Assembly (NCBI GenBank): GCA_947471985.1
Contig: CANIZL010000033.1
Span: 1 to 58,306, forward strand
DNA from: Verrucomicrobiota bacterium
GTDB lineage: Bacteria; Verrucomicrobiota; Verrucomicrobiia; Limisphaerales; UBA9464
Direction: 5' to 3'
Length of the DNA stretch: 58,306 nucleotides
Positions 1-58,306 of this stretch are shown one piece after another (within the stretch, counting starts at the first letter, position 1; the number at the start of each line of letters is the position of its first letter). The notes beneath the pieces are model-generated. The model made no database searches and was not told the DNA's origin. It was given only the letters and a program-made list of their open reading frames with translations. The position numbers were made by a program, and so were the translations under genes.

Positions 1-1
1 C

Positions 2-2485
2 ACGCGGGGACCGGCGCACGGAGCGCGGAACGCGGCGGCGCGGCCGGATCGGGATCATCATTTCACGCGGCTGTGGCGGGTACAGCACAAGGAGGCGCGG
101 ACGCTGCCGGCATTCCGGTTGGACGCGAAGAATCCGGCCGGCCTGGTGGAGATGTTGAGCCATCCCAACGGCTGGGTGCGCGGCACGGCCAACCGCCTGC
201 TGACCGAGAATCCCGAGGCGTTGAATGGGGTGCGACGGGAGTTGGATCAGGCGGTTACGAATCCGCGGGGCTCGGTGTTTGGGCGGATCCAGGCGCTGTG
301 GTTGACGACCATTCTCGCGGAGAATTATCGCCTGGAGCAATCGGCCCCCGTGCCGAAGGGATGGTTTTCCGAGGGTAGTGCGGCGCTGCGGAAGACGGCG
401 TTTCAAGTGCTCGCGGAGTTTGCGAGCCGCCCGGAACTGCGCCGCAATCTGCGGTCGGAGTCCGGTGTGGATATCGACGACGGCATGGAACTGGCGGTCC
501 TCGGGGGGCTGCGGGATCCGGACGCGCGGGTGCGGTTGCACGCCTTGCGGGCGGCAGGGGATCTGGTGGCCACTCCCCGTCTGGCGGCGGCTCTGACGGA
601 TGCCTGGCCGCAATGGCAGGGTCGCTGGTTGCAATCGGCCGCGGTGGGCGCGGCATCCAAGGATCCCCTGCGGCATCTGGAGGCGGTGTTCCGGACGCCG
701 GATCCGGTGCAATCCCTGGCGTACGCGCAGCATTTGGTCCGAGTGGTGGGCAATCGGAATGAATCCACGCTGACGGCGAAACTGCTGGTGCTGCTCGCCC
801 GGCAACCCCAGAAGTTCGAAGGCCTGCAGATCGCGCTGCTGGAAACTCTCAGCACGCAGCTCCCGGTCAACGGCGTGATTTGGTGGGATCCGCCGACCAC
901 GGACGCGTTGAAGTCGTTCATGCTCAATCCGCGCACGGCGAACGTCGCCCTGGGTTTCTGCGGTCGGGGCAGCGTGGTGGAGATGCTGGGCAGTTCGGTG
1001 AAGCCGGCGGTGACCCGCGCGATTGATCAATTGAGTGATCCGGCGACGCCCGTGGCCCTCCGGGGTCAGTTGGCTCAGAGTCTCATGGGTGTCCGAAATG
1101 CCGATGTCCGCGTGGTGCCGGCGCTGTCGGCCCTGCTGGGACGGCGGGACACGCCCGAGGATTTGCAGAAGCGGTTGGTGTCGGCCCTCGGGGGGACGGC
1201 GGAGGGGGCGGTGGAATTGGTGAAGGTGTTTCCGCGACTGCCGAGCACCTTGATTGAACCCGCTTTTGCGATGGTGCTGAAACGCAAGGATGCCGTGACC
1301 ACGTTCCTCAGCCGCCTCGCGGATCGATCGATCCCGCTGACGGTGTTGGGCCCGGGGCGGCTTCATCGACTGCGCACCTTCGCAGATCCGACGGTGGCCG
1401 CACGGGCCGCGGAGGTGATCAATGCCCTGACCGGCGGGGAAACTCGTTCCAAGGATGCGCTCATCAGCCGGTTCCGTCCGGAGGTGGTGAAGCCGGGGGA
1501 TCCGACCCAGGGCAAGGCCGTCTTCCTGGCGAACTGCGCCGGGTGCCATCAGTACAAGAACGATGGGCGCAATCTGGCGCCGAACCTCAATGGCATGGGG
1601 GCGCACGGACCGGAGGATTTGCTCGTGCACATTTTGGATCCGAACCGGGTGGTGGAAGCCAATTTCCTCAGCCAGTTGATTGAGACGAGCGATGGCACCA
1701 CGTACAACGGGATCATCGCGCGGGAGAATACCAGTGAGGTCGTGCTGCGGGATGCGACCGCGGATCACACGGTGCGGGTGAGTGAGATCAAGCAGCGCAG
1801 CGCGACGGGGATCTCGCTGATGCCGGAAGGCTTCGAGGGATTGGGCGCGGAATCGCTGCGGAATCTGCTGGCCTATCTGTGCGTGGACGATGCGCGGTTC
1901 CGGGTGCTGGATTTGAGTCGGGCGAGCACCCGCAATACCGCGCGGGACCTGTTTGCGGCGCCGGAAAACGAGGGCGAATTCCTGATGTTCAAACGCCATG
2001 GCCTGCAGCGCGTGGAGGAGGTCCCCTTCAACGTGGTCAGTCCGGCGCAGGCGACGGCGAACGTGATTGTGCTCAAGGGCGGCCCGGGAGATGTCTCGAG
2101 CCGGAAGACGCTGCCCCGGAAGGTGGAGGTCCCGGTGGGGGTGGCCGCTCGGCGATTGCATTTCCTGGGGGGCATCGCGGGGTGGGGATTCCCGTTTGTG
2201 CAGGACAAGCAGTTGCCGGTGCTGAAGGTCACCGTGCTTTTTGTGGGCGGCGCGCGGGAGGAAATGGTGTTCAAGAACGGTGTCGAATTTGCCGACTGGC
2301 TGGGGCGGCATGATGTACCGGGATCGAAGTGGGTGGACTGGACCGTGGGTCCCGGACAGGTGCGTTGGTTCAGTCGGGACATCCAGGGCCGGGGCGTGGT
2401 GGATAAGCTGATCCTCGAGAGCTACGACAACGAGGTGGCGCCCACGGTGGTGGCCATTACGGCGGAATCCGGCCCGGCCCGCTGA
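2..2485 (+). CDS. PVC-type HEAT-repeat/cytochrome c dehydrogenase, 5'-truncated
   Basis: The reading frame is open from the first bases of the window, so the gene starts upstream; a TTG at 119 is only the first in-window start-like codon. The first translated stretch (RLWRVQHKEARTLP) resembles the end of the glucose/sorbosone-dehydrogenase-like beta-propeller found in PVC membrane-bound dehydrogenases. Then follow about 440 residues of helical HEAT-like repeats and a single c-type heme motif CAGCH (codons near 1535-1549). After the heme come typical cytochrome residues and a C-terminal beta-rich domain (from about base 1,950) that I cannot name. Such proteins are exported and thought to oxidise sugars or alcohols and pass electrons to a periplasmic chain; the substrate is unknown. 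The next gene starts 14 bases downstream on the same strand. Confidence 0.85.
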   Translation, partial: TRGPAHGARNAAARPDRDHHFTRLWRVQHKEARTLPAFRLDAKNPAGLVEMLSHPNGWVRGTANRLLTENPEALNGVRRELDQAVTNPRGSVFGRIQALWLTTILAENYRLEQSAPVPKGWFSEGSAALRKTAFQVLAEFASRPELRRNLRSESGVDIDDGMELAVLGGLRDPDARVRLHALRAAGDLVATPRLAAALTDAWPQWQGRWLQSAAVGAASKDPLRHLEAVFRTPDPVQSLAYAQHLVRVVGNRNESTLTAKLLVLLARQPQKFEGLQIALLETLSTQLPVNGVIWWDPPTTDALKSFMLNPRTANVALGFCGRGSVVEMLGSSVKPAVTRAIDQLSDPATPVALRGQLAQSLMGVRNADVRVVPALSALLGRRDTPEDLQKRLVSALGGTAEGAVELVKVFPRLPSTLIEPAFAMVLKRKDAVTTFLSRLADRSIPLTVLGPGRLHRLRTFADPTVAARAAEVINALTGGETRSKDALISRFRPEVVKPGDPTQGKAVFLANCAGCHQYKNDGRNLAPNLNGMGAHGPEDLLVHILDPNRVVEANFLSQLIETSDGTTYNGIIARENTSEVVLRDATADHTVRVSEIKQRSATGISLMPEGFEGLGAESLRNLLAYLCVDDARFRVLDLSRASTRNTARDLFAAPENEGEFLMFKRHGLQRVEEVPFNVVSPAQATANVIVLKGGPGDVSSRKTLPRKVEVPVGVAARRLHFLGGIAGWGFPFVQDKQLPVLKVTVLFVGGAREEMVFKNGVEFADWLGRHDVPGSKWVDWTVGPGQVRWFSRDIQGRGVVDKLILESYDNEVAPTVVAITAESGPAR

Positions 2486-2499
2486 ACTCATCCCCGGAA

Positions 2500-3045
2500 A
2501 TGACTCCGTCCGATCCCATCCCGTCGCCGGCGGAAATCTCGGTACGCCGTGCGCGCCTTGCGGATTGCCCGGGCATCCTGGCCATCTACAACGACGCCGT
2601 GCTGACCACGACGGCCAGCTACGACTATGAGCCGCGCACGCTGGCGCATCGGGAGGAATGGCTGGCCGCACACGAGCGGGAGGATCTGGCGGTGTTGGTG
2701 GCGGAAACGCCGTCGGGCGAAATCGTGGGTTGGAGCGCCTTGAACAAGTATCACGATCGGGTGGGATACCGCTTCACCACGGAGAATTCCGTTTACGTGG
2801 CGGCGCCCTGGCGGGGTCGCGGGGTGGGGGGGCGGCTGCTGGCGCCATTGGTAGCCGCGGCGCAGGCCCGGGGATTGCATGCGATCATCGCCTGCATCGA
2901 TGCCCAAAACGAGGCCAGCATCCGCCTGCATCAGCGCTTCGGATTCGAACGCGTCGGACTCTTCCGTCAGGTGGGCTACAAGTTCGATCGCTGGCTGGAC
3001 GTGGCCTACCTCGAACTCCTGCTGCCGGCGGGGCGTCCGGAGTAA
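2500..3045 (+). CDS. GNAT N-acetyltransferase, phosphinothricin/YncA-like
   Basis: A 181-residue protein with one GNAT fold. The N-terminal strand-helix (VRRARLADCPGILAIYNDAV) and the segment TTASYDYEPRT match the phosphinothricin acetyltransferase/MnaT (YncA) group. The acetyl-CoA pyrophosphate loop RGRGVGGRLL lies near residues 105-113, and the C-terminal HQRFGFERVGLFRQVGYKFDRW block is characteristic of this subgroup. Members acetylate the amino group of phosphinothricin, methionine sulfoximine or methionine-like amino acids in the cytoplasm; the natural substrate here cannot be told. It follows the dehydrogenase gene by only 14 bases, which may be co-transcription or mere proximity. Confidence 0.88.
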   Translation: MTPSDPIPSPAEISVRRARLADCPGILAIYNDAVLTTTASYDYEPRTLAHREEWLAAHEREDLAVLVAETPSGEIVGWSALNKYHDRVGYRFTTENSVYVAAPWRGRGVGGRLLAPLVAAAQARGLHAIIACIDAQNEASIRLHQRFGFERVGLFRQVGYKFDRWLDVAYLELLLPAGRPE

Positions 3046-3177
3046 ATTGACCACCGTGGGTCTCTCGGCGATTAAAGCCGCATTAAGCGACGGTTACATC
3101 ATCGAGCTTCCCACCGCGCGGCGGGGCGCCCTCCCGGGACTCCGGCCGCCGCGGTTTCTGCTCCCCCTTTCACTGAC

Positions 3178-3747
3178 ATGAGCAGTTCCAACACCCCCAA
3201 GAACAAGACCGGCGAGGCCGAGGCGGCCATCGCGGCTTCCACCGGCAACGTCGACAAGATCCGCGACATCCTGTTTGGCTCCAACATGCGCGACTACGAC
3301 CAGCGCTTTGCCCGGCTGGAAGACCGGCTGTTGCAGGAAGCCGCGGAATTGCGCGAGGAGATCAAACGCCGGTTTGCGGCGCTGGAGAATTACGTGAAGG
3401 GCGAGGTGAATTCGCTGCACGATGATCTCAAGGCGGCCCGGGCCGAACGGGTGGAGACCGATCGCGAAATCGTCCGCGAGCAGAAGGAAATCAACAAGGC
3501 CGTCGAGAAGCGGGAATTGCAGATCGAAGAAGCGGCTTCCAAGGCCATCCGCGATGTGCGCCAGCAGTTGCTGGAGGAGGCCAAGCGGCTCACCAACGAG
3601 ATCGAGGAAAAGCACAAGGACATCTCCGGCCGGCTTTCCCGCGATTCCGCCGAGCAGCGGGATCGGGCCACGGACCGTCGTTCGCTGGCGGACCTGTTTG
3701 ACCTCATGGCGGTGCGGCTGCGCGACGAGGAAGAGGCGCCGAAATAG
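3178..3747 (+). CDS. Coiled-coil protein of unknown function
   Basis: A 189-residue, highly charged protein. After a short polar N-terminus it has a conserved-looking segment (NVDKIRDILFGSNMRDYDQRF, about residues 23-43). Long heptad-rich helices run from about residue 44 to 165 (EERLLQEA-, EEIKRRFAALE-, KAIRDVRQQLLEEAKRL-type repeats), ending in a short LADLFDLMAVRL helix. No signal peptide, membrane segment or enzyme motif is visible. I recognise the general type (small cytoplasmic coiled-coil proteins with an 'IRDILFGxxMRDY' start) but know no function for it. It stands alone between the acetyltransferase and the convergent dnaE2. Confidence 0.75.
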   Translation: MSSSNTPKNKTGEAEAAIAASTGNVDKIRDILFGSNMRDYDQRFARLEDRLLQEAAELREEIKRRFAALENYVKGEVNSLHDDLKAARAERVETDREIVREQKEINKAVEKRELQIEEAASKAIRDVRQQLLEEAKRLTNEIEEKHKDISGRLSRDSAEQRDRATDRRSLADLFDLMAVRLRDEEEAPK

Positions 3748-3800
3748 GTCCGGCGTTCGCGGCGGCGGCGAGCCGTTTCGCCATTCCGCCGGTCCGTCCC

Positions 3801-6800
3801 TTACGCAAAATCGTGCGACGCCGCGGTGGTGAGCCCGGCGTAGTCCAGCCGCTCCAGCGAGCGGGCCTGGATGTGGATGGTGCGGTGCCGCAATTGCACG
3901 ATCCCTTCAATGATGAGGAAGGGTTCGCTGATCAAGAGCAGCCGCGTCGCCTCGAAAAGGTCCGGTGCGACGATGGCGTTAATGATGCCGGTCTCGTCTT
4001 CCAGGCTGACGAAGCAAACCCCTTTGGCCGTGCCCGGTCGTTGTCGGCAGATGACCTGCCCGGCCACCCGAATGCGCTCCCCACCGCGCGCTTCCGGCAG
4101 ATCGGCCGCCCGCCAGAAGGCCGTGGGGACGCGGGCGCGCAGCAACGCCATGGGATGCGGACCGGTGCTGAGTCGCTGACCGGCATAATCCGCCTGCAAC
4201 CGCTCCGCGGCCGACATGCGTGCGAGCGGCGCCCGGGGAGTTTCCCCACCGCCGGCGGGTGCCTCGGGAAATCCTTCGAAGAGGTCGCCTTGCCGCAATG
4301 GCCGGCCGGCGTCCCAGAGGGCGGCCCGGCGATGTTCCGCCCAGACGTTCAAGGCCCCGATGTTGGCGAGCGTCCGCCGCTCCGAGGCGTCCAGGGTGGT
4401 GCGGGCGAGGAAGTCGTTCAGGGACGTAAAAGGCGCTCGGGCCCGTTCAGCCAGCAACGTGTCCGCCGCGGTCCGCCGCAGCCCTTCGACCTGCATCAAT
4501 CCCAAGCGAAGAGAATGATCGTCGGCCAGCGTGCATCGCCATTCGGAGCGGGCGGCGCAGACGGGGCGAATGACCACCCCATGGCGTCGGGCGTCCTGGA
4601 GCAGGGTGGCCGCCGAGTAGAAACCCATCGGCTGGTTGTTGAGCAGGGCGGCGTAAAATTCGGGTGCCCGATGCACCTTCAGGTAAGCGCTGGCATAGGC
4701 CAGCAGGGCAAAGCTGATGGCGTGCGATTCCGGAAATCCGTAGAGCGCGAACGAACCCACCGCTTGGGCGATCCGTTCGCCGACGTCCGGCGGTACGCCC
4801 CGTTCCAGCATGGCTGCCCGCAAGCGCGCGGCGGCGCGGACCATGCGTTCATCCGATCGGTGGAAACTCAGGGCCTTCCGCAAATCCTCGGCCTCCGACC
4901 CGCTGAAATCGGCCATTTCCATGGCGATTTGCAACATCTGTTCCTGAAACAAGGGCACGCCGAGCGTTCGTTGGAGAATGGGAATGACGCGCGGATCATA
5001 ATAGGTGATCGCCTCTTCACCGGTGCGGCGACGCAGGTAGGGATGCGCGAGATCGCCCTGGATCGGGCCGGGGCGGATGATCGCCACCTCCACCACCAGA
5101 TCGTAAAAACACCGGGGTTGCATGCGGGGCAGGGTGGCCATCTGTGCCCGGCTCTCCACCTGGAACACCCCGATGGTGTCCGCCCGGCAGAGCAGATCAA
5201 AGGTGGGACCATCATTCTCCGGCAGTTGCGCCAGGTCCACCGGCCGGCCGCGACTGCAACTCAGGGTCACCGCTTCCTGCAACGCCGCCATCATGCCCAG
5301 TCCGAGCAAGTCCACCTTGATGATGCCCAGATCGGCGCAGTCGTCCTTGTCCCACTGAGCCACCACGCGTCCGGGCATGGCGGCATTTTCCAAGGGGACG
5401 AAGCGGTGCAATCCGCCCTGACAGATGATCATGCCGCCTGAGTGCTGGCCCAGATGCCGGGGCAATCCGGCAATGCGCGGATATAGTGTGGCGAAGGCCT
5501 GGGCCCGGGGATGCGCGGCGAGTCCGGCTTGCTGCAACTGGGCGGACATGTCGAGCGTCGGCGGATGTTCTCCGCCGTCGCCGAAGAGATGGGAGAATCG
5601 CTCCAGCACGTTGGCCGGCAGGTTCAGCACCTTGCCCACCTCTCGTGCGGTGCCGCGTCCCCGATACGTGTGCACCGCGCCGGTCATGGCAGCGCCGTGG
5701 GGACCGTACCGGCGATAGACCTCCTGGATCACCGCTTCCCGGCGTTCGCCGCTGGGGAGATCGATGTCGATGTCGGGCCAGCCTTTGCGACTGGCGCTGA
5801 GGAAGCGCTCAAAGAGGACGTTGAATTTGACCGGATCCACCGCGGTGATGCCCAGGCAATAACACACCGCGCTGTTGGCGGCGCTGCCCCGGCCCTGGGC
5901 CAGGATGTCGTTTTCGCGGCAGAACCGGATCAGGTCGGCGACGATGAGAAAATAGCCGGCGAAGCCCAGTTCTTCGATGAGGGCCAATTCCTTGCGTAAC
6001 AGGGCGGCCACGCGGGCGGGCACGCCGGCGGGATAACGTCGGGCGGCGCCGAGTCGAACCCATTCCAGCAGGACCCCGGGCATGGTTTCCCCGGCGCCCA
6101 CGGGATAGGCTGGGAACTCGTAGCCCAGATCGGTGAGTTGAAATTGGAGTTGTTCGCTGAGACGGCGGGTTTGGGTGATGGCGGCGGGGAGATCCCGGAA
6201 CAGGACGGCCATGGCGGCCGGGGATTTGAGGTGCCGCTCGGCGTTGACGCTCAATCGATCGCCCGCCTGATCGAGGTGGGTGTGGGCGCGCAGGCAGGTG
6301 AAGACGTCGGCGACCGCGCGATCTTCCGGGGCCAGATGTTCCACGCCGTTGGTGGCCAGCAGGGGCAGACGGGTGTGAGTGGCCAGATCGATCAGGCGCC
6401 GATTCCAGCGGGCCTCTTCCGGTCGGCAATGGCGCTGGATTTCCACGTAAACCCGCGCGGGCCCAAAGGCCTGCGTCAGCTGTTTCAGTACGAATTCCGG
6501 CGCGGTCGTAAAACGGTCGCCCGCCGGGGAACGTTCGAGCAGCGAGCAGAGGAGCGGGCCCTCCTCGCCGCCGGTAAGGGCCACCAGGCCGGGCGCGAAC
6601 TCGGGCAATTCGGCCCATTTCACGCAGCCTTCGCCCTTTTCCGCGCGGAGATGGGCCCGGGTCAGCAGTTGACACAGGTTTTGGTAGCCGGTGCGATCCT
6701 GCACCAGGACCGGGAGGACCGAGCCGTCCTCCAGCAGCAACTCGGCCCCCACCACATCGTGCAGCCCCTGCGCGCGGGCGGCGGTACGGAAGCGCGGGGT

Positions 6801-6947
6801 GCCGTAGAGTCCCATGCGATCGCAGACGGCGACCGTGTCGAGCTCCAAGGCGGCAGCTTGGGCGGCCAGCGCCTCCGGCTGGGCGGTGCCCCGCAGAAAC
6901 GAGAACGCACTGCGTGCGTGAAGTTCCACGTAGCTGCTGGCACTCAT
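3801..6947 (-). CDS. dnaE2: Error-prone DNA polymerase III alpha subunit DnaE2
   Basis: A 1048-residue C-family polymerase. The N-terminal PHP domain (SYVELHARSAFSFLRG, residues 5-20; AVCDRMGLYG near 40-49) is followed by the palm with the catalytic aspartates in PDIDID (about 391-396), helix-hairpin-helix elements, and a C-terminal OB fold (about 940-1030). Length and PHP sequence fit DnaE2 rather than replicative DnaE1 (about 1,150 residues). DnaE2 does translesion synthesis in damage-induced mutagenesis, normally with ImuA and ImuB; neither partner is next to it here. A direct repeat GTTC-N4-GTTC lies about 160 bases upstream of the start (7108-7119, minus strand), which might be a damage-response operator but is unproven. 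Confidence 0.93.
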   Translation of the reverse strand: MSASSYVELHARSAFSFLRGTAQPEALAAQAAALELDTVAVCDRMGLYGTPRFRTAARAQGLHDVVGAELLLEDGSVLPVLVQDRTGYQNLCQLLTRAHLRAEKGEGCVKWAELPEFAPGLVALTGGEEGPLLCSLLERSPAGDRFTTAPEFVLKQLTQAFGPARVYVEIQRHCRPEEARWNRRLIDLATHTRLPLLATNGVEHLAPEDRAVADVFTCLRAHTHLDQAGDRLSVNAERHLKSPAAMAVLFRDLPAAITQTRRLSEQLQFQLTDLGYEFPAYPVGAGETMPGVLLEWVRLGAARRYPAGVPARVAALLRKELALIEELGFAGYFLIVADLIRFCRENDILAQGRGSAANSAVCYCLGITAVDPVKFNVLFERFLSASRKGWPDIDIDLPSGERREAVIQEVYRRYGPHGAAMTGAVHTYRGRGTAREVGKVLNLPANVLERFSHLFGDGGEHPPTLDMSAQLQQAGLAAHPRAQAFATLYPRIAGLPRHLGQHSGGMIICQGGLHRFVPLENAAMPGRVVAQWDKDDCADLGIIKVDLLGLGMMAALQEAVTLSCSRGRPVDLAQLPENDGPTFDLLCRADTIGVFQVESRAQMATLPRMQPRCFYDLVVEVAIIRPGPIQGDLAHPYLRRRTGEEAITYYDPRVIPILQRTLGVPLFQEQMLQIAMEMADFSGSEAEDLRKALSFHRSDERMVRAAARLRAAMLERGVPPDVGERIAQAVGSFALYGFPESHAISFALLAYASAYLKVHRAPEFYAALLNNQPMGFYSAATLLQDARRHGVVIRPVCAARSEWRCTLADDHSLRLGLMQVEGLRRTAADTLLAERARAPFTSLNDFLARTTLDASERRTLANIGALNVWAEHRRAALWDAGRPLRQGDLFEGFPEAPAGGGETPRAPLARMSAAERLQADYAGQRLSTGPHPMALLRARVPTAFWRAADLPEARGGERIRVAGQVICRQRPGTAKGVCFVSLEDETGIINAIVAPDLFEATRLLLISEPFLIIEGIVQLRHRTIHIQARSLERLDYAGLTTAASHDFA

Positions 6948-7177
6948 GCGCGAAAAAGGGGGAAAACCGACCGCGGAGCCGATCCGGCCACGCGACGGAG
7001 ACCATGGCTCCGGGCGGACAGGCTAACCGGGCGAACGGTCGAACCGCCATTTTCGTTGAAAACAAGCCACTTATCGGAAGGGTTCACCATTTCGCCCCTA
7101 CGCCCGGAACTATTGAACATCTGCGGGGTCTTTGCATCTGATTGAACGTTGGTTGGATTGGTGTTCGCTAAGGGTTG

Positions 7178-7480
7178 GCAGAGGGGTCTTGCTTGGCGGC
7201 GTAGTGCGGGCACCGAGTCTCCAGTTGGCTACGCCGCCCGTCTGAGCGTCTTGGTGAAGGCGTCTATAGACCTCATCACCAGGGGCCCCGGCCGAGTGGT
7301 CGGGGCCCCTCAATTTCCTTCGCGGGAAAAATGTCGTTGGATGTCGCCGGTGTTGGACCGGCGGAGGTACCTGGCTCGAGTGACTGGATCCGCCATTTTC
7401 GGTGCCCGCCTAACCCGGCGATTTAGTGCTGCCAGAATCGTGGCCACATTCTGGTATTGGACCGCAAAGTTGCGGTTTTT
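7178..7480 (+). ncRNA. Candidate structured non-coding RNA or leader
   Basis: This is the main content of the 648-base gap between dnaE2 (start 6947) and the gene at 7617. On the plus strand there is a dense run of inverted repeats. Arms 7181-7189/7268-7274 pair apart from a two-G bulge and enclose a perfect 10-bp stem 7195-7204/7229-7238. Then come a perfect 10-bp stem 7281-7290/7301-7310 (extendable inward to a GAGT loop), a 7-bp stem 7345-7351/7357-7363, a 7-bp stem 7432-7438/7448-7454, and a short stem followed by five T at 7461-7480. The order and final U-tract favour plus-strand transcription. The 5' end is a guess. It could be a free RNA (6S-like size range) or a leader of the downstream gene. 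Confidence 0.35.
7461..7480 (+). terminator. Rho-independent terminator-like hairpin
   Basis: ACCGCA (7461-7466) pairs with TGCGGT (7471-7476) around the loop AAGT and runs straight into a T-tract (7476-7480). The stem is short, but the U-tract is rare in this GC-rich window. It would end plus-strand transcripts coming from the hairpin-rich region upstream, about 140 bases before the next gene. Confidence 0.5.
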
Positions 7481-7616
7481 CGGCCCGCTTCCCCGTGCCT
7501 AAATTTCCCCCTCGCCGTCCCCGATCGATTTCCTCCAGGAATGGCTCGTTAAAACCTGCGAGTGAAGCAACAACCGGACTTCCGGACCCGCTTAAATGCC
7601 GCCAGTTTCGTCGTCG

Positions 7617-8384
7617 ATGAATCCGTTCATGAACTGCCCCGGGCCCGTCCGGTGCGTGGGGTTGCTGCTGTTGGGCGTGGGACTGATGGCGGTCCGCGCC
7701 GAGGAACCGCTGACGCCCGCGGAGGCGGTCCGCGTGGGGCAGTCCTTGGCCGAGGAACTGCGATCGCTCCGGCCCGGCGCCAGCAGCACCAACACCGGGG
7801 TGCTCCGCATAAGGGATGCCAAAGGACGGCGCCGGGAGGTGCCGGTGACGGTGTTAACCGTGGTGGGATCGAATGACTGGCAGGTTTCCTACCAAGCCTC
7901 CTTGAGCAACGGCGCCAGTGAGACGCTGACGGCGCGCTATGGTTCCGGCGCCCCGATATACGAAGTGGCCCGATCGGCACCCGGCGCCTCCATGGCGGGT
8001 GCCCCGAAGGTCATCGCTCCCGGGGGCACGGCGATCTCCTTTGCCAATTCGGATTTTTGGGTCTGTGATCTGGGTTTGGAATTCCTGCGCTGGCCGACCC
8101 AGCGGTATGTGAAGGACGAGTTGAGCAACGGCCGGCCGTGCCACGTGCTGGAGAGTGTGAATCCTTCCACCAATGGCTACGCGAAGGTCTGGTCCTACAT
8201 CGATCAGGAATTCAAGGGCCTGCTTTCCGCCAAGGGATTTGATAGCCGGGGATTTGTGATCAAGGACTTCAGTACGGGCAACTTCGTGCGGGTGAAGGAC
8301 CACTGGTTCCTCAAGGACATCCGTATCCGGGACGAACGTTCCGACACGCGGACGGAGCTGTTGTACACGATTCCCCCCGAGTGA
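7617..8384 (+). CDS. Secreted LolA-like outer-membrane lipoprotein-sorting protein homologue
   Basis: From the ATG at 7617 the protein is 255 residues; an ATG at 7596 would add seven residues before the signal peptide. The N-terminus has a hydrophobic signal sequence (CVGLLLLGVGLMAVRAEE). The mature part has the pattern of the verrucomicrobial 'outer membrane lipoprotein-sorting protein' group: a GVLRIRDAKGRR strand pair, an FANSDFWVCDLGLEFLRWP segment, and a C-terminal VKDHWFLKDIRIRDERSDTRTELLY. These are LolA/LolB-like half-barrels exported to the periplasm; the cargo is unknown, and the family name comes from fold similarity. It is a single gene, convergent with the next one. Confidence 0.7.
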   Translation: MNPFMNCPGPVRCVGLLLLGVGLMAVRAEEPLTPAEAVRVGQSLAEELRSLRPGASSTNTGVLRIRDAKGRRREVPVTVLTVVGSNDWQVSYQASLSNGASETLTARYGSGAPIYEVARSAPGASMAGAPKVIAPGGTAISFANSDFWVCDLGLEFLRWPTQRYVKDELSNGRPCHVLESVNPSTNGYAKVWSYIDQEFKGLLSAKGFDSRGFVIKDFSTGNFVRVKDHWFLKDIRIRDERSDTRTELLYTIPPE

Positions 8385-8417
8385 CGGGGCGGCGGCGGGA
8401 GTGGGCGGTCCCTTGAT

Positions 8418-10367
8418 TCAACGCGGTTGGATGGCGCCGACGTAGCGGCCCAGCCAGTAGCCCAAAAGGAATTCGTCACCGGGAAAATCGGTGGTGTCGT
8501 CGCCCTGATCCAGGATGAAGGGCTGGGTATTGATGCGGGCGATGAGGCGTTCGCCGGGGGGAAGCAGTTCCTTCAATTCGCGCCCCATAAAGCTGGGCGG
8601 CAGCCGGGTGATGTCCTGTCGATGCGAGTTGGTGACCCGCCAGGCGATGGTGTCGAGCGGCGTACCTCGCAGGGTCCACACGGAGCCGGCGGCATCGAAG
8701 GCAGTGACCCCGCAGGCGGCGGCGAGAAAGTTCCAGATGGGATAACGTTCCGGCGCTTCGATGGCCAGGTGCTCCTTAACGACGCCGAGGTATTGCCCAC
8801 GCAGGGTGTCGGTAAAGGCAAAACGAACCAGCGGCCAGTAGGCGAAGAAAGCGAGTTCGTCGTCACTGTGATTCCATTCGTCGCCCATGTTGTTGCCCTG
8901 ATGCACGTAGCCCGCGGTGGGGCCGACCAGCGACAGGGAGCTGAGCACGTTGGTCAGATAACCGTGGCGGTTGAACAGTTCGTAGGCCTTGTCCCGATAC
9001 CGCGGATTGCCGGTCATGGCGAAGGCGAGCTGCAGGCTGCCGGTCAATTCGATGCTATTCAGCTGGCGATCGTGAATGGTCGGGGGAAACCAATTCACGT
9101 AGGCGGGATTCCAGCGACCCCAGAGGGTCGGTTGGCCGTCCACGTCCACCAGGTAGAGATCGTGCGACAGGAGGTGATCGACGATGCGGACGTAATTGGT
9201 GGCCACGCGGGCGCGTTCGGCTGCGGTGGTGGCGACGAGTTCCCACATCACCGCGTGGGCGAAAGTCTGGGAGCAAATCTCGTCGCTGCTGGTATGGCCC
9301 TTCCATTCCCATCCGGCTTGCGGTGCGTCGCGCCAGCGGTCGGGATCGGAGAATTTGAAACCCCGCCGTTCGAATGTGCGGGCCGGGAAGCCGGTGTTCG
9401 TGTGGATGCTTTGCAAACGTTCCAAGGCGGCGAAGGATTCCCAGGCCTGACGGCGGATTTCGTCCTCGTGGGTGACCGCATAACGGGCCCCCAGGGCTCC
9501 GAGGTAGTAGCTCGTCCAGCCGCCATCGTTGTCGGTGTCGATCATTTCACTGGAGGTGAGATCGCCGGGAACGGTCAGACGGCGTTCGGCAGTGAGCCCG
9601 TAGCGGAGATTCCGCGAGCGAATTTTGCGGTGAAACCAATCGGCCTTCGCGGCGAGGGTGGTTTCGCGAAACTCAATTTTGTTCAAGCCGGTCCGGGTCA
9701 GCACCCAGAGGTGTCCATCGTGATCGACCGCCAGATCCAGCACGTGATCGTCACGGAGCCAGCGGTGTCCGGCATAGTAGCGGAAGCGGGGCGGTTCGAT
9801 GCCGGGAGCGGCGGGGGTGGCGTAGCGGGACTGAGTGCCGTCGCGGGTAAAGAACGCACCGCGCGTGGTCCCGAACCAGACCCCGCCGGGTACGTCGGCG
9901 CGGGCGGTGAGTTCGGACCACGGCATGCCGGGTGCAGCGGTCAACGTGGGTGAAGGCCGCAGCCACGACGGATTTTGCTCGGGCTCGGGCAAATCGCCTG
10001 CGCCGTTCGACACCCAGCCGTTGGTCAGTTGGTAGGCGAGATCCCCGGTGGGCCTCAGCGCAATGTCGCGCACGGCCTGGCCGGTCAGCGGGCGATGGCT
10101 TCGGTCGAGCGCGAGGGTGTCGTCGAACACCCGGGCGACGCCCTGCACGGTGAGCACGTAGACGACGTTTTCCTTGTCGATGCAGAGCTTTCGATAACTG
10201 CCGTTGGTGAGGGGGGAGGCGGAGGCGATGCGGACGGCCACGTCCTGCCAGAAGGGGGTATCGGGGAGCGGCACCACGGTCGGCGGGGCGGCCGCGGTCG
10301 CGGCGAAAAGTCCGAGGACGAGGCTGGCGAATGCGGCGACGGCGGCGGCAAACTTCATGGCCGACAA
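8418..10367 (-). CDS. Secreted protein with propeller repeats and helical-barrel domain
   Basis: A 649-residue protein with a signal peptide (FAAAVAAFASLVLGLFAATAAA). Residues about 40-260 contain short beta-propeller strands of the two-component-regulator-propeller kind (GGVWFGTTRGAFF; DHDGHLWVLTRTGLNKI). The rest (about 270-640) is mostly helical, with His/Trp-rich conserved-looking stretches (DTDNDGGWTSYYLGALGARYA; MGDEWNHSDDELAFFAYW) that suggest an alpha/alpha toroid as in glycoside-processing enzymes. No specific family can be assigned. It is presumably periplasmic or extracellular. Its start is 118 bases from the divergent MFS gene, so the two may share a promoter region. Confidence 0.65.
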   Translation of the reverse strand: MSAMKFAAAVAAFASLVLGLFAATAAAPPTVVPLPDTPFWQDVAVRIASASPLTNGSYRKLCIDKENVVYVLTVQGVARVFDDTLALDRSHRPLTGQAVRDIALRPTGDLAYQLTNGWVSNGAGDLPEPEQNPSWLRPSPTLTAAPGMPWSELTARADVPGGVWFGTTRGAFFTRDGTQSRYATPAAPGIEPPRFRYYAGHRWLRDDHVLDLAVDHDGHLWVLTRTGLNKIEFRETTLAAKADWFHRKIRSRNLRYGLTAERRLTVPGDLTSSEMIDTDNDGGWTSYYLGALGARYAVTHEDEIRRQAWESFAALERLQSIHTNTGFPARTFERRGFKFSDPDRWRDAPQAGWEWKGHTSSDEICSQTFAHAVMWELVATTAAERARVATNYVRIVDHLLSHDLYLVDVDGQPTLWGRWNPAYVNWFPPTIHDRQLNSIELTGSLQLAFAMTGNPRYRDKAYELFNRHGYLTNVLSSLSLVGPTAGYVHQGNNMGDEWNHSDDELAFFAYWPLVRFAFTDTLRGQYLGVVKEHLAIEAPERYPIWNFLAAACGVTAFDAAGSVWTLRGTPLDTIAWRVTNSHRQDITRLPPSFMGRELKELLPPGERLIARINTQPFILDQGDDTTDFPGDEFLLGYWLGRYVGAIQPR

Positions 10368-10485
10368 CTAGGCCCGGGAATTCGAACGGAAATAGGAAAC
10401 GAACGGACGATCATGTTTTTCGTGACCCGGCCGCCGCGGCGAGACAGTTGTGGACTTGCGGGGGAGGTCGCCGTAGGGGAAGCGG

Positions 10486-11757
10486 GTGAAGACGGCGGAA
10501 ACACCCGACCCTCGAACCCCTGCCGAGATCGCCGCGCCGCCCAATGATCCCTACGCGGTGCTGCGTAATCGGGATTTTGTGTGGTACCTATCCGGCCGGC
10601 TGTTGGCGACGACCGGGCAGGGGATGTTTGTGATGGCGCTCGGTTGGGAATTGTACGAGCGCACGAATTCGGCCTTTGTGCTGGGGATGGTGGGACTGAC
10701 ACAGGTGGTGCCGATGGTCTTCTTCACGCTCCCGGCGGGCCATCTGGCGGACAACTGCAATCGCCAACGCATTATCATTATCTCCACCCTGGTGGTCGCG
10801 GTGGCGAATCTCGCCCTGGCGGCGATCTCCTCGGCCCAGGCCGCGGTTCATTACGTCTATCTCTGTCTGCTGGTCACCGGTTCGGCGCGGACCTTTCTCT
10901 GGGCGGCCACGGCGTCGTTCCTGCCGATGCTGGTGGCTCGTCGGGATTTTCCCCGGGCCGTCACGTGGAACAGCACGGTTTACCAGTTTTCCTCCATCGC
11001 CGGTCCGGCGTTAGCGGGGATTTTGCTGCACGCCCTGCATCGCGCGGCCTGGATTTATGGCCTCAACGCGCTGGCTTCGGTGGCCTTTTGCGGGTTCATC
11101 AGCCGGGTGCGCCACGCGCATGTCGTCCCCCAACGCGAGAAGATGTCGGTGGCGGCCCTGCTGACCGGCTTCGGTTTCGTTTTCCAGAATCGCATCATTT
11201 TGGGAATCATCACCCTCGATCTCTTTGCCGTATTGCTGGGGGGTGCCACGGCGATTCTGCCGGTGTACGCCAAGGATATACTCCGGGTGGGGCCGCAGGC
11301 GTTGGGCTGGCTGCAGGCGGCCTTGCCGGCGGGATCCATCCTGTGCGGTTTCCTACTGGCCCATCGACCGCCGCTGCAACGGGCGGGCCGGGCCCTGATG
11401 TGGGCGGTGGCGATCTATGGGGTGGCGACGATTGGGTTCGGGCTGTCGCGATGGTACTGGTTGTCGCTGTTGATGCTGGTGACGGCGGGCGCGGCGGACA
11501 ATGTGAGTGTGGTGGTGCGGCACACGCTCGTGCAGATGCTGACTCCGGACGACAAACGCGGCCGGGTTTCCGCGGTCAACAACCTGTTCATCGGCACGTC
11601 GAACGAGTTGGGGGAATTTGAATCGGGGATGATGGCCCACTGGTTCGGCCCGGTCTTTGCTGCCGTTTCCGGGGGAGTGGGCGCCCTTTTGGTGGTTCTT
11701 GGTGTGGCGTGGATCTGGCCGGAGATCCGCAAGTACGGGCGGCTGGACGCCCATTGA
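10486..11757 (+). CDS. MFS transporter, EntS-like exporter group
   Basis: A 423-residue integral membrane protein starting at GTG, with a purine-rich GGGGA eight bases upstream. After a polar N-terminus (YAVLRNRDFVWYLSGRLLATTGQGMF, typical of the MFS_3/EntS type) there are about 12 hydrophobic helices. The loop between helices 2 and 3 has the MFS signature-like GHLADNCNRQRIIIIS. The family exports small molecules such as siderophores or drugs by proton antiport; the substrate cannot be read from sequence. The C-terminus overlaps no gene. A strong hairpin follows 25 bases after the stop. Confidence 0.85.
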   Translation: MKTAETPDPRTPAEIAAPPNDPYAVLRNRDFVWYLSGRLLATTGQGMFVMALGWELYERTNSAFVLGMVGLTQVVPMVFFTLPAGHLADNCNRQRIIIISTLVVAVANLALAAISSAQAAVHYVYLCLLVTGSARTFLWAATASFLPMLVARRDFPRAVTWNSTVYQFSSIAGPALAGILLHALHRAAWIYGLNALASVAFCGFISRVRHAHVVPQREKMSVAALLTGFGFVFQNRIILGIITLDLFAVLLGGATAILPVYAKDILRVGPQALGWLQAALPAGSILCGFLLAHRPPLQRAGRALMWAVAIYGVATIGFGLSRWYWLSLLMLVTAGAADNVSVVVRHTLVQMLTPDDKRGRVSAVNNLFIGTSNELGEFESGMMAHWFGPVFAAVSGGVGALLVVLGVAWIWPEIRKYGRLDAH

Positions 11758-11781
11758 AGCGACCCTGCAAAGGGAAAAACA

Positions 11782-11815
11782 AAAGGCCGGCGACGCCTGG
11801 GCGTCGCCGGCCTTT
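11782..11815 (-). terminator. Rho-independent terminator between convergent genes
   Basis: AAAGGCCGGCGACGC (11782-11796) and GCGTCGCCGGCCTTT (11801-11815) form a perfect 15-bp stem with the loop CTGG. Read on the minus strand it ends in CCTTTTGTTTTT, a clear U-tract, so it terminates the minus-strand gene ending at 11845. It probably also stops plus-strand readthrough from the MFS gene. Confidence 0.85.
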
Positions 11816-11844
11816 GGGGCCGCTTGATCGTGATCGGGGCGGAC

Positions 11845-13548
11845 TTAGCGGGCGCTGGCCGGGGTGGCGGGGCTCAGGGCAGCGGCCAGACCGGAGTCTT
11901 CCATTTTCTGGCGGAACCACTCACCAAACAGACCGCCCTGGCGACGCTGGCGGATTTCATCGGTGAACGCATTGAGCCCGGCCTTGACGGTTTCGTCGGC
12001 GACCGGCTTGCGTTCCTTGAGGAACACCACGGTGGGGTTGCCCTGATTGAGCATTTGAATGTCGCCGGGTTTGCTCGCGCCCAAGGCATTCTTGAGTTCG
12101 GCCAAATTGACGCTGGCGGGCAGGCCCTCGACCTGGCTCATGGCGGCGGAGAAGCCGGGGAGATCCACGGCGGTGACGTTTTGGGCCTTGGCGATGTCGG
12201 CGAAGGATTTGCCGGCGGCCACGCTGTTGGTCGCCTGGGTGAGGAAACTCCGGGCGGCGAGGCGGGCGGCGTTCAGGCTTTCCTGGCGTTGGAAGTCACC
12301 CTCGACGCGGGCCTTGATGGTGGCCAGCGGCTGAATGCTGGCGGGGATACGTTCGCGGAAAACGGCGATATAGACGGCATCCCGGCCGGCCATGGGCACC
12401 GTGAAGGGCGCCTGGGGGCTGACCCGGCTGAGGGATTCCTGCGCGCTGCGGACATCGCTGAACGGCGCCTGATAGGCGACGAGGGCGGTGGCGCTGGCGG
12501 GCGTGGAGCCCAGACTGAATCCCGTCGCGGTGGCGGCGTTCGTGGCATACGACATGAAGCTCTCGGCGTTGATCTTGTTCTTGCCGAGACCATTGTAGAA
12601 ATCCGCCGCCTGCTTGTACGCCCGTTGCAGCGCGCTGTTCAGAACGTAGTCGCCGCGGAGCTTGGCGATGGCCGCTTCCCGGCTGAGGGGCTTGCCTTCG
12701 GCGTCACTGAACGCCGCGGCATTTTGGTTGGTTTGCCGGACGTACGCTTCTTGCAGCGAATTGGTGAGGTTGGGCATCTTGACCAGTTCCGCCTCGGCGG
12801 CCGCCAGATGATTGGACGCATCGAAGCGGGCGTAGCTCAAGCCCAGGCGCTCCTCGGAGTAGTAGCGGGCCAGGTTGTTGGAGTAGTACTGGCCGACGGT
12901 CGCCGGCGTGAGCTGGACGGACGCGAGGAAATTGCTGGGATTGAAAACCACGGCGGTGGCGACCAGGGATTCGTTTTCCCGACGGAATTCGGCGGCCGCC
13001 TCCCGCGGACTCACCAGGGCCGCCGGCACGGAGACCAATTCCCGCAGGTGGCCCAAGCCGACCTGACTGCGGAGCAGTGTAACGAAATCCGCCTCGGTGA
13101 AGCTGGTTTTATCCAGGCTCAAAAGGAACTGGTTGTAGCCTTCCCGGATTTCCGCGGGTGTCGAGGCCTTGGAGGGATTCTTGAATTCCTCCTGCAGCGC
13201 CAAGCCCAGAGCCTCGGGGCCGGCGATGATGCCGTTGGCCTGAAGTTCGTGATGGAGCAGCACCTGCTGGTAGACCTCGTTGCGCTGCTGCTCGTCCGAT
13301 CGCGGACGGCGGCTTTGGCTGTTGCGGTCCTGCAGGAAGTGGTTGAACTCGACCTGGCGGGAGGATGCCTGCAGGGCTGAGGGTTTGATCTCGTTGCCGT
13401 AAAGGCGACTGCCTTCGCCGCGGTTGCGGCCCAGCAGGGACTCCATGGACGCGTTGTTCGCGCCATAGAACCAGACGAAGGAAACGATCACCGCCACGAC
13501 GATGATCCACCAAAGACTCTGCGAATGTCTACGAATCGTACCGATCAT
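11845..13548 (-). CDS. Membrane-anchored SurA/PpiD-like periplasmic folding factor
   Basis: A 567-residue protein with one N-terminal membrane helix (LWWIIVVAVIVSFVWFYGA, residues 12-30) and a large, mostly helical periplasmic part. The order (short cytoplasmic RR-rich start, single anchor, helical SurA_N-like region with YQQVLLHHELQANGI and FKNPSKASTPAEIREGYN) is that of PpiD-type chaperones. PpiD assists folding of newly exported outer-membrane proteins at the Sec translocon. I do not see the GxGxFG-type core of an active parvulin domain in the region about 300-420, so isomerase activity is doubtful. A GGGGGT sequence sits upstream of the ATG. It is transcribed alone and ends at a strong terminator. 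Confidence 0.75.
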   Translation of the reverse strand: MIGTIRRHSQSLWWIIVVAVIVSFVWFYGANNASMESLLGRNRGEGSRLYGNEIKPSALQASSRQVEFNHFLQDRNSQSRRPRSDEQQRNEVYQQVLLHHELQANGIIAGPEALGLALQEEFKNPSKASTPAEIREGYNQFLLSLDKTSFTEADFVTLLRSQVGLGHLRELVSVPAALVSPREAAAEFRRENESLVATAVVFNPSNFLASVQLTPATVGQYYSNNLARYYSEERLGLSYARFDASNHLAAAEAELVKMPNLTNSLQEAYVRQTNQNAAAFSDAEGKPLSREAAIAKLRGDYVLNSALQRAYKQAADFYNGLGKNKINAESFMSYATNAATATGFSLGSTPASATALVAYQAPFSDVRSAQESLSRVSPQAPFTVPMAGRDAVYIAVFRERIPASIQPLATIKARVEGDFQRQESLNAARLAARSFLTQATNSVAAGKSFADIAKAQNVTAVDLPGFSAAMSQVEGLPASVNLAELKNALGASKPGDIQMLNQGNPTVVFLKERKPVADETVKAGLNAFTDEIRQRRQGGLFGEWFRQKMEDSGLAAALSPATPASAR

Positions 13549-13752
13549 AATGCTTACCCCCGGGACGCATTAGGCGTTTAATCCGGAGCCGAGGACGTTA
13601 GGCGTCCCTCTGGCTCACGGTCAACGAGGGAAAGTGGCTTCGGAAAGCCGTTGCCGAAGGGGGCGATTTCAGGTTCCATGGGGTTGGTTCCCCTTTCGAT
13701 ACCCCCCGCCGAACTCCCGGCGGACCCGGAAGCGGACCGCGAAAGGCTCCTT

Positions 13753-14475
13753 ATGTCCACGTCGCTGCCGGAAAATGCCTCAGAAACCGCGGAATCCAGT
13801 GAAAATGGATTCAAACTCCTCGGACACGACGACGCGCTGTACGGTCCGGTCGGGATTTCGCAATTGATTGAATGGGCGCGGGACGAGCGAATTTTGCCCG
13901 ACTCCTGGCTGTTGTGTGTGGCGAGCCGGAAATGGATCACCGCGGCGGAATCGCCGGAACTGCGGCCGCATCTCCCCGCGCTCCGGGCGGCCATCGTCGC
14001 CTTGCCCCCGGAGCTGCAACCGGACGTCCTGCGCCGGGTCCGGGTGTTCATGGAACTGACGACCGAGCAATTAATACGCGTCGCCGCCTATGTGGACGTG
14101 CAGCATTTTCCCGCGGGAACCACCCTTATGCGGGCCGGGGGACCGGGCGATTCGGTGCTTTTTCTGCTCAGCGGACGGGTCCGCCTGAAAATCCTGGTCA
14201 AGGGGCGTGAGCTCACCATCAGTCAGATTGAAGCCGGCGGGGTGTTTGGACAGATCACGCTTTTCGATAACGGACCGCGGGTGACCGATGCGGTGTCGGA
14301 ATCCGACATTACCTGTGCGCGGATGACCACCTTCAATTTTCGTCGACTGTGCCGGAGTGCGCCCGACCTGGCGGTCCCGATCATCCTCGGCTTGGGCAAG
14401 ACGCTCGCGAGCCGGATCCGCACGGACGACAAGCATCTGTGCGAATTGGCGGCGATGCAGGCGGCGATGGGCTGA
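13753..14475 (+). CDS. GYF-like domain plus cyclic-nucleotide-binding domain protein
   Basis: The ATG at 13753 has a GAAAGG six bases upstream and gives 240 residues; an in-frame ATG at 13651 is less likely. Residues about 20-75 (FKLLGHDDALYGPVGISQLIEWARDERI... DSWL...RKWITA) match the GYF_2-type domain common in PVC and delta-proteobacterial proteins. Residues about 105-225 form a cyclic-nucleotide-binding/CRP-like beta-roll (FPAGTTLMRAGGPGDSVLFLLSGRVRL; GGVFGQITLFDNGPRVTDAVSES). There is no C-terminal helix-turn-helix, so this is not a CRP transcription factor; a sensor or adaptor role is likely. The stop is 13 bases from the end of the convergent sigma-54 regulator. Confidence 0.75.
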   Translation: MSTSLPENASETAESSENGFKLLGHDDALYGPVGISQLIEWARDERILPDSWLLCVASRKWITAAESPELRPHLPALRAAIVALPPELQPDVLRRVRVFMELTTEQLIRVAAYVDVQHFPAGTTLMRAGGPGDSVLFLLSGRVRLKILVKGRELTISQIEAGGVFGQITLFDNGPRVTDAVSESDITCARMTTFNFRRLCRSAPDLAVPIILGLGKTLASRIRTDDKHLCELAAMQAAMG

Positions 14476-14488
14476 GAACCGTGCGGGG

Positions 14489-15997
14489 TTAACCCACGTT
14501 CAGTTCCTGCTTGATGCCGAATTTTTCGACGCGTTTGCGCAGGGTGGCCCGGGTGATGCCCAGTAATTTCGCGGCCTGCACCTGATTGCCCCGGGTTTCC
14601 TTGAGGGCTTCGATGATCAATTCCCGTTCCACGGCGGGCAGGACCTTGAGTTTCGGATCCAGCCGGGCGTAGCGGAACATGGTGCGGGCGAGTTCCGCCC
14701 AATTCGGGCTGACGCCGCGGGTGCCGGCCGCGGGCGGCGCAATTTCGGGTCCGGCGGACGCGGGGTTCGTCACCGCGGCGGATGGTGGGGTCGGAGCCAC
14801 CGCGCCGGGTCCGGTGGTGGCGGCGGCGACGGCTTGCGTGAGGTCAGCGGGCAGATCGGCCAGCAGGATCGCCGGACCCTTGGCCACGACCGTGGCGCGG
14901 CGGACGCAGTTTTCGAGTTCCCGCACATTCCCGGGCCACTGATAGGATTCGAGGGCGGCGAGGGCGGACGTGGCCAGACTGCGGGGCTTGGCGCCCGGGC
15001 CGGCGAGTTTGCGGAGGAAATAATCCACCAGAAGGCGGATGTCCTCGGGGCGTTCGCGCAGGGCCGGCAGCGGAATGCGCACCACGTTCAGCCGGTAGAA
15101 CAAATCCTCCCGGAACTGTTTCTGCGCCACCGCCTGTTCCAACGGCTTGTTGGTCGCTGCAATGATGCGCACGTCGACCGTGACCGTTTGATTGCCACCC
15201 ACCCGTTCAAAGGTCCCATTCTGCAGGACACGCAGGATCTTGGTCTGGGTGGCCAGGGGCATGTCCCCGATTTCATCCAGAAAAACGGTCCCGCCATTTC
15301 CCTGTTCGAACCGGCCGATACGTTGCGCGGTGGCGCCGGTGAAGGCGCCCCGTTCGTGGCCGAAAAGTTCGGATTCCAGCAGGTTTTCCGGAATCGCGGC
15401 GCAATTCAGGGCGACAAAGGGCTGTTGCGACCGCCGGCTGTTCTGGTAGATCGCCCGCGCCACCAATTCCTTGCCGGTGCCGCTTTCCCCGGTGATCAGG
15501 ACGGTGGCGTCGGACGGCGCCACTTGCCCCACCAGTTTGAAGACCTGCTGCATGGGTTCGCTCCGGCCCACCACGCCCAGATCATAGTCACCCTGCTCCA
15601 ACAAGGGTTGCAGCGTGACCGTCTGCTTCATGTCGCGGGAGGCCCGCAGGGCGTTGGCGACAAGTTGCTGCAGCTTGGGGACGTCGAAGGGCTTCAGCAC
15701 ATAATCGTAGGCGCCCAGTTTCATCGCCTCGATCGCCATTTGCGTCGTGCCGTACGCCGTCATGAGGATCACCGGGAGGCGGGCATCGGTCTGGCGCAGG
15801 CGCCGCAGGGTCTCCAACCCGTTGAGCCCGGCCATCCGGATGTCCGAGATCACCAGATCCGGTTTGACCTGCGCCAGCAATTTCAGGCCTTCCTCGCCGC
15901 TCGACGCCGTGTGCAGCTCCAGTTCCGGGGACGAAAAAATCCGGCGAAAGCTATACTGCACATCCACTTCGTCATCGATCAACAGGAGTTTGTCCAT
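14489..15997 (-). CDS. Sigma-54-dependent response regulator, NtrC family
   Basis: A 502-residue protein with three domains. The receiver domain (residues 1-120) has acidic pocket D8-D9, phospho-acceptor D52 and K102. The AAA+ domain (about 140-375) has Walker A GESGTGKE (170-177), the sigma-54-contacting loop GAFTGA (217-222) and Walker B GGTVFLDEIGD. A Fis-type helix-turn-helix lies at the C-terminus (GNQVQAAKLLGITRATLRKRVEKFG). A Pro/Ala-rich linker of about 60 residues separates AAA+ and DNA-binding parts. It activates sigma-54 promoters after phosphorylation; no partner kinase is in the window. It is divergent from the RNA helicase gene across about 130 bases. Confidence 0.92.
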   Translation of the reverse strand: MDKLLLIDDEVDVQYSFRRIFSSPELELHTASSGEEGLKLLAQVKPDLVISDIRMAGLNGLETLRRLRQTDARLPVILMTAYGTTQMAIEAMKLGAYDYVLKPFDVPKLQQLVANALRASRDMKQTVTLQPLLEQGDYDLGVVGRSEPMQQVFKLVGQVAPSDATVLITGESGTGKELVARAIYQNSRRSQQPFVALNCAAIPENLLESELFGHERGAFTGATAQRIGRFEQGNGGTVFLDEIGDMPLATQTKILRVLQNGTFERVGGNQTVTVDVRIIAATNKPLEQAVAQKQFREDLFYRLNVVRIPLPALRERPEDIRLLVDYFLRKLAGPGAKPRSLATSALAALESYQWPGNVRELENCVRRATVVAKGPAILLADLPADLTQAVAAATTGPGAVAPTPPSAAVTNPASAGPEIAPPAAGTRGVSPNWAELARTMFRYARLDPKLKVLPAVERELIIEALKETRGNQVQAAKLLGITRATLRKRVEKFGIKQELNVG

Positions 15998-16127
15998 GTC
16001 TCCGGCACCCTAGCGTGGATGCTGTCAGATACCAAGCGGATGCCTCCGCTGCGGCCCGGGAAGGGGCGGATGGCGGAAGGTCGCGAATTGATTCGCTGCC
16101 GCCCCCCTCACGGGCCTAGGTTCTAAC

Positions 16128-18317
16128 GTGAGCGATAAATTGTTTAGCGACCTGGGACTATCCGCCGAAAGCCTCCAGGCCATTGCACGCCTCGGCTTTG
16201 AACAGCCGTCGCCGATTCAGGCCGAGGCCATTCCGCCCTTGTTGGCCGGGCATGATGTGGTGGGTCAATCCCAGACCGGCTCCGGCAAGACGGCGGCGTT
16301 CGCTCTGCCGGCGATCGAGCGGATCGATCCAACGAACCGCTCCGTGCAGGTGCTGATCCTGTGCAATACCCGCGAGCTCGCCATTCAGGTCAGCGAGGAA
16401 ATTTTCAAGCTGGCCCACTTCAAACCCGGCGTCCGGCCGCTGCCGATCTACGGCGGCCAAAGCTACGATCGGCAGATTTCCGGACTCCGCTCCGGGGCCA
16501 ATCTGGTCATCGGCACTCCGGGACGGGTGATGGATCACATGCAGCGCGGGACCCTGGTGCTGAATCAGGTGAAGATGGTCGTGCTCGACGAAGCCGACGA
16601 AATGCTGAACATGGGCTTCCGCGATGACATGGAGTTCATCCTCAAGGCTGTGCCCGCGGAACGTCAGACTGTACTGTTTTCCGCGACCATTCCCCGGCCC
16701 ATCGAGGAATTGATCGCCCGGTACACCCGCACGCCACAACGGGTGCAGATCCAATCCAAGGCGATGACGGTGCCCACGGTGGATCAGGCGTACGTGGAGG
16801 TGGATCGGCGCTGGAAGGTCGAGGCGCTGGAGCGCCTGATCGATCTGCATGACGTGACGCGCGGATTGGTTTTCTGCAATACGCAGCGGATGGTCGATGA
16901 GCTGACCGAGATGCTCAACGCGGCCGGATACGGCGCGGATTCCATCCACGGCGGCATGGCGCAGGCTCAGCGCGACCGCGTGATGAAGAAGTTCAAGGGC
17001 GGCGGTCTGGAGTTCCTGGTGGCGACGGATGTCGCGGCCCGCGGGATCGACGTGGAGGACATCCAGGTGGTGTTCAATTTCGACATGCCCTACGACGGCG
17101 AAGATTACGTCCACCGGATTGGCCGGACGGGGCGGGCCGGACGGAAAGGTCTGGCGATCTCGTTCGCCAGCGGCCGTGAGCGTTTTGTCATTCAGCAGAT
17201 TGAACGGTTCACGCGGCAACGGCTTCGTCGCATCGACGTGCCGAGCCCGAATGAGATTGAAGAGGCCCGGCTGAATCAACTCATGCAATCGGTGCGCGCC
17301 ACGATCGAGGCGGGGAATTTCCGCCACTATGATCATCTGATCGAAGGTTTGCTGGAAGACGGGATCGACTCCCTCGATCTGGCCAATGCGCTCTTGCATC
17401 AACTCCGCGGCGCGGCGGGCGAAAACGCGGCGAATTCGAATGACCGCAAGCCGGCGAAACCGGCCAAGGCCCCGGTGAAGCCGGTTGTTCCGGCCGGAGA
17501 CCGCCCCGTCGCGATCGCCCCGCCGATTGCGGCCCCGGTGGTGCCCAGTTCCACCGCCCCGGTTCCGGCGTCGCCGGCCCCGACCATCGCTGCGGAGCCA
17601 GTGGCAGCAGCCCCTGTGGCCGCGGTGGTGGCGCCCGCTCCAACTCCCGCCGCGGTTCCCGCCCCGGCCCCGGCTGTGAAGCCCAAGCCGGCGGTCCGTC
17701 CGCCGGCGGTCACTCCGCCGGTGGCTGCCGCGCCCGCGCCGGCTGCACCCGCCACGCCGGCAGCGCCCGCGCGCAAACCCTTGTTGTCGATTCCCCCCCC
17801 TCCGCCGGCCGCACTGCGGGAACGGGCGGAACGCGAGTCCCGTGAACCCCGGTCGGCTCCGGGATTTCCCCGTCCGGGACGCCCGGCTCCGGCGTTCGAT
17901 CGGCCGCCCGCCGCGAACCGGTTTGATCGCCCTCAACATGATGATCGGCAGGAGCGCCCAGTGCGCCGGGCTGAAGGAGCGCCGCCCGCCGGACCGGAGG
18001 AACGAACCTCCCGTCGTCCTGAGCGGGAGCCGGCTCCCGCCGCGCAGAACCGTCCGCGCACGGCCGCCCGTCCGCGTCCCGGTCCGGAAATGACCCGCCT
18101 TTGGATCGGTGTTGGCTCCGAGAACAACGTCGCTCCCGGCGATATCAAGGGATGTGTCCTGGGTGAAACCGGCGTGCCGGCGGAATCCGTGGGCAACATC
18201 GACATCCGCGAGCGTCACTCCTTTGTGGATGTGGCCAGTGAGGCGGCGGCCGGCATCATTGCCAAATTGAACCGCGCCAATCTGGGCGGGCAGCGGCTCA
18301 AGGCCAAGGTGGCCTGA
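16128..18317 (+). CDS. deaD: DEAD-box RNA helicase with DbpA-type RNA-binding tail
   Basis: A 729-residue protein starting at GTG. The helicase core has the Q motif (FEQPSPIQ, about 25-32), Walker A SQTGSGKT (about 48-55), DEAD (about 153-156), SAT, and motif VI HRIGRTGRAGR. A helical extension reaches about residue 430, then a roughly 215-residue Ala/Pro-rich and then Arg-rich low-complexity linker, then a C-terminal DbpA RNA-binding domain (TRLWIGVGSENNVAPGDIKG, about 655-729). This is the DeaD/CsdA layout; such enzymes unwind RNA in ribosome assembly and cold adaptation. The linker is long for the family and probably disordered. The gene appears single, followed by a hairpin at 18350-18379. 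Confidence 0.92.
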   Translation: MSDKLFSDLGLSAESLQAIARLGFEQPSPIQAEAIPPLLAGHDVVGQSQTGSGKTAAFALPAIERIDPTNRSVQVLILCNTRELAIQVSEEIFKLAHFKPGVRPLPIYGGQSYDRQISGLRSGANLVIGTPGRVMDHMQRGTLVLNQVKMVVLDEADEMLNMGFRDDMEFILKAVPAERQTVLFSATIPRPIEELIARYTRTPQRVQIQSKAMTVPTVDQAYVEVDRRWKVEALERLIDLHDVTRGLVFCNTQRMVDELTEMLNAAGYGADSIHGGMAQAQRDRVMKKFKGGGLEFLVATDVAARGIDVEDIQVVFNFDMPYDGEDYVHRIGRTGRAGRKGLAISFASGRERFVIQQIERFTRQRLRRIDVPSPNEIEEARLNQLMQSVRATIEAGNFRHYDHLIEGLLEDGIDSLDLANALLHQLRGAAGENAANSNDRKPAKPAKAPVKPVVPAGDRPVAIAPPIAAPVVPSSTAPVPASPAPTIAAEPVAAAPVAAVVAPAPTPAAVPAPAPAVKPKPAVRPPAVTPPVAAAPAPAAPATPAAPARKPLLSIPPPPPAALRERAERESREPRSAPGFPRPGRPAPAFDRPPAANRFDRPQHDDRQERPVRRAEGAPPAGPEERTSRRPEREPAPAAQNRPRTAARPRPGPEMTRLWIGVGSENNVAPGDIKGCVLGETGVPAESVGNIDIRERHSFVDVASEAAAGIIAKLNRANLGGQRLKAKVA

Positions 18318-18349
18318 GGCGGTTCCACATCGCGGTAAGGGAAGTCGGA

Positions 18350-18379
18350 AGTCCCGCTGACCGATCAGGCAGCGGGACT
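18350..18379. terminator. Stem-loop between convergent helicase and mfd genes
   Basis: AGTCCCGCTG (18350-18359) and CAGCGGGACT (18370-18379) form a perfect 10-bp stem with a 10-base loop. It lies between the stops of two convergent genes and could end transcription from either side, but no clear U-tract follows on either strand. Confidence 0.45.
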
Positions 18380-18402
18380 CGGTAAAGAAGCGTCGGGCGC
18401 GG

Positions 18403-21400
18403 TTATTTCCCCTCGCTGATGGAGAGGATGAGACGCTTCAGCTCTCCCATGCGGGCTTTGGCTTCGACCTTGGTCAGGCGCGGCAGTTGACCCCCGAGCG
18501 TAATCAGATCCCCGCGTCGGGTGAGTTTCACCTTGTCCTCGGTAACTTCCACGGACGTGATCTGCCGCGCGGCCGCCAGCACGCGCAATTCCGCCACGGC
18601 CAGAAGCAGCTCCACCGGTGCGGGCAGTGGACCAAACCGATCCCGCAACTCCCGGGTCAGTCGATCTCCCGCGGCTTTGTCGGTGACCTGGGCGAGCTTG
18701 CGGTAAAGTTCCACGCGCTGGCCCGGTTCCCGGACGTAATCGAGCGGCAGATACGCGGGGGTGCGGCCGACGTCCCGGGGAGTGTCATTCCCGGCCGGGC
18801 GCTTCGAACTGCCCGCGGGAGTGAAGTCCGAATAGGTATACTCCTCCCGCGGCACCTGAATGTTCCAATCGGACGCGCCACCGGACTTGGGTTCCACTTT
18901 GCGCGCCCGTTCCTCGCCGGGATTCAGGGCAAGGAAATCGAGGCTTGTCCTTACTTCGATGCGTGGGCGCACCGGCTGACCCTTCAGGGCGGAGACGCTT
19001 TGGCCCAATAGTTGACAGTACAGATCAAAACCCACCGCTGCGATGTGCCCGCTTTGTTGCGCGCCGAGCAAATTGCCGGCCCCGCGGATTTCCAGATCGC
19101 GCATGGCGATTTTGAACCCGCTGCCCAACGCCGAGTACTGCTTGATCGCACTCATCCGCTTCCGTGCCTCGGTGAGGAGTTGGGCGTGCCGGGGCAGCAG
19201 CAGATAGCAGTGGGCCTGATGCTTGTAGCGGCCCACCCGGCCCCGCAATTGATACAGTTCGCTCAGACCGAATCGGTCCGCCCGATCAATGATGATGGTG
19301 TTCGCGTTCGGGATATCGAGGCCGCTCTCGATGATGGTGGTGCTGACCAGCACGTCCGCCTCCGCATTGACGAACTTGGTGAACACCTCCTCGAGATCAT
19401 CGTCGTCCATCTGGCCGTGCCCGACGATCACCCGCGCCCCCGGCACCAAATCCCGAATGCGCAGTGCCGTGGCTTCGATTGTGGCGACGCGATTGTGCAG
19501 AAAGTAGACCTGTCCGCCGCGATTCAGTTCCCGACGGATGGCGTCGCGGACGAGTCGGTCGTCGTAATTGGCGACGATGGTTTCCACCGGCAGGCGATCC
19601 TGCGGTGCGGTTTCGAGCGTGCTGAGATCCCGGGCACCGGTCAGGGCCATGTAGAGGGTTCGCGGAATCGGGGTCGCCGAGAGCGTCAGAACGTCCACGG
19701 TGCGCCGCAGCAGTTTGAACTGCTCCTTGTGTTTGACGCCGAACTTCTGTTCCTCGTCGACGATCACCAGCCCGAGATTCTTGAAATCGACATCGGCCGA
19801 AACGATCCGGTGCGTGCCGATGAGGATATCGACGGTTCCGGCCTGGGCGGCGGCGAGGGCGGCGCGCTGCTGTTTGGGGGTGCGGAAACGCGAAAGCAGT
19901 TCGATGCGCACCGGGTATTCCGCCATGCGTTCGCGGAAGCTGTTGTAGTGCTGCTGGGCGAGCACGGTGGTGGGAACCAGCAGGGCCACCTGTTTGCCGC
20001 TCATCACGGCCTTGAACGCCGCGCGGATTGCGACCTCGGTCTTGCCGAAACCGACGTCGCCGCAGAGCAGCCGATCCATCGGCTTCGGCGTCTCCATGTC
20101 CCGCTTTACGGCGAGGATTTCCCGCAGCTGATCCGGCGTTTCTTCGAACTCGAAGGCCGCTTCGAATTCGCGCTGCCAGGGGGTGTCCGCGGTGAAGGCG
20201 TGTCCGGTCTGGGTCTGGCGGGCGGCCTGGACGGCGAGGAGTTCGGCCGCCAGATCGCGAACGGCCACCTGCGCCTGTTGTTTGGCCTTGGTCCAGCGGG
20301 TGCCGCCGAGGGTGCTGAGTTGCGGTCGGGCCTTGCCGGCGCCGACGTACTTGCTGACGAGGTGCGCCTCGGTCACCGGGACATAGAGCCGGGGTGCTTC
20401 GCCGCCGGTTTCGCGGGCGGCAAATTCCAGGACCAAACACTCGGGCCCGGTCTTGGGTGCGGCCCCGTCCGCTGTCCCGCGTCCCGTCGCCTGGAGCCGC
20501 TGCAGGCCGCGGTAGATCGCAATGCCATTCTGGAGATGCACCACGTAATCGCCTTCCTCGAACTCGGTGAAATCGACTTCGAAGACGGAGCGCATCGCCT
20601 GCGCGTGGGCTGACTTGAGTCGGCGTGGACGGGAGATTTTGTAGCGTCCGTAGATTTCCGCATCCGTGACCACGATGAGGTGGGCGCTCTCGATGGAGAA
20701 TCCCCGCGACAGGGAACCCGCCAGCAAGCGCAGACCCTTGCCCGGTTTGCCGAGACCGTATTCGGTCCAGAGTTCCCCGAACCGCTGGCGCTCGCCCTCG
20801 GTATTGCAAAAGACCTGGACCTGATGTGCGGTGCGCAACCAGCGATGGATCTGTTCGAAGAACGCCTTCCGCTGCGCCTCGGCGATCGCCGCTTCCGGCA
20901 GGGTCGCCGCCATGGGCCGGTATGCTTCCAGGGAATGAATCGGCGGACAAATCGCCGCGGAAACCGCGGGTGGCGGTGGTTCCGCGAAATCCAGATCGGG
21001 GGCGAGGAGGTTTTCGTCCGTGGCCGTCTCCCGCAGTTCGAGACAACGGATGCCCCGTTGGGCGGCTTCGGTCAGCAAGTCATCCCAAGTGACGAGGAAG
21101 GGGTCCGTCGCCGGCACCCGTTGTTGATACTCCAGCGCCTTCATGCGCAGGTCGTCGGGCGCGCAGAGGATCAGGAGGGCGCCGGCGGGCAGGTGATCCA
21201 ACAGCGTGGCGAGCGGTGCCCGCGGGTGAACGCCCCGCGCCGTTTCGCCGACCCCGGGTCGTTGCAGCAACAGGCCGAGTTCCCCGGCGGGCGGGATGAT
21301 GACCTTCGTGATCGAATCGCGGCTGGTCTGCTGGTGCGGATCAAACTCGCGCAACGATTCCAGTTCATCGCCGAAGAATTCCAATCGGACCGGCCAGGGT

Positions 21401-22083
21401 GAACTGAGTGGCCAGAGATCCACGATGCCGCCGCGCCAGGCGAGTTCGCCCTTGTGCGAAACCTGGGCTTCGGGTTCATAACCTTGTTCCTCCAGCCATT
21501 CGATCAGATCCAGCGGATTGCAGGTGTCGCCTTGTCGCAGCGTCCGAAGGCGCTGCCGCAGGTCGGTGGGCGCAAAGGTGCGCTGCAGGAGCGCCGTCAC
21601 CTGGGTGACCACGAGCGGGGCCCGGCTCGGTTCGCCGGCCGTCAGGGACAGCGCCACCAGCGATTCCAAGCGTTCGGAAATGACATCGGCGGCCGGCAGT
21701 TTGTGCTCGTGCGGCAAGGTATCCCAAGGGGGAAAGAACCAGGCCCGTTCCGTGACCGCGTCGGCACTACCGGCGGATTTGCTCGCGGGCGTCCGACCCT
21801 CCGGCCAGGCCCGCAGCCAGGTTTGCAGGTCGGCGTGAAACGTCTCCTGCTCCTTGAGCCCGGCCGTGACTACCACCAGCGGGCGCCGGGGACAAAGCCA
21901 ATGCAGGCCCGCCACCACCAGCGGATGGGCCGCCCCGATCACGTCGGAGAGTTCGATGGCCTCGGCCCCGCCGCGATCGACTTCCGCAGCCACCCCGGCG
22001 AACAGGTGCGCGGGAGAATCCGCGGACGCGGCAACGGGCGTTGCGGCGGGTGCGGTGGAGTCAGCAGGAGTGACGGATCCCAA
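18403..22083 (-). CDS. mfd: Transcription-repair coupling factor Mfd
   Basis: A 1226-residue protein, slightly longer than E. coli Mfd (1148). The N-terminal third is the UvrB-like module (W-F-FPPWDTLPHE near residue 120; EWLEEQGYEPEAQVSHKGELAWRGGIVDLWPL near 195-230). An RNA-polymerase-interacting Tudor-like segment (FEEGDYVVHLQNGIAIYRGL, about 515) follows. Then come the RecG-like translocase motor with Walker A CGDVGFGKTE (about 676-685), DEEQKFG (about 775) and the VGRYKHQAHCYLL region, and the C-terminal TRCF domain. Mfd removes stalled RNA polymerase and recruits the UvrA/UvrB repair complex. The gene is alone on its strand here; its start is 119 bases from the divergent esterase gene. 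Confidence 0.97.
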   Translation of the reverse strand: MGSVTPADSTAPAATPVAASADSPAHLFAGVAAEVDRGGAEAIELSDVIGAAHPLVVAGLHWLCPRRPLVVVTAGLKEQETFHADLQTWLRAWPEGRTPASKSAGSADAVTERAWFFPPWDTLPHEHKLPAADVISERLESLVALSLTAGEPSRAPLVVTQVTALLQRTFAPTDLRQRLRTLRQGDTCNPLDLIEWLEEQGYEPEAQVSHKGELAWRGGIVDLWPLSSPWPVRLEFFGDELESLREFDPHQQTSRDSITKVIIPPAGELGLLLQRPGVGETARGVHPRAPLATLLDHLPAGALLILCAPDDLRMKALEYQQRVPATDPFLVTWDDLLTEAAQRGIRCLELRETATDENLLAPDLDFAEPPPPAVSAAICPPIHSLEAYRPMAATLPEAAIAEAQRKAFFEQIHRWLRTAHQVQVFCNTEGERQRFGELWTEYGLGKPGKGLRLLAGSLSRGFSIESAHLIVVTDAEIYGRYKISRPRRLKSAHAQAMRSVFEVDFTEFEEGDYVVHLQNGIAIYRGLQRLQATGRGTADGAAPKTGPECLVLEFAARETGGEAPRLYVPVTEAHLVSKYVGAGKARPQLSTLGGTRWTKAKQQAQVAVRDLAAELLAVQAARQTQTGHAFTADTPWQREFEAAFEFEETPDQLREILAVKRDMETPKPMDRLLCGDVGFGKTEVAIRAAFKAVMSGKQVALLVPTTVLAQQHYNSFRERMAEYPVRIELLSRFRTPKQQRAALAAAQAGTVDILIGTHRIVSADVDFKNLGLVIVDEEQKFGVKHKEQFKLLRRTVDVLTLSATPIPRTLYMALTGARDLSTLETAPQDRLPVETIVANYDDRLVRDAIRRELNRGGQVYFLHNRVATIEATALRIRDLVPGARVIVGHGQMDDDDLEEVFTKFVNAEADVLVSTTIIESGLDIPNANTIIIDRADRFGLSELYQLRGRVGRYKHQAHCYLLLPRHAQLLTEARKRMSAIKQYSALGSGFKIAMRDLEIRGAGNLLGAQQSGHIAAVGFDLYCQLLGQSVSALKGQPVRPRIEVRTSLDFLALNPGEERARKVEPKSGGASDWNIQVPREEYTYSDFTPAGSSKRPAGNDTPRDVGRTPAYLPLDYVREPGQRVELYRKLAQVTDKAAGDRLTRELRDRFGPLPAPVELLLAVAELRVLAAARQITSVEVTEDKVKLTRRGDLITLGGQLPRLTKVEAKARMGELKRLILSISEGK

Positions 22084-22202
22084 GGTGTCGGGAACGTGGG
22101 CGGGTACCCCATCGGGTCAAGCACGGCGAAGGGCGTACGCGGGCACGCGATGGGGCGGTCAACGGGATTGGACAATTCCGCGCCAGAGGCCAAACAGGAG
22201 GG

Positions 22203-23105
22203 ATGAAAAATACCCTTTCGCCGTGGGGGCGAATTGCCGCGTTGTGCTGCCTGCTGACCGGAATCGTCCGGGCGGAGGATTCGCTCCCTTACCGCCAGGC
22301 CCGGGACGTGGTGTATGGCGAGGTGCACGGAACGGGTTTGCTCATGGATGTCTTTACCCCGACGACGCGGACCAACGGCCTCGCGGTGGTGGATGTGGTC
22401 AGTGGCGCTTGGAGTTCGGATCGCAATAAGATCCGGGATCACACGCTCGCTCAGATTTATCAAATATTCTGTCAACGCGGCTACACCGTGTTCGCCGTGC
22501 GGCCGGGTTCAAAAAGCCGTTACACCCTGGCCGAGATGGACAAAAACGTGAAAACGGGGGTGCGCTTCATCAAGGATCACGCGGCGGACTACGGCATCAA
22601 TCCCGCACGCCTGGGACTCACCGGCGCCTCGGCGGGAGGACACCTCGCCACCCTGGCGGCGCTGACCCCCGAGCCGGAAAATCCGGACGCCCGCGACGTG
22701 GGGCAACGCCGCGGTACGCAGGTCAAAGCGGTGGCCGTTTTCTTCCCGCCGACGGATCTGCTCGAATGGGACACGGGCAAACCGGCCGATCCCCAGATTG
22801 TCGTTCCGGTCCTGTTCGTCGGGGGGGGCACCAATCACACGGCCGAGGAAATCGCTACCCGGGCCCGTCAGGCGTCGCCGCTTCATCGCGTCACCAAACC
22901 GGAGGTGCCCTTCCTGATTTTTCATGGCGATGCCGATAAAACCGTACCGCTGTCGCACTCGCAAAAACTGGTGGCCGCGATCAACGCCGCCGGGGGCTCG
23001 GCGGAATTGGTGATCAAGCCCGGCGGCGGACACCCGTGGCTGACGATGCCGGAAGAGGTCAAAAAGATGGCCGATTGGTTCGACAAGCAACTGGTGCTCC
23101 CATAA
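22203..23105 (+). CDS. Secreted alpha/beta-hydrolase, carboxylesterase type
   Basis: A 300-residue protein with a signal peptide (IAALCCLLTGIVRAED). The alpha/beta-hydrolase fold shows the nucleophile motif GASAGGH (Ser near 143), the acid in HGDADKTVP (near 243-245) and the catalytic His in GGGHPW (near 276). This is the dienelactone hydrolase/BD-FAE-like esterase group that deacylates polysaccharides or small esters; the substrate is unknown. An AGGAGG sequence abuts the ATG unusually closely. It is followed after 16 bases by the nuclease gene and probably forms one transcript with it. Confidence 0.83.
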   Translation: MKNTLSPWGRIAALCCLLTGIVRAEDSLPYRQARDVVYGEVHGTGLLMDVFTPTTRTNGLAVVDVVSGAWSSDRNKIRDHTLAQIYQIFCQRGYTVFAVRPGSKSRYTLAEMDKNVKTGVRFIKDHAADYGINPARLGLTGASAGGHLATLAALTPEPENPDARDVGQRRGTQVKAVAVFFPPTDLLEWDTGKPADPQIVVPVLFVGGGTNHTAEEIATRARQASPLHRVTKPEVPFLIFHGDADKTVPLSHSQKLVAAINAAGGSAELVIKPGGGHPWLTMPEEVKKMADWFDKQLVLP

Positions 23106-23121
23106 GCACGGGCCATTCCCT

Positions 23122-23721
23122 ATGCTGCAAAAGTCGTTCACGAAACTACTGCCGTTGGCGCTCGCATTCTGCCTGGGGGACCGGGTCCGGGCGGAGGATA
23201 TTCCGGACAAGACCCGCGCCTGGAACAAAATCCCGGCCTGCGAATACCTCGCCAACAAGTACAACGACGGGGACAGTTTTCAGGCGAAGGTCGCGAATGA
23301 AGTGCGTTGGCTGCGCCTGCCCTACGTGGACACTCCCGAGGCGGACGAACGGTTTGCCACCCGCAACGAGGAACAGGCGAAGCATTTCGGGATCTCCCCG
23401 TCGGAGGTGACGACTGCGGGCAAGGAGGCCTCAGTCGCCACGGCGAAACTGCTGTCCCAGCCCTTCACCGTTTACACCCGCTGGGCCAGCGCCGCCGGGT
23501 CCACCCGATTGCCGCGCTTTTCCGCGTTCATCGAGTTGTCCGACGGCCGGGATCTGGGGGAGGTCCTGTTGTCGATGGGCCTGGCCCGGGTGAAGGGCAC
23601 CAAAATGAATACGCCCAAGGGCGAAACGGTGGAGGTGTATCAGGCCCGGCTGGAAAAGCTCGAAGCAGAGGCCAAGGCTCGAGGCGTGGGGATTTGGGCG
23701 CACGCCGCGGGGAAGAAATGA
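23122..23721 (+). CDS. Secreted thermonuclease-family (SNase-like) protein
   Basis: A 199-residue protein with a signal peptide (LLPLALAFCLGDRVRAED). The SNase-type OB fold is visible as KYNDGDSFQAKV, then WLRLPYVDTPEADERFATRNEEQAK, in which VDTPE corresponds to the calcium/glutamate loop of staphylococcal nuclease. The C-terminal half (LGEVLLSMGLARVKGTK ... LEKLEAEAKARGVGIW) is also typical. It would be an extracytoplasmic nuclease cutting DNA or RNA. The later active-site Arg is not obvious to me. It lies 16 bases after the esterase and about 75 bases before the FG-GAP gene on the same strand. Confidence 0.8.
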   Translation: MLQKSFTKLLPLALAFCLGDRVRAEDIPDKTRAWNKIPACEYLANKYNDGDSFQAKVANEVRWLRLPYVDTPEADERFATRNEEQAKHFGISPSEVTTAGKEASVATAKLLSQPFTVYTRWASAAGSTRLPRFSAFIELSDGRDLGEVLLSMGLARVKGTKMNTPKGETVEVYQARLEKLEAEAKARGVGIWAHAAGKK

Positions 23722-23795
23722 CGGAAGGCGGCGGGTCCGGAGTAGGGTTGCGGGGAAACTTGCGGACCGGGCGTCACCGGGGCTGACTTGACGGC

Positions 23796-26700
23796 GTGCC
23801 GCACTTGGAATCCTGGAGACGTCGTATCCGTGCCTGGCTGCTTTGTGCGGCCGCGACCTTCCTGTTGGCGGCCGCCCGGGGGGCGGACTGGCAGGCGGGT
23901 CCGGGTCACCGCTGGCAGACGCTGCCGGCGGTTCCCGGACATGCGCCCGGCTTTACCCGCCTCGACGGGTCGTTCACGGGCATCACCTTCACGAATGACC
24001 TGGCGGAATCGCGCTGGCTGACCAATCGAAATCTCCTGTCGGGCGCCGGCGTGGCGCTGGGCGATGTGGATGGCGACGGGCGGTGCGACATCTTCTTCTG
24101 CGGCCTCGATCGCCCTGATCAGTTGTACCTCAACCTGGGCGATTGGCACTTTACCAACAGCACGGCCACCGCGTTCGCCGGCGCCGCGGCACGGTCGGCG
24201 CTGGGAAACTCCACCGGAGCGGCCTTCGCCGATATTGACGGTGATGGAGACTTGGACCTGTTGGTTAACACCCTGGGGCACGGCACGCACCTGTTCGTGA
24301 ACGATGGGCACGGACATTTTTCGGAGGCGACCGCGGCGGCGGGATTGGCGACGCAAACCGGGGCCACGTCGCTCGCTCTGGCGGATGTGGATGGTGACGG
24401 GGACCTCGATTTGTACGTCGCCAATTTCCGGCCGACGACCATCATGGACGAGCCCAGTGCGCATTATCGCATGCAGGTGGTGAACGGTCAGCCGCGGGTG
24501 CTGGCTTTCAATGGGCGACCGGTGACGGAACCGGATTTGACCAACCGGTTCATTGTCACGGCGAACGGTCAGGTGCAGGAATGCGGCGAAGCGGACGTGC
24601 TCTGGCGCAATGACACGCCGCCGGGCGGGGCGCCGCGATTTGTCGCGGTCCCGTGGACGGAAGGCGCGTTTCTGGATGAGTCGGGTAAGGCTTTGTCGGA
24701 CGCCGTCCGGGACTGGGGATTGGCCTGCCGCTTTGGCGATCTCAACGGCGATGGCTTGGTGGATCTGTATGTGTGCAACGACCTGTGGACGCCGGATCGC
24801 GTCTGGCTGAACACCCGCCGTCGCCCGGGCGAGATTCGCTTTCAGGCGGTTTCCCCGCTCGCGGTGCGCGCGAATTCCACCTTTTCCATGGGGGTCGATT
24901 TCGGGGATCTGAATCGCGATGGGAACACGGATTTTTTCACGGTGGACATGCTGAGCCGATTCCACACGAATCGACAAACGCAACTCGCGGGGATGTCTCC
25001 GGTGGCCCGGTTTCCGGGGCGATTTAATGAACGGGAACAGGTACAGCGGAACTGTCTTCAGCTGGGACGGGGCGACGGCACCTATGCAGAAACCGCCTGG
25101 CAATCGGGGGTGGCGGCGAGTGAGTGGTCCTGGGGACCGGTTTTTCTCGATGTGGATCTGGACGGTTACGAAGACATTCTGATCACCAACGGACAATGGC
25201 GTGATTTTCAGGACAGCGATGGCGCGGAGCGATTGCAGGCGGCGCAGCGGGGCGGGCGGACGTTGACTTCGGCAGAAATTGCCGCGCTGGTGCGGAGCTT
25301 TCCCAATTTTGCCACGCCCAATGTGGCGTTTCATAACCGCGGGGCGGCCGCCGCGGGTTTTGTCCCCCGGTTCGACGAGGTCGGCGTGCAGTGGGGTTTT
25401 GCAGCGAGCGGCGTTTCTCAGGGTGCGGCCCTCGCGGATCTGGACGGGGACGGCGACCTGGATGTGGTCATGAACAATCTGATGGAAGCTCCCGGGTTGT
25501 ATCGGAACGAAGCGGCGGGCGCACGCGTGGCCGTGCAACTGAAGGGTCGCGCGGGGAATCAACAGGGGATTGGTGCCGCCGTGGTGCTGCGCTGGATGGG
25601 GGCGGAGGCAAAGGCTGGTGGGTTGCCCCGGGAACAGCGCGTCGATTTCATTGCGGGCGGACGGTATCTGGCCGGGGATGAAGCCCGACGGACGTTCGCC
25701 GCCGCAGTCGGTGAGAGTTATGAACTGGAAGTGACCTGGCCGGATGGACGTCGCAGCGTGGTCTCCGGTGTGTCGGCCGGACGTTTGTATGAATTGAGCG
25801 AACCCGACGATGCCCCGGTGCCGGCCGCGCCGACGCGGAACGGACCGAGCTTTGTCGATGTCACCGCAGCGTTGAATCACCGGCATGTGGACGAGGATTT
25901 TTCCGATGCCGGTCGGCAGCCCTTGATTCCCCGGCGTTTGTCGTCGCTGGGCCCCGGGGTCACTTGGGCTGACGTCAATGCGGACGGTCACGACGACTTG
26001 CTGGTGGCGACGGGCAAGGGCGGACGCCTGGCCGTGTTGGTGGGGGATGGGCAGGGTGGCTTTCGTTCCCTCGATGAACCGCCGTTCAATCGCGTGCAGG
26101 GACGGGATCTCACCACCGTGCTGAGTTTGCATCCGGGGATGCTGTTTGCCGGGGTGGCCAATTACGAAGATGGCCAGACCAATGGCGGCTGCGTGGCCAT
26201 CTTTGACTCGGAATCCAAACGGGCGGGGACGAGTCTTAGCGGTCAGCTTTCAAGCGTGGGCCCGCTGGCGGCGGCCGATGTGGATGGGGATGGAACCCTG
26301 GAGATATTTGCCGGTGGACGCGTGATTGCGGGACGCTATCCCGAACCTGCGACGTCCTTGCTGCTGGGGACCGCCGGCGGTCGCTTGACGGTGCAACGCC
26401 GGTTTGAATCGCTGGGACTCGTCAGCGGCGCCTGCTTCTCGGACCTGAATGGGGACGGTCGCCCGGAATTGGCGCTCGCGACGGAATGGGGTCCGCTCCA
26501 GGTCTTTCGCAATGTCGGCGGGGTTCTGGAGCCTTGGGACGTGCCGGTCACCTCCGCGCGCTCGACGGATCCGCGGAAGTTGTCCGGATATTCGGGCCTT
26601 TGGAATTCCATCATCGCGGGCGACTTCGATGGCGATGGCCAGATGGATTTGGTCGCGGGCAACTGGGGTGCCAACACGCGGGTGAGCCAGTCCGCGGACT

Positions 26701-27587
26701 TTAGCGCCGATCCGGCGCCGGCGCGGTTGTGGTACGGCGACCTGGCCGGTCAGGGCGGCGGAGTGATGGACATCTTTGAATCGTCCTTCGCTGGCGGCCG
26801 CGAAGTGCCGGCGCGCGAGTTGATGGCGGTGCGGGCGCTATTTCCGCAGGCAGCGGAGAAGGTGCCCTCGTTTGCGGCCTATGCCCGGATGTCGCTGTCG
26901 GAACTTTTTGGGGATGCCCTGGGCCAGTCCGCTCATGTCGATGCGCAATTCTATGATTCCATTCTGCTGCTGAATCGGGGCGATCATTTTGAACTGCGGC
27001 GTCTGCCGGACCAAGTGCAACTGGCACCGGTGTACGGGCTCGCGGTGGGCGATGCGGATGGCGATGGGCGCGAGGACGTTTTTGTGGCGCAGGGATTTTT
27101 CGCCGTGGATCCGTTTCGCAATCGCGCGGATGCCGGTCGCGGGGTCTGGCTTTATGGCGATGGCCAGGGCGGGTTTCGTCCGGATCTGCTCTCGGGGGTC
27201 GCCGTTTATGGTGAAGCGCGCGGGGCGGCGCTGGCGGATTTTGATGAGGACGGCCGGGTGGATTTATGTGTCGCGCAAAATGGCGCGGCGACCACGCTCT
27301 GGCGCAATACGGCGGCCCAACCCGGGCTGCGTTTGACTCTGGAAGGCACCGCGGAAAATCCGGGCGCCGTAGGCGCGGTGGTGCGCCTGCGTTGGGGAGC
27401 CGCGTTTGGGCCGTGGCGGGAACGTCATGCGGGCGCGGGCTACTGGAGCAGTGACAGTCCCGTGATGGTGCTGGGAGGCCGGCCGGGAGCGGACGCGGTG
27501 GAAGTTCGGTGGCCGGGTGGAAAATTGACCACCCACGCTCTTCCTGTTGGGGCCAAGCGATTGACGGTCCGGGCGCCGGGACCATGA
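23796..27587 (+). CDS. CRTAC1-like FG-GAP/VCBS repeat protein with ASPIC/UnbV domains
   Basis: A 1263-residue exported protein (GTG start; signal segment WLLCAAATFLLAAARGAD). It contains many FG-GAP/VCBS blades with calcium-binding DxDGDG loops, for example DVDGDGRCDIFF, DIDGDGDLDLLV, DVDGDGDLDLYV, DLDGDGDLDVVM, DFDGDGQMDLVA and DADGDGREDVFV. These should build one or two integrin-like beta-propellers. Two ASPIC/UnbV-like segments are visible, one central (IGAAVVLRWMG ... VTWPDGRRSVVSG) and one at the C-terminus (GAVVRLRWG ... VEVRWPGGKLTTH). Such proteins are surface or secreted, often in arrays in PVC bacteria, with presumed carbohydrate- or protein-binding roles. It precedes the PSD1/DUF1501 pair on the same strand. 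Confidence 0.88.
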   Translation: MPHLESWRRRIRAWLLCAAATFLLAAARGADWQAGPGHRWQTLPAVPGHAPGFTRLDGSFTGITFTNDLAESRWLTNRNLLSGAGVALGDVDGDGRCDIFFCGLDRPDQLYLNLGDWHFTNSTATAFAGAAARSALGNSTGAAFADIDGDGDLDLLVNTLGHGTHLFVNDGHGHFSEATAAAGLATQTGATSLALADVDGDGDLDLYVANFRPTTIMDEPSAHYRMQVVNGQPRVLAFNGRPVTEPDLTNRFIVTANGQVQECGEADVLWRNDTPPGGAPRFVAVPWTEGAFLDESGKALSDAVRDWGLACRFGDLNGDGLVDLYVCNDLWTPDRVWLNTRRRPGEIRFQAVSPLAVRANSTFSMGVDFGDLNRDGNTDFFTVDMLSRFHTNRQTQLAGMSPVARFPGRFNEREQVQRNCLQLGRGDGTYAETAWQSGVAASEWSWGPVFLDVDLDGYEDILITNGQWRDFQDSDGAERLQAAQRGGRTLTSAEIAALVRSFPNFATPNVAFHNRGAAAAGFVPRFDEVGVQWGFAASGVSQGAALADLDGDGDLDVVMNNLMEAPGLYRNEAAGARVAVQLKGRAGNQQGIGAAVVLRWMGAEAKAGGLPREQRVDFIAGGRYLAGDEARRTFAAAVGESYELEVTWPDGRRSVVSGVSAGRLYELSEPDDAPVPAAPTRNGPSFVDVTAALNHRHVDEDFSDAGRQPLIPRRLSSLGPGVTWADVNADGHDDLLVATGKGGRLAVLVGDGQGGFRSLDEPPFNRVQGRDLTTVLSLHPGMLFAGVANYEDGQTNGGCVAIFDSESKRAGTSLSGQLSSVGPLAAADVDGDGTLEIFAGGRVIAGRYPEPATSLLLGTAGGRLTVQRRFESLGLVSGACFSDLNGDGRPELALATEWGPLQVFRNVGGVLEPWDVPVTSARSTDPRKLSGYSGLWNSIIAGDFDGDGQMDLVAGNWGANTRVSQSADFSADPAPARLWYGDLAGQGGGVMDIFESSFAGGREVPARELMAVRALFPQAAEKVPSFAAYARMSLSELFGDALGQSAHVDAQFYDSILLLNRGDHFELRRLPDQVQLAPVYGLAVGDADGDGREDVFVAQGFFAVDPFRNRADAGRGVWLYGDGQGGFRPDLLSGVAVYGEARGAALADFDEDGRVDLCVAQNGAATTLWRNTAAQPGLRLTLEGTAENPGAVGAVVRLRWGAAFGPWRERHAGAGYWSSDSPVMVLGGRPGADAVEVRWPGGKLTTHALPVGAKRLTVRAPGP

Positions 27588-27665
27588 CGGCGCGGCTCCG
27601 ATCTGCGCCTCGCTAATCAGCGGGTTTGATTGGCCGACGGGCGGCACGGTGCGCAGATTTATCGC

Positions 27666-30230
27666 GTGCTTCCCCTCGCGGATAAAACCATCGCGAACTG
27701 GCGCGGCTGGCTCGGTCGCAGCGGCGGTTGGTTGCTGGTGGTCGGGCTTTCGCTGTCGGCGCTGTCAGCGCGGGCGGCGGCGGGACCGGATTTCACCCGG
27801 GAAGTGCGCCCGATCCTGGAGAAGCGTTGCGGCACCTGTCACGGCCGCTTGCAGCAGAAGGGCAAGCTTCGCTTGGACGCCGCGAGCCTGGTGCGCCAAG
27901 GCGGCAAGCACGGTCCGGCCGTGGAGCCGGGTCAGCCTTCGGTCAGCCGACTTCTTGTCCGAGTTCTCAGCACCGACAACGAGGAGCGCATGCCGCCCGA
28001 GGGAGCGCCGCTGGAGGCCGGACAGATCGCCATCCTGCGGGCTTGGATCGAGGGCGGTGCCGTGGTGCCGGAGAAGGAAGTCGTCGCGCCCGCCCCGGCC
28101 GAGCATTGGTCGTTTCAACCCATTCGGCGCCCGGCGGCTCCGCCCGTGCGTGCGGCATCCTGGCCGCGGAACCCGGTGGATGCCTTCATCCTCGCGCGAC
28201 TGGAGGCCCGTGGATTGCCTCCGGCCGCCGAGGCCGCACCGGCAAGTTTGTTGCGCCGGATTTATCTCGATCTGACCGGACTGCCCCCGGCGATCGCCGA
28301 GCAGGACGCCTTCGCCGCCGAGGCCGCCACGAATGCGCCTGCGGCGCTGGACGTGGTGATTGATCGCCTGCTGGCCCGCACGGCTTACGGCGAACGCTGG
28401 GCGCGCCATTGGCTGGATCTGGTGCGCTACGCTGACAGCAACGGCTATGAACGCGACGCAGCCAAACCACTGGTCTGGCAGTACCGCGACTACGTCATCC
28501 GGTCGCTGAATGCGGACAAGCCGTATCCGCGTTTCGTGCAGGAACAACTCGCGGGCGATGAACTGCCGGATGCGTCGCGGGAGACCGTGATCGCCACGGG
28601 CTTTCATCGGCTGGGTCACTGGGACGACGAACCGGCCGACGTCGATGCGGACCGGTTTGATCAGTTGGACGATTTGGTGCGGACGACCTCGGAGGCATTT
28701 CTGGGGCTCACCTTGGGTTGTGCGCGGTGTCATGATCACAAGTTCGAACCGTTGTCGACCCGGGACTACTACGCGCTGACGGCGGTATTTGCTCCGCTGC
28801 GACGACCGCAGGATGGGCGCACCGAGCGGACGCTGCCGGCGGGATCGCCTGCCGAGTTGGCGGCCCTGGCGGCCCGCGATCGGGAACTGACGCGCCTGGA
28901 GGACGAAGCCCGGGCGGTGCGGGCGAAATTCCGGGACGAATACATTCAAGACGATCGCTGCCCGCTGCCGGCGGAAAGTCTGAAGGCCTGGCGGACGCCC
29001 CCGCCGCAACGTTCGGAAGCGCAGAAAAAGCAGGTCGCCGAATCCACCAAATCCCTGGATGAAGCCGCGGAGCGGGCGTGGCTGGAGCCCGTGCGTCAAC
29101 GTCTCGCCGAACTGGAACAGGGCAAACAAGCGCAACGCACTGCGGTTCCTGATCTCCTGCACGGATACTTTTTGCAGGAGCCGCCCGGCGCCCCGATTCC
29201 CGCCACGCAGGTGTTGGTACGCGGAAATCCGCACCGGCCCGGTGATACGGTGGTGGCCGCCGTTCCGGCGATCCTCGACGCGAAACCACTGGTCAAACCG
29301 GACGACATCACCCGCACCTCCGGCCGGCGTCTGGCCTTCGCGCGCTGGCTGACGGCACCGGAAAATCCGCTGCTGGCGCGCGTGATCGTCAATCGCGTCT
29401 GGCAGCAGCATTTCGGCACCGGGCTGGTGCGCACACCGGGCGACTTCGGGCTCATGGGGGAGCCCCCAACGCATCCGGAATTGCTCGATTGGCTGGCGCA
29501 CTGGTTCATTCACGATGCCGGGGGATCCCTGAAAAAGCTGCATCGCCTGCTGCTGACCAGCCGCACCTGGCGCATGGCACGACAACCGGCTGTCGATGTG
29601 TCCACGGTCGATCCGGAGAACCGTCTGTGGTCGCATGTGCCGTATCGTCGGTTGGAGGTTGAAGCCATTCGTGATTCGATGTTGGCGGTGAGTGGGCAGC
29701 TCAATCCGCAGCCGTTTGGTCCGCCGATGTTTCCCGACATTCCGTCGCAGGCGCTCGAAGCCAACACGGACAAGGCGAGCATCTGGACCGCGTCCAGTGA
29801 GGCCGAACAATCGCGTCGCACGATCTACGCGTTCATCAAACGTGGCTTGGTGGTACCGATGCTCGAGGTGCTGGATCTCTGTGATACGGTGCAATCCGCG
29901 CCGCGGCGACAAATCACCACCGTCGCCCCGCAGGCTTTGACCTTGTTCAACGGGACGTTTGTGAACACGCAGGCCAGGCACCTGGCGGCGCGTTTGCGTC
30001 GCGAGGCGGGGGTGGACGTGATCGCGCGGATCGATCTGGCCTATCGACTGGCCTTGGGACGCCGTCCCCGGCCGGCGGAGGTGTCCGCCTTGCAGGAATT
30101 TCTCAATCGCGAACGGGCGTCTCGGTCGGCGGAGCCAACCGTGGCGGGCGCGTCGTCGCCGGACGAACAGGCCTGGGTGCAAGTTGCGCGCGTGGTGCTC
30201 AATCTCAACGAGTTGGTCTATCCGGATTAA
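27666..30230 (+). CDS. Planctomycete-type cytochrome c, PSCyt2 and PSD1 domain protein
   Basis: I take the GTG at 27666 (854 residues) because it places the signal peptide (WLLVVGLSLSALSARAAAG) normally; a TTG at 27630 is in frame upstream. Domains in order: PSCyt1 with heme motif CGTCH (residues 55-59) and later MPP ligand loop; PSCyt2/DUF1549 (about 160-370; DLTGLPP, WARHWLDLVRYADSNGYERD, CARCHDHKFEP as a second CxxCH); a charged spacer; and PSD1/DUF1553 (about 550-830; RLAFARWLTAPENPLLARVIVNR, WQQHFGTGLV). These exported hemoproteins are abundant in PVC bacteria and almost always paired with DUF1501 proteins; their function is not established. The DUF1501 partner starts five bases downstream. 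Confidence 0.93.
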   Translation: MLPLADKTIANWRGWLGRSGGWLLVVGLSLSALSARAAAGPDFTREVRPILEKRCGTCHGRLQQKGKLRLDAASLVRQGGKHGPAVEPGQPSVSRLLVRVLSTDNEERMPPEGAPLEAGQIAILRAWIEGGAVVPEKEVVAPAPAEHWSFQPIRRPAAPPVRAASWPRNPVDAFILARLEARGLPPAAEAAPASLLRRIYLDLTGLPPAIAEQDAFAAEAATNAPAALDVVIDRLLARTAYGERWARHWLDLVRYADSNGYERDAAKPLVWQYRDYVIRSLNADKPYPRFVQEQLAGDELPDASRETVIATGFHRLGHWDDEPADVDADRFDQLDDLVRTTSEAFLGLTLGCARCHDHKFEPLSTRDYYALTAVFAPLRRPQDGRTERTLPAGSPAELAALAARDRELTRLEDEARAVRAKFRDEYIQDDRCPLPAESLKAWRTPPPQRSEAQKKQVAESTKSLDEAAERAWLEPVRQRLAELEQGKQAQRTAVPDLLHGYFLQEPPGAPIPATQVLVRGNPHRPGDTVVAAVPAILDAKPLVKPDDITRTSGRRLAFARWLTAPENPLLARVIVNRVWQQHFGTGLVRTPGDFGLMGEPPTHPELLDWLAHWFIHDAGGSLKKLHRLLLTSRTWRMARQPAVDVSTVDPENRLWSHVPYRRLEVEAIRDSMLAVSGQLNPQPFGPPMFPDIPSQALEANTDKASIWTASSEAEQSRRTIYAFIKRGLVVPMLEVLDLCDTVQSAPRRQITTVAPQALTLFNGTFVNTQARHLAARLRREAGVDVIARIDLAYRLALGRRPRPAEVSALQEFLNRERASRSAEPTVAGASSPDEQAWVQVARVVLNLNELVYPD

Positions 30231-30235
30231 GTTCG

Positions 30236-31702
30236 ATGAATCCCAATCGCTTTTCTCCCCACCGCACGCTGGGCGCGCGCACCCGCCGGGACTTTCTGGC
30301 GCAGGCCGGCGGCGGTTTTGCCAGCCTGGCGTTGGTGGATCTCCTCACCCGCTCCGGGGTGTCGCTCGCGGCGGCCGCTTCCGCGCGATCTCCGGCCTTA
30401 CCACCGCTCCCGCATTTCCGTCCCAAGGCCAAGCGCGCCGTGTTCCTGTTCATGAACGGCGGTCCGAGTCAGGTCGATACCTTCGATCCCAAACCCGCCT
30501 TGGTTCGCTGGCAGGGGAAGGCCTACACGGGCGACGCGAAGGTGGGTTCGAATGGCCGCCCCGTCGGTCGATTGATGCCCTCGCCTTTCGAGTTCCAGCG
30601 GCATGGTCAAAGCGGGTTGGAGATCAGCAGTCTGTTCCCGCACACGGCCCGGTTTGCGGACGATCTGTGCGTCATTCGCTCAATGCACAGCGATACGGCG
30701 GCCCATGCGAGCGGTTGCCTGCAGATGAACAGCGGCCGTGTGTTTATTGGCCATCCGTCGCTGGGCGCGTGGTTGAGTTACGGGCTGGGGTTGGAGAACG
30801 AGAATCTGCCGGGCTTTGTGGTCATGACGGATCCCCGCGGAGGACCGATTGGCAGCGCCTCGAATTGGTCCGCGGGGTACATGCCGGCGGCGTATCAGGG
30901 GACTTTGTTTCGCAGTGCCGGCTCGCCCTTGCTGGATCTTGCCACGCCGCCCGGGACCACGGATCGCACCCAACGGCACGCCCTGGATTTGCTGAACGAA
31001 TTGAATGGGCAGCACCTGTCGGATCCCGCCCGGGCGCAGCATTCCGAGATTGCGGCGCGAATGGCTTCCTATGAGCTGGCGTATCGCATGCAGTCTTCCG
31101 CGGGGGAAGTGGTGGATCTTGGCCGGGAATCGGCGGCCACTTTGGAGCGCTACGGCATTAACGATCGGGTGACGGCCGACTTCGGTCGCAAATGCCTCAT
31201 CACCCGTCGGCTGTTGGAACGGGGTGTCCGTTTCATTCAGCTCTATTCCGGTGGCGGGCATATCGAGGACACCTGGGATGGACATAACGATTGTCTCAAT
31301 AACCACCGCCTGCACGCGGCGGAGACGGATCGCCCCATTGCCGCGCTGATGGGGGATCTCAAGCAATTGGGTCTGTGGGACGAAACCCTGCTGATCTGGG
31401 GCGGGGAATTTGGTCGTACGCCGACGAGTGAGGGCGTGGACAAACCGGGGCGGGATCACAACTGGCACGGATTTTCCATGTGGCTGGCCGGGGCGGGCGT
31501 GCGGGGCGGTCAGGCCATCGGGGCGACGGATGAATTCGGGTTCAAAGCGGTGGAGCAGCCAGTCCATGTCTCCGATCTGCACGCGACAATCCTGCACTTG
31601 ATGGGGTTGGATCACCGTCTGCTGAGCTATTTTAACGGCGGCCTCGATCAGCGACTCACCGGCGTCGTTGAGCGGAATGTGGTAACCCAGGTGCTGGCCT
31701 GA
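30236..31702 (+). CDS. DUF1501 (sulfatase-like fold) Tat-exported protein
   Basis: A 488-residue protein with a twin-arginine signal (ARTRRDFLAQAGGGFASLALVDLL, shown only in part) so it is exported folded. The body is a DUF1501 domain of the alkaline phosphatase/sulfatase superfamily: FLFMNGGPSQVDTFDPKP near 65-82, CLQMNSGRVFIGHPSLGAWLSYGLG, GGHIEDTWDGHNDCLNNH, and WGGEFGRTP-GVDKPGRDHN near the C-terminus, where His/Asp/Glu residues look able to bind metal. Catalytic activity is not established for the family. It starts five bases after the PSD1 gene, the usual arrangement, so the two act together. The stop is followed by a small hairpin and the convergent synthetase gene. Confidence 0.93.
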   Translation: MNPNRFSPHRTLGARTRRDFLAQAGGGFASLALVDLLTRSGVSLAAAASARSPALPPLPHFRPKAKRAVFLFMNGGPSQVDTFDPKPALVRWQGKAYTGDAKVGSNGRPVGRLMPSPFEFQRHGQSGLEISSLFPHTARFADDLCVIRSMHSDTAAHASGCLQMNSGRVFIGHPSLGAWLSYGLGLENENLPGFVVMTDPRGGPIGSASNWSAGYMPAAYQGTLFRSAGSPLLDLATPPGTTDRTQRHALDLLNELNGQHLSDPARAQHSEIAARMASYELAYRMQSSAGEVVDLGRESAATLERYGINDRVTADFGRKCLITRRLLERGVRFIQLYSGGGHIEDTWDGHNDCLNNHRLHAAETDRPIAALMGDLKQLGLWDETLLIWGGEFGRTPTSEGVDKPGRDHNWHGFSMWLAGAGVRGGQAIGATDEFGFKAVEQPVHVSDLHATILHLMGLDHRLLSYFNGGLDQRLTGVVERNVVTQVLA

Positions 31703-31705
31703 CGG

Positions 31706-31722
31706 CGGCCGGTCTCCGGCCG
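31706..31722. terminator. Small stem-loop between convergent genes
   Basis: CGGCCGG (31706-31712) and CCGGCCG (31716-31722) form a 7-bp GC stem with the loop TCT. It fills most of the 22-base gap between the DUF1501 and synthetase stops and may act on both strands. No U-tract is present. Confidence 0.3.
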
Positions 31723-31724
31723 AT

Positions 31725-34700
31725 TCAGACCGCGATGCTCGGGACGGCGCGGGGCGGAGGGACCGCGGGCCCGGCGGGAAGACCTTCCGGGCGGGCGCGG
31801 GTGGGGAAGCCGGCGTAGGTGCGGTTCGGCAGCAGGCGCTCATGCTTCATCACGACGCTGTGCGGTGCGACGCGGGTGTGGGCCCCGATTTCCGCGCCGT
31901 AGAGCAGGATTGCATTCTGGCCCACGGTGGCGCCCCGGTGGATCGTGACCCGGTCGATCTTGAGGACCCGATCCTCAAACGTGTGTGCTTGAAACAGGCA
32001 ATCGACCGTGGCGTCATCCTCGACCGAGAGCATGTCGGGATCGGGAAGATCGTGCGCAAAGCCGCCGCCCAAAACCACGCGTCGACCGATGCGGACGCCG
32101 GTGGTGCGGAGGAGGGCATTGAGCAGGAGGCTGCCTTCCAGCAGGAGAACCAGATCGATGGCGTAGAGACTCCAAGCCAGGCACACGAAATCCCAGCGGC
32201 TGGCCCAACACGACCACAAAGCGTGCACTCCGGGACGCACCCGGCCCAGCAGCGCCCATTTGAGGGCGATCACCATCAAGGCCGATGCCGTGATGATGGA
32301 GAGATGAATCAGCGGTACAGCCAACCACAGCCAGGCCGATCCTGCCAGAGCGCCCTGAGCGAACAGCATCAGGCTGAACCACGCCGACAACAGCGCGGCC
32401 GGCGGCACGGGCAGGGCAAAACGCAACAGCTCCCAGGTGACCCGATTCGCGTAGCGCAGCAAATTAGGCTCGTGCGTGAGGCGACGATCCTCCTCGATGA
32501 TCTGCCGGCGCGGCAGTTCAAACGGCGGATGTCCAAACCAAGCCGAATCGGCGCGAATTTGCGTGGCATCGGCCACCGTGCCCACGCCCAGCAGAATGTC
32601 GTCCGGCAATTCTTGCCCGGCGGCGATAACCACACCGTTGCCGAGAAACGTATTGGTGCCGAGACGCACCGGCGCAACGGTGACCGTGCCACGATGGATC
32701 CGCGGCCCCCCAAGATAAATTCCGTCCGCGCAAAACGTATTCGCCCCGATGCTCACTGTTTCGGGGAGGGTATCGATCAACCCGCTGATTTCGCATCCGG
32801 GGCCAATTTTCATGCCCGCGCAGCGCAACCAGAAGGGCCAAAACAGCGTGCCGTAGAGCCAGCGACCGGCGGAGTCGACGAGTCCGGCTTTCAACCAAAT
32901 CCGCACGTACCCCGGATGCCATCGACGGGTGACTCCGGCCGGAATCCGCCCCATACCCCGGCAGACGAGGGCTTCCATGAGAAGGGTCAAGGGCACCGAA
33001 AAAGCTGCGACGAGAAGGGCGGCGAAAAATACCTGATGATTGGCAGAGGGATGCTGCAACCACGCGATGGCATCGTCGGAGTCGATCTGATGGAGGCGGG
33101 CCAGGCCGAGGGTCAGCAGCTCGGTGGGTAAGGCCAGGATCACGAGGAGCGCGAGACGTGCGGCCACGAGGCAGAGGCCGACCCAGTGCGGCGAAACGGG
33201 GCCGTTGTCGCGGGGCAGGGTGGGCGCGGGTGGGGAGGTTCCGACCGGGCGCGCGGGAATGCCGTCCCAGCGTTCGCCGGCGGGAATCCGGCCACCCCGG
33301 GGCAGCGCGGCGCGGGCGTTCAGAAAGGTGTCCGTTTCCAGGTGCGTGTCGCCGCCGACGCCGGCGTGGGTCTCCAGCGTGCTCCGGGCACCCACAGTCA
33401 CCGGGGAGATAATCAAATGCCGATCCGCCAATTCCGTGAGCTGCAGGCTGGCATCCTGGCCGAGGGTCACGTCATCCCCGATCTCCAACAGGTCCCAGCC
33501 GCCGTGGAAAAGATCCACGCCGCGGTGCAAGTGGACGCGCTGACCGATTCGAGCGCCCAAGGCCCGCAAGGCGGAGTTTTGAAACTCGGTTCCCTCGATG
33601 ACCCACCACGGCACGAATCGGAGGGTCTGCAGCACCATCCAGTGACGGACATAAAACCAACCCCAGACCGGGGCGTGTTGCGGTCGGTACCGGCCGATCA
33701 GGCCCCATTTGACCGCCGCTCCGAGTCCGATCACGAGCGGGGTGAGGGCGGTGATCACCAGTAAGCCCAAGGCCGGTCCCACCAAGGTTAGCGTCACCAA
33801 GCCCATTTTCTCGGCAAGCCAGGGCAGGGCGTGGAACGCGGCCAGGTACGCCAGGCCGGCGCTGACACTGACCGTGACGAGCATCCACGCGGCTTGGATG
33901 AGGGTGGCGAAAATCGGGCGACCGGCGGTGGCGGTCGCGATCTCCCGTGAAGGGGTGGGCATCTCGGTTGGCGGTGCCACTCGTTGCGCCAGCACGCCCG
34001 CCGACCGGCATTCGTACAAATCGCGAACCGTCAGTGTCGCCGTCGCCGGATCCTCGCGCAGTCCGGAGATGGCGATCGCCGCGCTCAGCGAATCGCCGCC
34101 CAGATCATCAAAGAAATCGGCGTGGACCGAAATGTCTCCGTGGCTCGGGAAGACCTGGTGGAACACCGCCACTATGCGGGCTTCGGCACCCTCTTCCGTG
34201 TCTTCGGTCGATCGCGCCGATGGTCGGCTTGTGGCCTCCAGAGCGGGAAGTTGGCGACGATTTATTTTGCCGCCGACCGACTTGGGCAGCTCGGGCAGGC
34301 AACCGAAGCGGGCGGGAATCATGTAGACCGGCAGCAAGGTCTTCAGGGTCCCTTTCAGGGTGTCGAAGCAGGGCGGGGTAGCGGGAGTTGCCGGCACGAT
34401 CCAGGCGACCAGAAACTCCTGGGCGCCCTCACCCTGCACCCGGCAGGCGGCTTCGCGGACACCGTCGCATTCGGCCAACCGCGCCTCGATCGCTTCCAAT
34501 TCCACCCGGTATCCCCGCAGCTTCACCTGCGAATCCATCCGACCAAAATAGAGAAACGTTCCATCCGGGCGCCGGCTGACGAGATCGCCGGTGCGATAAA
34601 TCCGTCCCAGTTGCGGGTGCTGCGGGAATTTTTCCTGGGTGAGTTCGGCTCGATTGCGATAACCCCGGGCCAGACCCGCACCACCGAGGCAGAGTTCGCC

Positions 34701-35801
34701 CCGTTCGCCCAGGGCGACTTCCTGCAGGGACTCGTTGAGCACCCACGCCTGCATGCCGGGGATCGGCCGGCCGATGGAGATTTCCTCGCCCGGTCGGATT
34801 TGCGTGCGCAAGGCGGTGACCGTGCATTCGGTCGGGCCGTAGCCATTTTCCAATCGGCGACCGATCGACCATCGGTCCGCCACATCGCGCGGCAGGGCTT
34901 CGCCACCGACGTAAAGCAGACGCAATCCGGGCAATGCCGCCGCTGGATCCGGACAGCCTGTGGATCGCAGGAGGGTGGGCGGTGGGCATAACACGGAAAT
35001 TCGCTCCCGGGCGAGCCACGGAATCAGATCGGGCCCCAGCCGGGACGCTTCATCGTCCATGACCACCACCGTTGCCCCGGCGGCCAGGCCGAGCCACAGC
35101 TCTTCCACCGATGAGTCATAAGCCGGCGAGGATCCCTGGGCGACGCGATCGCCGGGGGCGAGCCCGAATTCCGCCAGATCCGACGCCACGAGATTGGTGA
35201 TCCCTTGATGCTCGATCATCACCCCTTTCGGGCGACCGGTTGTGCCGGAGGTGTAGATCACGTACGCCAGACTTCGGGGGGACAACCATTCCGGAGACGG
35301 CAGCGGTTCAAATCCGGGGGCCCGGGTATTGGGGTTGATCCGTGCGGTCACTTGGCACACTCGATTCGGTGCCAGGCCGCAGGTTTTTAATCGGACGGAT
35401 CCCGCACGATCCGTAAATACGGCCACGGCTTGGGCGTCGGCGAGAATTTCCCGAATCTGTTCCTCTGGAAATGCGGGATCGATGCAGGTATAGGCGGCGC
35501 CGGAGAGCAAGGCGGCGAGTTGGGCGCTGTAAAGATGTTCCGAATCCTTGGGAAGCAGAATGCCCACCACGCAGTCCGGGGAAACCAGCGGCTGTAGAAA
35601 TTCCGCGAGGAATCGCGCCTGGTGGTGGAGTTCGGCGTAAGTGATCACCCGGCGCTCCGATCGATTCGTTGCCGGAGGGATATCGATCGCGGGATGATCC
35701 GGCCATCGCCGGACGGCAGCGAGGAAGAATTCGTGGAGCGATCCCGGAGCCGCGACGGCGGGAACCGGAGGACCCTGCCCGGATTCGGCCCGACTGCTCA
35801 T
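31725..35801 (-). CDS. Pls-like single-module nonribosomal peptide synthetase
   Basis: A 1358-residue protein. Adenylation domain, about 20-520, with core motifs VIYTSGTTGRPKG (181-193), YDSSVEELW (228-236), NGYGPTE (319-325), YRTGDL and GGKINRR (K512). Carrier domain about 535-605 with phosphopantetheine Ser571 in LGGDSL. Then six predicted membrane helices (about 631-655, 668-697, 873-896, 922-945, 1123-1150, 1158-1183) interleaved with three left-handed beta-helix domains (about 735-850, 990-1090, 1225-1335). No condensation or thioesterase domain is present. This is the layout of epsilon-poly-L-lysine synthetase (Pls, about 1,320 residues). Hand alignment to the phenylalanine-activating A domain gives specificity residues D S E C Y G G V T K; Glu at the third position suits a basic amino acid (inference). 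The ATG overlaps the SET stop by four bases. Confidence 0.88.
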   Translation of the reverse strand: MSSRAESGQGPPVPAVAAPGSLHEFFLAAVRRWPDHPAIDIPPATNRSERRVITYAELHHQARFLAEFLQPLVSPDCVVGILLPKDSEHLYSAQLAALLSGAAYTCIDPAFPEEQIREILADAQAVAVFTDRAGSVRLKTCGLAPNRVCQVTARINPNTRAPGFEPLPSPEWLSPRSLAYVIYTSGTTGRPKGVMIEHQGITNLVASDLAEFGLAPGDRVAQGSSPAYDSSVEELWLGLAAGATVVVMDDEASRLGPDLIPWLARERISVLCPPPTLLRSTGCPDPAAALPGLRLLYVGGEALPRDVADRWSIGRRLENGYGPTECTVTALRTQIRPGEEISIGRPIPGMQAWVLNESLQEVALGERGELCLGGAGLARGYRNRAELTQEKFPQHPQLGRIYRTGDLVSRRPDGTFLYFGRMDSQVKLRGYRVELEAIEARLAECDGVREAACRVQGEGAQEFLVAWIVPATPATPPCFDTLKGTLKTLLPVYMIPARFGCLPELPKSVGGKINRRQLPALEATSRPSARSTEDTEEGAEARIVAVFHQVFPSHGDISVHADFFDDLGGDSLSAAIAISGLREDPATATLTVRDLYECRSAGVLAQRVAPPTEMPTPSREIATATAGRPIFATLIQAAWMLVTVSVSAGLAYLAAFHALPWLAEKMGLVTLTLVGPALGLLVITALTPLVIGLGAAVKWGLIGRYRPQHAPVWGWFYVRHWMVLQTLRFVPWWVIEGTEFQNSALRALGARIGQRVHLHRGVDLFHGGWDLLEIGDDVTLGQDASLQLTELADRHLIISPVTVGARSTLETHAGVGGDTHLETDTFLNARAALPRGGRIPAGERWDGIPARPVGTSPPAPTLPRDNGPVSPHWVGLCLVAARLALLVILALPTELLTLGLARLHQIDSDDAIAWLQHPSANHQVFFAALLVAAFSVPLTLLMEALVCRGMGRIPAGVTRRWHPGYVRIWLKAGLVDSAGRWLYGTLFWPFWLRCAGMKIGPGCEISGLIDTLPETVSIGANTFCADGIYLGGPRIHRGTVTVAPVRLGTNTFLGNGVVIAAGQELPDDILLGVGTVADATQIRADSAWFGHPPFELPRRQIIEEDRRLTHEPNLLRYANRVTWELLRFALPVPPAALLSAWFSLMLFAQGALAGSAWLWLAVPLIHLSIITASALMVIALKWALLGRVRPGVHALWSCWASRWDFVCLAWSLYAIDLVLLLEGSLLLNALLRTTGVRIGRRVVLGGGFAHDLPDPDMLSVEDDATVDCLFQAHTFEDRVLKIDRVTIHRGATVGQNAILLYGAEIGAHTRVAPHSVVMKHERLLPNRTYAGFPTRARPEGLPAGPAVPPPRAVPSIAV

Positions 35802-36367
35802 GCGGGCACCAGCGACGGCAGCGGAACCGTCGCGGACTCCAGGTGCCGCTGCAGATGGGTGGAGAGATGGGGCCGAAGGCGATGACGTTGCTCGTGCGTC
35901 AGGTGTTTGAAGCCCCGGATCTCACCCAGGCAAACTGCGCTGCCGCACCGACACGCGAACGGGTCGGCCATGTCGTACTCGGTGGCGTTGTAATCAAAGG
36001 TGACATCCTCCCAAGGAGCGATCGTGCGAACGGCGACGACTTCCCGTCCGCGAATGACTGTGTTCGGCTCACAATGATGGTTCATGAACCGCCAGAAATA
36101 GCGGTCGAGGATTTCCTCGGCGGAATGTCCCGGGTTGAGATCGACGTGCTGGGTTTCGCTGACCTGCACGGAATACCGCGAGGGACGCAGGGAGAGTTCG
36201 CCTTCGATGCGAAACATGCGCTCGCCGGACACGATCTGGCGGAGGGCAATGAGCCGGTATTCCCGCGCGGCGCGGACGACACCAACCAGGTTCTCTGGAC
36301 ATTCGTGAACCGGTAAAACCACGCCCGGGCTGATTTCAGTGGGCGCAAATACGCTGCCATTTTTCAT
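35798..36367 (-). CDS. SET-domain protein methyltransferase
   Basis: A 189-residue protein. The SET core is clear: RFMNHHCEPNT (93-103, equivalent to the NHSCxPN cofactor/substrate motif), EVVAVRTIAPWEDVTFDYN (109-127, ending in the FDYN element with the conserved Tyr126), and a cysteine-rich post-SET-like tail (C139, C141, C146) that could bind zinc. SET enzymes transfer methyl groups from S-adenosylmethionine to lysine side chains. The stop overlaps the start of the Pls-like synthetase in an ATGA junction, implying coupled translation and a shared task. Possible targets are the amine of the synthetase product, the synthetase itself or an unrelated protein. The N-terminal 60 residues are not recognised. 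A candidate promoter lies just upstream. Confidence 0.85.
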   Translation of the reverse strand: MKNGSVFAPTEISPGVVLPVHECPENLVGVVRAAREYRLIALRQIVSGERMFRIEGELSLRPSRYSVQVSETQHVDLNPGHSAEEILDRYFWRFMNHHCEPNTVIRGREVVAVRTIAPWEDVTFDYNATEYDMADPFACRCGSAVCLGEIRGFKHLTHEQRHRLRPHLSTHLQRHLESATVPLPSLVPA

Positions 36368-36389
36368 CGGAGCATTTCGGGGCTGCGCA

Positions 36390-36418
36390 TTTTAATAGAT
36401 GATGCCCGCGAGGATCAA
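36390..36418 (-). promoter_or_regulatory. Candidate sigma-70 promoter of the SET-synthetase pair
   Basis: On the minus strand TTGATC (36413-36418) and TTAAAA (36390-36395) are separated by 17 bases in a stretch distinctly more AT-rich than its surroundings. The -10 box is about 22 bases from the SET start codon, so the leader would be very short and no clear ribosome-binding site is seen. If used, the pair can be expressed apart from the ABC genes. Confidence 0.4.
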
Positions 36419-36483
36419 AAACTTAGGCGTGACTTTTATTACCGCGACCGGAAGTCGCCGGCAGCAATGATCCCAAAACCGGA

Positions 36484-37629
36484 TCAATCCAGAGTCTGAC
36501 GATACCGTTTGGCGCCCACAGCGAGGACGAGCACGGTGAAAACAGCGATGGGCCACGCGTGAGGAAACGCTTCATGAACAGTATTCCCCTTGAGCATGAT
36601 GCCGCGAACGATGCGGAGAAAATGGGTCAACGGGAACACTTCGCCCAGCACCTGGGCCCACGGCGGCATGCCGCGGAAGGGAAACATGAATCCGGAAAGC
36701 AGCAGCGATGGCAGAAAGAAGAAGAAGGACATCTGCACCGCCTGCAGTTGATTGGCGGCGATGGTGGAAAAGGTGATGCCGACGGACAGATTCGCGGCAA
36801 TGAAGATGCTCGTCAGGGCGAACAGGAGGAAAATGTTACCGACGATCGGCACGTGAAACACCAGGCGGGCCGCCAGGAGAATCAGGGTCACCTGCACGTA
36901 CCCCACCAGAATGTACGGCACGATCTTGCCCAGCATCACTTCGATCGGTCGCGTGGGCATCGAAAGCAGATTCTCCATGGTGCCTCGTTCCCGTTCGCGG
37001 GTGATGGCCAGCGAGGTGATCATCACCATCGTCATGGTGAGCACCACTCCCATGAGGCCCGGGACGATGTTGTACTGGGTCACGGCTTCCGGATTGAAAG
37101 CCGGATGCACGCGCAGATCGATCACTGGAGCCGCGGGCGCCAGGCCGGCCAGCGGACCGCGCGCGTCAGCGCCCAGAGCGGTGACCATCAAGGTACGCAG
37201 GGCTCCAAGCGCATTGCCGGTCGCCGCAGGGTCGGTGGCATCCGCTTCCAACAACACGGACGGAGATTCGCCGCGTTGCAGGCGCCGGGAGAAATCCTCG
37301 GGAATGTGCAGCACAAATTGGGCGCCTCCACGATTGAGCAAATCGGTGGCTTCACGCCCGTCGCGGACTTCGCCGACGAAGGTGAAGTAACCGCTATTTT
37401 CAATGGCCTTCAGCAGGGTCCGCACCTGGGGGCCGTGATCGGCCAAGACCACCGCCGTGGGCAGGTGTTTGGGGTCCGAATTGATTGCGAATCCAAACAA
37501 CATCAGCTGCATCAACGGCACGCCGATCATCATCGCGAACGTGAGCCGATCCCGCCGCATCTGGGTGAACTCCTTCACCACCAAGGCCCAGAAGCGCTGG
37601 AGGGACTGGCTGAAGCGGGGCGTGCTCAC
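36484..37629 (-). CDS. ABC-2 type export permease, YbhS/YbhR-like
   Basis: A 381-residue membrane protein. One helix near the N-terminus (FAMMIGVPLMQLMLFGFAI, about 31-49) is followed by a large extracytoplasmic domain (about 50-180; FVLHIPEDFSRRLQRGE) and five C-terminal helices, with the cytoplasmic coupling segment AITRERERGTMENLLSMPTRPIEVMLGKI between the first two. This is the ABC2_membrane_3 pattern of YbhS/YbhR/YhhJ exporters. Its start overlaps the ATPase stop by four bases, and the adaptor gene is next in line, so the three form a tripartite-type efflux system. The SET-synthetase pair lies 116 bases downstream on the same strand. Confidence 0.9.
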   Translation of the reverse strand: MSTPRFSQSLQRFWALVVKEFTQMRRDRLTFAMMIGVPLMQLMLFGFAINSDPKHLPTAVVLADHGPQVRTLLKAIENSGYFTFVGEVRDGREATDLLNRGGAQFVLHIPEDFSRRLQRGESPSVLLEADATDPAATGNALGALRTLMVTALGADARGPLAGLAPAAPVIDLRVHPAFNPEAVTQYNIVPGLMGVVLTMTMVMITSLAITRERERGTMENLLSMPTRPIEVMLGKIVPYILVGYVQVTLILLAARLVFHVPIVGNIFLLFALTSIFIAANLSVGITFSTIAANQLQAVQMSFFFFLPSLLLSGFMFPFRGMPPWAQVLGEVFPLTHFLRIVRGIMLKGNTVHEAFPHAWPIAVFTVLVLAVGAKRYRQTLD

Positions 37630-38555
37630 GGGGTGGCGAAATTATCCGGAGCCCGGCTCATGAGGTGAATGAACACATCCTCCAGGCTGGTCTTCACCTC
37701 GCTCCATTGATACTCCGGTGTTCGCCACGGTTGGATGGCCGCCGCAAGCGCCGGAGCGTCGTCGCTGCTCACGTGCAGGGTATTGCCGAACGCCACCGCA
37801 TGTTGCACTCCGGGTGTGACGCGCAATTGAACCGCCAGCGCTGGCAACCGGGGGCCTGCCACCGACCAAGTGGTGAGACCGGCGCTCGCGATGACTTCCG
37901 TCACCGTTCCGCGCGCCAGCAGCCGGCCGTAGGCAATGTAGCCCAGCCGATGGCAGCGCTCCGCTTCGTCCATGTAGTGCGTGGTGATCAGCACCGTGAG
38001 TCCGTCCGCCGCCAGTTGATGGATCTGTTCCCAGAAATCCCGCCGGGCCTGGGGATCCACCCCGGCGGTGGGTTCATCGAGCAGGAGCAGTCGGGGGCGA
38101 TGGATCAGGCAGGCGGCGAGGGCGAGGCGCTGCTTCCAACCGCCGGACAACTGCCCGGCAAGTTGGCGGGAACGTTGAGTGAGCCCGAGGCGTTCGAGAC
38201 TTTGGTCGACCGCGTGGCGTCGATCCAGCACGCCGTAGATGCGCGCAACAAAATCCAGGTTCTCCCGGATGCTGAGGTCTTCGTAAAAACTAAAACGCTG
38301 GGTCATGTACCCGGCCTGACGTTTGATCTCCTCGCTCGCCGTGATGACATCAAAGCCCAGGCAGGTGCCGCTGCCCGCATCCGCCCGCAGCAAGCCGCAG
38401 AGCATGCGAATGAAGGTCGTCTTGCCGCTGCCGTTCGGACCGAGAAATCCATAGATCTCGCCGGTGCGAACCTGCAGGGAGATGTCGTTCACCACGGTGC
38501 GGTCGCCGAAACGCTTCGTCAGTCCCTGCACATCGATGGCGAGTGGCGATTCCAT
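37626..38555 (-). CDS. ABC transporter ATP-binding protein
   Basis: A 309-residue ATPase subunit with Walker A GPNGSGKT (39-46), Q-loop YMTQRFSFYEDL, signature LSGGWKQRLALA, Walker B LLLLDEPTAGVD and the switch His in TTHYMDEAERC. The C-terminal 80 residues are the extension typical of ABC-2 exporters of the YbhF/drug-resistance class. It energises export through the overlapping permease gene (ATGA-type four-base overlap). The upstream adaptor gene ends five bases before its start, so the three genes are clearly one operon. Confidence 0.95.
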   Translation of the reverse strand: MESPLAIDVQGLTKRFGDRTVVNDISLQVRTGEIYGFLGPNGSGKTTFIRMLCGLLRADAGSGTCLGFDVITASEEIKRQAGYMTQRFSFYEDLSIRENLDFVARIYGVLDRRHAVDQSLERLGLTQRSRQLAGQLSGGWKQRLALAACLIHRPRLLLLDEPTAGVDPQARRDFWEQIHQLAADGLTVLITTHYMDEAERCHRLGYIAYGRLLARGTVTEVIASAGLTTWSVAGPRLPALAVQLRVTPGVQHAVAFGNTLHVSSDDAPALAAAIQPWRTPEYQWSEVKTSLEDVFIHLMSRAPDNFATP

Positions 38556-38560
38556 GGCGG

Positions 38561-39544
38561 TCAGCGTGGCCGGAAGGTCACGTCCACCGGCTGTCCCGGA
38601 TGAAACCGCGGCGCTTCCTCCGGCCGAAGGGCCAGTTCAATGAGGTACACCAGTTGGCTGCGATTATCGCGGGAGTACAGCATGGGCGGGGTGTATTCCG
38701 CGTGGTTGGCAATGAAGGCGACCGTGGCGTTGGCCAGGTTGGTGGTGCCGTCCACCTGGACGATGGCGGGGTCGCCGAGGTGCAGCGTTCCCAGGCGGGT
38801 TTCGGGGACGAAGACCCGCACCTTGATTTGCGCGGGCGGTAGGAGGACGACCACCGGGCGACCGGCCGGCACCCATTCGCCCACGCGGAAAAGTGTGTCA
38901 TGCACCTGGGCGGCCTGAAGAGCGCGGGGTTGCTTTTGCTCCAGCTCCCAGCGGGCCCGGGTCACGGCGGCTTCCAGCGTCGTTACTTCGGCTTCCGCGG
39001 CGGCGATTTGGTCGGGGCGCGCACCCAGTTCGGCCGTGGCCAGATCGGCCCGGATGCGGGTCAATCGTTCCGTCGCCTGCTGCGCGGAGGCCTCCGCTCG
39101 ATCCCGTTCCTGGGGGGAGGCCACGTGCGTGTCGCTCAGGCGCACCAGTCGTTGCCGTTCGGCGGTGGCCAGCACGAGCGCGGCTTCGGCTTCCCCCAGT
39201 TGCGCGCGCAGGGAGCTCATTTCCGAAGGTCGGTGGCCTTTGCGCCGATCCGCCAGAGTGGCCCGCGCGCCTTGAACTTTGCCTTGGGCTTCCGCGAGGC
39301 GGGTGCTTTCAGGTTCGGGTTCCAATTCGAAAAGTGGCTGACCCGCTTCCACCGTCTGGCCGCGCTGCACGTGCAGGTGGACGAGACGTCCCGCCTGGGG
39401 TGCGGCGGCGTACACATACTCTCCCTCGACATAGCCCGACACGGTACTGCGAGGCGTCGGCCGGCAGCCAACGCCCCAGCCAGCGAGCGCGGCGAAGGCC
39501 AGGTACGGCACAACTGAGCGAAGCCAGTGGGGGGCAGCTTTCAT
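38561..39544 (-). CDS. HlyD/YbhG-type periplasmic adaptor subunit
   Basis: I choose the ATG at 39544 (327 residues, MKAAPHWLRSVVPYL...), because the upstream 48 in-frame residues have no signal character. The N-terminus is a membrane anchor or signal peptide. Then come a lipoyl-like half (GYVEGEYVYAAAPQAGRLVHLHVQRGQTVEAGQPLFELE), a long alpha-hairpin (about 75-210), and the returning lipoyl and beta-barrel parts (FRVGEWVPAGRPVVVLLPPAQIKVRVFVPE). Adaptors of this kind join an inner-membrane ABC exporter to an outer-membrane channel; no TolC-like gene is in the window. It is the first gene of the operon and is divergent from the CotH gene across about 140 bases that should hold both promoters. 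Confidence 0.9.
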   Translation of the reverse strand: MKAAPHWLRSVVPYLAFAALAGWGVGCRPTPRSTVSGYVEGEYVYAAAPQAGRLVHLHVQRGQTVEAGQPLFELEPEPESTRLAEAQGKVQGARATLADRRKGHRPSEMSSLRAQLGEAEAALVLATAERQRLVRLSDTHVASPQERDRAEASAQQATERLTRIRADLATAELGARPDQIAAAEAEVTTLEAAVTRARWELEQKQPRALQAAQVHDTLFRVGEWVPAGRPVVVLLPPAQIKVRVFVPETRLGTLHLGDPAIVQVDGTTNLANATVAFIANHAEYTPPMLYSRDNRSQLVYLIELALRPEEAPRFHPGQPVDVTFRPR

Positions 39545-39686
39545 GTTTTCGCGAAAGAGGATTAGTCCCTGATCGGTGCGATAGCACGGACGAAGCTGGC
39601 TGGCACTTCCCCTGTCCCCGAGGGTGGGTTTGGGTTTGGTTGAACCGAATTCAGCGTTGCCCGGTCTCACCCTTTCAATACACGCC

Positions 39687-41792
39687 ATGAAGTTTTCCGA
39701 GCACGGACTCCGATCGGTCAGTCAATCCACTACGTTCCGGGATGGGAATCGCGGAGCGAACTGGTTCTGGGTGATGGCCTGGATGATGTGGGTCACGGCT
39801 GTTCCCGGAATGTGGGCCGCGGGTCCGGCGTTGGCGCACCATGAACCCGCTCAACCAAAATCCGGCCAGCCCGTTCGGATTATTGTTGATCGGAGTGTCG
39901 AGGGGCAATCGGGTGATCTGGTGGTGGAATATCAGAGCGTGGCTCCCGGCCAGTATGTGGCGAAGGCGAATCCGCAGTATTTGAAAGGTTGGACGGCGAT
40001 CGCTTTGAGCGCGGGTCCGGGGGGTGAGTGGACGGCGGAGATTCCCGCCCGGGTGCAGCAGCACCGGCAGCTGATCCGCTACCGGGTACGGTCCGCGAAG
40101 TCCAAGGCGGTGGTGGTCCCGCCCCGCGAAGATGCCCAGGGGAATTTGGCGTACTTCGTGTATGACGGCGTGCCGGCCTGGCGTGGGGCGGTGAATCCGC
40201 GGGGTGATGCCGCGGCGCGGGATGTAAAAACGTTTCGATCGGAAGTCCTGACGCGGGTGCCGGTGTACCAATGGATTGCGGCCAAGGACGACGTGGAGAA
40301 GGTCCTGTGGCGGGAACCGAACAACTTCAACGGCGACGAGGCGCGGCACGCGTATAAGTACACCGGCACGCTGGTCTGCGATGGGGTGGTCTATGATCAT
40401 GTTCGCTTCCGCGCCCGGGGTGGCGGTTGGCGGCACGCCATGGGGAAGAATATGTGGAAATTCAATTTCAACCCCGGGCACCGGCTTGAAGCCGCGGATG
40501 ACTACGGTCGGCCCTATGCCGCCAAATGGGACAAGCTCAATCTCGGCGCCTGCATCCAGCAGGGCGACTACGGCATGCGGGGCGAGCAGGGGATGTTTGA
40601 ATCGCTGAGCTTCCGACTCTTCAATCTCGCCGGCGCCGAGGCGCCGCACACGCATTGGATTCACCTGCGGGTCGTGACCGAGACCGAGGAATCCCCGGCG
40701 GATCAGTATCGCGGCGATTTTTGGGGGCTGTATCTGGCGACGGAGGAGATCGATGGGGCCTTTCTCAAGGAGCACGCTCTGCCCGAGGGGAATGTCTACA
40801 AGATCGATGGATTCGCGCCCCACGTCGAACACGTGGCCGATCCCACCCATGCGGATGGCGCGGATGCGCAAGCATTTCTCGCGCAGTTGATGCAGGGTGG
40901 CGCCGGCGAAAAATGGTGGCGGGCCAATGTCGATCTGCCGCGGTATTATGCCTATCGCGCGGTTCTGGAGGCCGTTCACCACTACGACGTCGATTCGGGA
41001 AAGAATTATTTCTTCTACCACAATCTGACGGCCCGTCGTTGGCAGGTGATTCCGTGGGATGTGGATCTTACCTGGGGAGAACGGATGTACGGCGGCGGTC
41101 AGGAACCCTTTGTCGACGCCGTTCTGCGCCGGTCGCCGGCCCTGCGGGCTGAGTACCAGGAACGGCTCGCGGAACTGATGGATCTTTTGCTGAACCCCGA
41201 AGCCCTCGGACGGCTTATCGATGAGCAGGCTGCCTGGATCTGGGATGCATCCGGTGGACTTTCCCTCGCCGATGCGGATCGGGCCAAATGGGATTATCAC
41301 CCGATCATGTCCTCGCCGCTTTCCATTCGGGGAAAATCGGACCCGGGTCTATTTTATCGACGGAATCCCGCGAATCGCTTCGATGTCATGATCGCGGGGA
41401 TGAAGAAATTCGCCGCGGGCCGGCAAGCGCATTTGGCCCGGCTGCTGACCGGCTATCAGCCGCCCGTGGCACCGCAGTTGACGGGGCCGAAAACGGTGCG
41501 CCCGATCGACGGTCCCCTGCGCTTGACGGCGACGGGGGAACCGGTGGCCGCGCACTATCGGTGGCGGTTGGCGGAGGTTTCCCGATCGAGCGGTGAGGCG
41601 ACCCTACCCGCCACGCCGTGGCATCATGAAATCCTGCCGTTATGGGAATCCGCCGCGACGGACGGTGCCGGGATGGAGGTGCCTACGACCCGCATGGAAC
41701 GGGGGCATACTTACCGGATTCGAGTGAAGGGCCAATCCCCTGATGGTCGCTGGAGTCGTTGGTCGGCCCCGCTGGAATTGGTCGCGGAATGA
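39687..41792 (+). CDS. Secreted CotH kinase-family protein
   Basis: From the ATG at 39687 the protein has 701 residues with a signal peptide (WVMAWMMWVTAVPGMWAAGPALA). After a beta-rich N-terminal part comes the CotH domain, about 200-560: ARGGGWRHAMGKNMWKFNF, GLYLATEEIDGAFLKEH, RYYAYRAVLEAVHHYDVDSGKNYFFY and the hallmark VIPWDVDLTWG. CotH of Bacillus phosphorylates spore-coat proteins on serine; PVC homologues are secreted and uncharacterised. The C-terminal about 120 residues look like an Ig/fibronectin-like domain (YRWRLAEVSRS ... YRIRVKGQSPDGRWSRWSAPLELV). An in-frame TTG at 39624 would lie outside the signal peptide and is less likely. Confidence 0.87.
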   Translation: MKFSEHGLRSVSQSTTFRDGNRGANWFWVMAWMMWVTAVPGMWAAGPALAHHEPAQPKSGQPVRIIVDRSVEGQSGDLVVEYQSVAPGQYVAKANPQYLKGWTAIALSAGPGGEWTAEIPARVQQHRQLIRYRVRSAKSKAVVVPPREDAQGNLAYFVYDGVPAWRGAVNPRGDAAARDVKTFRSEVLTRVPVYQWIAAKDDVEKVLWREPNNFNGDEARHAYKYTGTLVCDGVVYDHVRFRARGGGWRHAMGKNMWKFNFNPGHRLEAADDYGRPYAAKWDKLNLGACIQQGDYGMRGEQGMFESLSFRLFNLAGAEAPHTHWIHLRVVTETEESPADQYRGDFWGLYLATEEIDGAFLKEHALPEGNVYKIDGFAPHVEHVADPTHADGADAQAFLAQLMQGGAGEKWWRANVDLPRYYAYRAVLEAVHHYDVDSGKNYFFYHNLTARRWQVIPWDVDLTWGERMYGGGQEPFVDAVLRRSPALRAEYQERLAELMDLLLNPEALGRLIDEQAAWIWDASGGLSLADADRAKWDYHPIMSSPLSIRGKSDPGLFYRRNPANRFDVMIAGMKKFAAGRQAHLARLLTGYQPPVAPQLTGPKTVRPIDGPLRLTATGEPVAAHYRWRLAEVSRSSGEATLPATPWHHEILPLWESAATDGAGMEVPTTRMERGHTYRIRVKGQSPDGRWSRWSAPLELVAE

Positions 41793-41807
41793 CGGTTGAA
41801 TCAGCGA

Positions 41808-44348
41808 TCAGGGAGTCCAGGCGAAGTCGCCTGTGGTGACGGACCAGTCGTTGCCGAAGAAGCCCGCGGTCACAATCCCGGCGGTGCCTTTCGCGAGGAA
41901 CTCCGGTGCCAGCACCAGACAATCCGGATACCCGGTGCCCGCCATGAAATAGGGCAACCGCTGGGTGAGACGCAGACCTTTCATGCCGGTACCCGCGACC
42001 ACGCCCACACTGGCGACGGCCGAGTCGGGGCGGGGTTGCAGGAAGAGGGTCGCGAGATCGTCGCGCTCGACGATCCGTCCGCCCACCTGCACCTGACCGC
42101 GACGGACTTGCACCGGGCTGTGCGCCAGCAAGACCGGCCACGCGGCGTTCATTTCGGCATGGCCGTACAGGATGATTCCGCGATCCCGGTTCTTGGCCGG
42201 GTCGAACTGGGTATCAGACATCACTTCCACCGCCCCATTGCCCCGATACCAGAATGCCTCGGCATCAAACCGGGCGCGAGCCAGCGCCCACGCGTTCTCC
42301 TCGGGTGTTCCACGGGTGCCGAAGACAAAGATCATCCGATGACGGAAGGCGTCCTTGAAGGGTCCATTGCGTCGGGGATTCTTGCGCGCCACGGGCGTGG
42401 CGGTGGCGACGCCCCAATGACCGTCCAGCTGCTCCAATTGCACCGGTCGCACCCAGGGCTTGGGCTCCCCAACACTGGGGGCGGCCACGGTCGGACTCGC
42501 GGGGCCGGGCTTCAATCCGGAAAGTTTTTGGCCGTCGATCTCGAGCAGCAAACCCGGCTCATGAAGCCGGCCGAACTGGGCTGTTTCCAACACCAGGCGC
42601 TGCACATTGTGCGTGGTGGCGGTGAGCCGCTGCAGCCCGGGATCCCAGAGGACATTGGCCTCACTCGGGGTGAGCGCCTGTTGTTGGGCCTCGATGCCCA
42701 CCCAGTGGGAGCGGGCGGAGACCCCAGGATTCACCGTCACGAAGCGCACGCGACGCAGATCGGTCTCCGCGGGAATCCGATGACGCGCAAAAAAGTCAAA
42801 CATCGGCGGCCAATCGACACAGGCGGCACCGGGTTCGTCCGAATTGCCCCACCAGTGGCCGGCGCCGGGTTGTTCATACCAATCAAAGTCGTGGTGAAAA
42901 CGACCCAACTCCTCCCGCATCCGGCGCGCCTCGGTGACCGGGACATTGTCGTCGGCATCCCCGTGGAGGATGTAGATGCCCTGTTGCAGGTAATTGGTCT
43001 GCAACGCGAGCGTATCGCTGGAAGCTGCCGCGCGGCGGAGGATCCGTTCCACCGGGGTAGCATTGGTGAACGCATCGGTCCCGGCGTAGGAGAAAAAGCT
43101 GATCCAGCCCGCACTGGGAGCGATGGCGGCAAATCGGTCGGGAAAGGTGGCCCCGAAATTCCACGTGCCGTGTCCACCCATCGAATGGCCGGTGAGATAA
43201 ATGCGGGACGGATCCGGCGACAATCGGGTGGTGGCCAGCGAGAGCACTTCCAACGCGTCCAGGCGCCCCCAGTCTTCCCAATCGAAACCGTAGGGCCGGC
43301 GATTGGTGGGGCTGACGATGTGGCCCCAGCGTTTGGGTCCGTAGGCTTCGGCCTGACCGAGGCCCTGCACACTGGCGCCGTGCAGCGAGAGAAACAGCGC
43401 GGGAGGCTCACCGGGTGGCAGCTGGGTGCCGGGATTGATCGCGTAATATTGCACGCTCCCGTCGATCTCACTGACGAAGGTGCGCTTGTGGGTTTGGTCG
43501 GGCGTGCGCACCCGTAGTTCCAACGGGGCCGTATCCAGGGTCCGCCGTCCCATGGCCGGGCTCAGGAGGACCAGTTCCACCGTGGTTTTGCCGGGTTGCT
43601 TGGGTGCCGCTCCGGCGATGGAGAAACCGACCTTCCTCACGCCCAGGGGCGGGATTGAGGGCACCGCCGTACGGGTTACGCGGCCGGCGTATTTGGCGTT
43701 GAGATCGAGTTCGTGGATCCAATTGGTGGTGGCATTCACCAGGACCACGGCGGCCTTCACCTGGACTTCTTCACCCACCATCAAGTCCGGTGTGGTGGAA
43801 TCACCAAGATTGAAGGCGACGGAAGCCCGGGGCGGGAGCAATCGCGCCTGCAACCGACCCCGCCCGGTCGCGAGCAGGAAATCGTTGCGGCCCGGGTGCA
43901 GCAGCACGGGCGATTGGACGTAGCCGTATTGGTAGATGTCACCCGCGCGGGGATCGCCGTTGACGTAGGCCATGGAATGACCGCTGGCGTTCAACAGAAG
44001 AATCCGCGGTTCGGTGGCTTCGACGGAGAAAAACGCGTATCCGCCGCGCAGTGCGGGCCCGGTGAACCAGCCGTTGGTATCGACTTCGGATGCGGTCCAG
44101 GTTCGGGTGCGACCATCGGGAAGCGTGATCGAGTCTCCCGCAGCGGGTGTCAGTCGTTCGCCCGCAACGAGCCGAGATTCCAGTGCGTCGGTGAAAAGCG
44201 TGTTGCGACCGGCCCGCCCGGTGGATTCGAGCACCAAGGCATTGCGGATCACCAATTCGTTGGTGCCGGTGGGGGCGGTGAATTGGGCGATGGCCGGGAG
44301 GACCATCAGAGCGCCCAGCAGACGGGTCACGCAGGTGAAGACGTTCAC
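41808..44348 (-). CDS. Large secreted esterase/peptidase-like alpha/beta-hydrolase
   Basis: An 846-residue protein with a signal peptide (LLGALMVLPAIAQF). The N-terminal about 290 residues are beta-rich (SITLPDGRTRTWTASEVDTNGWF; LLHPGRNDFLLATGRGRLQARL). The middle is an alpha/beta-hydrolase: SLHGASVQG oxyanion region, nucleophile GHSMGGHGTW (Ser near 389), HGDADDNVPV and catalytic-type His in GAGHWWGN. The C-terminal about 250 residues form a further domain (WGVATATPVARKNPRRNGPFKDAF) often seen in prolyl-oligopeptidase/PHB-depolymerase-like proteins of PVC bacteria. The substrate is unknown. Its stop is 15 bases from the convergent CotH stop. Confidence 0.8.
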   Translation of the reverse strand: MNVFTCVTRLLGALMVLPAIAQFTAPTGTNELVIRNALVLESTGRAGRNTLFTDALESRLVAGERLTPAAGDSITLPDGRTRTWTASEVDTNGWFTGPALRGGYAFFSVEATEPRILLLNASGHSMAYVNGDPRAGDIYQYGYVQSPVLLHPGRNDFLLATGRGRLQARLLPPRASVAFNLGDSTTPDLMVGEEVQVKAAVVLVNATTNWIHELDLNAKYAGRVTRTAVPSIPPLGVRKVGFSIAGAAPKQPGKTTVELVLLSPAMGRRTLDTAPLELRVRTPDQTHKRTFVSEIDGSVQYYAINPGTQLPPGEPPALFLSLHGASVQGLGQAEAYGPKRWGHIVSPTNRRPYGFDWEDWGRLDALEVLSLATTRLSPDPSRIYLTGHSMGGHGTWNFGATFPDRFAAIAPSAGWISFFSYAGTDAFTNATPVERILRRAAASSDTLALQTNYLQQGIYILHGDADDNVPVTEARRMREELGRFHHDFDWYEQPGAGHWWGNSDEPGAACVDWPPMFDFFARHRIPAETDLRRVRFVTVNPGVSARSHWVGIEAQQQALTPSEANVLWDPGLQRLTATTHNVQRLVLETAQFGRLHEPGLLLEIDGQKLSGLKPGPASPTVAAPSVGEPKPWVRPVQLEQLDGHWGVATATPVARKNPRRNGPFKDAFRHRMIFVFGTRGTPEENAWALARARFDAEAFWYRGNGAVEVMSDTQFDPAKNRDRGIILYGHAEMNAAWPVLLAHSPVQVRRGQVQVGGRIVERDDLATLFLQPRPDSAVASVGVVAGTGMKGLRLTQRLPYFMAGTGYPDCLVLAPEFLAKGTAGIVTAGFFGNDWSVTTGDFAWTP

Positions 44349-44482
44349 TGGACGAGCATTCGCGGTGGAGTTGCCCCGGGCAATTCTGAACGAGTTTAAC
44401 GGGGGCGACTCGCGCCGAAGCTCCCGGTGCCCGTGTTCGCGAAATATCCGGGCGTGAACTGCGCTCGAGCTCCGGCGATTCT

Positions 44483-44548
44483 GCGGGCGGCCTCCGTCTC
44501 AAGGGAAGTCGGCGGAGGCACCGCCCGCGGATGGCGCCCCAGGCGCCA
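44483..44548 (-). other. Two GC-rich stem-loops downstream of the orphan gene
   Basis: TGGCGCC/GGCGCCA (44532-44538/44542-44548, loop CCA) and a longer stem made of GCGGGCGG-CCTCCG (44483-44496) and CGGAGG-CA-CCGCCCGC (44513-44528) lie just after the minus-strand gene ending at 44562. They may slow or end transcription, but there is no U-tract. The remaining bases between 44349 and 44561 show nothing else. Confidence 0.35.
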
Positions 44549-44561
44549 GTATGCTTTCGAA

Positions 44562-44987
44562 TCAGGCCGGCCAAGGGAAGCGGACCGATTTGGCTTCGTC
44601 GGCCGTGCCGTCGAACTTGCGCAATTGAACCAGCATTTCGATCTCCGCGGCCTGGCCGTTTTTGACGTGGACCCGGAATTGAATGTTGCGCGGATCGGCC
44701 GGACTCGGATCGAAGCTATAGCCCCACTGGAACCACGGCTTGCCTTGGGCGCCACAGGACCGGGCCTGATTGCGGATCATCGCGGGATCAAACACGGCGC
44801 CGGCCGTCTGGCTGGATTTGATGCGGACCTGCCATTCGTTGGAACCGCGATTGGTCTCCTTGTAGGCAACGTAGGCGTAGTCGCAGTTCAAGACCGCGTC
44901 ATAGGCGTCCACGTAACCGAGGGTTTCGTAGGTATAGGAGGTGTCGGATGCGGGGGCTTCCACCAGGGGCTTGTTGATCGTACTCAT
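44562..44987 (-). CDS. Hypothetical protein, 141 residues
   Basis: I do not recognise this protein. It starts MSTINKPLVEAP, has no signal peptide or membrane helix, and appears beta-rich and aromatic (SYTYETLGYVDAYDAVLNCDYAYVAYKETN; WFQWGYSFDPSP; IQFRVHVKNGQAAEIEMLVQLRKFDGTA). It has two cysteines. It stands alone between divergent or convergent neighbours. A TATAAT abuts its ATG on the minus strand and a perfect palindrome lies 21 bases upstream, so expression may be tightly controlled; if that TATAAT were the -10 box, the transcript would start inside the frame and the start codon would need revision. Confidence 0.6.
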   Translation of the reverse strand: MSTINKPLVEAPASDTSYTYETLGYVDAYDAVLNCDYAYVAYKETNRGSNEWQVRIKSSQTAGAVFDPAMIRNQARSCGAQGKPWFQWGYSFDPSPADPRNIQFRVHVKNGQAAEIEMLVQLRKFDGTADEAKSVRFPWPA

Positions 44988-45007
44988 ATTATAATGTGCG
45001 AGAATTT

Positions 45008-45023
45008 GTTCTTTATGAAGAAC
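45008..45023. promoter_or_regulatory. Operator-like palindrome upstream of the orphan gene
   Basis: GTTCTT-TATG-AAGAAC is a perfect inverted repeat of six bases per arm, 21 to 36 bases before the start of the minus-strand gene at 44987, next to AT-rich sequence with TATAAT on both strands (44988-44995). Dimeric repressors bind such sites; the regulator is unknown. Confidence 0.4.
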
Positions 45024-45147
45024 CGACCCAAGGCCGATTCAATCATCACGCTTTCAAACTGAACCTCCGCGGGGAAAGTCTCAATCGGACCTTGGTCGGA
45101 TACCCAGCCCCTTCTGGATGCGGTCTGGCCTGCTTCGGAAAAACGGG

Positions 45148-45190
45148 GTCCAGGTTCAAAGTGAGGCACTCGGTGCCAGGCTCAAAGTCC
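45148..45190 (+). repeat. Degenerate GTGCCAGGTTCA-type repeat pair
   Basis: GTCCAGGTTCAAAG (about 45149-45162) and GTGCCAGGCTCAAAG (about 45173-45187) are two diverged copies of the motif that is found near-perfect beside the transposase at 57.3-57.5 kb. They sit in the 367-base gene-free stretch 44988-45354, which otherwise holds the palindrome at 45008 and no convincing gene. Confidence 0.45.
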
Positions 45191-45354
45191 TTGCCGTTCA
45201 ACGTTGGGGGGGGACGGTGAACGTTCTGCTCCGCTTGGACAGTCCCAGGATTGCCATCGGCACTTCGGCGGTCAGACTTGGTGAAACTATGGCCGACGCA
45301 GCACTTGGGTTGATGGGAGCGGTTCGCTTGAAAATGGGGACCCCGCCGGGTCGG

Positions 45355-47334
45355 ATGGGGCACTCGTGCCTCCGATCCGCGTTCTTATGGCTGGTGTGGT
45401 TGGTGTGGTCGGTCCTTCAGTTGGCCCATGCCGGATCATTCCATCCGTCTTTTCCCAACGGTGTGGCGGCAGGGGACGTTACGGGAACCAGCGCGGTGCT
45501 CTGGACGAGGACGACGAATGTGGGGCCTCTCACCTTTACGTGGTCCACCAACGCCGCCCTGCTGCCGGGCGGGTCGCAGAGGGTGGTGGAGGCCACGAAT
45601 CCGGCCGTGCCCGTGAAGGTCGTCCTGGGGCAATTGGCCCCCGACAACCGGTATTTCTATCAGGTGGCGGATCACGACGGAAATACGCAGGCGGGAACGT
45701 TCCACACTGCGGCGACGGATGAGGCGTTTCACGGACTGCGGTTTGGCGTCTCCGGTGATTGGCGCGGCGATCTGGCGCCCTTTCCGTCCATCGCCAACGC
45801 GGCCACGGCGAACCTCGATTTCTTCGTTGCCTTGGGCGACACGATGTACGCGGATGTTCCGTCGCCGGCGGTGCCATCGGGTTCGGCGCAGACATTGGAG
45901 GAATTTCGCAGCAAGTACGCGGAGGTCTACGGTCCGCGCTTCGGCCTGAGCGCGCTGGCGGATCTGCGCGCCTCCACCGCGCATTTTGCCGTCATCGACG
46001 ACCATGAAGTGGTGAACAACTTCGCCGGCGGCGCTGGTCCGGACTCGGATCCGAGATTTTCCGCCGGGGGCGCGTATATCAATGAGTCGCCGTTTTACCG
46101 AAATGGTGTGCAGGCTTTTGTAGAGTATCATCCGATTCAGGCGATCCAGTACGAGAGTCCCACGGATGCCCGGACCCATCACAAACCGAAGTTCTATCGG
46201 ACGCAGAATTACGGAAACGACGCGGCGCTCTTTCTGCTGGATGCGCGGAGTTTTCGTGATCCGCCGCTGGCGTCGGTCAGCAATCCCCTGGATAGCAGCG
46301 AAGTAACCCGATTCAATGCCCTCACGTTTGATCGCTCGCCGACCAACGGCGCGGCGCTTCCGCCCCGCACTCTGTTGGGAACCACGCAATTGGCGCTGCT
46401 GAAAGCCGACCTGCGGGCGGCTCAGGAACGCGGCGTCGTATGGAAGTTCATCTGCCTGCCCGAGCCGATCCAAAGTCTCGGGTTCGCCGACGCCGCGGAT
46501 CGCTTTGAGGGATATGCGCGGGAGCGCGCCGAATTGCTCGCGTTCATTGCGGAGACGCCCATTCAAAACGTGGTGTTCGTCTCGGCCGACCTGCATGGAA
46601 CTTTGGTCAATGATCTGCGCTATCGCCTGGCACCGGCGGAAGCGGATCGGCGCACGGGCGCGTTTGAAATCATTACCGGATCCGTGGCGTATGACCGGCC
46701 GCTGGGGCCGACCACGTTTGACTACGCGGATTCGGTGCTCCTCGCGCCGGGCTTGAGTTTGTTGCAGGGATTGTTGCAACTGGAGGGGCTGCCGAACCGT
46801 GCGGCCTTTGAGGCGTTACCGCGCAGCGAGAAGGATCGCCATGTCCGCAATATGATCGATTTTCAACTCAATCTGATCGGACTGGATCCGACCGGCCTGG
46901 AAGGATCGGATATCAACGCCACGCTATTGCAGGGGGATTACGTGGCGGTGCACACCTTTGGTTGGACGTCGTTTGCGATTGATCGGGACACGCACCGGCT
47001 CACGGTGACCACGTATGGGATTCCCGCGTATTCGCCGCAGGAAGTGAGTGCGAGTTTGCTGGGGCGCGTTCCTGAAGTGATCAGCCAGTTTCGCGTGGAG
47101 GCCAAGGTTCGGACGGTGGTGCTCCCGGCTCTGGTGGCCGTGCGGGACGGCGAGGCATTGAAGCTTTCGTGGCGGGCCACGTCGGCCGGTTTTGTCCTGC
47201 AAGTGGCCAGCCAACTGAACGATTCCAGCGACTGGGCGCCCGAGGCGGTGGCTCCGGTACTGGTTGGGGAGCAGAACACGGTGACGCTGTCGCCGACGAA
47301 TCAGGCGCGATTTTTCCGACTCCGACGGAAGTAA
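45355..47334 (+). CDS. phoD: PhoD-family alkaline phosphatase/phosphodiesterase
   Basis: I take the ATG at 45355 (659 residues), which puts the signal peptide first (SAFLWLVWLVWSVLQLAHAG); an in-frame ATG at 45334 is possible, and the longer frame back to 45118 runs through repeat sequence. An N-terminal Fn3-like PhoD_N domain (FPNGVAAGDVTGTSAVLWTRT) is followed by the metallophosphatase core: GVSGDWRG, FVALGDTMYADV, AVIDDHEVVNNFAGG and VFVSADLHGTL carry the expected Asp/His metal ligands. PhoD enzymes are exported, use calcium and iron, and release phosphate from mono- or diesters. The C-terminal about 70 residues are an extra beta-rich module seen in many PVC secreted proteins. Confidence 0.88.
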   Translation: MGHSCLRSAFLWLVWLVWSVLQLAHAGSFHPSFPNGVAAGDVTGTSAVLWTRTTNVGPLTFTWSTNAALLPGGSQRVVEATNPAVPVKVVLGQLAPDNRYFYQVADHDGNTQAGTFHTAATDEAFHGLRFGVSGDWRGDLAPFPSIANAATANLDFFVALGDTMYADVPSPAVPSGSAQTLEEFRSKYAEVYGPRFGLSALADLRASTAHFAVIDDHEVVNNFAGGAGPDSDPRFSAGGAYINESPFYRNGVQAFVEYHPIQAIQYESPTDARTHHKPKFYRTQNYGNDAALFLLDARSFRDPPLASVSNPLDSSEVTRFNALTFDRSPTNGAALPPRTLLGTTQLALLKADLRAAQERGVVWKFICLPEPIQSLGFADAADRFEGYARERAELLAFIAETPIQNVVFVSADLHGTLVNDLRYRLAPAEADRRTGAFEIITGSVAYDRPLGPTTFDYADSVLLAPGLSLLQGLLQLEGLPNRAAFEALPRSEKDRHVRNMIDFQLNLIGLDPTGLEGSDINATLLQGDYVAVHTFGWTSFAIDRDTHRLTVTTYGIPAYSPQEVSASLLGRVPEVISQFRVEAKVRTVVLPALVAVRDGEALKLSWRATSAGFVLQVASQLNDSSDWAPEAVAPVLVGEQNTVTLSPTNQARFFRLRRK

Positions 47335-47342
47335 CCGAGGCG

Positions 47343-47380
47343 CCGACACTGACTCCGCGCGGCCGCGATAACCGTGTCGG
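47343..47380. terminator. Stem-loop between convergent phoD and PQQ-propeller genes
   Basis: CCGACAC (47343-47349) and GTGTCGG (47374-47380) form a 7-bp stem. An alternative stem CACTGAC/GTCAGTG (47347-47353/47386-47392) includes the stop codon of the minus-strand gene. No U-tract is present. Confidence 0.3.
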
Positions 47381-47386
47381 ACTCCG

Positions 47387-48550
47387 TCAGTGGAAGCAGT
47401 AGAGTTTGCCGTCTTCGGAGCCGATCAGCAGGTAGCCGGCCACCACGGCGGCGGAGCTTTGGACCGGTTGGCCAACCTCGTAATTCCATCGTTCCAAGCC
47501 GTCGGACAAGCCCACCCGGTAGATGCGGCCGTCATCGGAACCGACGAGGACGTCGTCCCCGGCCACCACGGGTGAGCTGTCCACTTTGCCCCGGGTGGCG
47601 AAGACCCAGATCGACTTCCCTGTGGCCCGGTCCACGCAATGCAGCCGCTTGTCGCGGCCGCCGAACACGACCCGGTTGGTGGTTACGGCGGGGGAACTGA
47701 AATAGGGAAAGCTGCGGTCGCGGTATTTCCAGGTGATGACGCCCGCGCTCAGATCCACGTTGAGAACTTCGTTTTCGTAGTGGCCGACGTACAAGTGGCC
47801 GTCCACCAAGGCTCCCGAAGCCGCGATGTAGGCACCGGCTTCGATTTCCTTCTGCTTCTTGCCGGTGATCACGTCCACCACGTGGATCACGGCATCGCAA
47901 CCGCCGAACGCCGTGAGTCCGTTGCCGACCGCGGGGGTGCCGTTGATGTAGTTTCCGGTTTCAAAGACCCAATTGGTGCGCCCGGTCTCCGGATTCAGGC
48001 TGTAGAGCTTGTAGTCGTAACCACCGACTAGAATGGCCTTGCCGGCCGGAGTGGCGACCCAGTTGGCGCTGCTCTTGATTTTGTCCTCGAGTCCGAACGT
48101 CCAAAGCGCCCGTCCGGTGACGGCGTCGAGGGCGTAAAAGTTGGTGTTGATGTCCCCGATGAAGACCCGTCCGTCGAGGACCAACGGGGAGGCTTCAATC
48201 GGACCCGAAGCCTGAAAGGACCAGACCTTGGCGCCATCGGCCAGGTTGAGGGCAAAGACGTTGGAACTGCCGGAGCCGATGAAGACGCGGTCGCCCACAA
48301 CGGCGGGTGAGGAACTGACCGGACCGTGGGTGTCGAATTTCCAGGCCAACGTCAGGTTGGTGGCGAGGGTCGCGGTGGTGACGCCGGTGAGGGTGGGATT
48401 GCCGCGGAACATCGGCCAATCCGGACCTTTGGCGATGGGGCTCGCCGGCGCGGACGCGGGTTGGGCGGCCGCGCCGGGAGCCGATGGTTTATCGCACCCG
48501 GCCAGCAAAGCCAAAACAACTGCCGTCGCGCATCCGATCTTCCGAGTCAT
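47387..48550 (-). CDS. PQQ-type beta-propeller lipoprotein, BamB-like
   Basis: From the ATG at 48550 the protein is 387 residues; it begins with a lipoprotein signal (CATAVVLALLAGC) whose Cys would be lipidated. After a Pro/Ala-rich spacer come about seven propeller blades with the PQQ/quinoprotein repeat pattern (VGDRVFIGSGSSNVFALNLADGAKVWSF; DGRVFIGDINTNFYALDAVTGRALWTF). There are no recognisable PQQ cofactor ligands, so this is a structural propeller like BamB rather than a dehydrogenase. It is the last gene of a minus-strand trio: the PIG-L gene ends 28 bases upstream of its start. Confidence 0.87.
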   Translation of the reverse strand: MTRKIGCATAVVLALLAGCDKPSAPGAAAQPASAPASPIAKGPDWPMFRGNPTLTGVTTATLATNLTLAWKFDTHGPVSSSPAVVGDRVFIGSGSSNVFALNLADGAKVWSFQASGPIEASPLVLDGRVFIGDINTNFYALDAVTGRALWTFGLEDKIKSSANWVATPAGKAILVGGYDYKLYSLNPETGRTNWVFETGNYINGTPAVGNGLTAFGGCDAVIHVVDVITGKKQKEIEAGAYIAASGALVDGHLYVGHYENEVLNVDLSAGVITWKYRDRSFPYFSSPAVTTNRVVFGGRDKRLHCVDRATGKSIWVFATRGKVDSSPVVAGDDVLVGSDDGRIYRVGLSDGLERWNYEVGQPVQSSAAVVAGYLLIGSEDGKLYCFH

Positions 48551-48578
48551 GGTCCCGGAACCTTGGGGCATTCGGCGA

Positions 48579-49436
48579 TTACGCAAACAATCCCGCCACG
48601 GGTTCCTGGGACGTCACGACCCGTCCCCCGGCATAGCGGTCATGAACCGCGCCGGCGCGCCACTGCCGCAACCGGTACACGGTGCCAAATGGGAAATCCG
48701 GTGGCGCCATGCCCTGTCCACCGACGGTTTCACCGCCGAGCCGCACATTGTTCGTCATCCAGGCGGGCAGGGTCAGGTGGTACGGATTCCGTCGCACTTC
48801 GCCGACGTGGAACGTCAGGGCGGTGATGAGATCGGTGAGTTCCTCCGCGGAGGTTTCCACGAGGAGATTGGGGTGGTAATTCTGGCCCCAGAATTCCGTT
48901 TCCACGAGGGCGGTGCTGAACTCCGGGCCGAGCGTCGCCAGCGCATCCATGATGAGGTGGTGGACTCCGATGTGGGAGCCGTTCCAGTCCGCGACATGCG
49001 GGAAAAGGATGGCCCGGGGCTGGTGACTTTGGAGGACTTGGGCGATCGCCTGCACCTTGATGGCCCAACCGGACGGATCCGTGGAGCGGGATTTCGGGGT
49101 CACCTGATTAAGCCCGTTGTCGCCCAGCGTAACCAGGTCGAAGCCGAGGTAGGTGCACGCCGCCTGGAGTTCGGCGAGGCGGGCGGCTTGCCGGTCCGTT
49201 TTGGAACCTTGAGTGACGGCCACGTTGACCACCCGCCAGCCGGCCTCGCGTTGCAGGCGCAGCGGCAGGCCGCCGATGATGCATTCGTCATCCGGATGCG
49301 GACTGAAGATCAGGACCCGGGGAGCGTCGGCGGCCGGCGCGGGGCGGGTGGGTGTGGGGAAGCCTCCCAGCGGCCAGGCGCGCCCTTCGCGCAGCAGGCG
49401 GGCGTGGGTGGCCACCATTTCGGCATAAGGATTCAT
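48579..49436 (-). CDS. PIG-L/LmbE-family deacetylase
   Basis: A 285-residue protein with the zinc motif HPDDE (47-51) in VLIFSPHPDDECIIGG, followed by the Rossmann-like pattern of the family and the second ligand region DWNGSHIGVHHLIMDAL. PIG-L enzymes remove acetyl groups from N-acetylglucosamine-containing or related substrates; the exact substrate is unknown. No signal peptide is seen, so it acts in the cytoplasm. It lies 48 bases after the deoxyhypusine-synthase-like gene and 28 bases before the PQQ-propeller gene; these three probably share a transcript. Confidence 0.9.
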   Translation of the reverse strand: MNPYAEMVATHARLLREGRAWPLGGFPTPTRPAPAADAPRVLIFSPHPDDECIIGGLPLRLQREAGWRVVNVAVTQGSKTDRQAARLAELQAACTYLGFDLVTLGDNGLNQVTPKSRSTDPSGWAIKVQAIAQVLQSHQPRAILFPHVADWNGSHIGVHHLIMDALATLGPEFSTALVETEFWGQNYHPNLLVETSAEELTDLITALTFHVGEVRRNPYHLTLPAWMTNNVRLGGETVGGQGMAPPDFPFGTVYRLRQWRAGAVHDRYAGGRVVTSQEPVAGLFA

Positions 49437-49484
49437 AAGCGTTGTGGGCGGCGCCCGGGCGTTTTCGGAGGGAGTTTCCTTCGG

Positions 49485-50666
49485 TTACTTCTTCTTCAAT
49501 CCCACACTGCTGCCGCGTTTGGCGATCTTCCGGCTGGTCAGCACCTTGCTCACCGTGCCGGTCTTCAGGTACTTGCTCCGCACGGTTTCCAGGATGGTGT
49601 CGCGGTGATCGTACAGGCGCTTCAACGTCCGGGGCTTCACCCGGGCCAGCATGTACGCGGTCAACAGGGGCAGGGAGATGGTGCTGTCGACGTAACACAC
49701 CACCGAGTCGGGCAATTTGTCGGGATCCACTTTGCCCCAGCTCACGGCTTCGGCCGGGGTCGCGCCGCTGAGACCACCCGTATCCGGGCGGGCATCGGTG
49801 CATTGCAGGAAGTAGTCGTGTCCCTTTTCCTTGATGCCCATGACCTCCTGAATCTGCGGCTCGGTTTGCAGCATGAAGTTCTTCGGGCTGCCGCCGCCCA
49901 GGATGAACACGCTGCTCGTGTGGCCGGTGCTCTTCGCGTGGTAGACAATGCCCGCGGTCTGGTTGACGTCGCGGTTCACATCGGGCAGCAGCTTCGAGCC
50001 GCGCATCGCCATGGCGGCGACATTCATGCCGATGGAACTGTCACCGGGGCTGCTGGTGAAAATCGGAATGCCGCATTCGTACGCCGTGGCCAGAACGGAA
50101 CTGTCCTTGATCCCGAGCGCCTTTTGCCGGGCATGCACGTATTTGCCCAGGAGGTAGTGAAATTCATCGGTGCCCATCGGGCGCTGGAATTCGGGGCCCT
50201 GAATGACCTCGCGGACGAATTCATCGGTATCGAGCAAGACGTTGTAATCAAAGAGCACGTCGTAGATGCGGATGACGCCTTCCTCGTGAAGCTCCACGTC
50301 GTCCAGGAACGGCGTGCCGCTGTGCAAATGCATGTCGAGTCCGAAATGGAGATCGTGATACAGATTCGCGCCGGTGGAGATGATCCAATCGATGAAGCCC
50401 GCCTTCATCAGCGGAATCAGGCAGCTCTTGCCGAGTCCCGCCGGGGTGAGGGCGCCGGTGAGGGACATGCCGATGAAGCCGTCGTCGGGCAGCATCTTTT
50501 GGGTGAGCAGATGGGCGGCCTCGCGCAGCCGACCGCCGTTGTAGGCCAGGAAGGACTGATCGATCAGATCGGCGGCGGAGATATCGCAGCCGACCCCGAA
50601 CGGATTCAGGCGGGGATAGCCGGCGAATTTTTTCGACAACGGATGGGCGGACTTTTTCTGACTCAT
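49485..50666 (-). CDS. Deoxyhypusine synthase-like protein
   Basis: A 393-residue cytoplasmic protein matching the deoxyhypusine synthase fold over its whole length: [61 protein letters not shown], and the active-site block [12 protein letters not shown] with Lys312 at the position of the catalytic lysine of eukaryotic enzymes. Bacteria lack eIF5A, so bacterial members more likely form homospermidine or another aminobutyl transfer product from spermidine; which reaction applies is undetermined. It is the first gene of the trio with the PIG-L and PQQ-propeller genes. The C-terminus is basic ([12 protein letters not shown]). Confidence 0.9.
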
Positions 50667-50818
50667 GCGGCTGGAAGTGTGCGGCGACGGGAGCGGGGGA
50701 AAAGGGAAAAGAAGCGTCGTCGCACCGGGGGGGCGGCGCCCGCTGGGTCCGCTGTCGCCGTTGCAGCCGCGGCAAAAAACGGATTGGGCCAGGGGGATTC
50801 GGGCGTATACTGAGCGGT

Positions 50819-51082
50819 ATGAAACGTCAGCAGGTGTTGGATCTCTACTTTATGGACGCCCGGTGCAAGCTCATCGAATTGGCGGCGTTTCTGGATCGTG
50901 TTGACCGGGCGGAGGGCGACGCGGATTTTCGTCTGGCTGCTTTTCGCGAGGCGCTGCAGCACTTGGCGGAAGGTGAGCCCCGTCGGGCGGAAAACGTGAT
51001 GCGAACGCTCAGTGATCCCACCACGGAACCGGTCGCGGTGGCTGCCGGCAAAGGCGCAACCGGCGCGTGGCCGGGTCGGTAA
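50819..51082 (+). CDS. Small hypothetical protein, 87 residues
   Basis: It begins [33 protein letters not shown] and continues [37 protein letters not shown]. The sequence is mainly helical with no membrane segment or signal peptide. The even amphipathic pattern and the specific LSDPTxEP ending make it look like a real, conserved small gene of PVC bacteria, but I know no function. It is divergent from the deoxyhypusine-synthase-like gene across about 150 bases and convergent with the large secreted gene, 12 bases apart. Confidence 0.7.
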
Positions 51083-51094
51083 CGATCGGTGCGG

Positions 51095-53896
51095 CTATTT
51101 CGCAACGAGTGTGGGGTCGCCGAGCAGATAGAGTCCGTGACAGGGGAATCGCGGTGAAAGTTCGACGGTGTCGAGCAGTGCGACACCGAGGGGGAACCCG
51201 GCGGCGGCCCGACTGAGGACGATCACTTTTTCGGCATGCCCGGCCGAGAATTGAAAGAACGTGGCCAGCCCCGCCTTGCTTTGACTCAAGATGGCCTTCT
51301 GCAGATTTCCGGCCCCCATGTGGATCGGATCGGCGGCGGTCCCTGTCTGGTAGAACAAGTCCTCCGGTTCATGATTCCAATCCGCGAGGAAGGAGCCGCT
51401 CACAAACGTGAAGAGGGCATGACTCCACCGTTCCGGCAGGCGACCGCGCTCGGCGGGCGCGGCGTTTTCCCAGCGGGCGATCTCCGCCGAATTGCGCACC
51501 GCGCCAAAGGTGCCGTGGATCGAATTGTACGATCCGTATCCGCCATGCAGACCCCAGAGGGAAATCGGTCCCGCATCGAATAGGTCCTCCCACGCGGAAT
51601 CCGGCAGCGCGCCGTTGAATTGCCGGGTGGAGGCCATGATCGCCGGTCGCGCCAGGGAGATGAACGCATGCAGGCAGGGCATCGACGGCGGTTGCGGTGA
51701 GCCGAACAAGGTCCGCACCACGTTGACGGTGGGCTGTGTTCCGCGGCCGCTGCGATAGGCGGTGGCTTTGTTCAGGTAGGCAGCGGTCAGGCGCAGTTCC
51801 GCCTGGCGATATCCCGCCTCGCCCTGCGCCATTTCGGCCGCGGTGCGGAAACCCGGCATTTTGGAGAAATCGATGCGGCCCACCGCGGCCTCCAAGGCAA
51901 CTTGTCCGGCGGCGTTGGGCGGGACGGCGACCTGATCAAACTTGCCGTCGTTCGGTAGGTTTCGCGACTGCCAATCCGTTCGGGCTGTTCCGTTGACGTA
52001 ACAGCTCGCGCCCGTGGAGAGATTGGTGACGTCCGTCCACTGCCCATCAAAATCGCCATACCACGCATCACAGGCCCACGCTCCGGCATGGGAGGGTTGC
52101 CAGATTCCGGGTCCCACCTGATTGGGGGCGAGGTGTCCGTCTTCCGCTCCGGCCCCCGCCAGCGGCACGGTCGCGTGTCCGATGAGGACCAGGAGTTTCA
52201 CCCGTCGGGCGCTGTCTTCGATGCGGTCGTAGGCCGCCATCAACTCCTGTTTGTTGGCCTGAAGATCCTGCTTGTACGCGGTGTTTTCCGGCGTGTTGGG
52301 CTCGAAGATCGCCACCGGTCCATCGCGGGGATCGAGTTGACCGTCCAGGTTGGGATCATCCTCCATCCGCCGCAGGCTTTCGATTTTGACGACGTTATTC
52401 GCGCCGTAGGCCGCCTTCAATCCCGTGATATAGGCCTCCAGCGCCTGATGGAGGACCCCGCCGGCGTCTTCCCAACCCAGCAGCGTGCGCTCGACGCCCA
52501 CAACGATGGCAAAGCCCGGGCCGGAAGTTAGTGCGGGCTTCTGACCGGCATGGCCCCAGATTGGTGGACCATAGTTTTTGCTGCCGAGGGGCAGTCGGTA
52601 CTCATACCATTTTCCGGCCGTGACATCGCGATCCACGATGACCTCGGCCCGGGTTCCTTCGCGGATTGACCGCCACGCATCGGGGCCGGTGGCGCCCCAC
52701 TCCCGACGTTCGAGCCGATAGGGATCGCGTGCGTTCGGGTCGGTGGGGATCGGTCCTTCCCAGCCGCGACGCAGGTTGATTTGGATGTCCTGGCCGTTGG
52801 GGGCGGGATTGGCCCATCCGCCATAGCGACGCAGGTCGGAACTCTCCCGGGTGGCGCCCCAAGGTGTCGCCGCCCGATACATGGGAAAAGGTTGGCCCAT
52901 GGCGGCGTTGTACCATTCGACCTCATCGAGCATTCCCCGGGCGGGTTGGTCCGGTGCCCCGTTCCCCGTCAAGCGTCCGCCAATGGCGAGTCGGCGATCG
53001 GGGCAATCCAGCAAGCGGCTGACGCCAGCCACATCCACTCCCAATCCCAAAGCCCGGCCGGGCTCCACGGGAATCTGGCTGAACAAAAGCGTGCCGTTGA
53101 CGCTGATCCAGGTGCAGCCCGCGGTGTACGAAAGGCACACTTCAAAGGCGTCCTCGATGGGCGGCGTGGGTGCGGGCAGGTTGGCGAGAAGATTCTCGCG
53201 TAGTTCCCCGGAAGCGAGGCTGGATTTGAAAGAGATCCGCCGGCTGCTGGGTTGGATTTCGAGTCGCCATTCATAACTGGAATCGTCCCGGGTACCGCGT
53301 GCCTGCAGCAGGGTTCGCCAAGTGGTGTCGGTCGTCTCCAGTGGGGCGTCCGGTATGTACCAGAAACGCACCATGCCATGGGCCAGATCCAGCGGGCGCT
53401 TGGTGAGGCTGTACACCAAGGGTACGGAATCCGCGGCAGGGAACTGCCAGGCCTGGCCTTCGAAGGAGTCCACCCACTGACTCGTCGGGGGGATCGGGGG
53501 CAGGGGACTGATCCCTTCATCGGATTTTGATTCCCGGGTGTTGAAGCGAAAACGATCGACCCGTCGGGCGGCTTCGTACGGGGCCCGATTGGGATTGGTC
53601 ATGTTGTGGGCCTCATGCCAGTCGTCCTGTCCGTCGTTGTCGGAGTCGCGCCGGTCGGGATGGCTGCCGTAGAGGGCTTCCTCGGCGTTGGACAACTGAT
53701 CTTGATCGTCATCCGCGCCGGGCCGGCGGGTGGTCGGCCCTGGATCGGCCGTGGCCGTTTCGCGAACGAGTGATGGCTCCACCTGGCTCGGCAGTCCGAT
53801 GAGATCGGCCTGGATCCATTGCGCTCCGAGCAAAAGGAGGCCTGCCTGTGCGAGGCGCCGGAGTCTTGTGAGCGAGGCGTGGGGAACGGTATTCAT
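51095..53896 (-). CDS. Large secreted protein with calcium-repeat, LamG-like and C25-like regions
   Basis: From the ATG at 53896 the protein has 933 residues and a signal peptide (LAQAGLLLLGAQWIQADL). Residues about 55-110 carry thrombospondin-3-like calcium loops (DDDQDQLSNAEEALYGSHPDRRDSDNDGQDDW, given in part by D-x-D-x-D spacing). About 140-330 resembles a LamG/concanavalin-like jelly roll ending MLDEVEWYNAAMG. A fibronectin-like linker follows. The last about 450 residues (FAIVVGVERTLLGWEDAG; LLVLIGHATVPL; LEAAVGRIDFSKMPGF; GLYLLGDPTLVAK) resemble a C25/gingipain- or caspase-like fold, with GLHGGYGSYNSIHG near the end. Whether it is an active protease is uncertain. Confidence 0.65.
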   Translation of the reverse strand: MNTVPHASLTRLRRLAQAGLLLLGAQWIQADLIGLPSQVEPSLVRETATADPGPTTRRPGADDDQDQLSNAEEALYGSHPDRRDSDNDGQDDWHEAHNMTNPNRAPYEAARRVDRFRFNTRESKSDEGISPLPPIPPTSQWVDSFEGQAWQFPAADSVPLVYSLTKRPLDLAHGMVRFWYIPDAPLETTDTTWRTLLQARGTRDDSSYEWRLEIQPSSRRISFKSSLASGELRENLLANLPAPTPPIEDAFEVCLSYTAGCTWISVNGTLLFSQIPVEPGRALGLGVDVAGVSRLLDCPDRRLAIGGRLTGNGAPDQPARGMLDEVEWYNAAMGQPFPMYRAATPWGATRESSDLRRYGGWANPAPNGQDIQINLRRGWEGPIPTDPNARDPYRLERREWGATGPDAWRSIREGTRAEVIVDRDVTAGKWYEYRLPLGSKNYGPPIWGHAGQKPALTSGPGFAIVVGVERTLLGWEDAGGVLHQALEAYITGLKAAYGANNVVKIESLRRMEDDPNLDGQLDPRDGPVAIFEPNTPENTAYKQDLQANKQELMAAYDRIEDSARRVKLLVLIGHATVPLAGAGAEDGHLAPNQVGPGIWQPSHAGAWACDAWYGDFDGQWTDVTNLSTGASCYVNGTARTDWQSRNLPNDGKFDQVAVPPNAAGQVALEAAVGRIDFSKMPGFRTAAEMAQGEAGYRQAELRLTAAYLNKATAYRSGRGTQPTVNVVRTLFGSPQPPSMPCLHAFISLARPAIMASTRQFNGALPDSAWEDLFDAGPISLWGLHGGYGSYNSIHGTFGAVRNSAEIARWENAAPAERGRLPERWSHALFTFVSGSFLADWNHEPEDLFYQTGTAADPIHMGAGNLQKAILSQSKAGLATFFQFSAGHAEKVIVLSRAAAGFPLGVALLDTVELSPRFPCHGLYLLGDPTLVAK

Positions 53897-53992
53897 AGGA
53901 CGCGATGAGCCGCGCAAGTGGGTGGCTCACCGCGGGGAACGACGCCACTCCGTGCCGGTTCTGTCAACCAAATGCTGAAACCTTGAAAAACC

Positions 53993-54052
53993 GGTGCCAG
54001 GGTCATGGAGCGCGAGGGGGGAAGGGCATCGGGCCCTGGTGCCGGCCCTCGC
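53993..54052. repeat. REP-like palindromic segment
   Basis: GGTGCC occurs at 53993-53998 and 54038-54043, CCAGGG/CCCTGG form an inverted pair (53997-54002/54034-54039) and GCGAGGG/CCCTCGC another (54012-54018/54046-54052). This compact structured segment shares the GTGCCAGG core with the repeats beside the RAYT transposase. The rest of the 53897-54135 gap holds no gene that I can see. Confidence 0.4.
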
Positions 54053-54147
54053 GTCAACTTGGCGATCGGTCGCTTTGTCCCGCGCTGGAGTAAGGGCCGT
54101 GACTAAGATTTGCCCGGGGTTGTCCGCGATGTGCGATGGTTCAGCGC

Positions 54148-54744
54148 ATGAAGAGTTCCGTCCCGCCCTCCGACTATTGGGAAGAGCGCTACCGCCTGGC
54201 CGACACTCCTTGGAACAAGGGGGAGGCGGTTCCGGCGCTGGTCGACTTCCTCGCGGCTCACCCCGAGCTGCCACGGCAATCGGTGGCCATCCCTGGATGT
54301 GGTTTTGGGCACGATGCCCGGGCGTGGTCGGAGGCGGGTTTTGCCGCCACGGGTTTTGATCTTTCTACCAGCGCTGTGGTGGCGGCCCGCACGGCCACTC
54401 CCGCACATCTCCCCACGACCTTTGCTGCGGCGGATTTCCTGGCGGACTCACCCCCCGAACCGTTCGACTGGTTGTTCGAGCACACCCTCTATTGCGCGAT
54501 CGCCCCGGATCTCCGCGATCAGTATGCGGCGGCTGCGGCGCGCTGGCTGCGTCCGGGCGGGCAGTTCCTCGCGGTGCATTATCTGCTCCCGCCCGATGAT
54601 CCCGACGGCCCGCCCTTCGGGTGCACCCGGGGCGAGATTCTCACCCGCTTCTCCGGACATTTCGAGCTCCAGTCTGAGTGGTCGCCCCGGACCTGGCCGC
54701 ATCGGACCGGGCTGGAGCATTGTTTCTGGTGGCGACGGAAATAG
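54148..54744 (+). CDS. TPMT-like S-adenosylmethionine methyltransferase
   Basis: About 198 residues from the ATG at 54148 (an ATG at 54136 is also in frame). The fold is class I methyltransferase of the thiopurine methyltransferase group: YWEERYRLADTPWNKGEAVPAL, SAM-binding motif IPGCGFGHDARAWSEAGF followed by GFDLS, EHTLYCAIAPDLRDQY and LRPGGQFLAVHYLLPP. The family methylates thiols, halides, selenium or tellurium compounds; the substrate is open. No signal peptide is seen. It is convergent with the SulP transporter gene, 91 bases apart. Confidence 0.87.
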   Translation: MKSSVPPSDYWEERYRLADTPWNKGEAVPALVDFLAAHPELPRQSVAIPGCGFGHDARAWSEAGFAATGFDLSTSAVVAARTATPAHLPTTFAAADFLADSPPEPFDWLFEHTLYCAIAPDLRDQYAAAAARWLRPGGQFLAVHYLLPPDDPDGPPFGCTRGEILTRFSGHFELQSEWSPRTWPHRTGLEHCFWWRRK

Positions 54745-54835
54745 AACGCCGTCGGTCCCGCAGCGTGGCCATGGAGATGGCGGTTGCCGTGGTTGGCAAT
54801 GCCGGTGGGGCTTGGTCAGCAAACCGCTTCTGGGG

Positions 54836-57040
54836 CTACTGCCGGAGGATGCGGACTTCTTCTTCCGAACGACGGAGGCGTTCGGCGACGAGGTTGACAA
54901 CGCCCCGGTTGAAACCAGCGGCCAGGAGGGGGGCTTCAGCTTCCATCTGCTGGAAGGCCTGATTCGACAGGTAGTGCAGGCGCGAAGGTTGGTCGGCGAT
55001 AACCGACGCCGAGCGGGGTGCTTGGGCGTAAAATCCCATCTCTCCAAGAATGGCTCCGCCGGTATAGGTGCGACGACGCATGGTCTTGCCGTTGGGTAAT
55101 TCGACCACCACCGATACCCGGCCGGATTCCATGAAATAGAGACCATCGGACGCCTCGCCCTGGTGAAAGACGTGTTGTCCCTCCGGTACATCGACTGGCT
55201 TTAGATAGGCCATCAGTCGGGTCGCCAATTCCTGATTCTTGAGCAGGGATTGAAGCTGTTCTTCGAGGGGCGTTGTCGGGTTGGAGAGGAGCTGGCCGCC
55301 TGCCAGGATTTGGTTTTCGCACCACTCGATACCGTGATCGAGGTCGGGAAAGCAGTGAAAGCGGGAGGCGTTGCCGGCGAACAGGCCGCCCTGACGAAGC
55401 TGGGATTCGATGGCCTCCCCGAGGTTGGTGAAGACCAGTTGCAGCTCGGATTTTTCGGCGAGTTGGCGGAGCTTCATGAAACTCAGCGCTGCGGAGGAAT
55501 CGAGACCGGTGACCAGGCGAAAATCGAAGACGGCGTACCGAAGTTGCCGCTGACCGGCCGCGGTTAATCGGCGACGCATGCCCTCCAAAAGGTCGTTGGC
55601 GGTTCCGAAGAAGACGAATCCGTGCAGCACCAGGATGGCGGTGCTTTCGCCTTCCTGTTCCAGCAGCCGCTGTTGCGCGGGCGTGCGGTAGACGTTGCTC
55701 TGATAATTCCGGCCGGACAGCGTGTACTTGATGCTCGAGGTCTTGCCGTAACTCAGAATGAACAGGAAGCAGGCGATCAGGATGCCCGCTCCCACTCCCT
55801 GCAGGAAGCCCATTGAGGCGACTACGATCAGGATGAGGAGGATCAGTATATAATCGGTGCGCGGAAACTTGGACCACGCCTGAAAGACCCAGCGGTACAG
55901 GAGATTGGTGCCGATATATAGGAGGAGTCCGCCGAGGACCGGCTTGGGGACGTACGCGAGGAAGGAGGAACCTAATAGCAGGACGGCCCCGCAGAATCCA
56001 CCGGCGATCATGCCGGCCAGGGGGGATCGGGCGCCCGCCTGTTGATTTAACAGACATCGATTGATGGAGAGGTAGCCGACCATTCCACCGCAGCAGCCAT
56101 TGACCAGATTCGCGATGCCGTTGGCCTTTAACTCCTGATCGAGATCGACATTGCGTGAGGTCGCCAGTTCCAAGCCGGTGGAATTGAGGAGAATGGAGAG
56201 CATCACGATCACCATGAGGGCGAGTAACGTGCCGCTCTGATGGAACAAGAGGGTCCAATCAATCTGCGTGAAGGTATGGGTGCTCCAGCTTTGCCACAGG
56301 GAATCGTTGGAGAAGGGTTTGAAGAACCAGGTGTCGTGCTCGGTTCGGACGGAACCGTGCGGCAGGAGTCGCCAAGCGGCATTGCCCACTGCCATCGAAC
56401 CCAGCAGCACACCGGGCAGAGTGAGGAAATGTTTGAACCTGTTAAGGACGACGAAGAGCAACGTTGCCATGGCTACGCCAGCGATCCATTTCGGGGCGAG
56501 GTTGCTTTGGATCAGCGTGGGGAGGGTGGCGAGGTTGAGGGGCACGCCGGTCATCACCTTGAAGGAACTACGGGTGATCAACCAACCTGTCCCGGCGAGG
56601 AAGCCGCCGATCACGGGATAGGGGACATACCGGGCGAGTCGCCCCCAATGAAACCGGCCGAGCAGGTAAAGGAATAGACCGGTCAGGGTGGTGCTGAGTG
56701 TGATGGCTGCCCATACGGTGGGATAGATTGCGGCCTCTCGACCCGGCGAATCGAGGGCTCCGGCGATGGCGCTTGCGGCCAGGGTCAGGAGAATCGCGGA
56801 ATTTGCCTCGGGACCCGCCAGAGTGAACGGGAACGGACTGCGCCACGCTACGATGATGGCGGTGATGGTAGCCCCGATTAGGGCTGTCCCGACGCCTTGG
56901 GGAAAGTAAGCCGTCAGTTTGCCGGAGAAAATGAGGGCGGCGAAGGAGATGCTGTAGACCAGCGTCACCAAACCAGAGGTTAATCCGGCGAGCAGATTCG
57001 GCAGGAAGGTGGAAGCAGGGAGCGGGCGGGGGGCGTTCAT
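54836..57040 (-). CDS. SulP anion transporter with STAS and cyclic-nucleotide-binding domains
   Basis: A 734-residue protein. The first about 420 residues are the SulP (SLC26-like) membrane core with many helices (NLLAGLTSGLVTLVYSISFAALIFSG; FTLAGPEANSAILLTLAASAIAGAL; FLAGTGWLI). A STAS domain follows (about 470-575; ILVLHGFVFFGTANDLLEGM, YAVFDFRLVTGLDSSAALSFMKL). Last is a cyclic-nucleotide-binding domain (about 600-715; VDVPEGQHVFHQGEASDGLYFMESGRVSVVVELPNG, GGAILGEMGFY). It should carry sulfate, bicarbonate or a similar anion, gated by a nucleotide ligand through the C-terminal domain. It is a single gene, upstream of which lies a gene-free stretch with repeats. Confidence 0.92.
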   Translation of the reverse strand: MNAPRPLPASTFLPNLLAGLTSGLVTLVYSISFAALIFSGKLTAYFPQGVGTALIGATITAIIVAWRSPFPFTLAGPEANSAILLTLAASAIAGALDSPGREAAIYPTVWAAITLSTTLTGLFLYLLGRFHWGRLARYVPYPVIGGFLAGTGWLITRSSFKVMTGVPLNLATLPTLIQSNLAPKWIAGVAMATLLFVVLNRFKHFLTLPGVLLGSMAVGNAAWRLLPHGSVRTEHDTWFFKPFSNDSLWQSWSTHTFTQIDWTLLFHQSGTLLALMVIVMLSILLNSTGLELATSRNVDLDQELKANGIANLVNGCCGGMVGYLSINRCLLNQQAGARSPLAGMIAGGFCGAVLLLGSSFLAYVPKPVLGGLLLYIGTNLLYRWVFQAWSKFPRTDYILILLILIVVASMGFLQGVGAGILIACFLFILSYGKTSSIKYTLSGRNYQSNVYRTPAQQRLLEQEGESTAILVLHGFVFFGTANDLLEGMRRRLTAAGQRQLRYAVFDFRLVTGLDSSAALSFMKLRQLAEKSELQLVFTNLGEAIESQLRQGGLFAGNASRFHCFPDLDHGIEWCENQILAGGQLLSNPTTPLEEQLQSLLKNQELATRLMAYLKPVDVPEGQHVFHQGEASDGLYFMESGRVSVVVELPNGKTMRRRTYTGGAILGEMGFYAQAPRSASVIADQPSRLHYLSNQAFQQMEAEAPLLAAGFNRGVVNLVAERLRRSEEEVRILRQ

Positions 57041-57337
57041 GTTGTCGCTCTTTGGGTGGTGGCGGTCACGAGGCCGGCGGCGGCTCTTGCGTCACGTGCC
57101 CGCGCCCTGAAGTGGGGTGGCGTCGAATGAACGTGGGCTGGGTGTGCGACGGCGGGGGCCACGAGGCGGAGGCGTGCAGGGCAGGGCCACGGCGAGATAC
57201 GTGCAAGGATTCCCCAAAACAACAAGGGCATTACCCGGCAAGGGTTGCGGCCCCAAGCCCGGTGGAAAGGGGAAATCCCCCGTCGTTTCGTCAGAATGGA
57301 TCGAGCGAACTCTTCCGGGGGATCGATTCTGCAGTGT

Positions 57338-57349
57338 GTACCAGGTTCA
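57338..57349 (+). repeat. GTACCAGGTTCA repeat copy
   Basis: One-base variant of the GTGCCAGGTTCA motif, 414 bases from the transposase stop. It lies in the gene-free stretch 57041-57751, where I find only this motif family. Confidence 0.5.
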
Positions 57350-57459
57350 ATGTTCCAGCTCCCATAGGGTGTGGCGGAATGGGCAATTGCCCGATCCAGC
57401 CGATCGCGAACGTCGGAAAGCGATGCGAGATTGAGTGTTCCCAAGCCCCGATGGAAAGC

Positions 57460-57473
57460 GTGCCAGGTTCACT
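57460..57473 (+). repeat. GTGCCAGGTTCACT repeat copy 1
   Basis: A 14-base sequence repeated exactly 28 bases further on; the flanks also match partly (GCGTGCC..CTGTTTT and ACGTGCC..CTATCTT). Close to the RAYT transposase gene, so probably its target-type repeat. Confidence 0.6.
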
Positions 57474-57487
57474 GTTTTGGGAGCAAC

Positions 57488-57501
57488 GTGCCAGGTTCAC
57501 T
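57488..57501 (+). repeat. GTGCCAGGTTCACT repeat copy 2
   Basis: Exact second copy of the 14-base repeat at 57460, in direct orientation. The rest of the 57041-57751 stretch shows no convincing gene. Confidence 0.6.
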
Positions 57502-57751
57502 ATCTTCACCAGATAGGGAGCCAGCGTCAGTATCTTGCGGGGGGGCGTCACCGCTGGTGATGCAGCAGGCGGCGGAGTGAATTCGGGCGGCGGAACTGGT
57601 CCGGAAGGGGTATTGTGGACTGAGGGTCAGCCCGTTTGGCGGGCCACAACGCGTCCAGCACCACGACCGCTCCGGCTGCGGGCAGAGCTCTCCCTTTCCG
57701 GCATTGGAATTTCGCCGGTTCGGCCCGTTGGGGGTTGGGTTCTTGGCGCCG

Positions 57752-58306
57752 TCAGCCGATGGCGTCGACGCGCAGGTCGCGTAGGACGCTGATTCCGGGG
57801 AGTGGGACGCCCCGGATGGGACGGGCCCCATCCTTCCGCTTCGGGCTGAAGCGGTCCCGAAACCGAATGAACTGCTGATCCACGAACTCCCGCGAACCCA
57901 GGATTACCCCATCGCTGAAATGCCGTATCCGCAGGCGCAGCACCTGGCCCCCGCCCAGCTCGCCCCCACGCGCCAGTTCGGCTCGGATCGTTTCCGTATC
58001 CAACACCTGTTTGTCGCTCGCGTTGGCGGAACCAGCCGTCACGAAGAGCAGGCAGCGGTAGGCGGCTGCCGCCGCCGGCCAGTCCTCGGGTTCTAGGAAA
58101 CTCATCAATCCCGCCCGGATGGCGCTCGATCCGACCAAGGCAGCGGCGTAGCCGCAGTGCCGGTAGTCCTTCGGATCCGAGACCAATCCCGCCCGCACGG
58201 GATTCAGATCAATGTACGCCGCCAACGTTTTCAGGGCGGTCGGGGAATCTTCTACCAAAAGACTCGTAAAACGTTCGGCCCACAGGGTACCGAAGCGGTC
58301 GTTCCG
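57752..58306 (-). CDS. REP-associated tyrosine transposase (RAYT), 5'-truncated by the window
   Basis: The minus-strand frame stays open to the window edge and reads NDRFGTLWAERFTSLL there, followed by LVEDSPTALKTLAAYIDLNPVRAGLV and DPKDYRHCGYAAAL. These are hallmark sequences of Y1/IS200-like REP-associated transposases (TnpA_REP), including the helix with the AYIDLNPVRAG motif; the HUH motif and catalytic Tyr-containing start lie outside the window or near its edge. The C-terminal half (about 110 residues, with RIRHFSDGVILGSREFVDQQFIRFRDRF) is the extension common in this group. Such enzymes mobilise short palindromic REP repeats; the GTGCCAGGTTCA copies downstream fit. Only the last 184 codons are present. 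Confidence 0.88.
   Translation of the reverse strand, partial: RNDRFGTLWAERFTSLLVEDSPTALKTLAAYIDLNPVRAGLVSDPKDYRHCGYAAALVGSSAIRAGLMSFLEPEDWPAAAAAYRCLLFVTAGSANASDKQVLDTETIRAELARGGELGGGQVLRLRIRHFSDGVILGSREFVDQQFIRFRDRFSPKRKDGARPIRGVPLPGISVLRDLRVDAIG

Follow-up and report, generated by a model that had tools for sequence, protein, structure and literature searches.

The window, the whole 58,306-nucleotide stretch of DNA analysed here from a Verrucomicrobiota bacterium, carries a SET-domain methyltransferase gene and a gene for a Pls/PosA-like synthetase, which form an overlapping pair preceded by ABC and HlyD-type genes (Table 1). A sequence-only reading of the same DNA had claimed a four-base overlap between the two genes and intact SET core motifs. 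Both claims were borne out, with the correction that the pair lies on the minus strand and that the SET gene is its upstream member. The motifs are present, and their key residues are invariant among homologues.

Table 1. Positions of the gene pair, its motifs and domains, and the upstream neighbours in the window
Feature	Position	Strand	Remarks
SET-domain methyltransferase gene	35798..36367	minus	189 aa, ATG start; upstream member of the gene pair
NHHCEPN motif, SET residues 96-102	36062..36082	minus	N96, H97 and C99 invariant in 14/14 aligned homologues
FDYN motif, SET residues 124-127	35987..35998	minus	F124 and Y126 invariant in 14/14 homologues
CRCGSAVC post-SET cysteines, SET residues 139-146	35930..35953	minus	C139, C141 and C146 invariant in 14/14
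ATGA four-base overlap, SET TGA stop and synthetase ATG start	35798..35801	minus	
Pls/PosA-like synthetase gene	31725..35801	minus	1358 aa, pocket code DSECYGGVTK
Adenylation domain, synthetase residues 28-518	34248..35720	minus	
Carrier (PP-binding) domain with LGGDSL, synthetase residues 542-608	33978..34178	minus	
TIGR02353-like membrane terminal region of the synthetase	31803..33896	minus	six hydrophobic regions
ABC-2 permease, upstream neighbour	36484..37629	minus	not conserved with the SET-synthetase pair
ABC ATPase, upstream neighbour	37626..38555	minus	not conserved with the SET-synthetase pair
HlyD-type membrane-fusion protein, upstream neighbour	38561..39688	minus	not conserved with the SET-synthetase pair

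Two enzymes encoded as an overlapping pair

The SET protein scores 32.5 bits against the Pfam SET model (cut-off 22.4; E 1.3e-7) and displays the NHxCxPN motif, the catalytic-position Tyr and the post-SET cysteines of the superfamily. By model score and motifs, it is a SET superfamily member and a predicted SAM-dependent methyltransferase. Close homologues (E < 1e-39) are present in 8 of 58 genomes (the window's own and its relatives, own counted), so the open reading frame represents a real coding gene. SET proteins had been described as rare in the sequence-only reading, which does not hold for this group, where any SET match at E <= 0.001 was found in 28 of the same 58 genomes. Invariant positions in the 14 homologues include R64, S66, Q68, H74, D76 and the W92-R-F-M-N-H stretch with C99, as well as T123, F124, Y126, T129, E130 and the three cysteines. 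We take F124 to be the Phe/Tyr-switch position and Y126 the catalytic-position Tyr. SET enzymes usually act on protein lysines, and Phe at the switch position of lysine-methylating members permits di- and trimethylation.

The synthetase displays the Pls/PosA layout of adenylation domain, carrier domain, six membrane segments (predicted from hydropathy only) and a hexapeptide-type terminal region, and it retains the pocket Asp and Glu together with the terminal HxFED residues. It differs from Pls and PosA in its frequent SET partner and in its pocket code DSECYGGVTK, which is not that of a known diamino acid substrate. Its score against NCBIfam TIGR02353 (362-365 bits) falls under the curated cut-off of 423.1; the protein may function as a member of that family although it is not classed there. 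Compared with the other-pocket synthetases found here, the special-pocket synthetase is only about 26-35% identical in its terminal region. This region keeps residues that at most one of the compared synthetases lacks (e.g., H1273, E1276, and D1277), which makes amide formation of the usual kind likely.

Ten of the 20 linked loci allow a four-base overlap between the two genes. With shadow frames within the pair set aside, no third gene is shared by more than four of these 20. A conserved exporter was considered as a third partner and rejected, given that the ABC and HlyD-type genes of the window are absent beside other SET-synthetase pairs.

Distribution of the pair across genomes

All seven close SET homologues in other genomes adjoin this type of synthetase on the same strand. 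A search of genome contigs for SET returned seven loci, six of which hold the pair (two of the six on contigs already seen). At the seventh (L055), the SET gene has no synthetase on its contig, and a synthetase is encoded on another contig of the same genome. None of the 13 weaker SET loci examined among the relatives has a synthetase. The first 12 SET-linked synthetases all read DSECYGGVTK.

Synthetases of the wider family (E <= 1e-30) occur in 41 of 293 sampled genomes of the order (own counted), and 38 synthetase loci were taken from this order sample together with a phylum sample of 387 genomes. The special pocket was counted in 32 genomes or plasmids (31 with DSECYGGVTK and one, L112, with DSESYGGVTK): SET adjoins the synthetase in 20 of them, shares its plasmid in one, lies elsewhere in the genome in six, and was not found in five. 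The adjacent cases comprise 12 in the phylum of the window (L054 being placed there by its record title), seven in the phylum sample around a Chthonomonas-titled genome, and one in a Gammaproteobacteria-titled MAG. The taxon label of the latter is doubtful, since in the class sample around it SET was found in only one of 321 genomes, namely that record itself. The plasmid case is from Streptomyces, with SET about 13.6 kb from the special-pocket synthetase; one of four such plasmid records supplied the pocket reading. A plasmid of Streptomyces sp. NBC_00060 carries a SET copy of this family, and the plasmid copies thereby point to named strains for future work.

At loci whose synthetases have other pockets (ornithine-like, lysine-like, or other), a profile of 13 SETs (E <= 0.001) found SET in 0 of 37. 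These loci, all fully readable, come from three batches (30, one, and six), and one of them (L092) offers only about 120 bases of upstream sequence. The neighbourhood survey proposed in the sequence-only reading divides along the pocket: SET adjoins the synthetase in 20 of 32 special-pocket cases and at none of the 37 loci with another pocket. The idea that Pls/PosA synthetases are generally paired with SET is therefore rejected. Left out of both counts were loci whose pocket is lost at a contig end (L064, L065, L074, L076, L088, L104, L157, and L158), a split gene with an odd code (L165), a genome whose match was not retrieved (G1080), and the synthetases of one Sphingomonas and three Azospirillum plasmids, whose code was not read and on which no SET was found. 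L064 belongs to G448, which is counted via L109, and L051, L052, and L053 are the same contigs as L032, L033, and L062 and were counted once.

The main evidence against tight coupling of SET and synthetase comes from the five special-pocket genomes that yielded no SET of this type (G325, G764, G720, G785, and G916, all many-contig assemblies). G325 carries an ordinary SET only. A quick-search tree of 47 full-length synthetases joins the 17 special-code members in one clade with SH-aLRT 100, and a member without SET (L061) is placed inside it, which suggests that SET has probably been lost or relocated there. The single origin of this clade also means that a small number of evolutionary events underlies the association, and the 20 adjacent cases do not count as independent. 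The SET tree places all 20 linked SETs within one group of 23 (support 96/81). The three unlinked members are L116 and L117, whose genomes encode the synthetase elsewhere, and L136, a long branch of unsure placement. Nine of the 13 weaker SETs entered this tree, where a long branch sets them apart as a group of their own.

Genome-wide counts point in the same direction. Among 249 genomes of the phylum of a Gemmatimonadetes-titled genome (G682), SET (profile, E <= 1e-20) was found in 23, the close-type synthetase in seven, and both in six; thus, SET occurs in 6 of 7 synthetase genomes versus 17 of 242 others (Fisher p 2e-6, with shared descent ignored). A sample of 201 genomes from the phylum of the Chthonomonas-titled genome (G684) contains SET in nine, the synthetase in 11, and both in eight, that is, SET in 8 of 11 synthetase genomes versus 1 of 190 others (p 2.6e-11 by the same test, shared descent again ignored). 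For the 23 SET genomes of the former phylum, 20 loci were retrieved, L055 is one more, and G1021 and G1104 were searched at the genome level. Taken with the locus surveys, these counts mark the pair as a conserved two-gene unit limited to one synthetase clade, and not a product of chance.

The SET gene also has a life of its own. Among 24 genomes with SET and no adjoining synthetase seen, seven encode the synthetase elsewhere, and the other 17 gave no synthetase match at E <= 1e-10. In 12 of these 17, the SET protein bears the same signature, with W92, H97, C99, F124, Y126, T129, and E130 in 12 of 12 and N96 in nine, Asp taking its place in three. Asp at this position occurs in six unlinked SETs altogether, three of them from synthetase-bearing genomes. 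G958 and G1014, both among the 12, have the gene on a contig of more than 3 Mb. The remaining synthetase-less genomes comprise three with distant SETs that do not display the signature and two outside the comparison. Such same-signature proteins indicate that the SET enzyme exists independently of the synthetase as well, and it may act on another substrate there. A common partner of the unlinked SETs did not emerge, as no same-strand neighbour was shared by more than a few of their loci. A scan of IMG/VR with the SET profile returned seven distant SETs, with no synthetase at their loci.

A remodelled pocket and a BurB-like methyltransferase

The ten specificity positions were read by alignment to the window synthetase. 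For many other synthetases, this alignment returns DMEHNGTVSK, the code published for PosA (PMC10522769), which serves as a check on the positions. According to the passages of that paper considered here, Asp217 and Glu221 of PosA are both essential, and their counterparts Asp229 and Glu233 are kept in the window synthetase. The sequence-only reading had expected a partner that uses a basic amino acid, and the acidic residues retained are those expected for a cationic one. The difference lies elsewhere in the pocket. Thr304 of PosA contacts the side-chain amine (PMC10522769); its equivalent is Gly320 in 17 of 17 clade members compared, whereas Thr occupies the position in at least 29 of 30 others. 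Moreover, the second pocket position of the window synthetase is Ser, and a small residue at this site is described as accompanying longer side chains (PMC10522769).

In the same paper, Bdello_A, an adenylation domain from Bdellovibrionales, has a ten-residue code identical to that of the window synthetase. The domain with this code is reported to prefer none of the four known diamino acids and to activate L-arginine to a modest extent, and the authors propose a larger analogue as its substrate; DSECYGGVTK is listed there as an uncharacterised code with no product assigned (PMC10522769). An N-epsilon-methylated lysine would equal arginine in charge and approximate it in length, and its formation is a reaction typical of SET enzymes.

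Among solved SET proteins, BurB is closest to the window SET both in sequence and in fold. It is the best solved match by phmmer and by profile (E 7.7e-14 vs 3.4e-11) and the top PDB match in a Foldseek search with the predicted SET model, whose mean pLDDT is 76 (52-69 for the other four models). A VIA comparison of this model with BurB gave Z 11.7 at 3.9 A over 130 aligned residues with 25% identity, the next other entry reaching 9.9. The protein lysine methyltransferases MLL, SETD2, and ASH1L have the same fold and core motifs and score lower against the window SET than BurB does.

BurB, from Burkholderia thailandensis, is described as a methyltransferase of free methionine (PMC12542666; PMC7496086). 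As a methionine S-methyltransferase of an NRPS-type pathway, it resembles the window SET in being a small stand-alone bacterial SET protein, and the two have in common a TE pair after the catalytic-position Tyr and a CxCGxxxC tail. Differences are found in the partner (BurA there, a Pls-like synthetase here), in overall identity (only about 25%), and in the pocket. In a sequence alignment whose register was set by eye, the invariant Trp92 aligns to BurB Ser88, a residue reported to sit between product and SAM (PMC12542666), and Phe124 aligns to the Met of the BurB TMDY motif, two residues before the Tyr, so that the window family reads TF[DN]Y. Each of the 20 linked SETs, and likewise each of the 12 same-signature SETs from synthetase-less genomes, has Trp92 and the T129-E130 pair, whereas the group of ordinary SETs in related genomes shows Ala or Pro at position 92 and no TE pair.

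What the pair may make

Starting from the features computed directly, namely the pairing, the clade-specific pocket, the kinship with BurB, and the conserved terminal-domain residues, we infer a free amino acid as substrate, lysine as its identity, and methylation before loading. The SET enzyme would methylate a free small cationic amino acid, most likely lysine at N-epsilon. The adenylation domain, whose pocket is altered at the site with which related domains hold the side-chain amine, would then load the methylated residue onto the carrier, and the membrane terminal region would join or transfer it, as in polylysine and polyornithine synthetases. We put this forward tentatively, as an account with somewhat less than an even chance of being right. 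Rubisco LSMT is cited for the methylation of free lysine as a side reaction (PMC8085414).

Two considerations weigh against this account. BurB itself acts on methionine, and Trp92 in place of Ser88 suggests that the two pockets differ. In addition, by the general rule for the switch position, Phe should promote di- or trimethylation. An isopeptide polymer is hard to reconcile with that: a side-chain nitrogen bearing two or three methyl groups cannot take part in the bond, so that linkage would need the alpha-amine.

Methylation before loading is favoured over methylation of a tethered residue or product. In the latter order, the SET enzyme would act on the carrier-bound residue or on the finished oligomer or polymer, and both the frequent gene overlap, which fits two cooperating enzymes, and the lack of a widely shared third gene are consistent with it. 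The same-signature SETs in 12 of the 24 SET genomes examined, where the synthetase was not found and its product would thus be missing, argue the other way, as does the unusual pocket, which would suit an unusual free substrate; on balance, late methylation appears unlikely, though worth keeping in view. Its closest solved relative would instead cast the window SET as a BurB-like enzyme acting on methionine, with the synthetase loading the sulfonium amino acid S-methylmethionine, and in the Streptomyces plasmid the SET gene adjoins a SulP anion transporter. This is improbable, given that Ser88 and the TMDY Met of BurB are replaced and that the sulfonium would lie nearer the alpha carbon than the charge of arginine, which the same pocket activates.

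That arginine activation supports a further scenario, in which the synthetase loads plain arginine, SET serves a separate step or protein, and the neighbourhood is inherited and does not reflect one pathway. The special-pocket synthetases for which SET was not found (5 of 32) agree with this scenario, but the two genes co-occur even when unlinked, also at a distance on one Streptomyces plasmid, and we give it little credence. Protein methylation, the usual activity of SET enzymes, is the least likely explanation. The sequence-only reading had suggested that the carrier or synthetase is methylated, or that SET provides self-protection, and the gene overlap would accord with a lysine there being methylated for regulation or self-protection. 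In a set of 21 SET-partnered synthetases (SET linked or sharing a plasmid in 17, elsewhere in four), seven lysines are conserved, and the same seven are also conserved in 30 others (one of them in 29 of 30). With no lysine particular to the partnered synthetases, a synthetase-specific methylation site was rejected. This result and the SETs in genomes without a synthetase match argue jointly against that suggestion, which was not upheld.

Among the literature matches listed, in which subscription journals are thinly covered, no description of a SET-synthetase pair was found. The partnership is real and clade-specific, joining a BurB-like SET enzyme to a Pls-like synthetase with an orphan pocket, and it is from these traits that we infer a function. 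In its widest form, the proposal is of a two-gene pathway, spread over several phyla, whose products would be N-epsilon-methylated lysine oligomers or conjugates. A SET enzyme diverted from proteins to a free amino acid would supply the building block to a dedicated branch of polylysine-type synthetases, of which one orphan adenylation domain is already on record. This is possible, and we put it forward with more reserve than the account proposed above. The pairing offers a concrete and cheap test of an open published question, namely what the orphan DSECYGGVTK domain loads. If the proposal is true, the part that SET enzymes play in small-molecule pathways would extend past BurB. A methylated branch, possibly antimicrobial or cell-penetrating, would be added to the cationic homopolymer family, and with it a new class of cationic natural product.

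Transport genes and plasmid-borne copies

In the window, tandem HlyD, ABC ATPase and ABC-2 permease genes lie upstream of the SET gene and on its strand, forming a possible exporter of the pair's product at this locus only. Both genes, SET and synthetase, are also present on Streptomyces plasmids in four similar records. In the one record viewed (NZ_CP108254.1), they are separated by approximately 13.6 kb and a SulP anion transporter adjoins the SET gene.

Unlinked SETs and a distinct synthetase pocket

Asp occupies the usually invariant Asn96 position of the NH motif in six unlinked SETs, and a synthetase is present in the genomes of three of them. A synthetase pocket distinct from the SET-linked type, DGESLGTVGK, occurs in three genomes of the Chthonomonas-titled phylum. 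No SET was found near these synthetases at any of the three loci, and two of the genomes (G684 and G816) also carry the SET-linked type.

Neighboring genes and an ATP-grasp row

Two genomes with an unlinked SET have a gene for a DUF418/HGSNAT-type membrane protein after the synthetase. TauE-like (assigned by eye) and rhodanese/beta-lactamase-fold genes lie close to two clade synthetases, which may indicate a sulfur link.

Coordinates of the features by fetched locus (L)
Feature	Locus	Position
HlyD, ABC ATPase, ABC-2 permease	window	36484-39688
SET + synthetase, Streptomyces plasmid	L145	13032-31213 (NZ_CP108254.1 88031-106212)
Asp96 SETs	L120, L121, L122, L125, L127, L129	
DGESLGTVGK synthetase	L105	5975-10045
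DGESLGTVGK synthetase	L163	4141-8172
DGESLGTVGK synthetase	L164	3-4010
DUF418/HGSNAT-type	L150	9334-10503
DUF418/HGSNAT-type	L156	6164-7168
TauE-like and rhodanese/beta-lactamase-fold	L146 and L155	6276-7019 and 4329-6607
ATP-grasp/SET row	L137	6665-10597

In a single genome sampled from the Gemmatimonadetes-titled phylum, consecutive genes encode an ATP-grasp ligase, a 477-aa fusion of ATP-grasp and SET, part of an ABC transporter and a small SET protein. This row is a further case of an amide-forming enzyme, here ATP-grasp, coupled to a distant SET.
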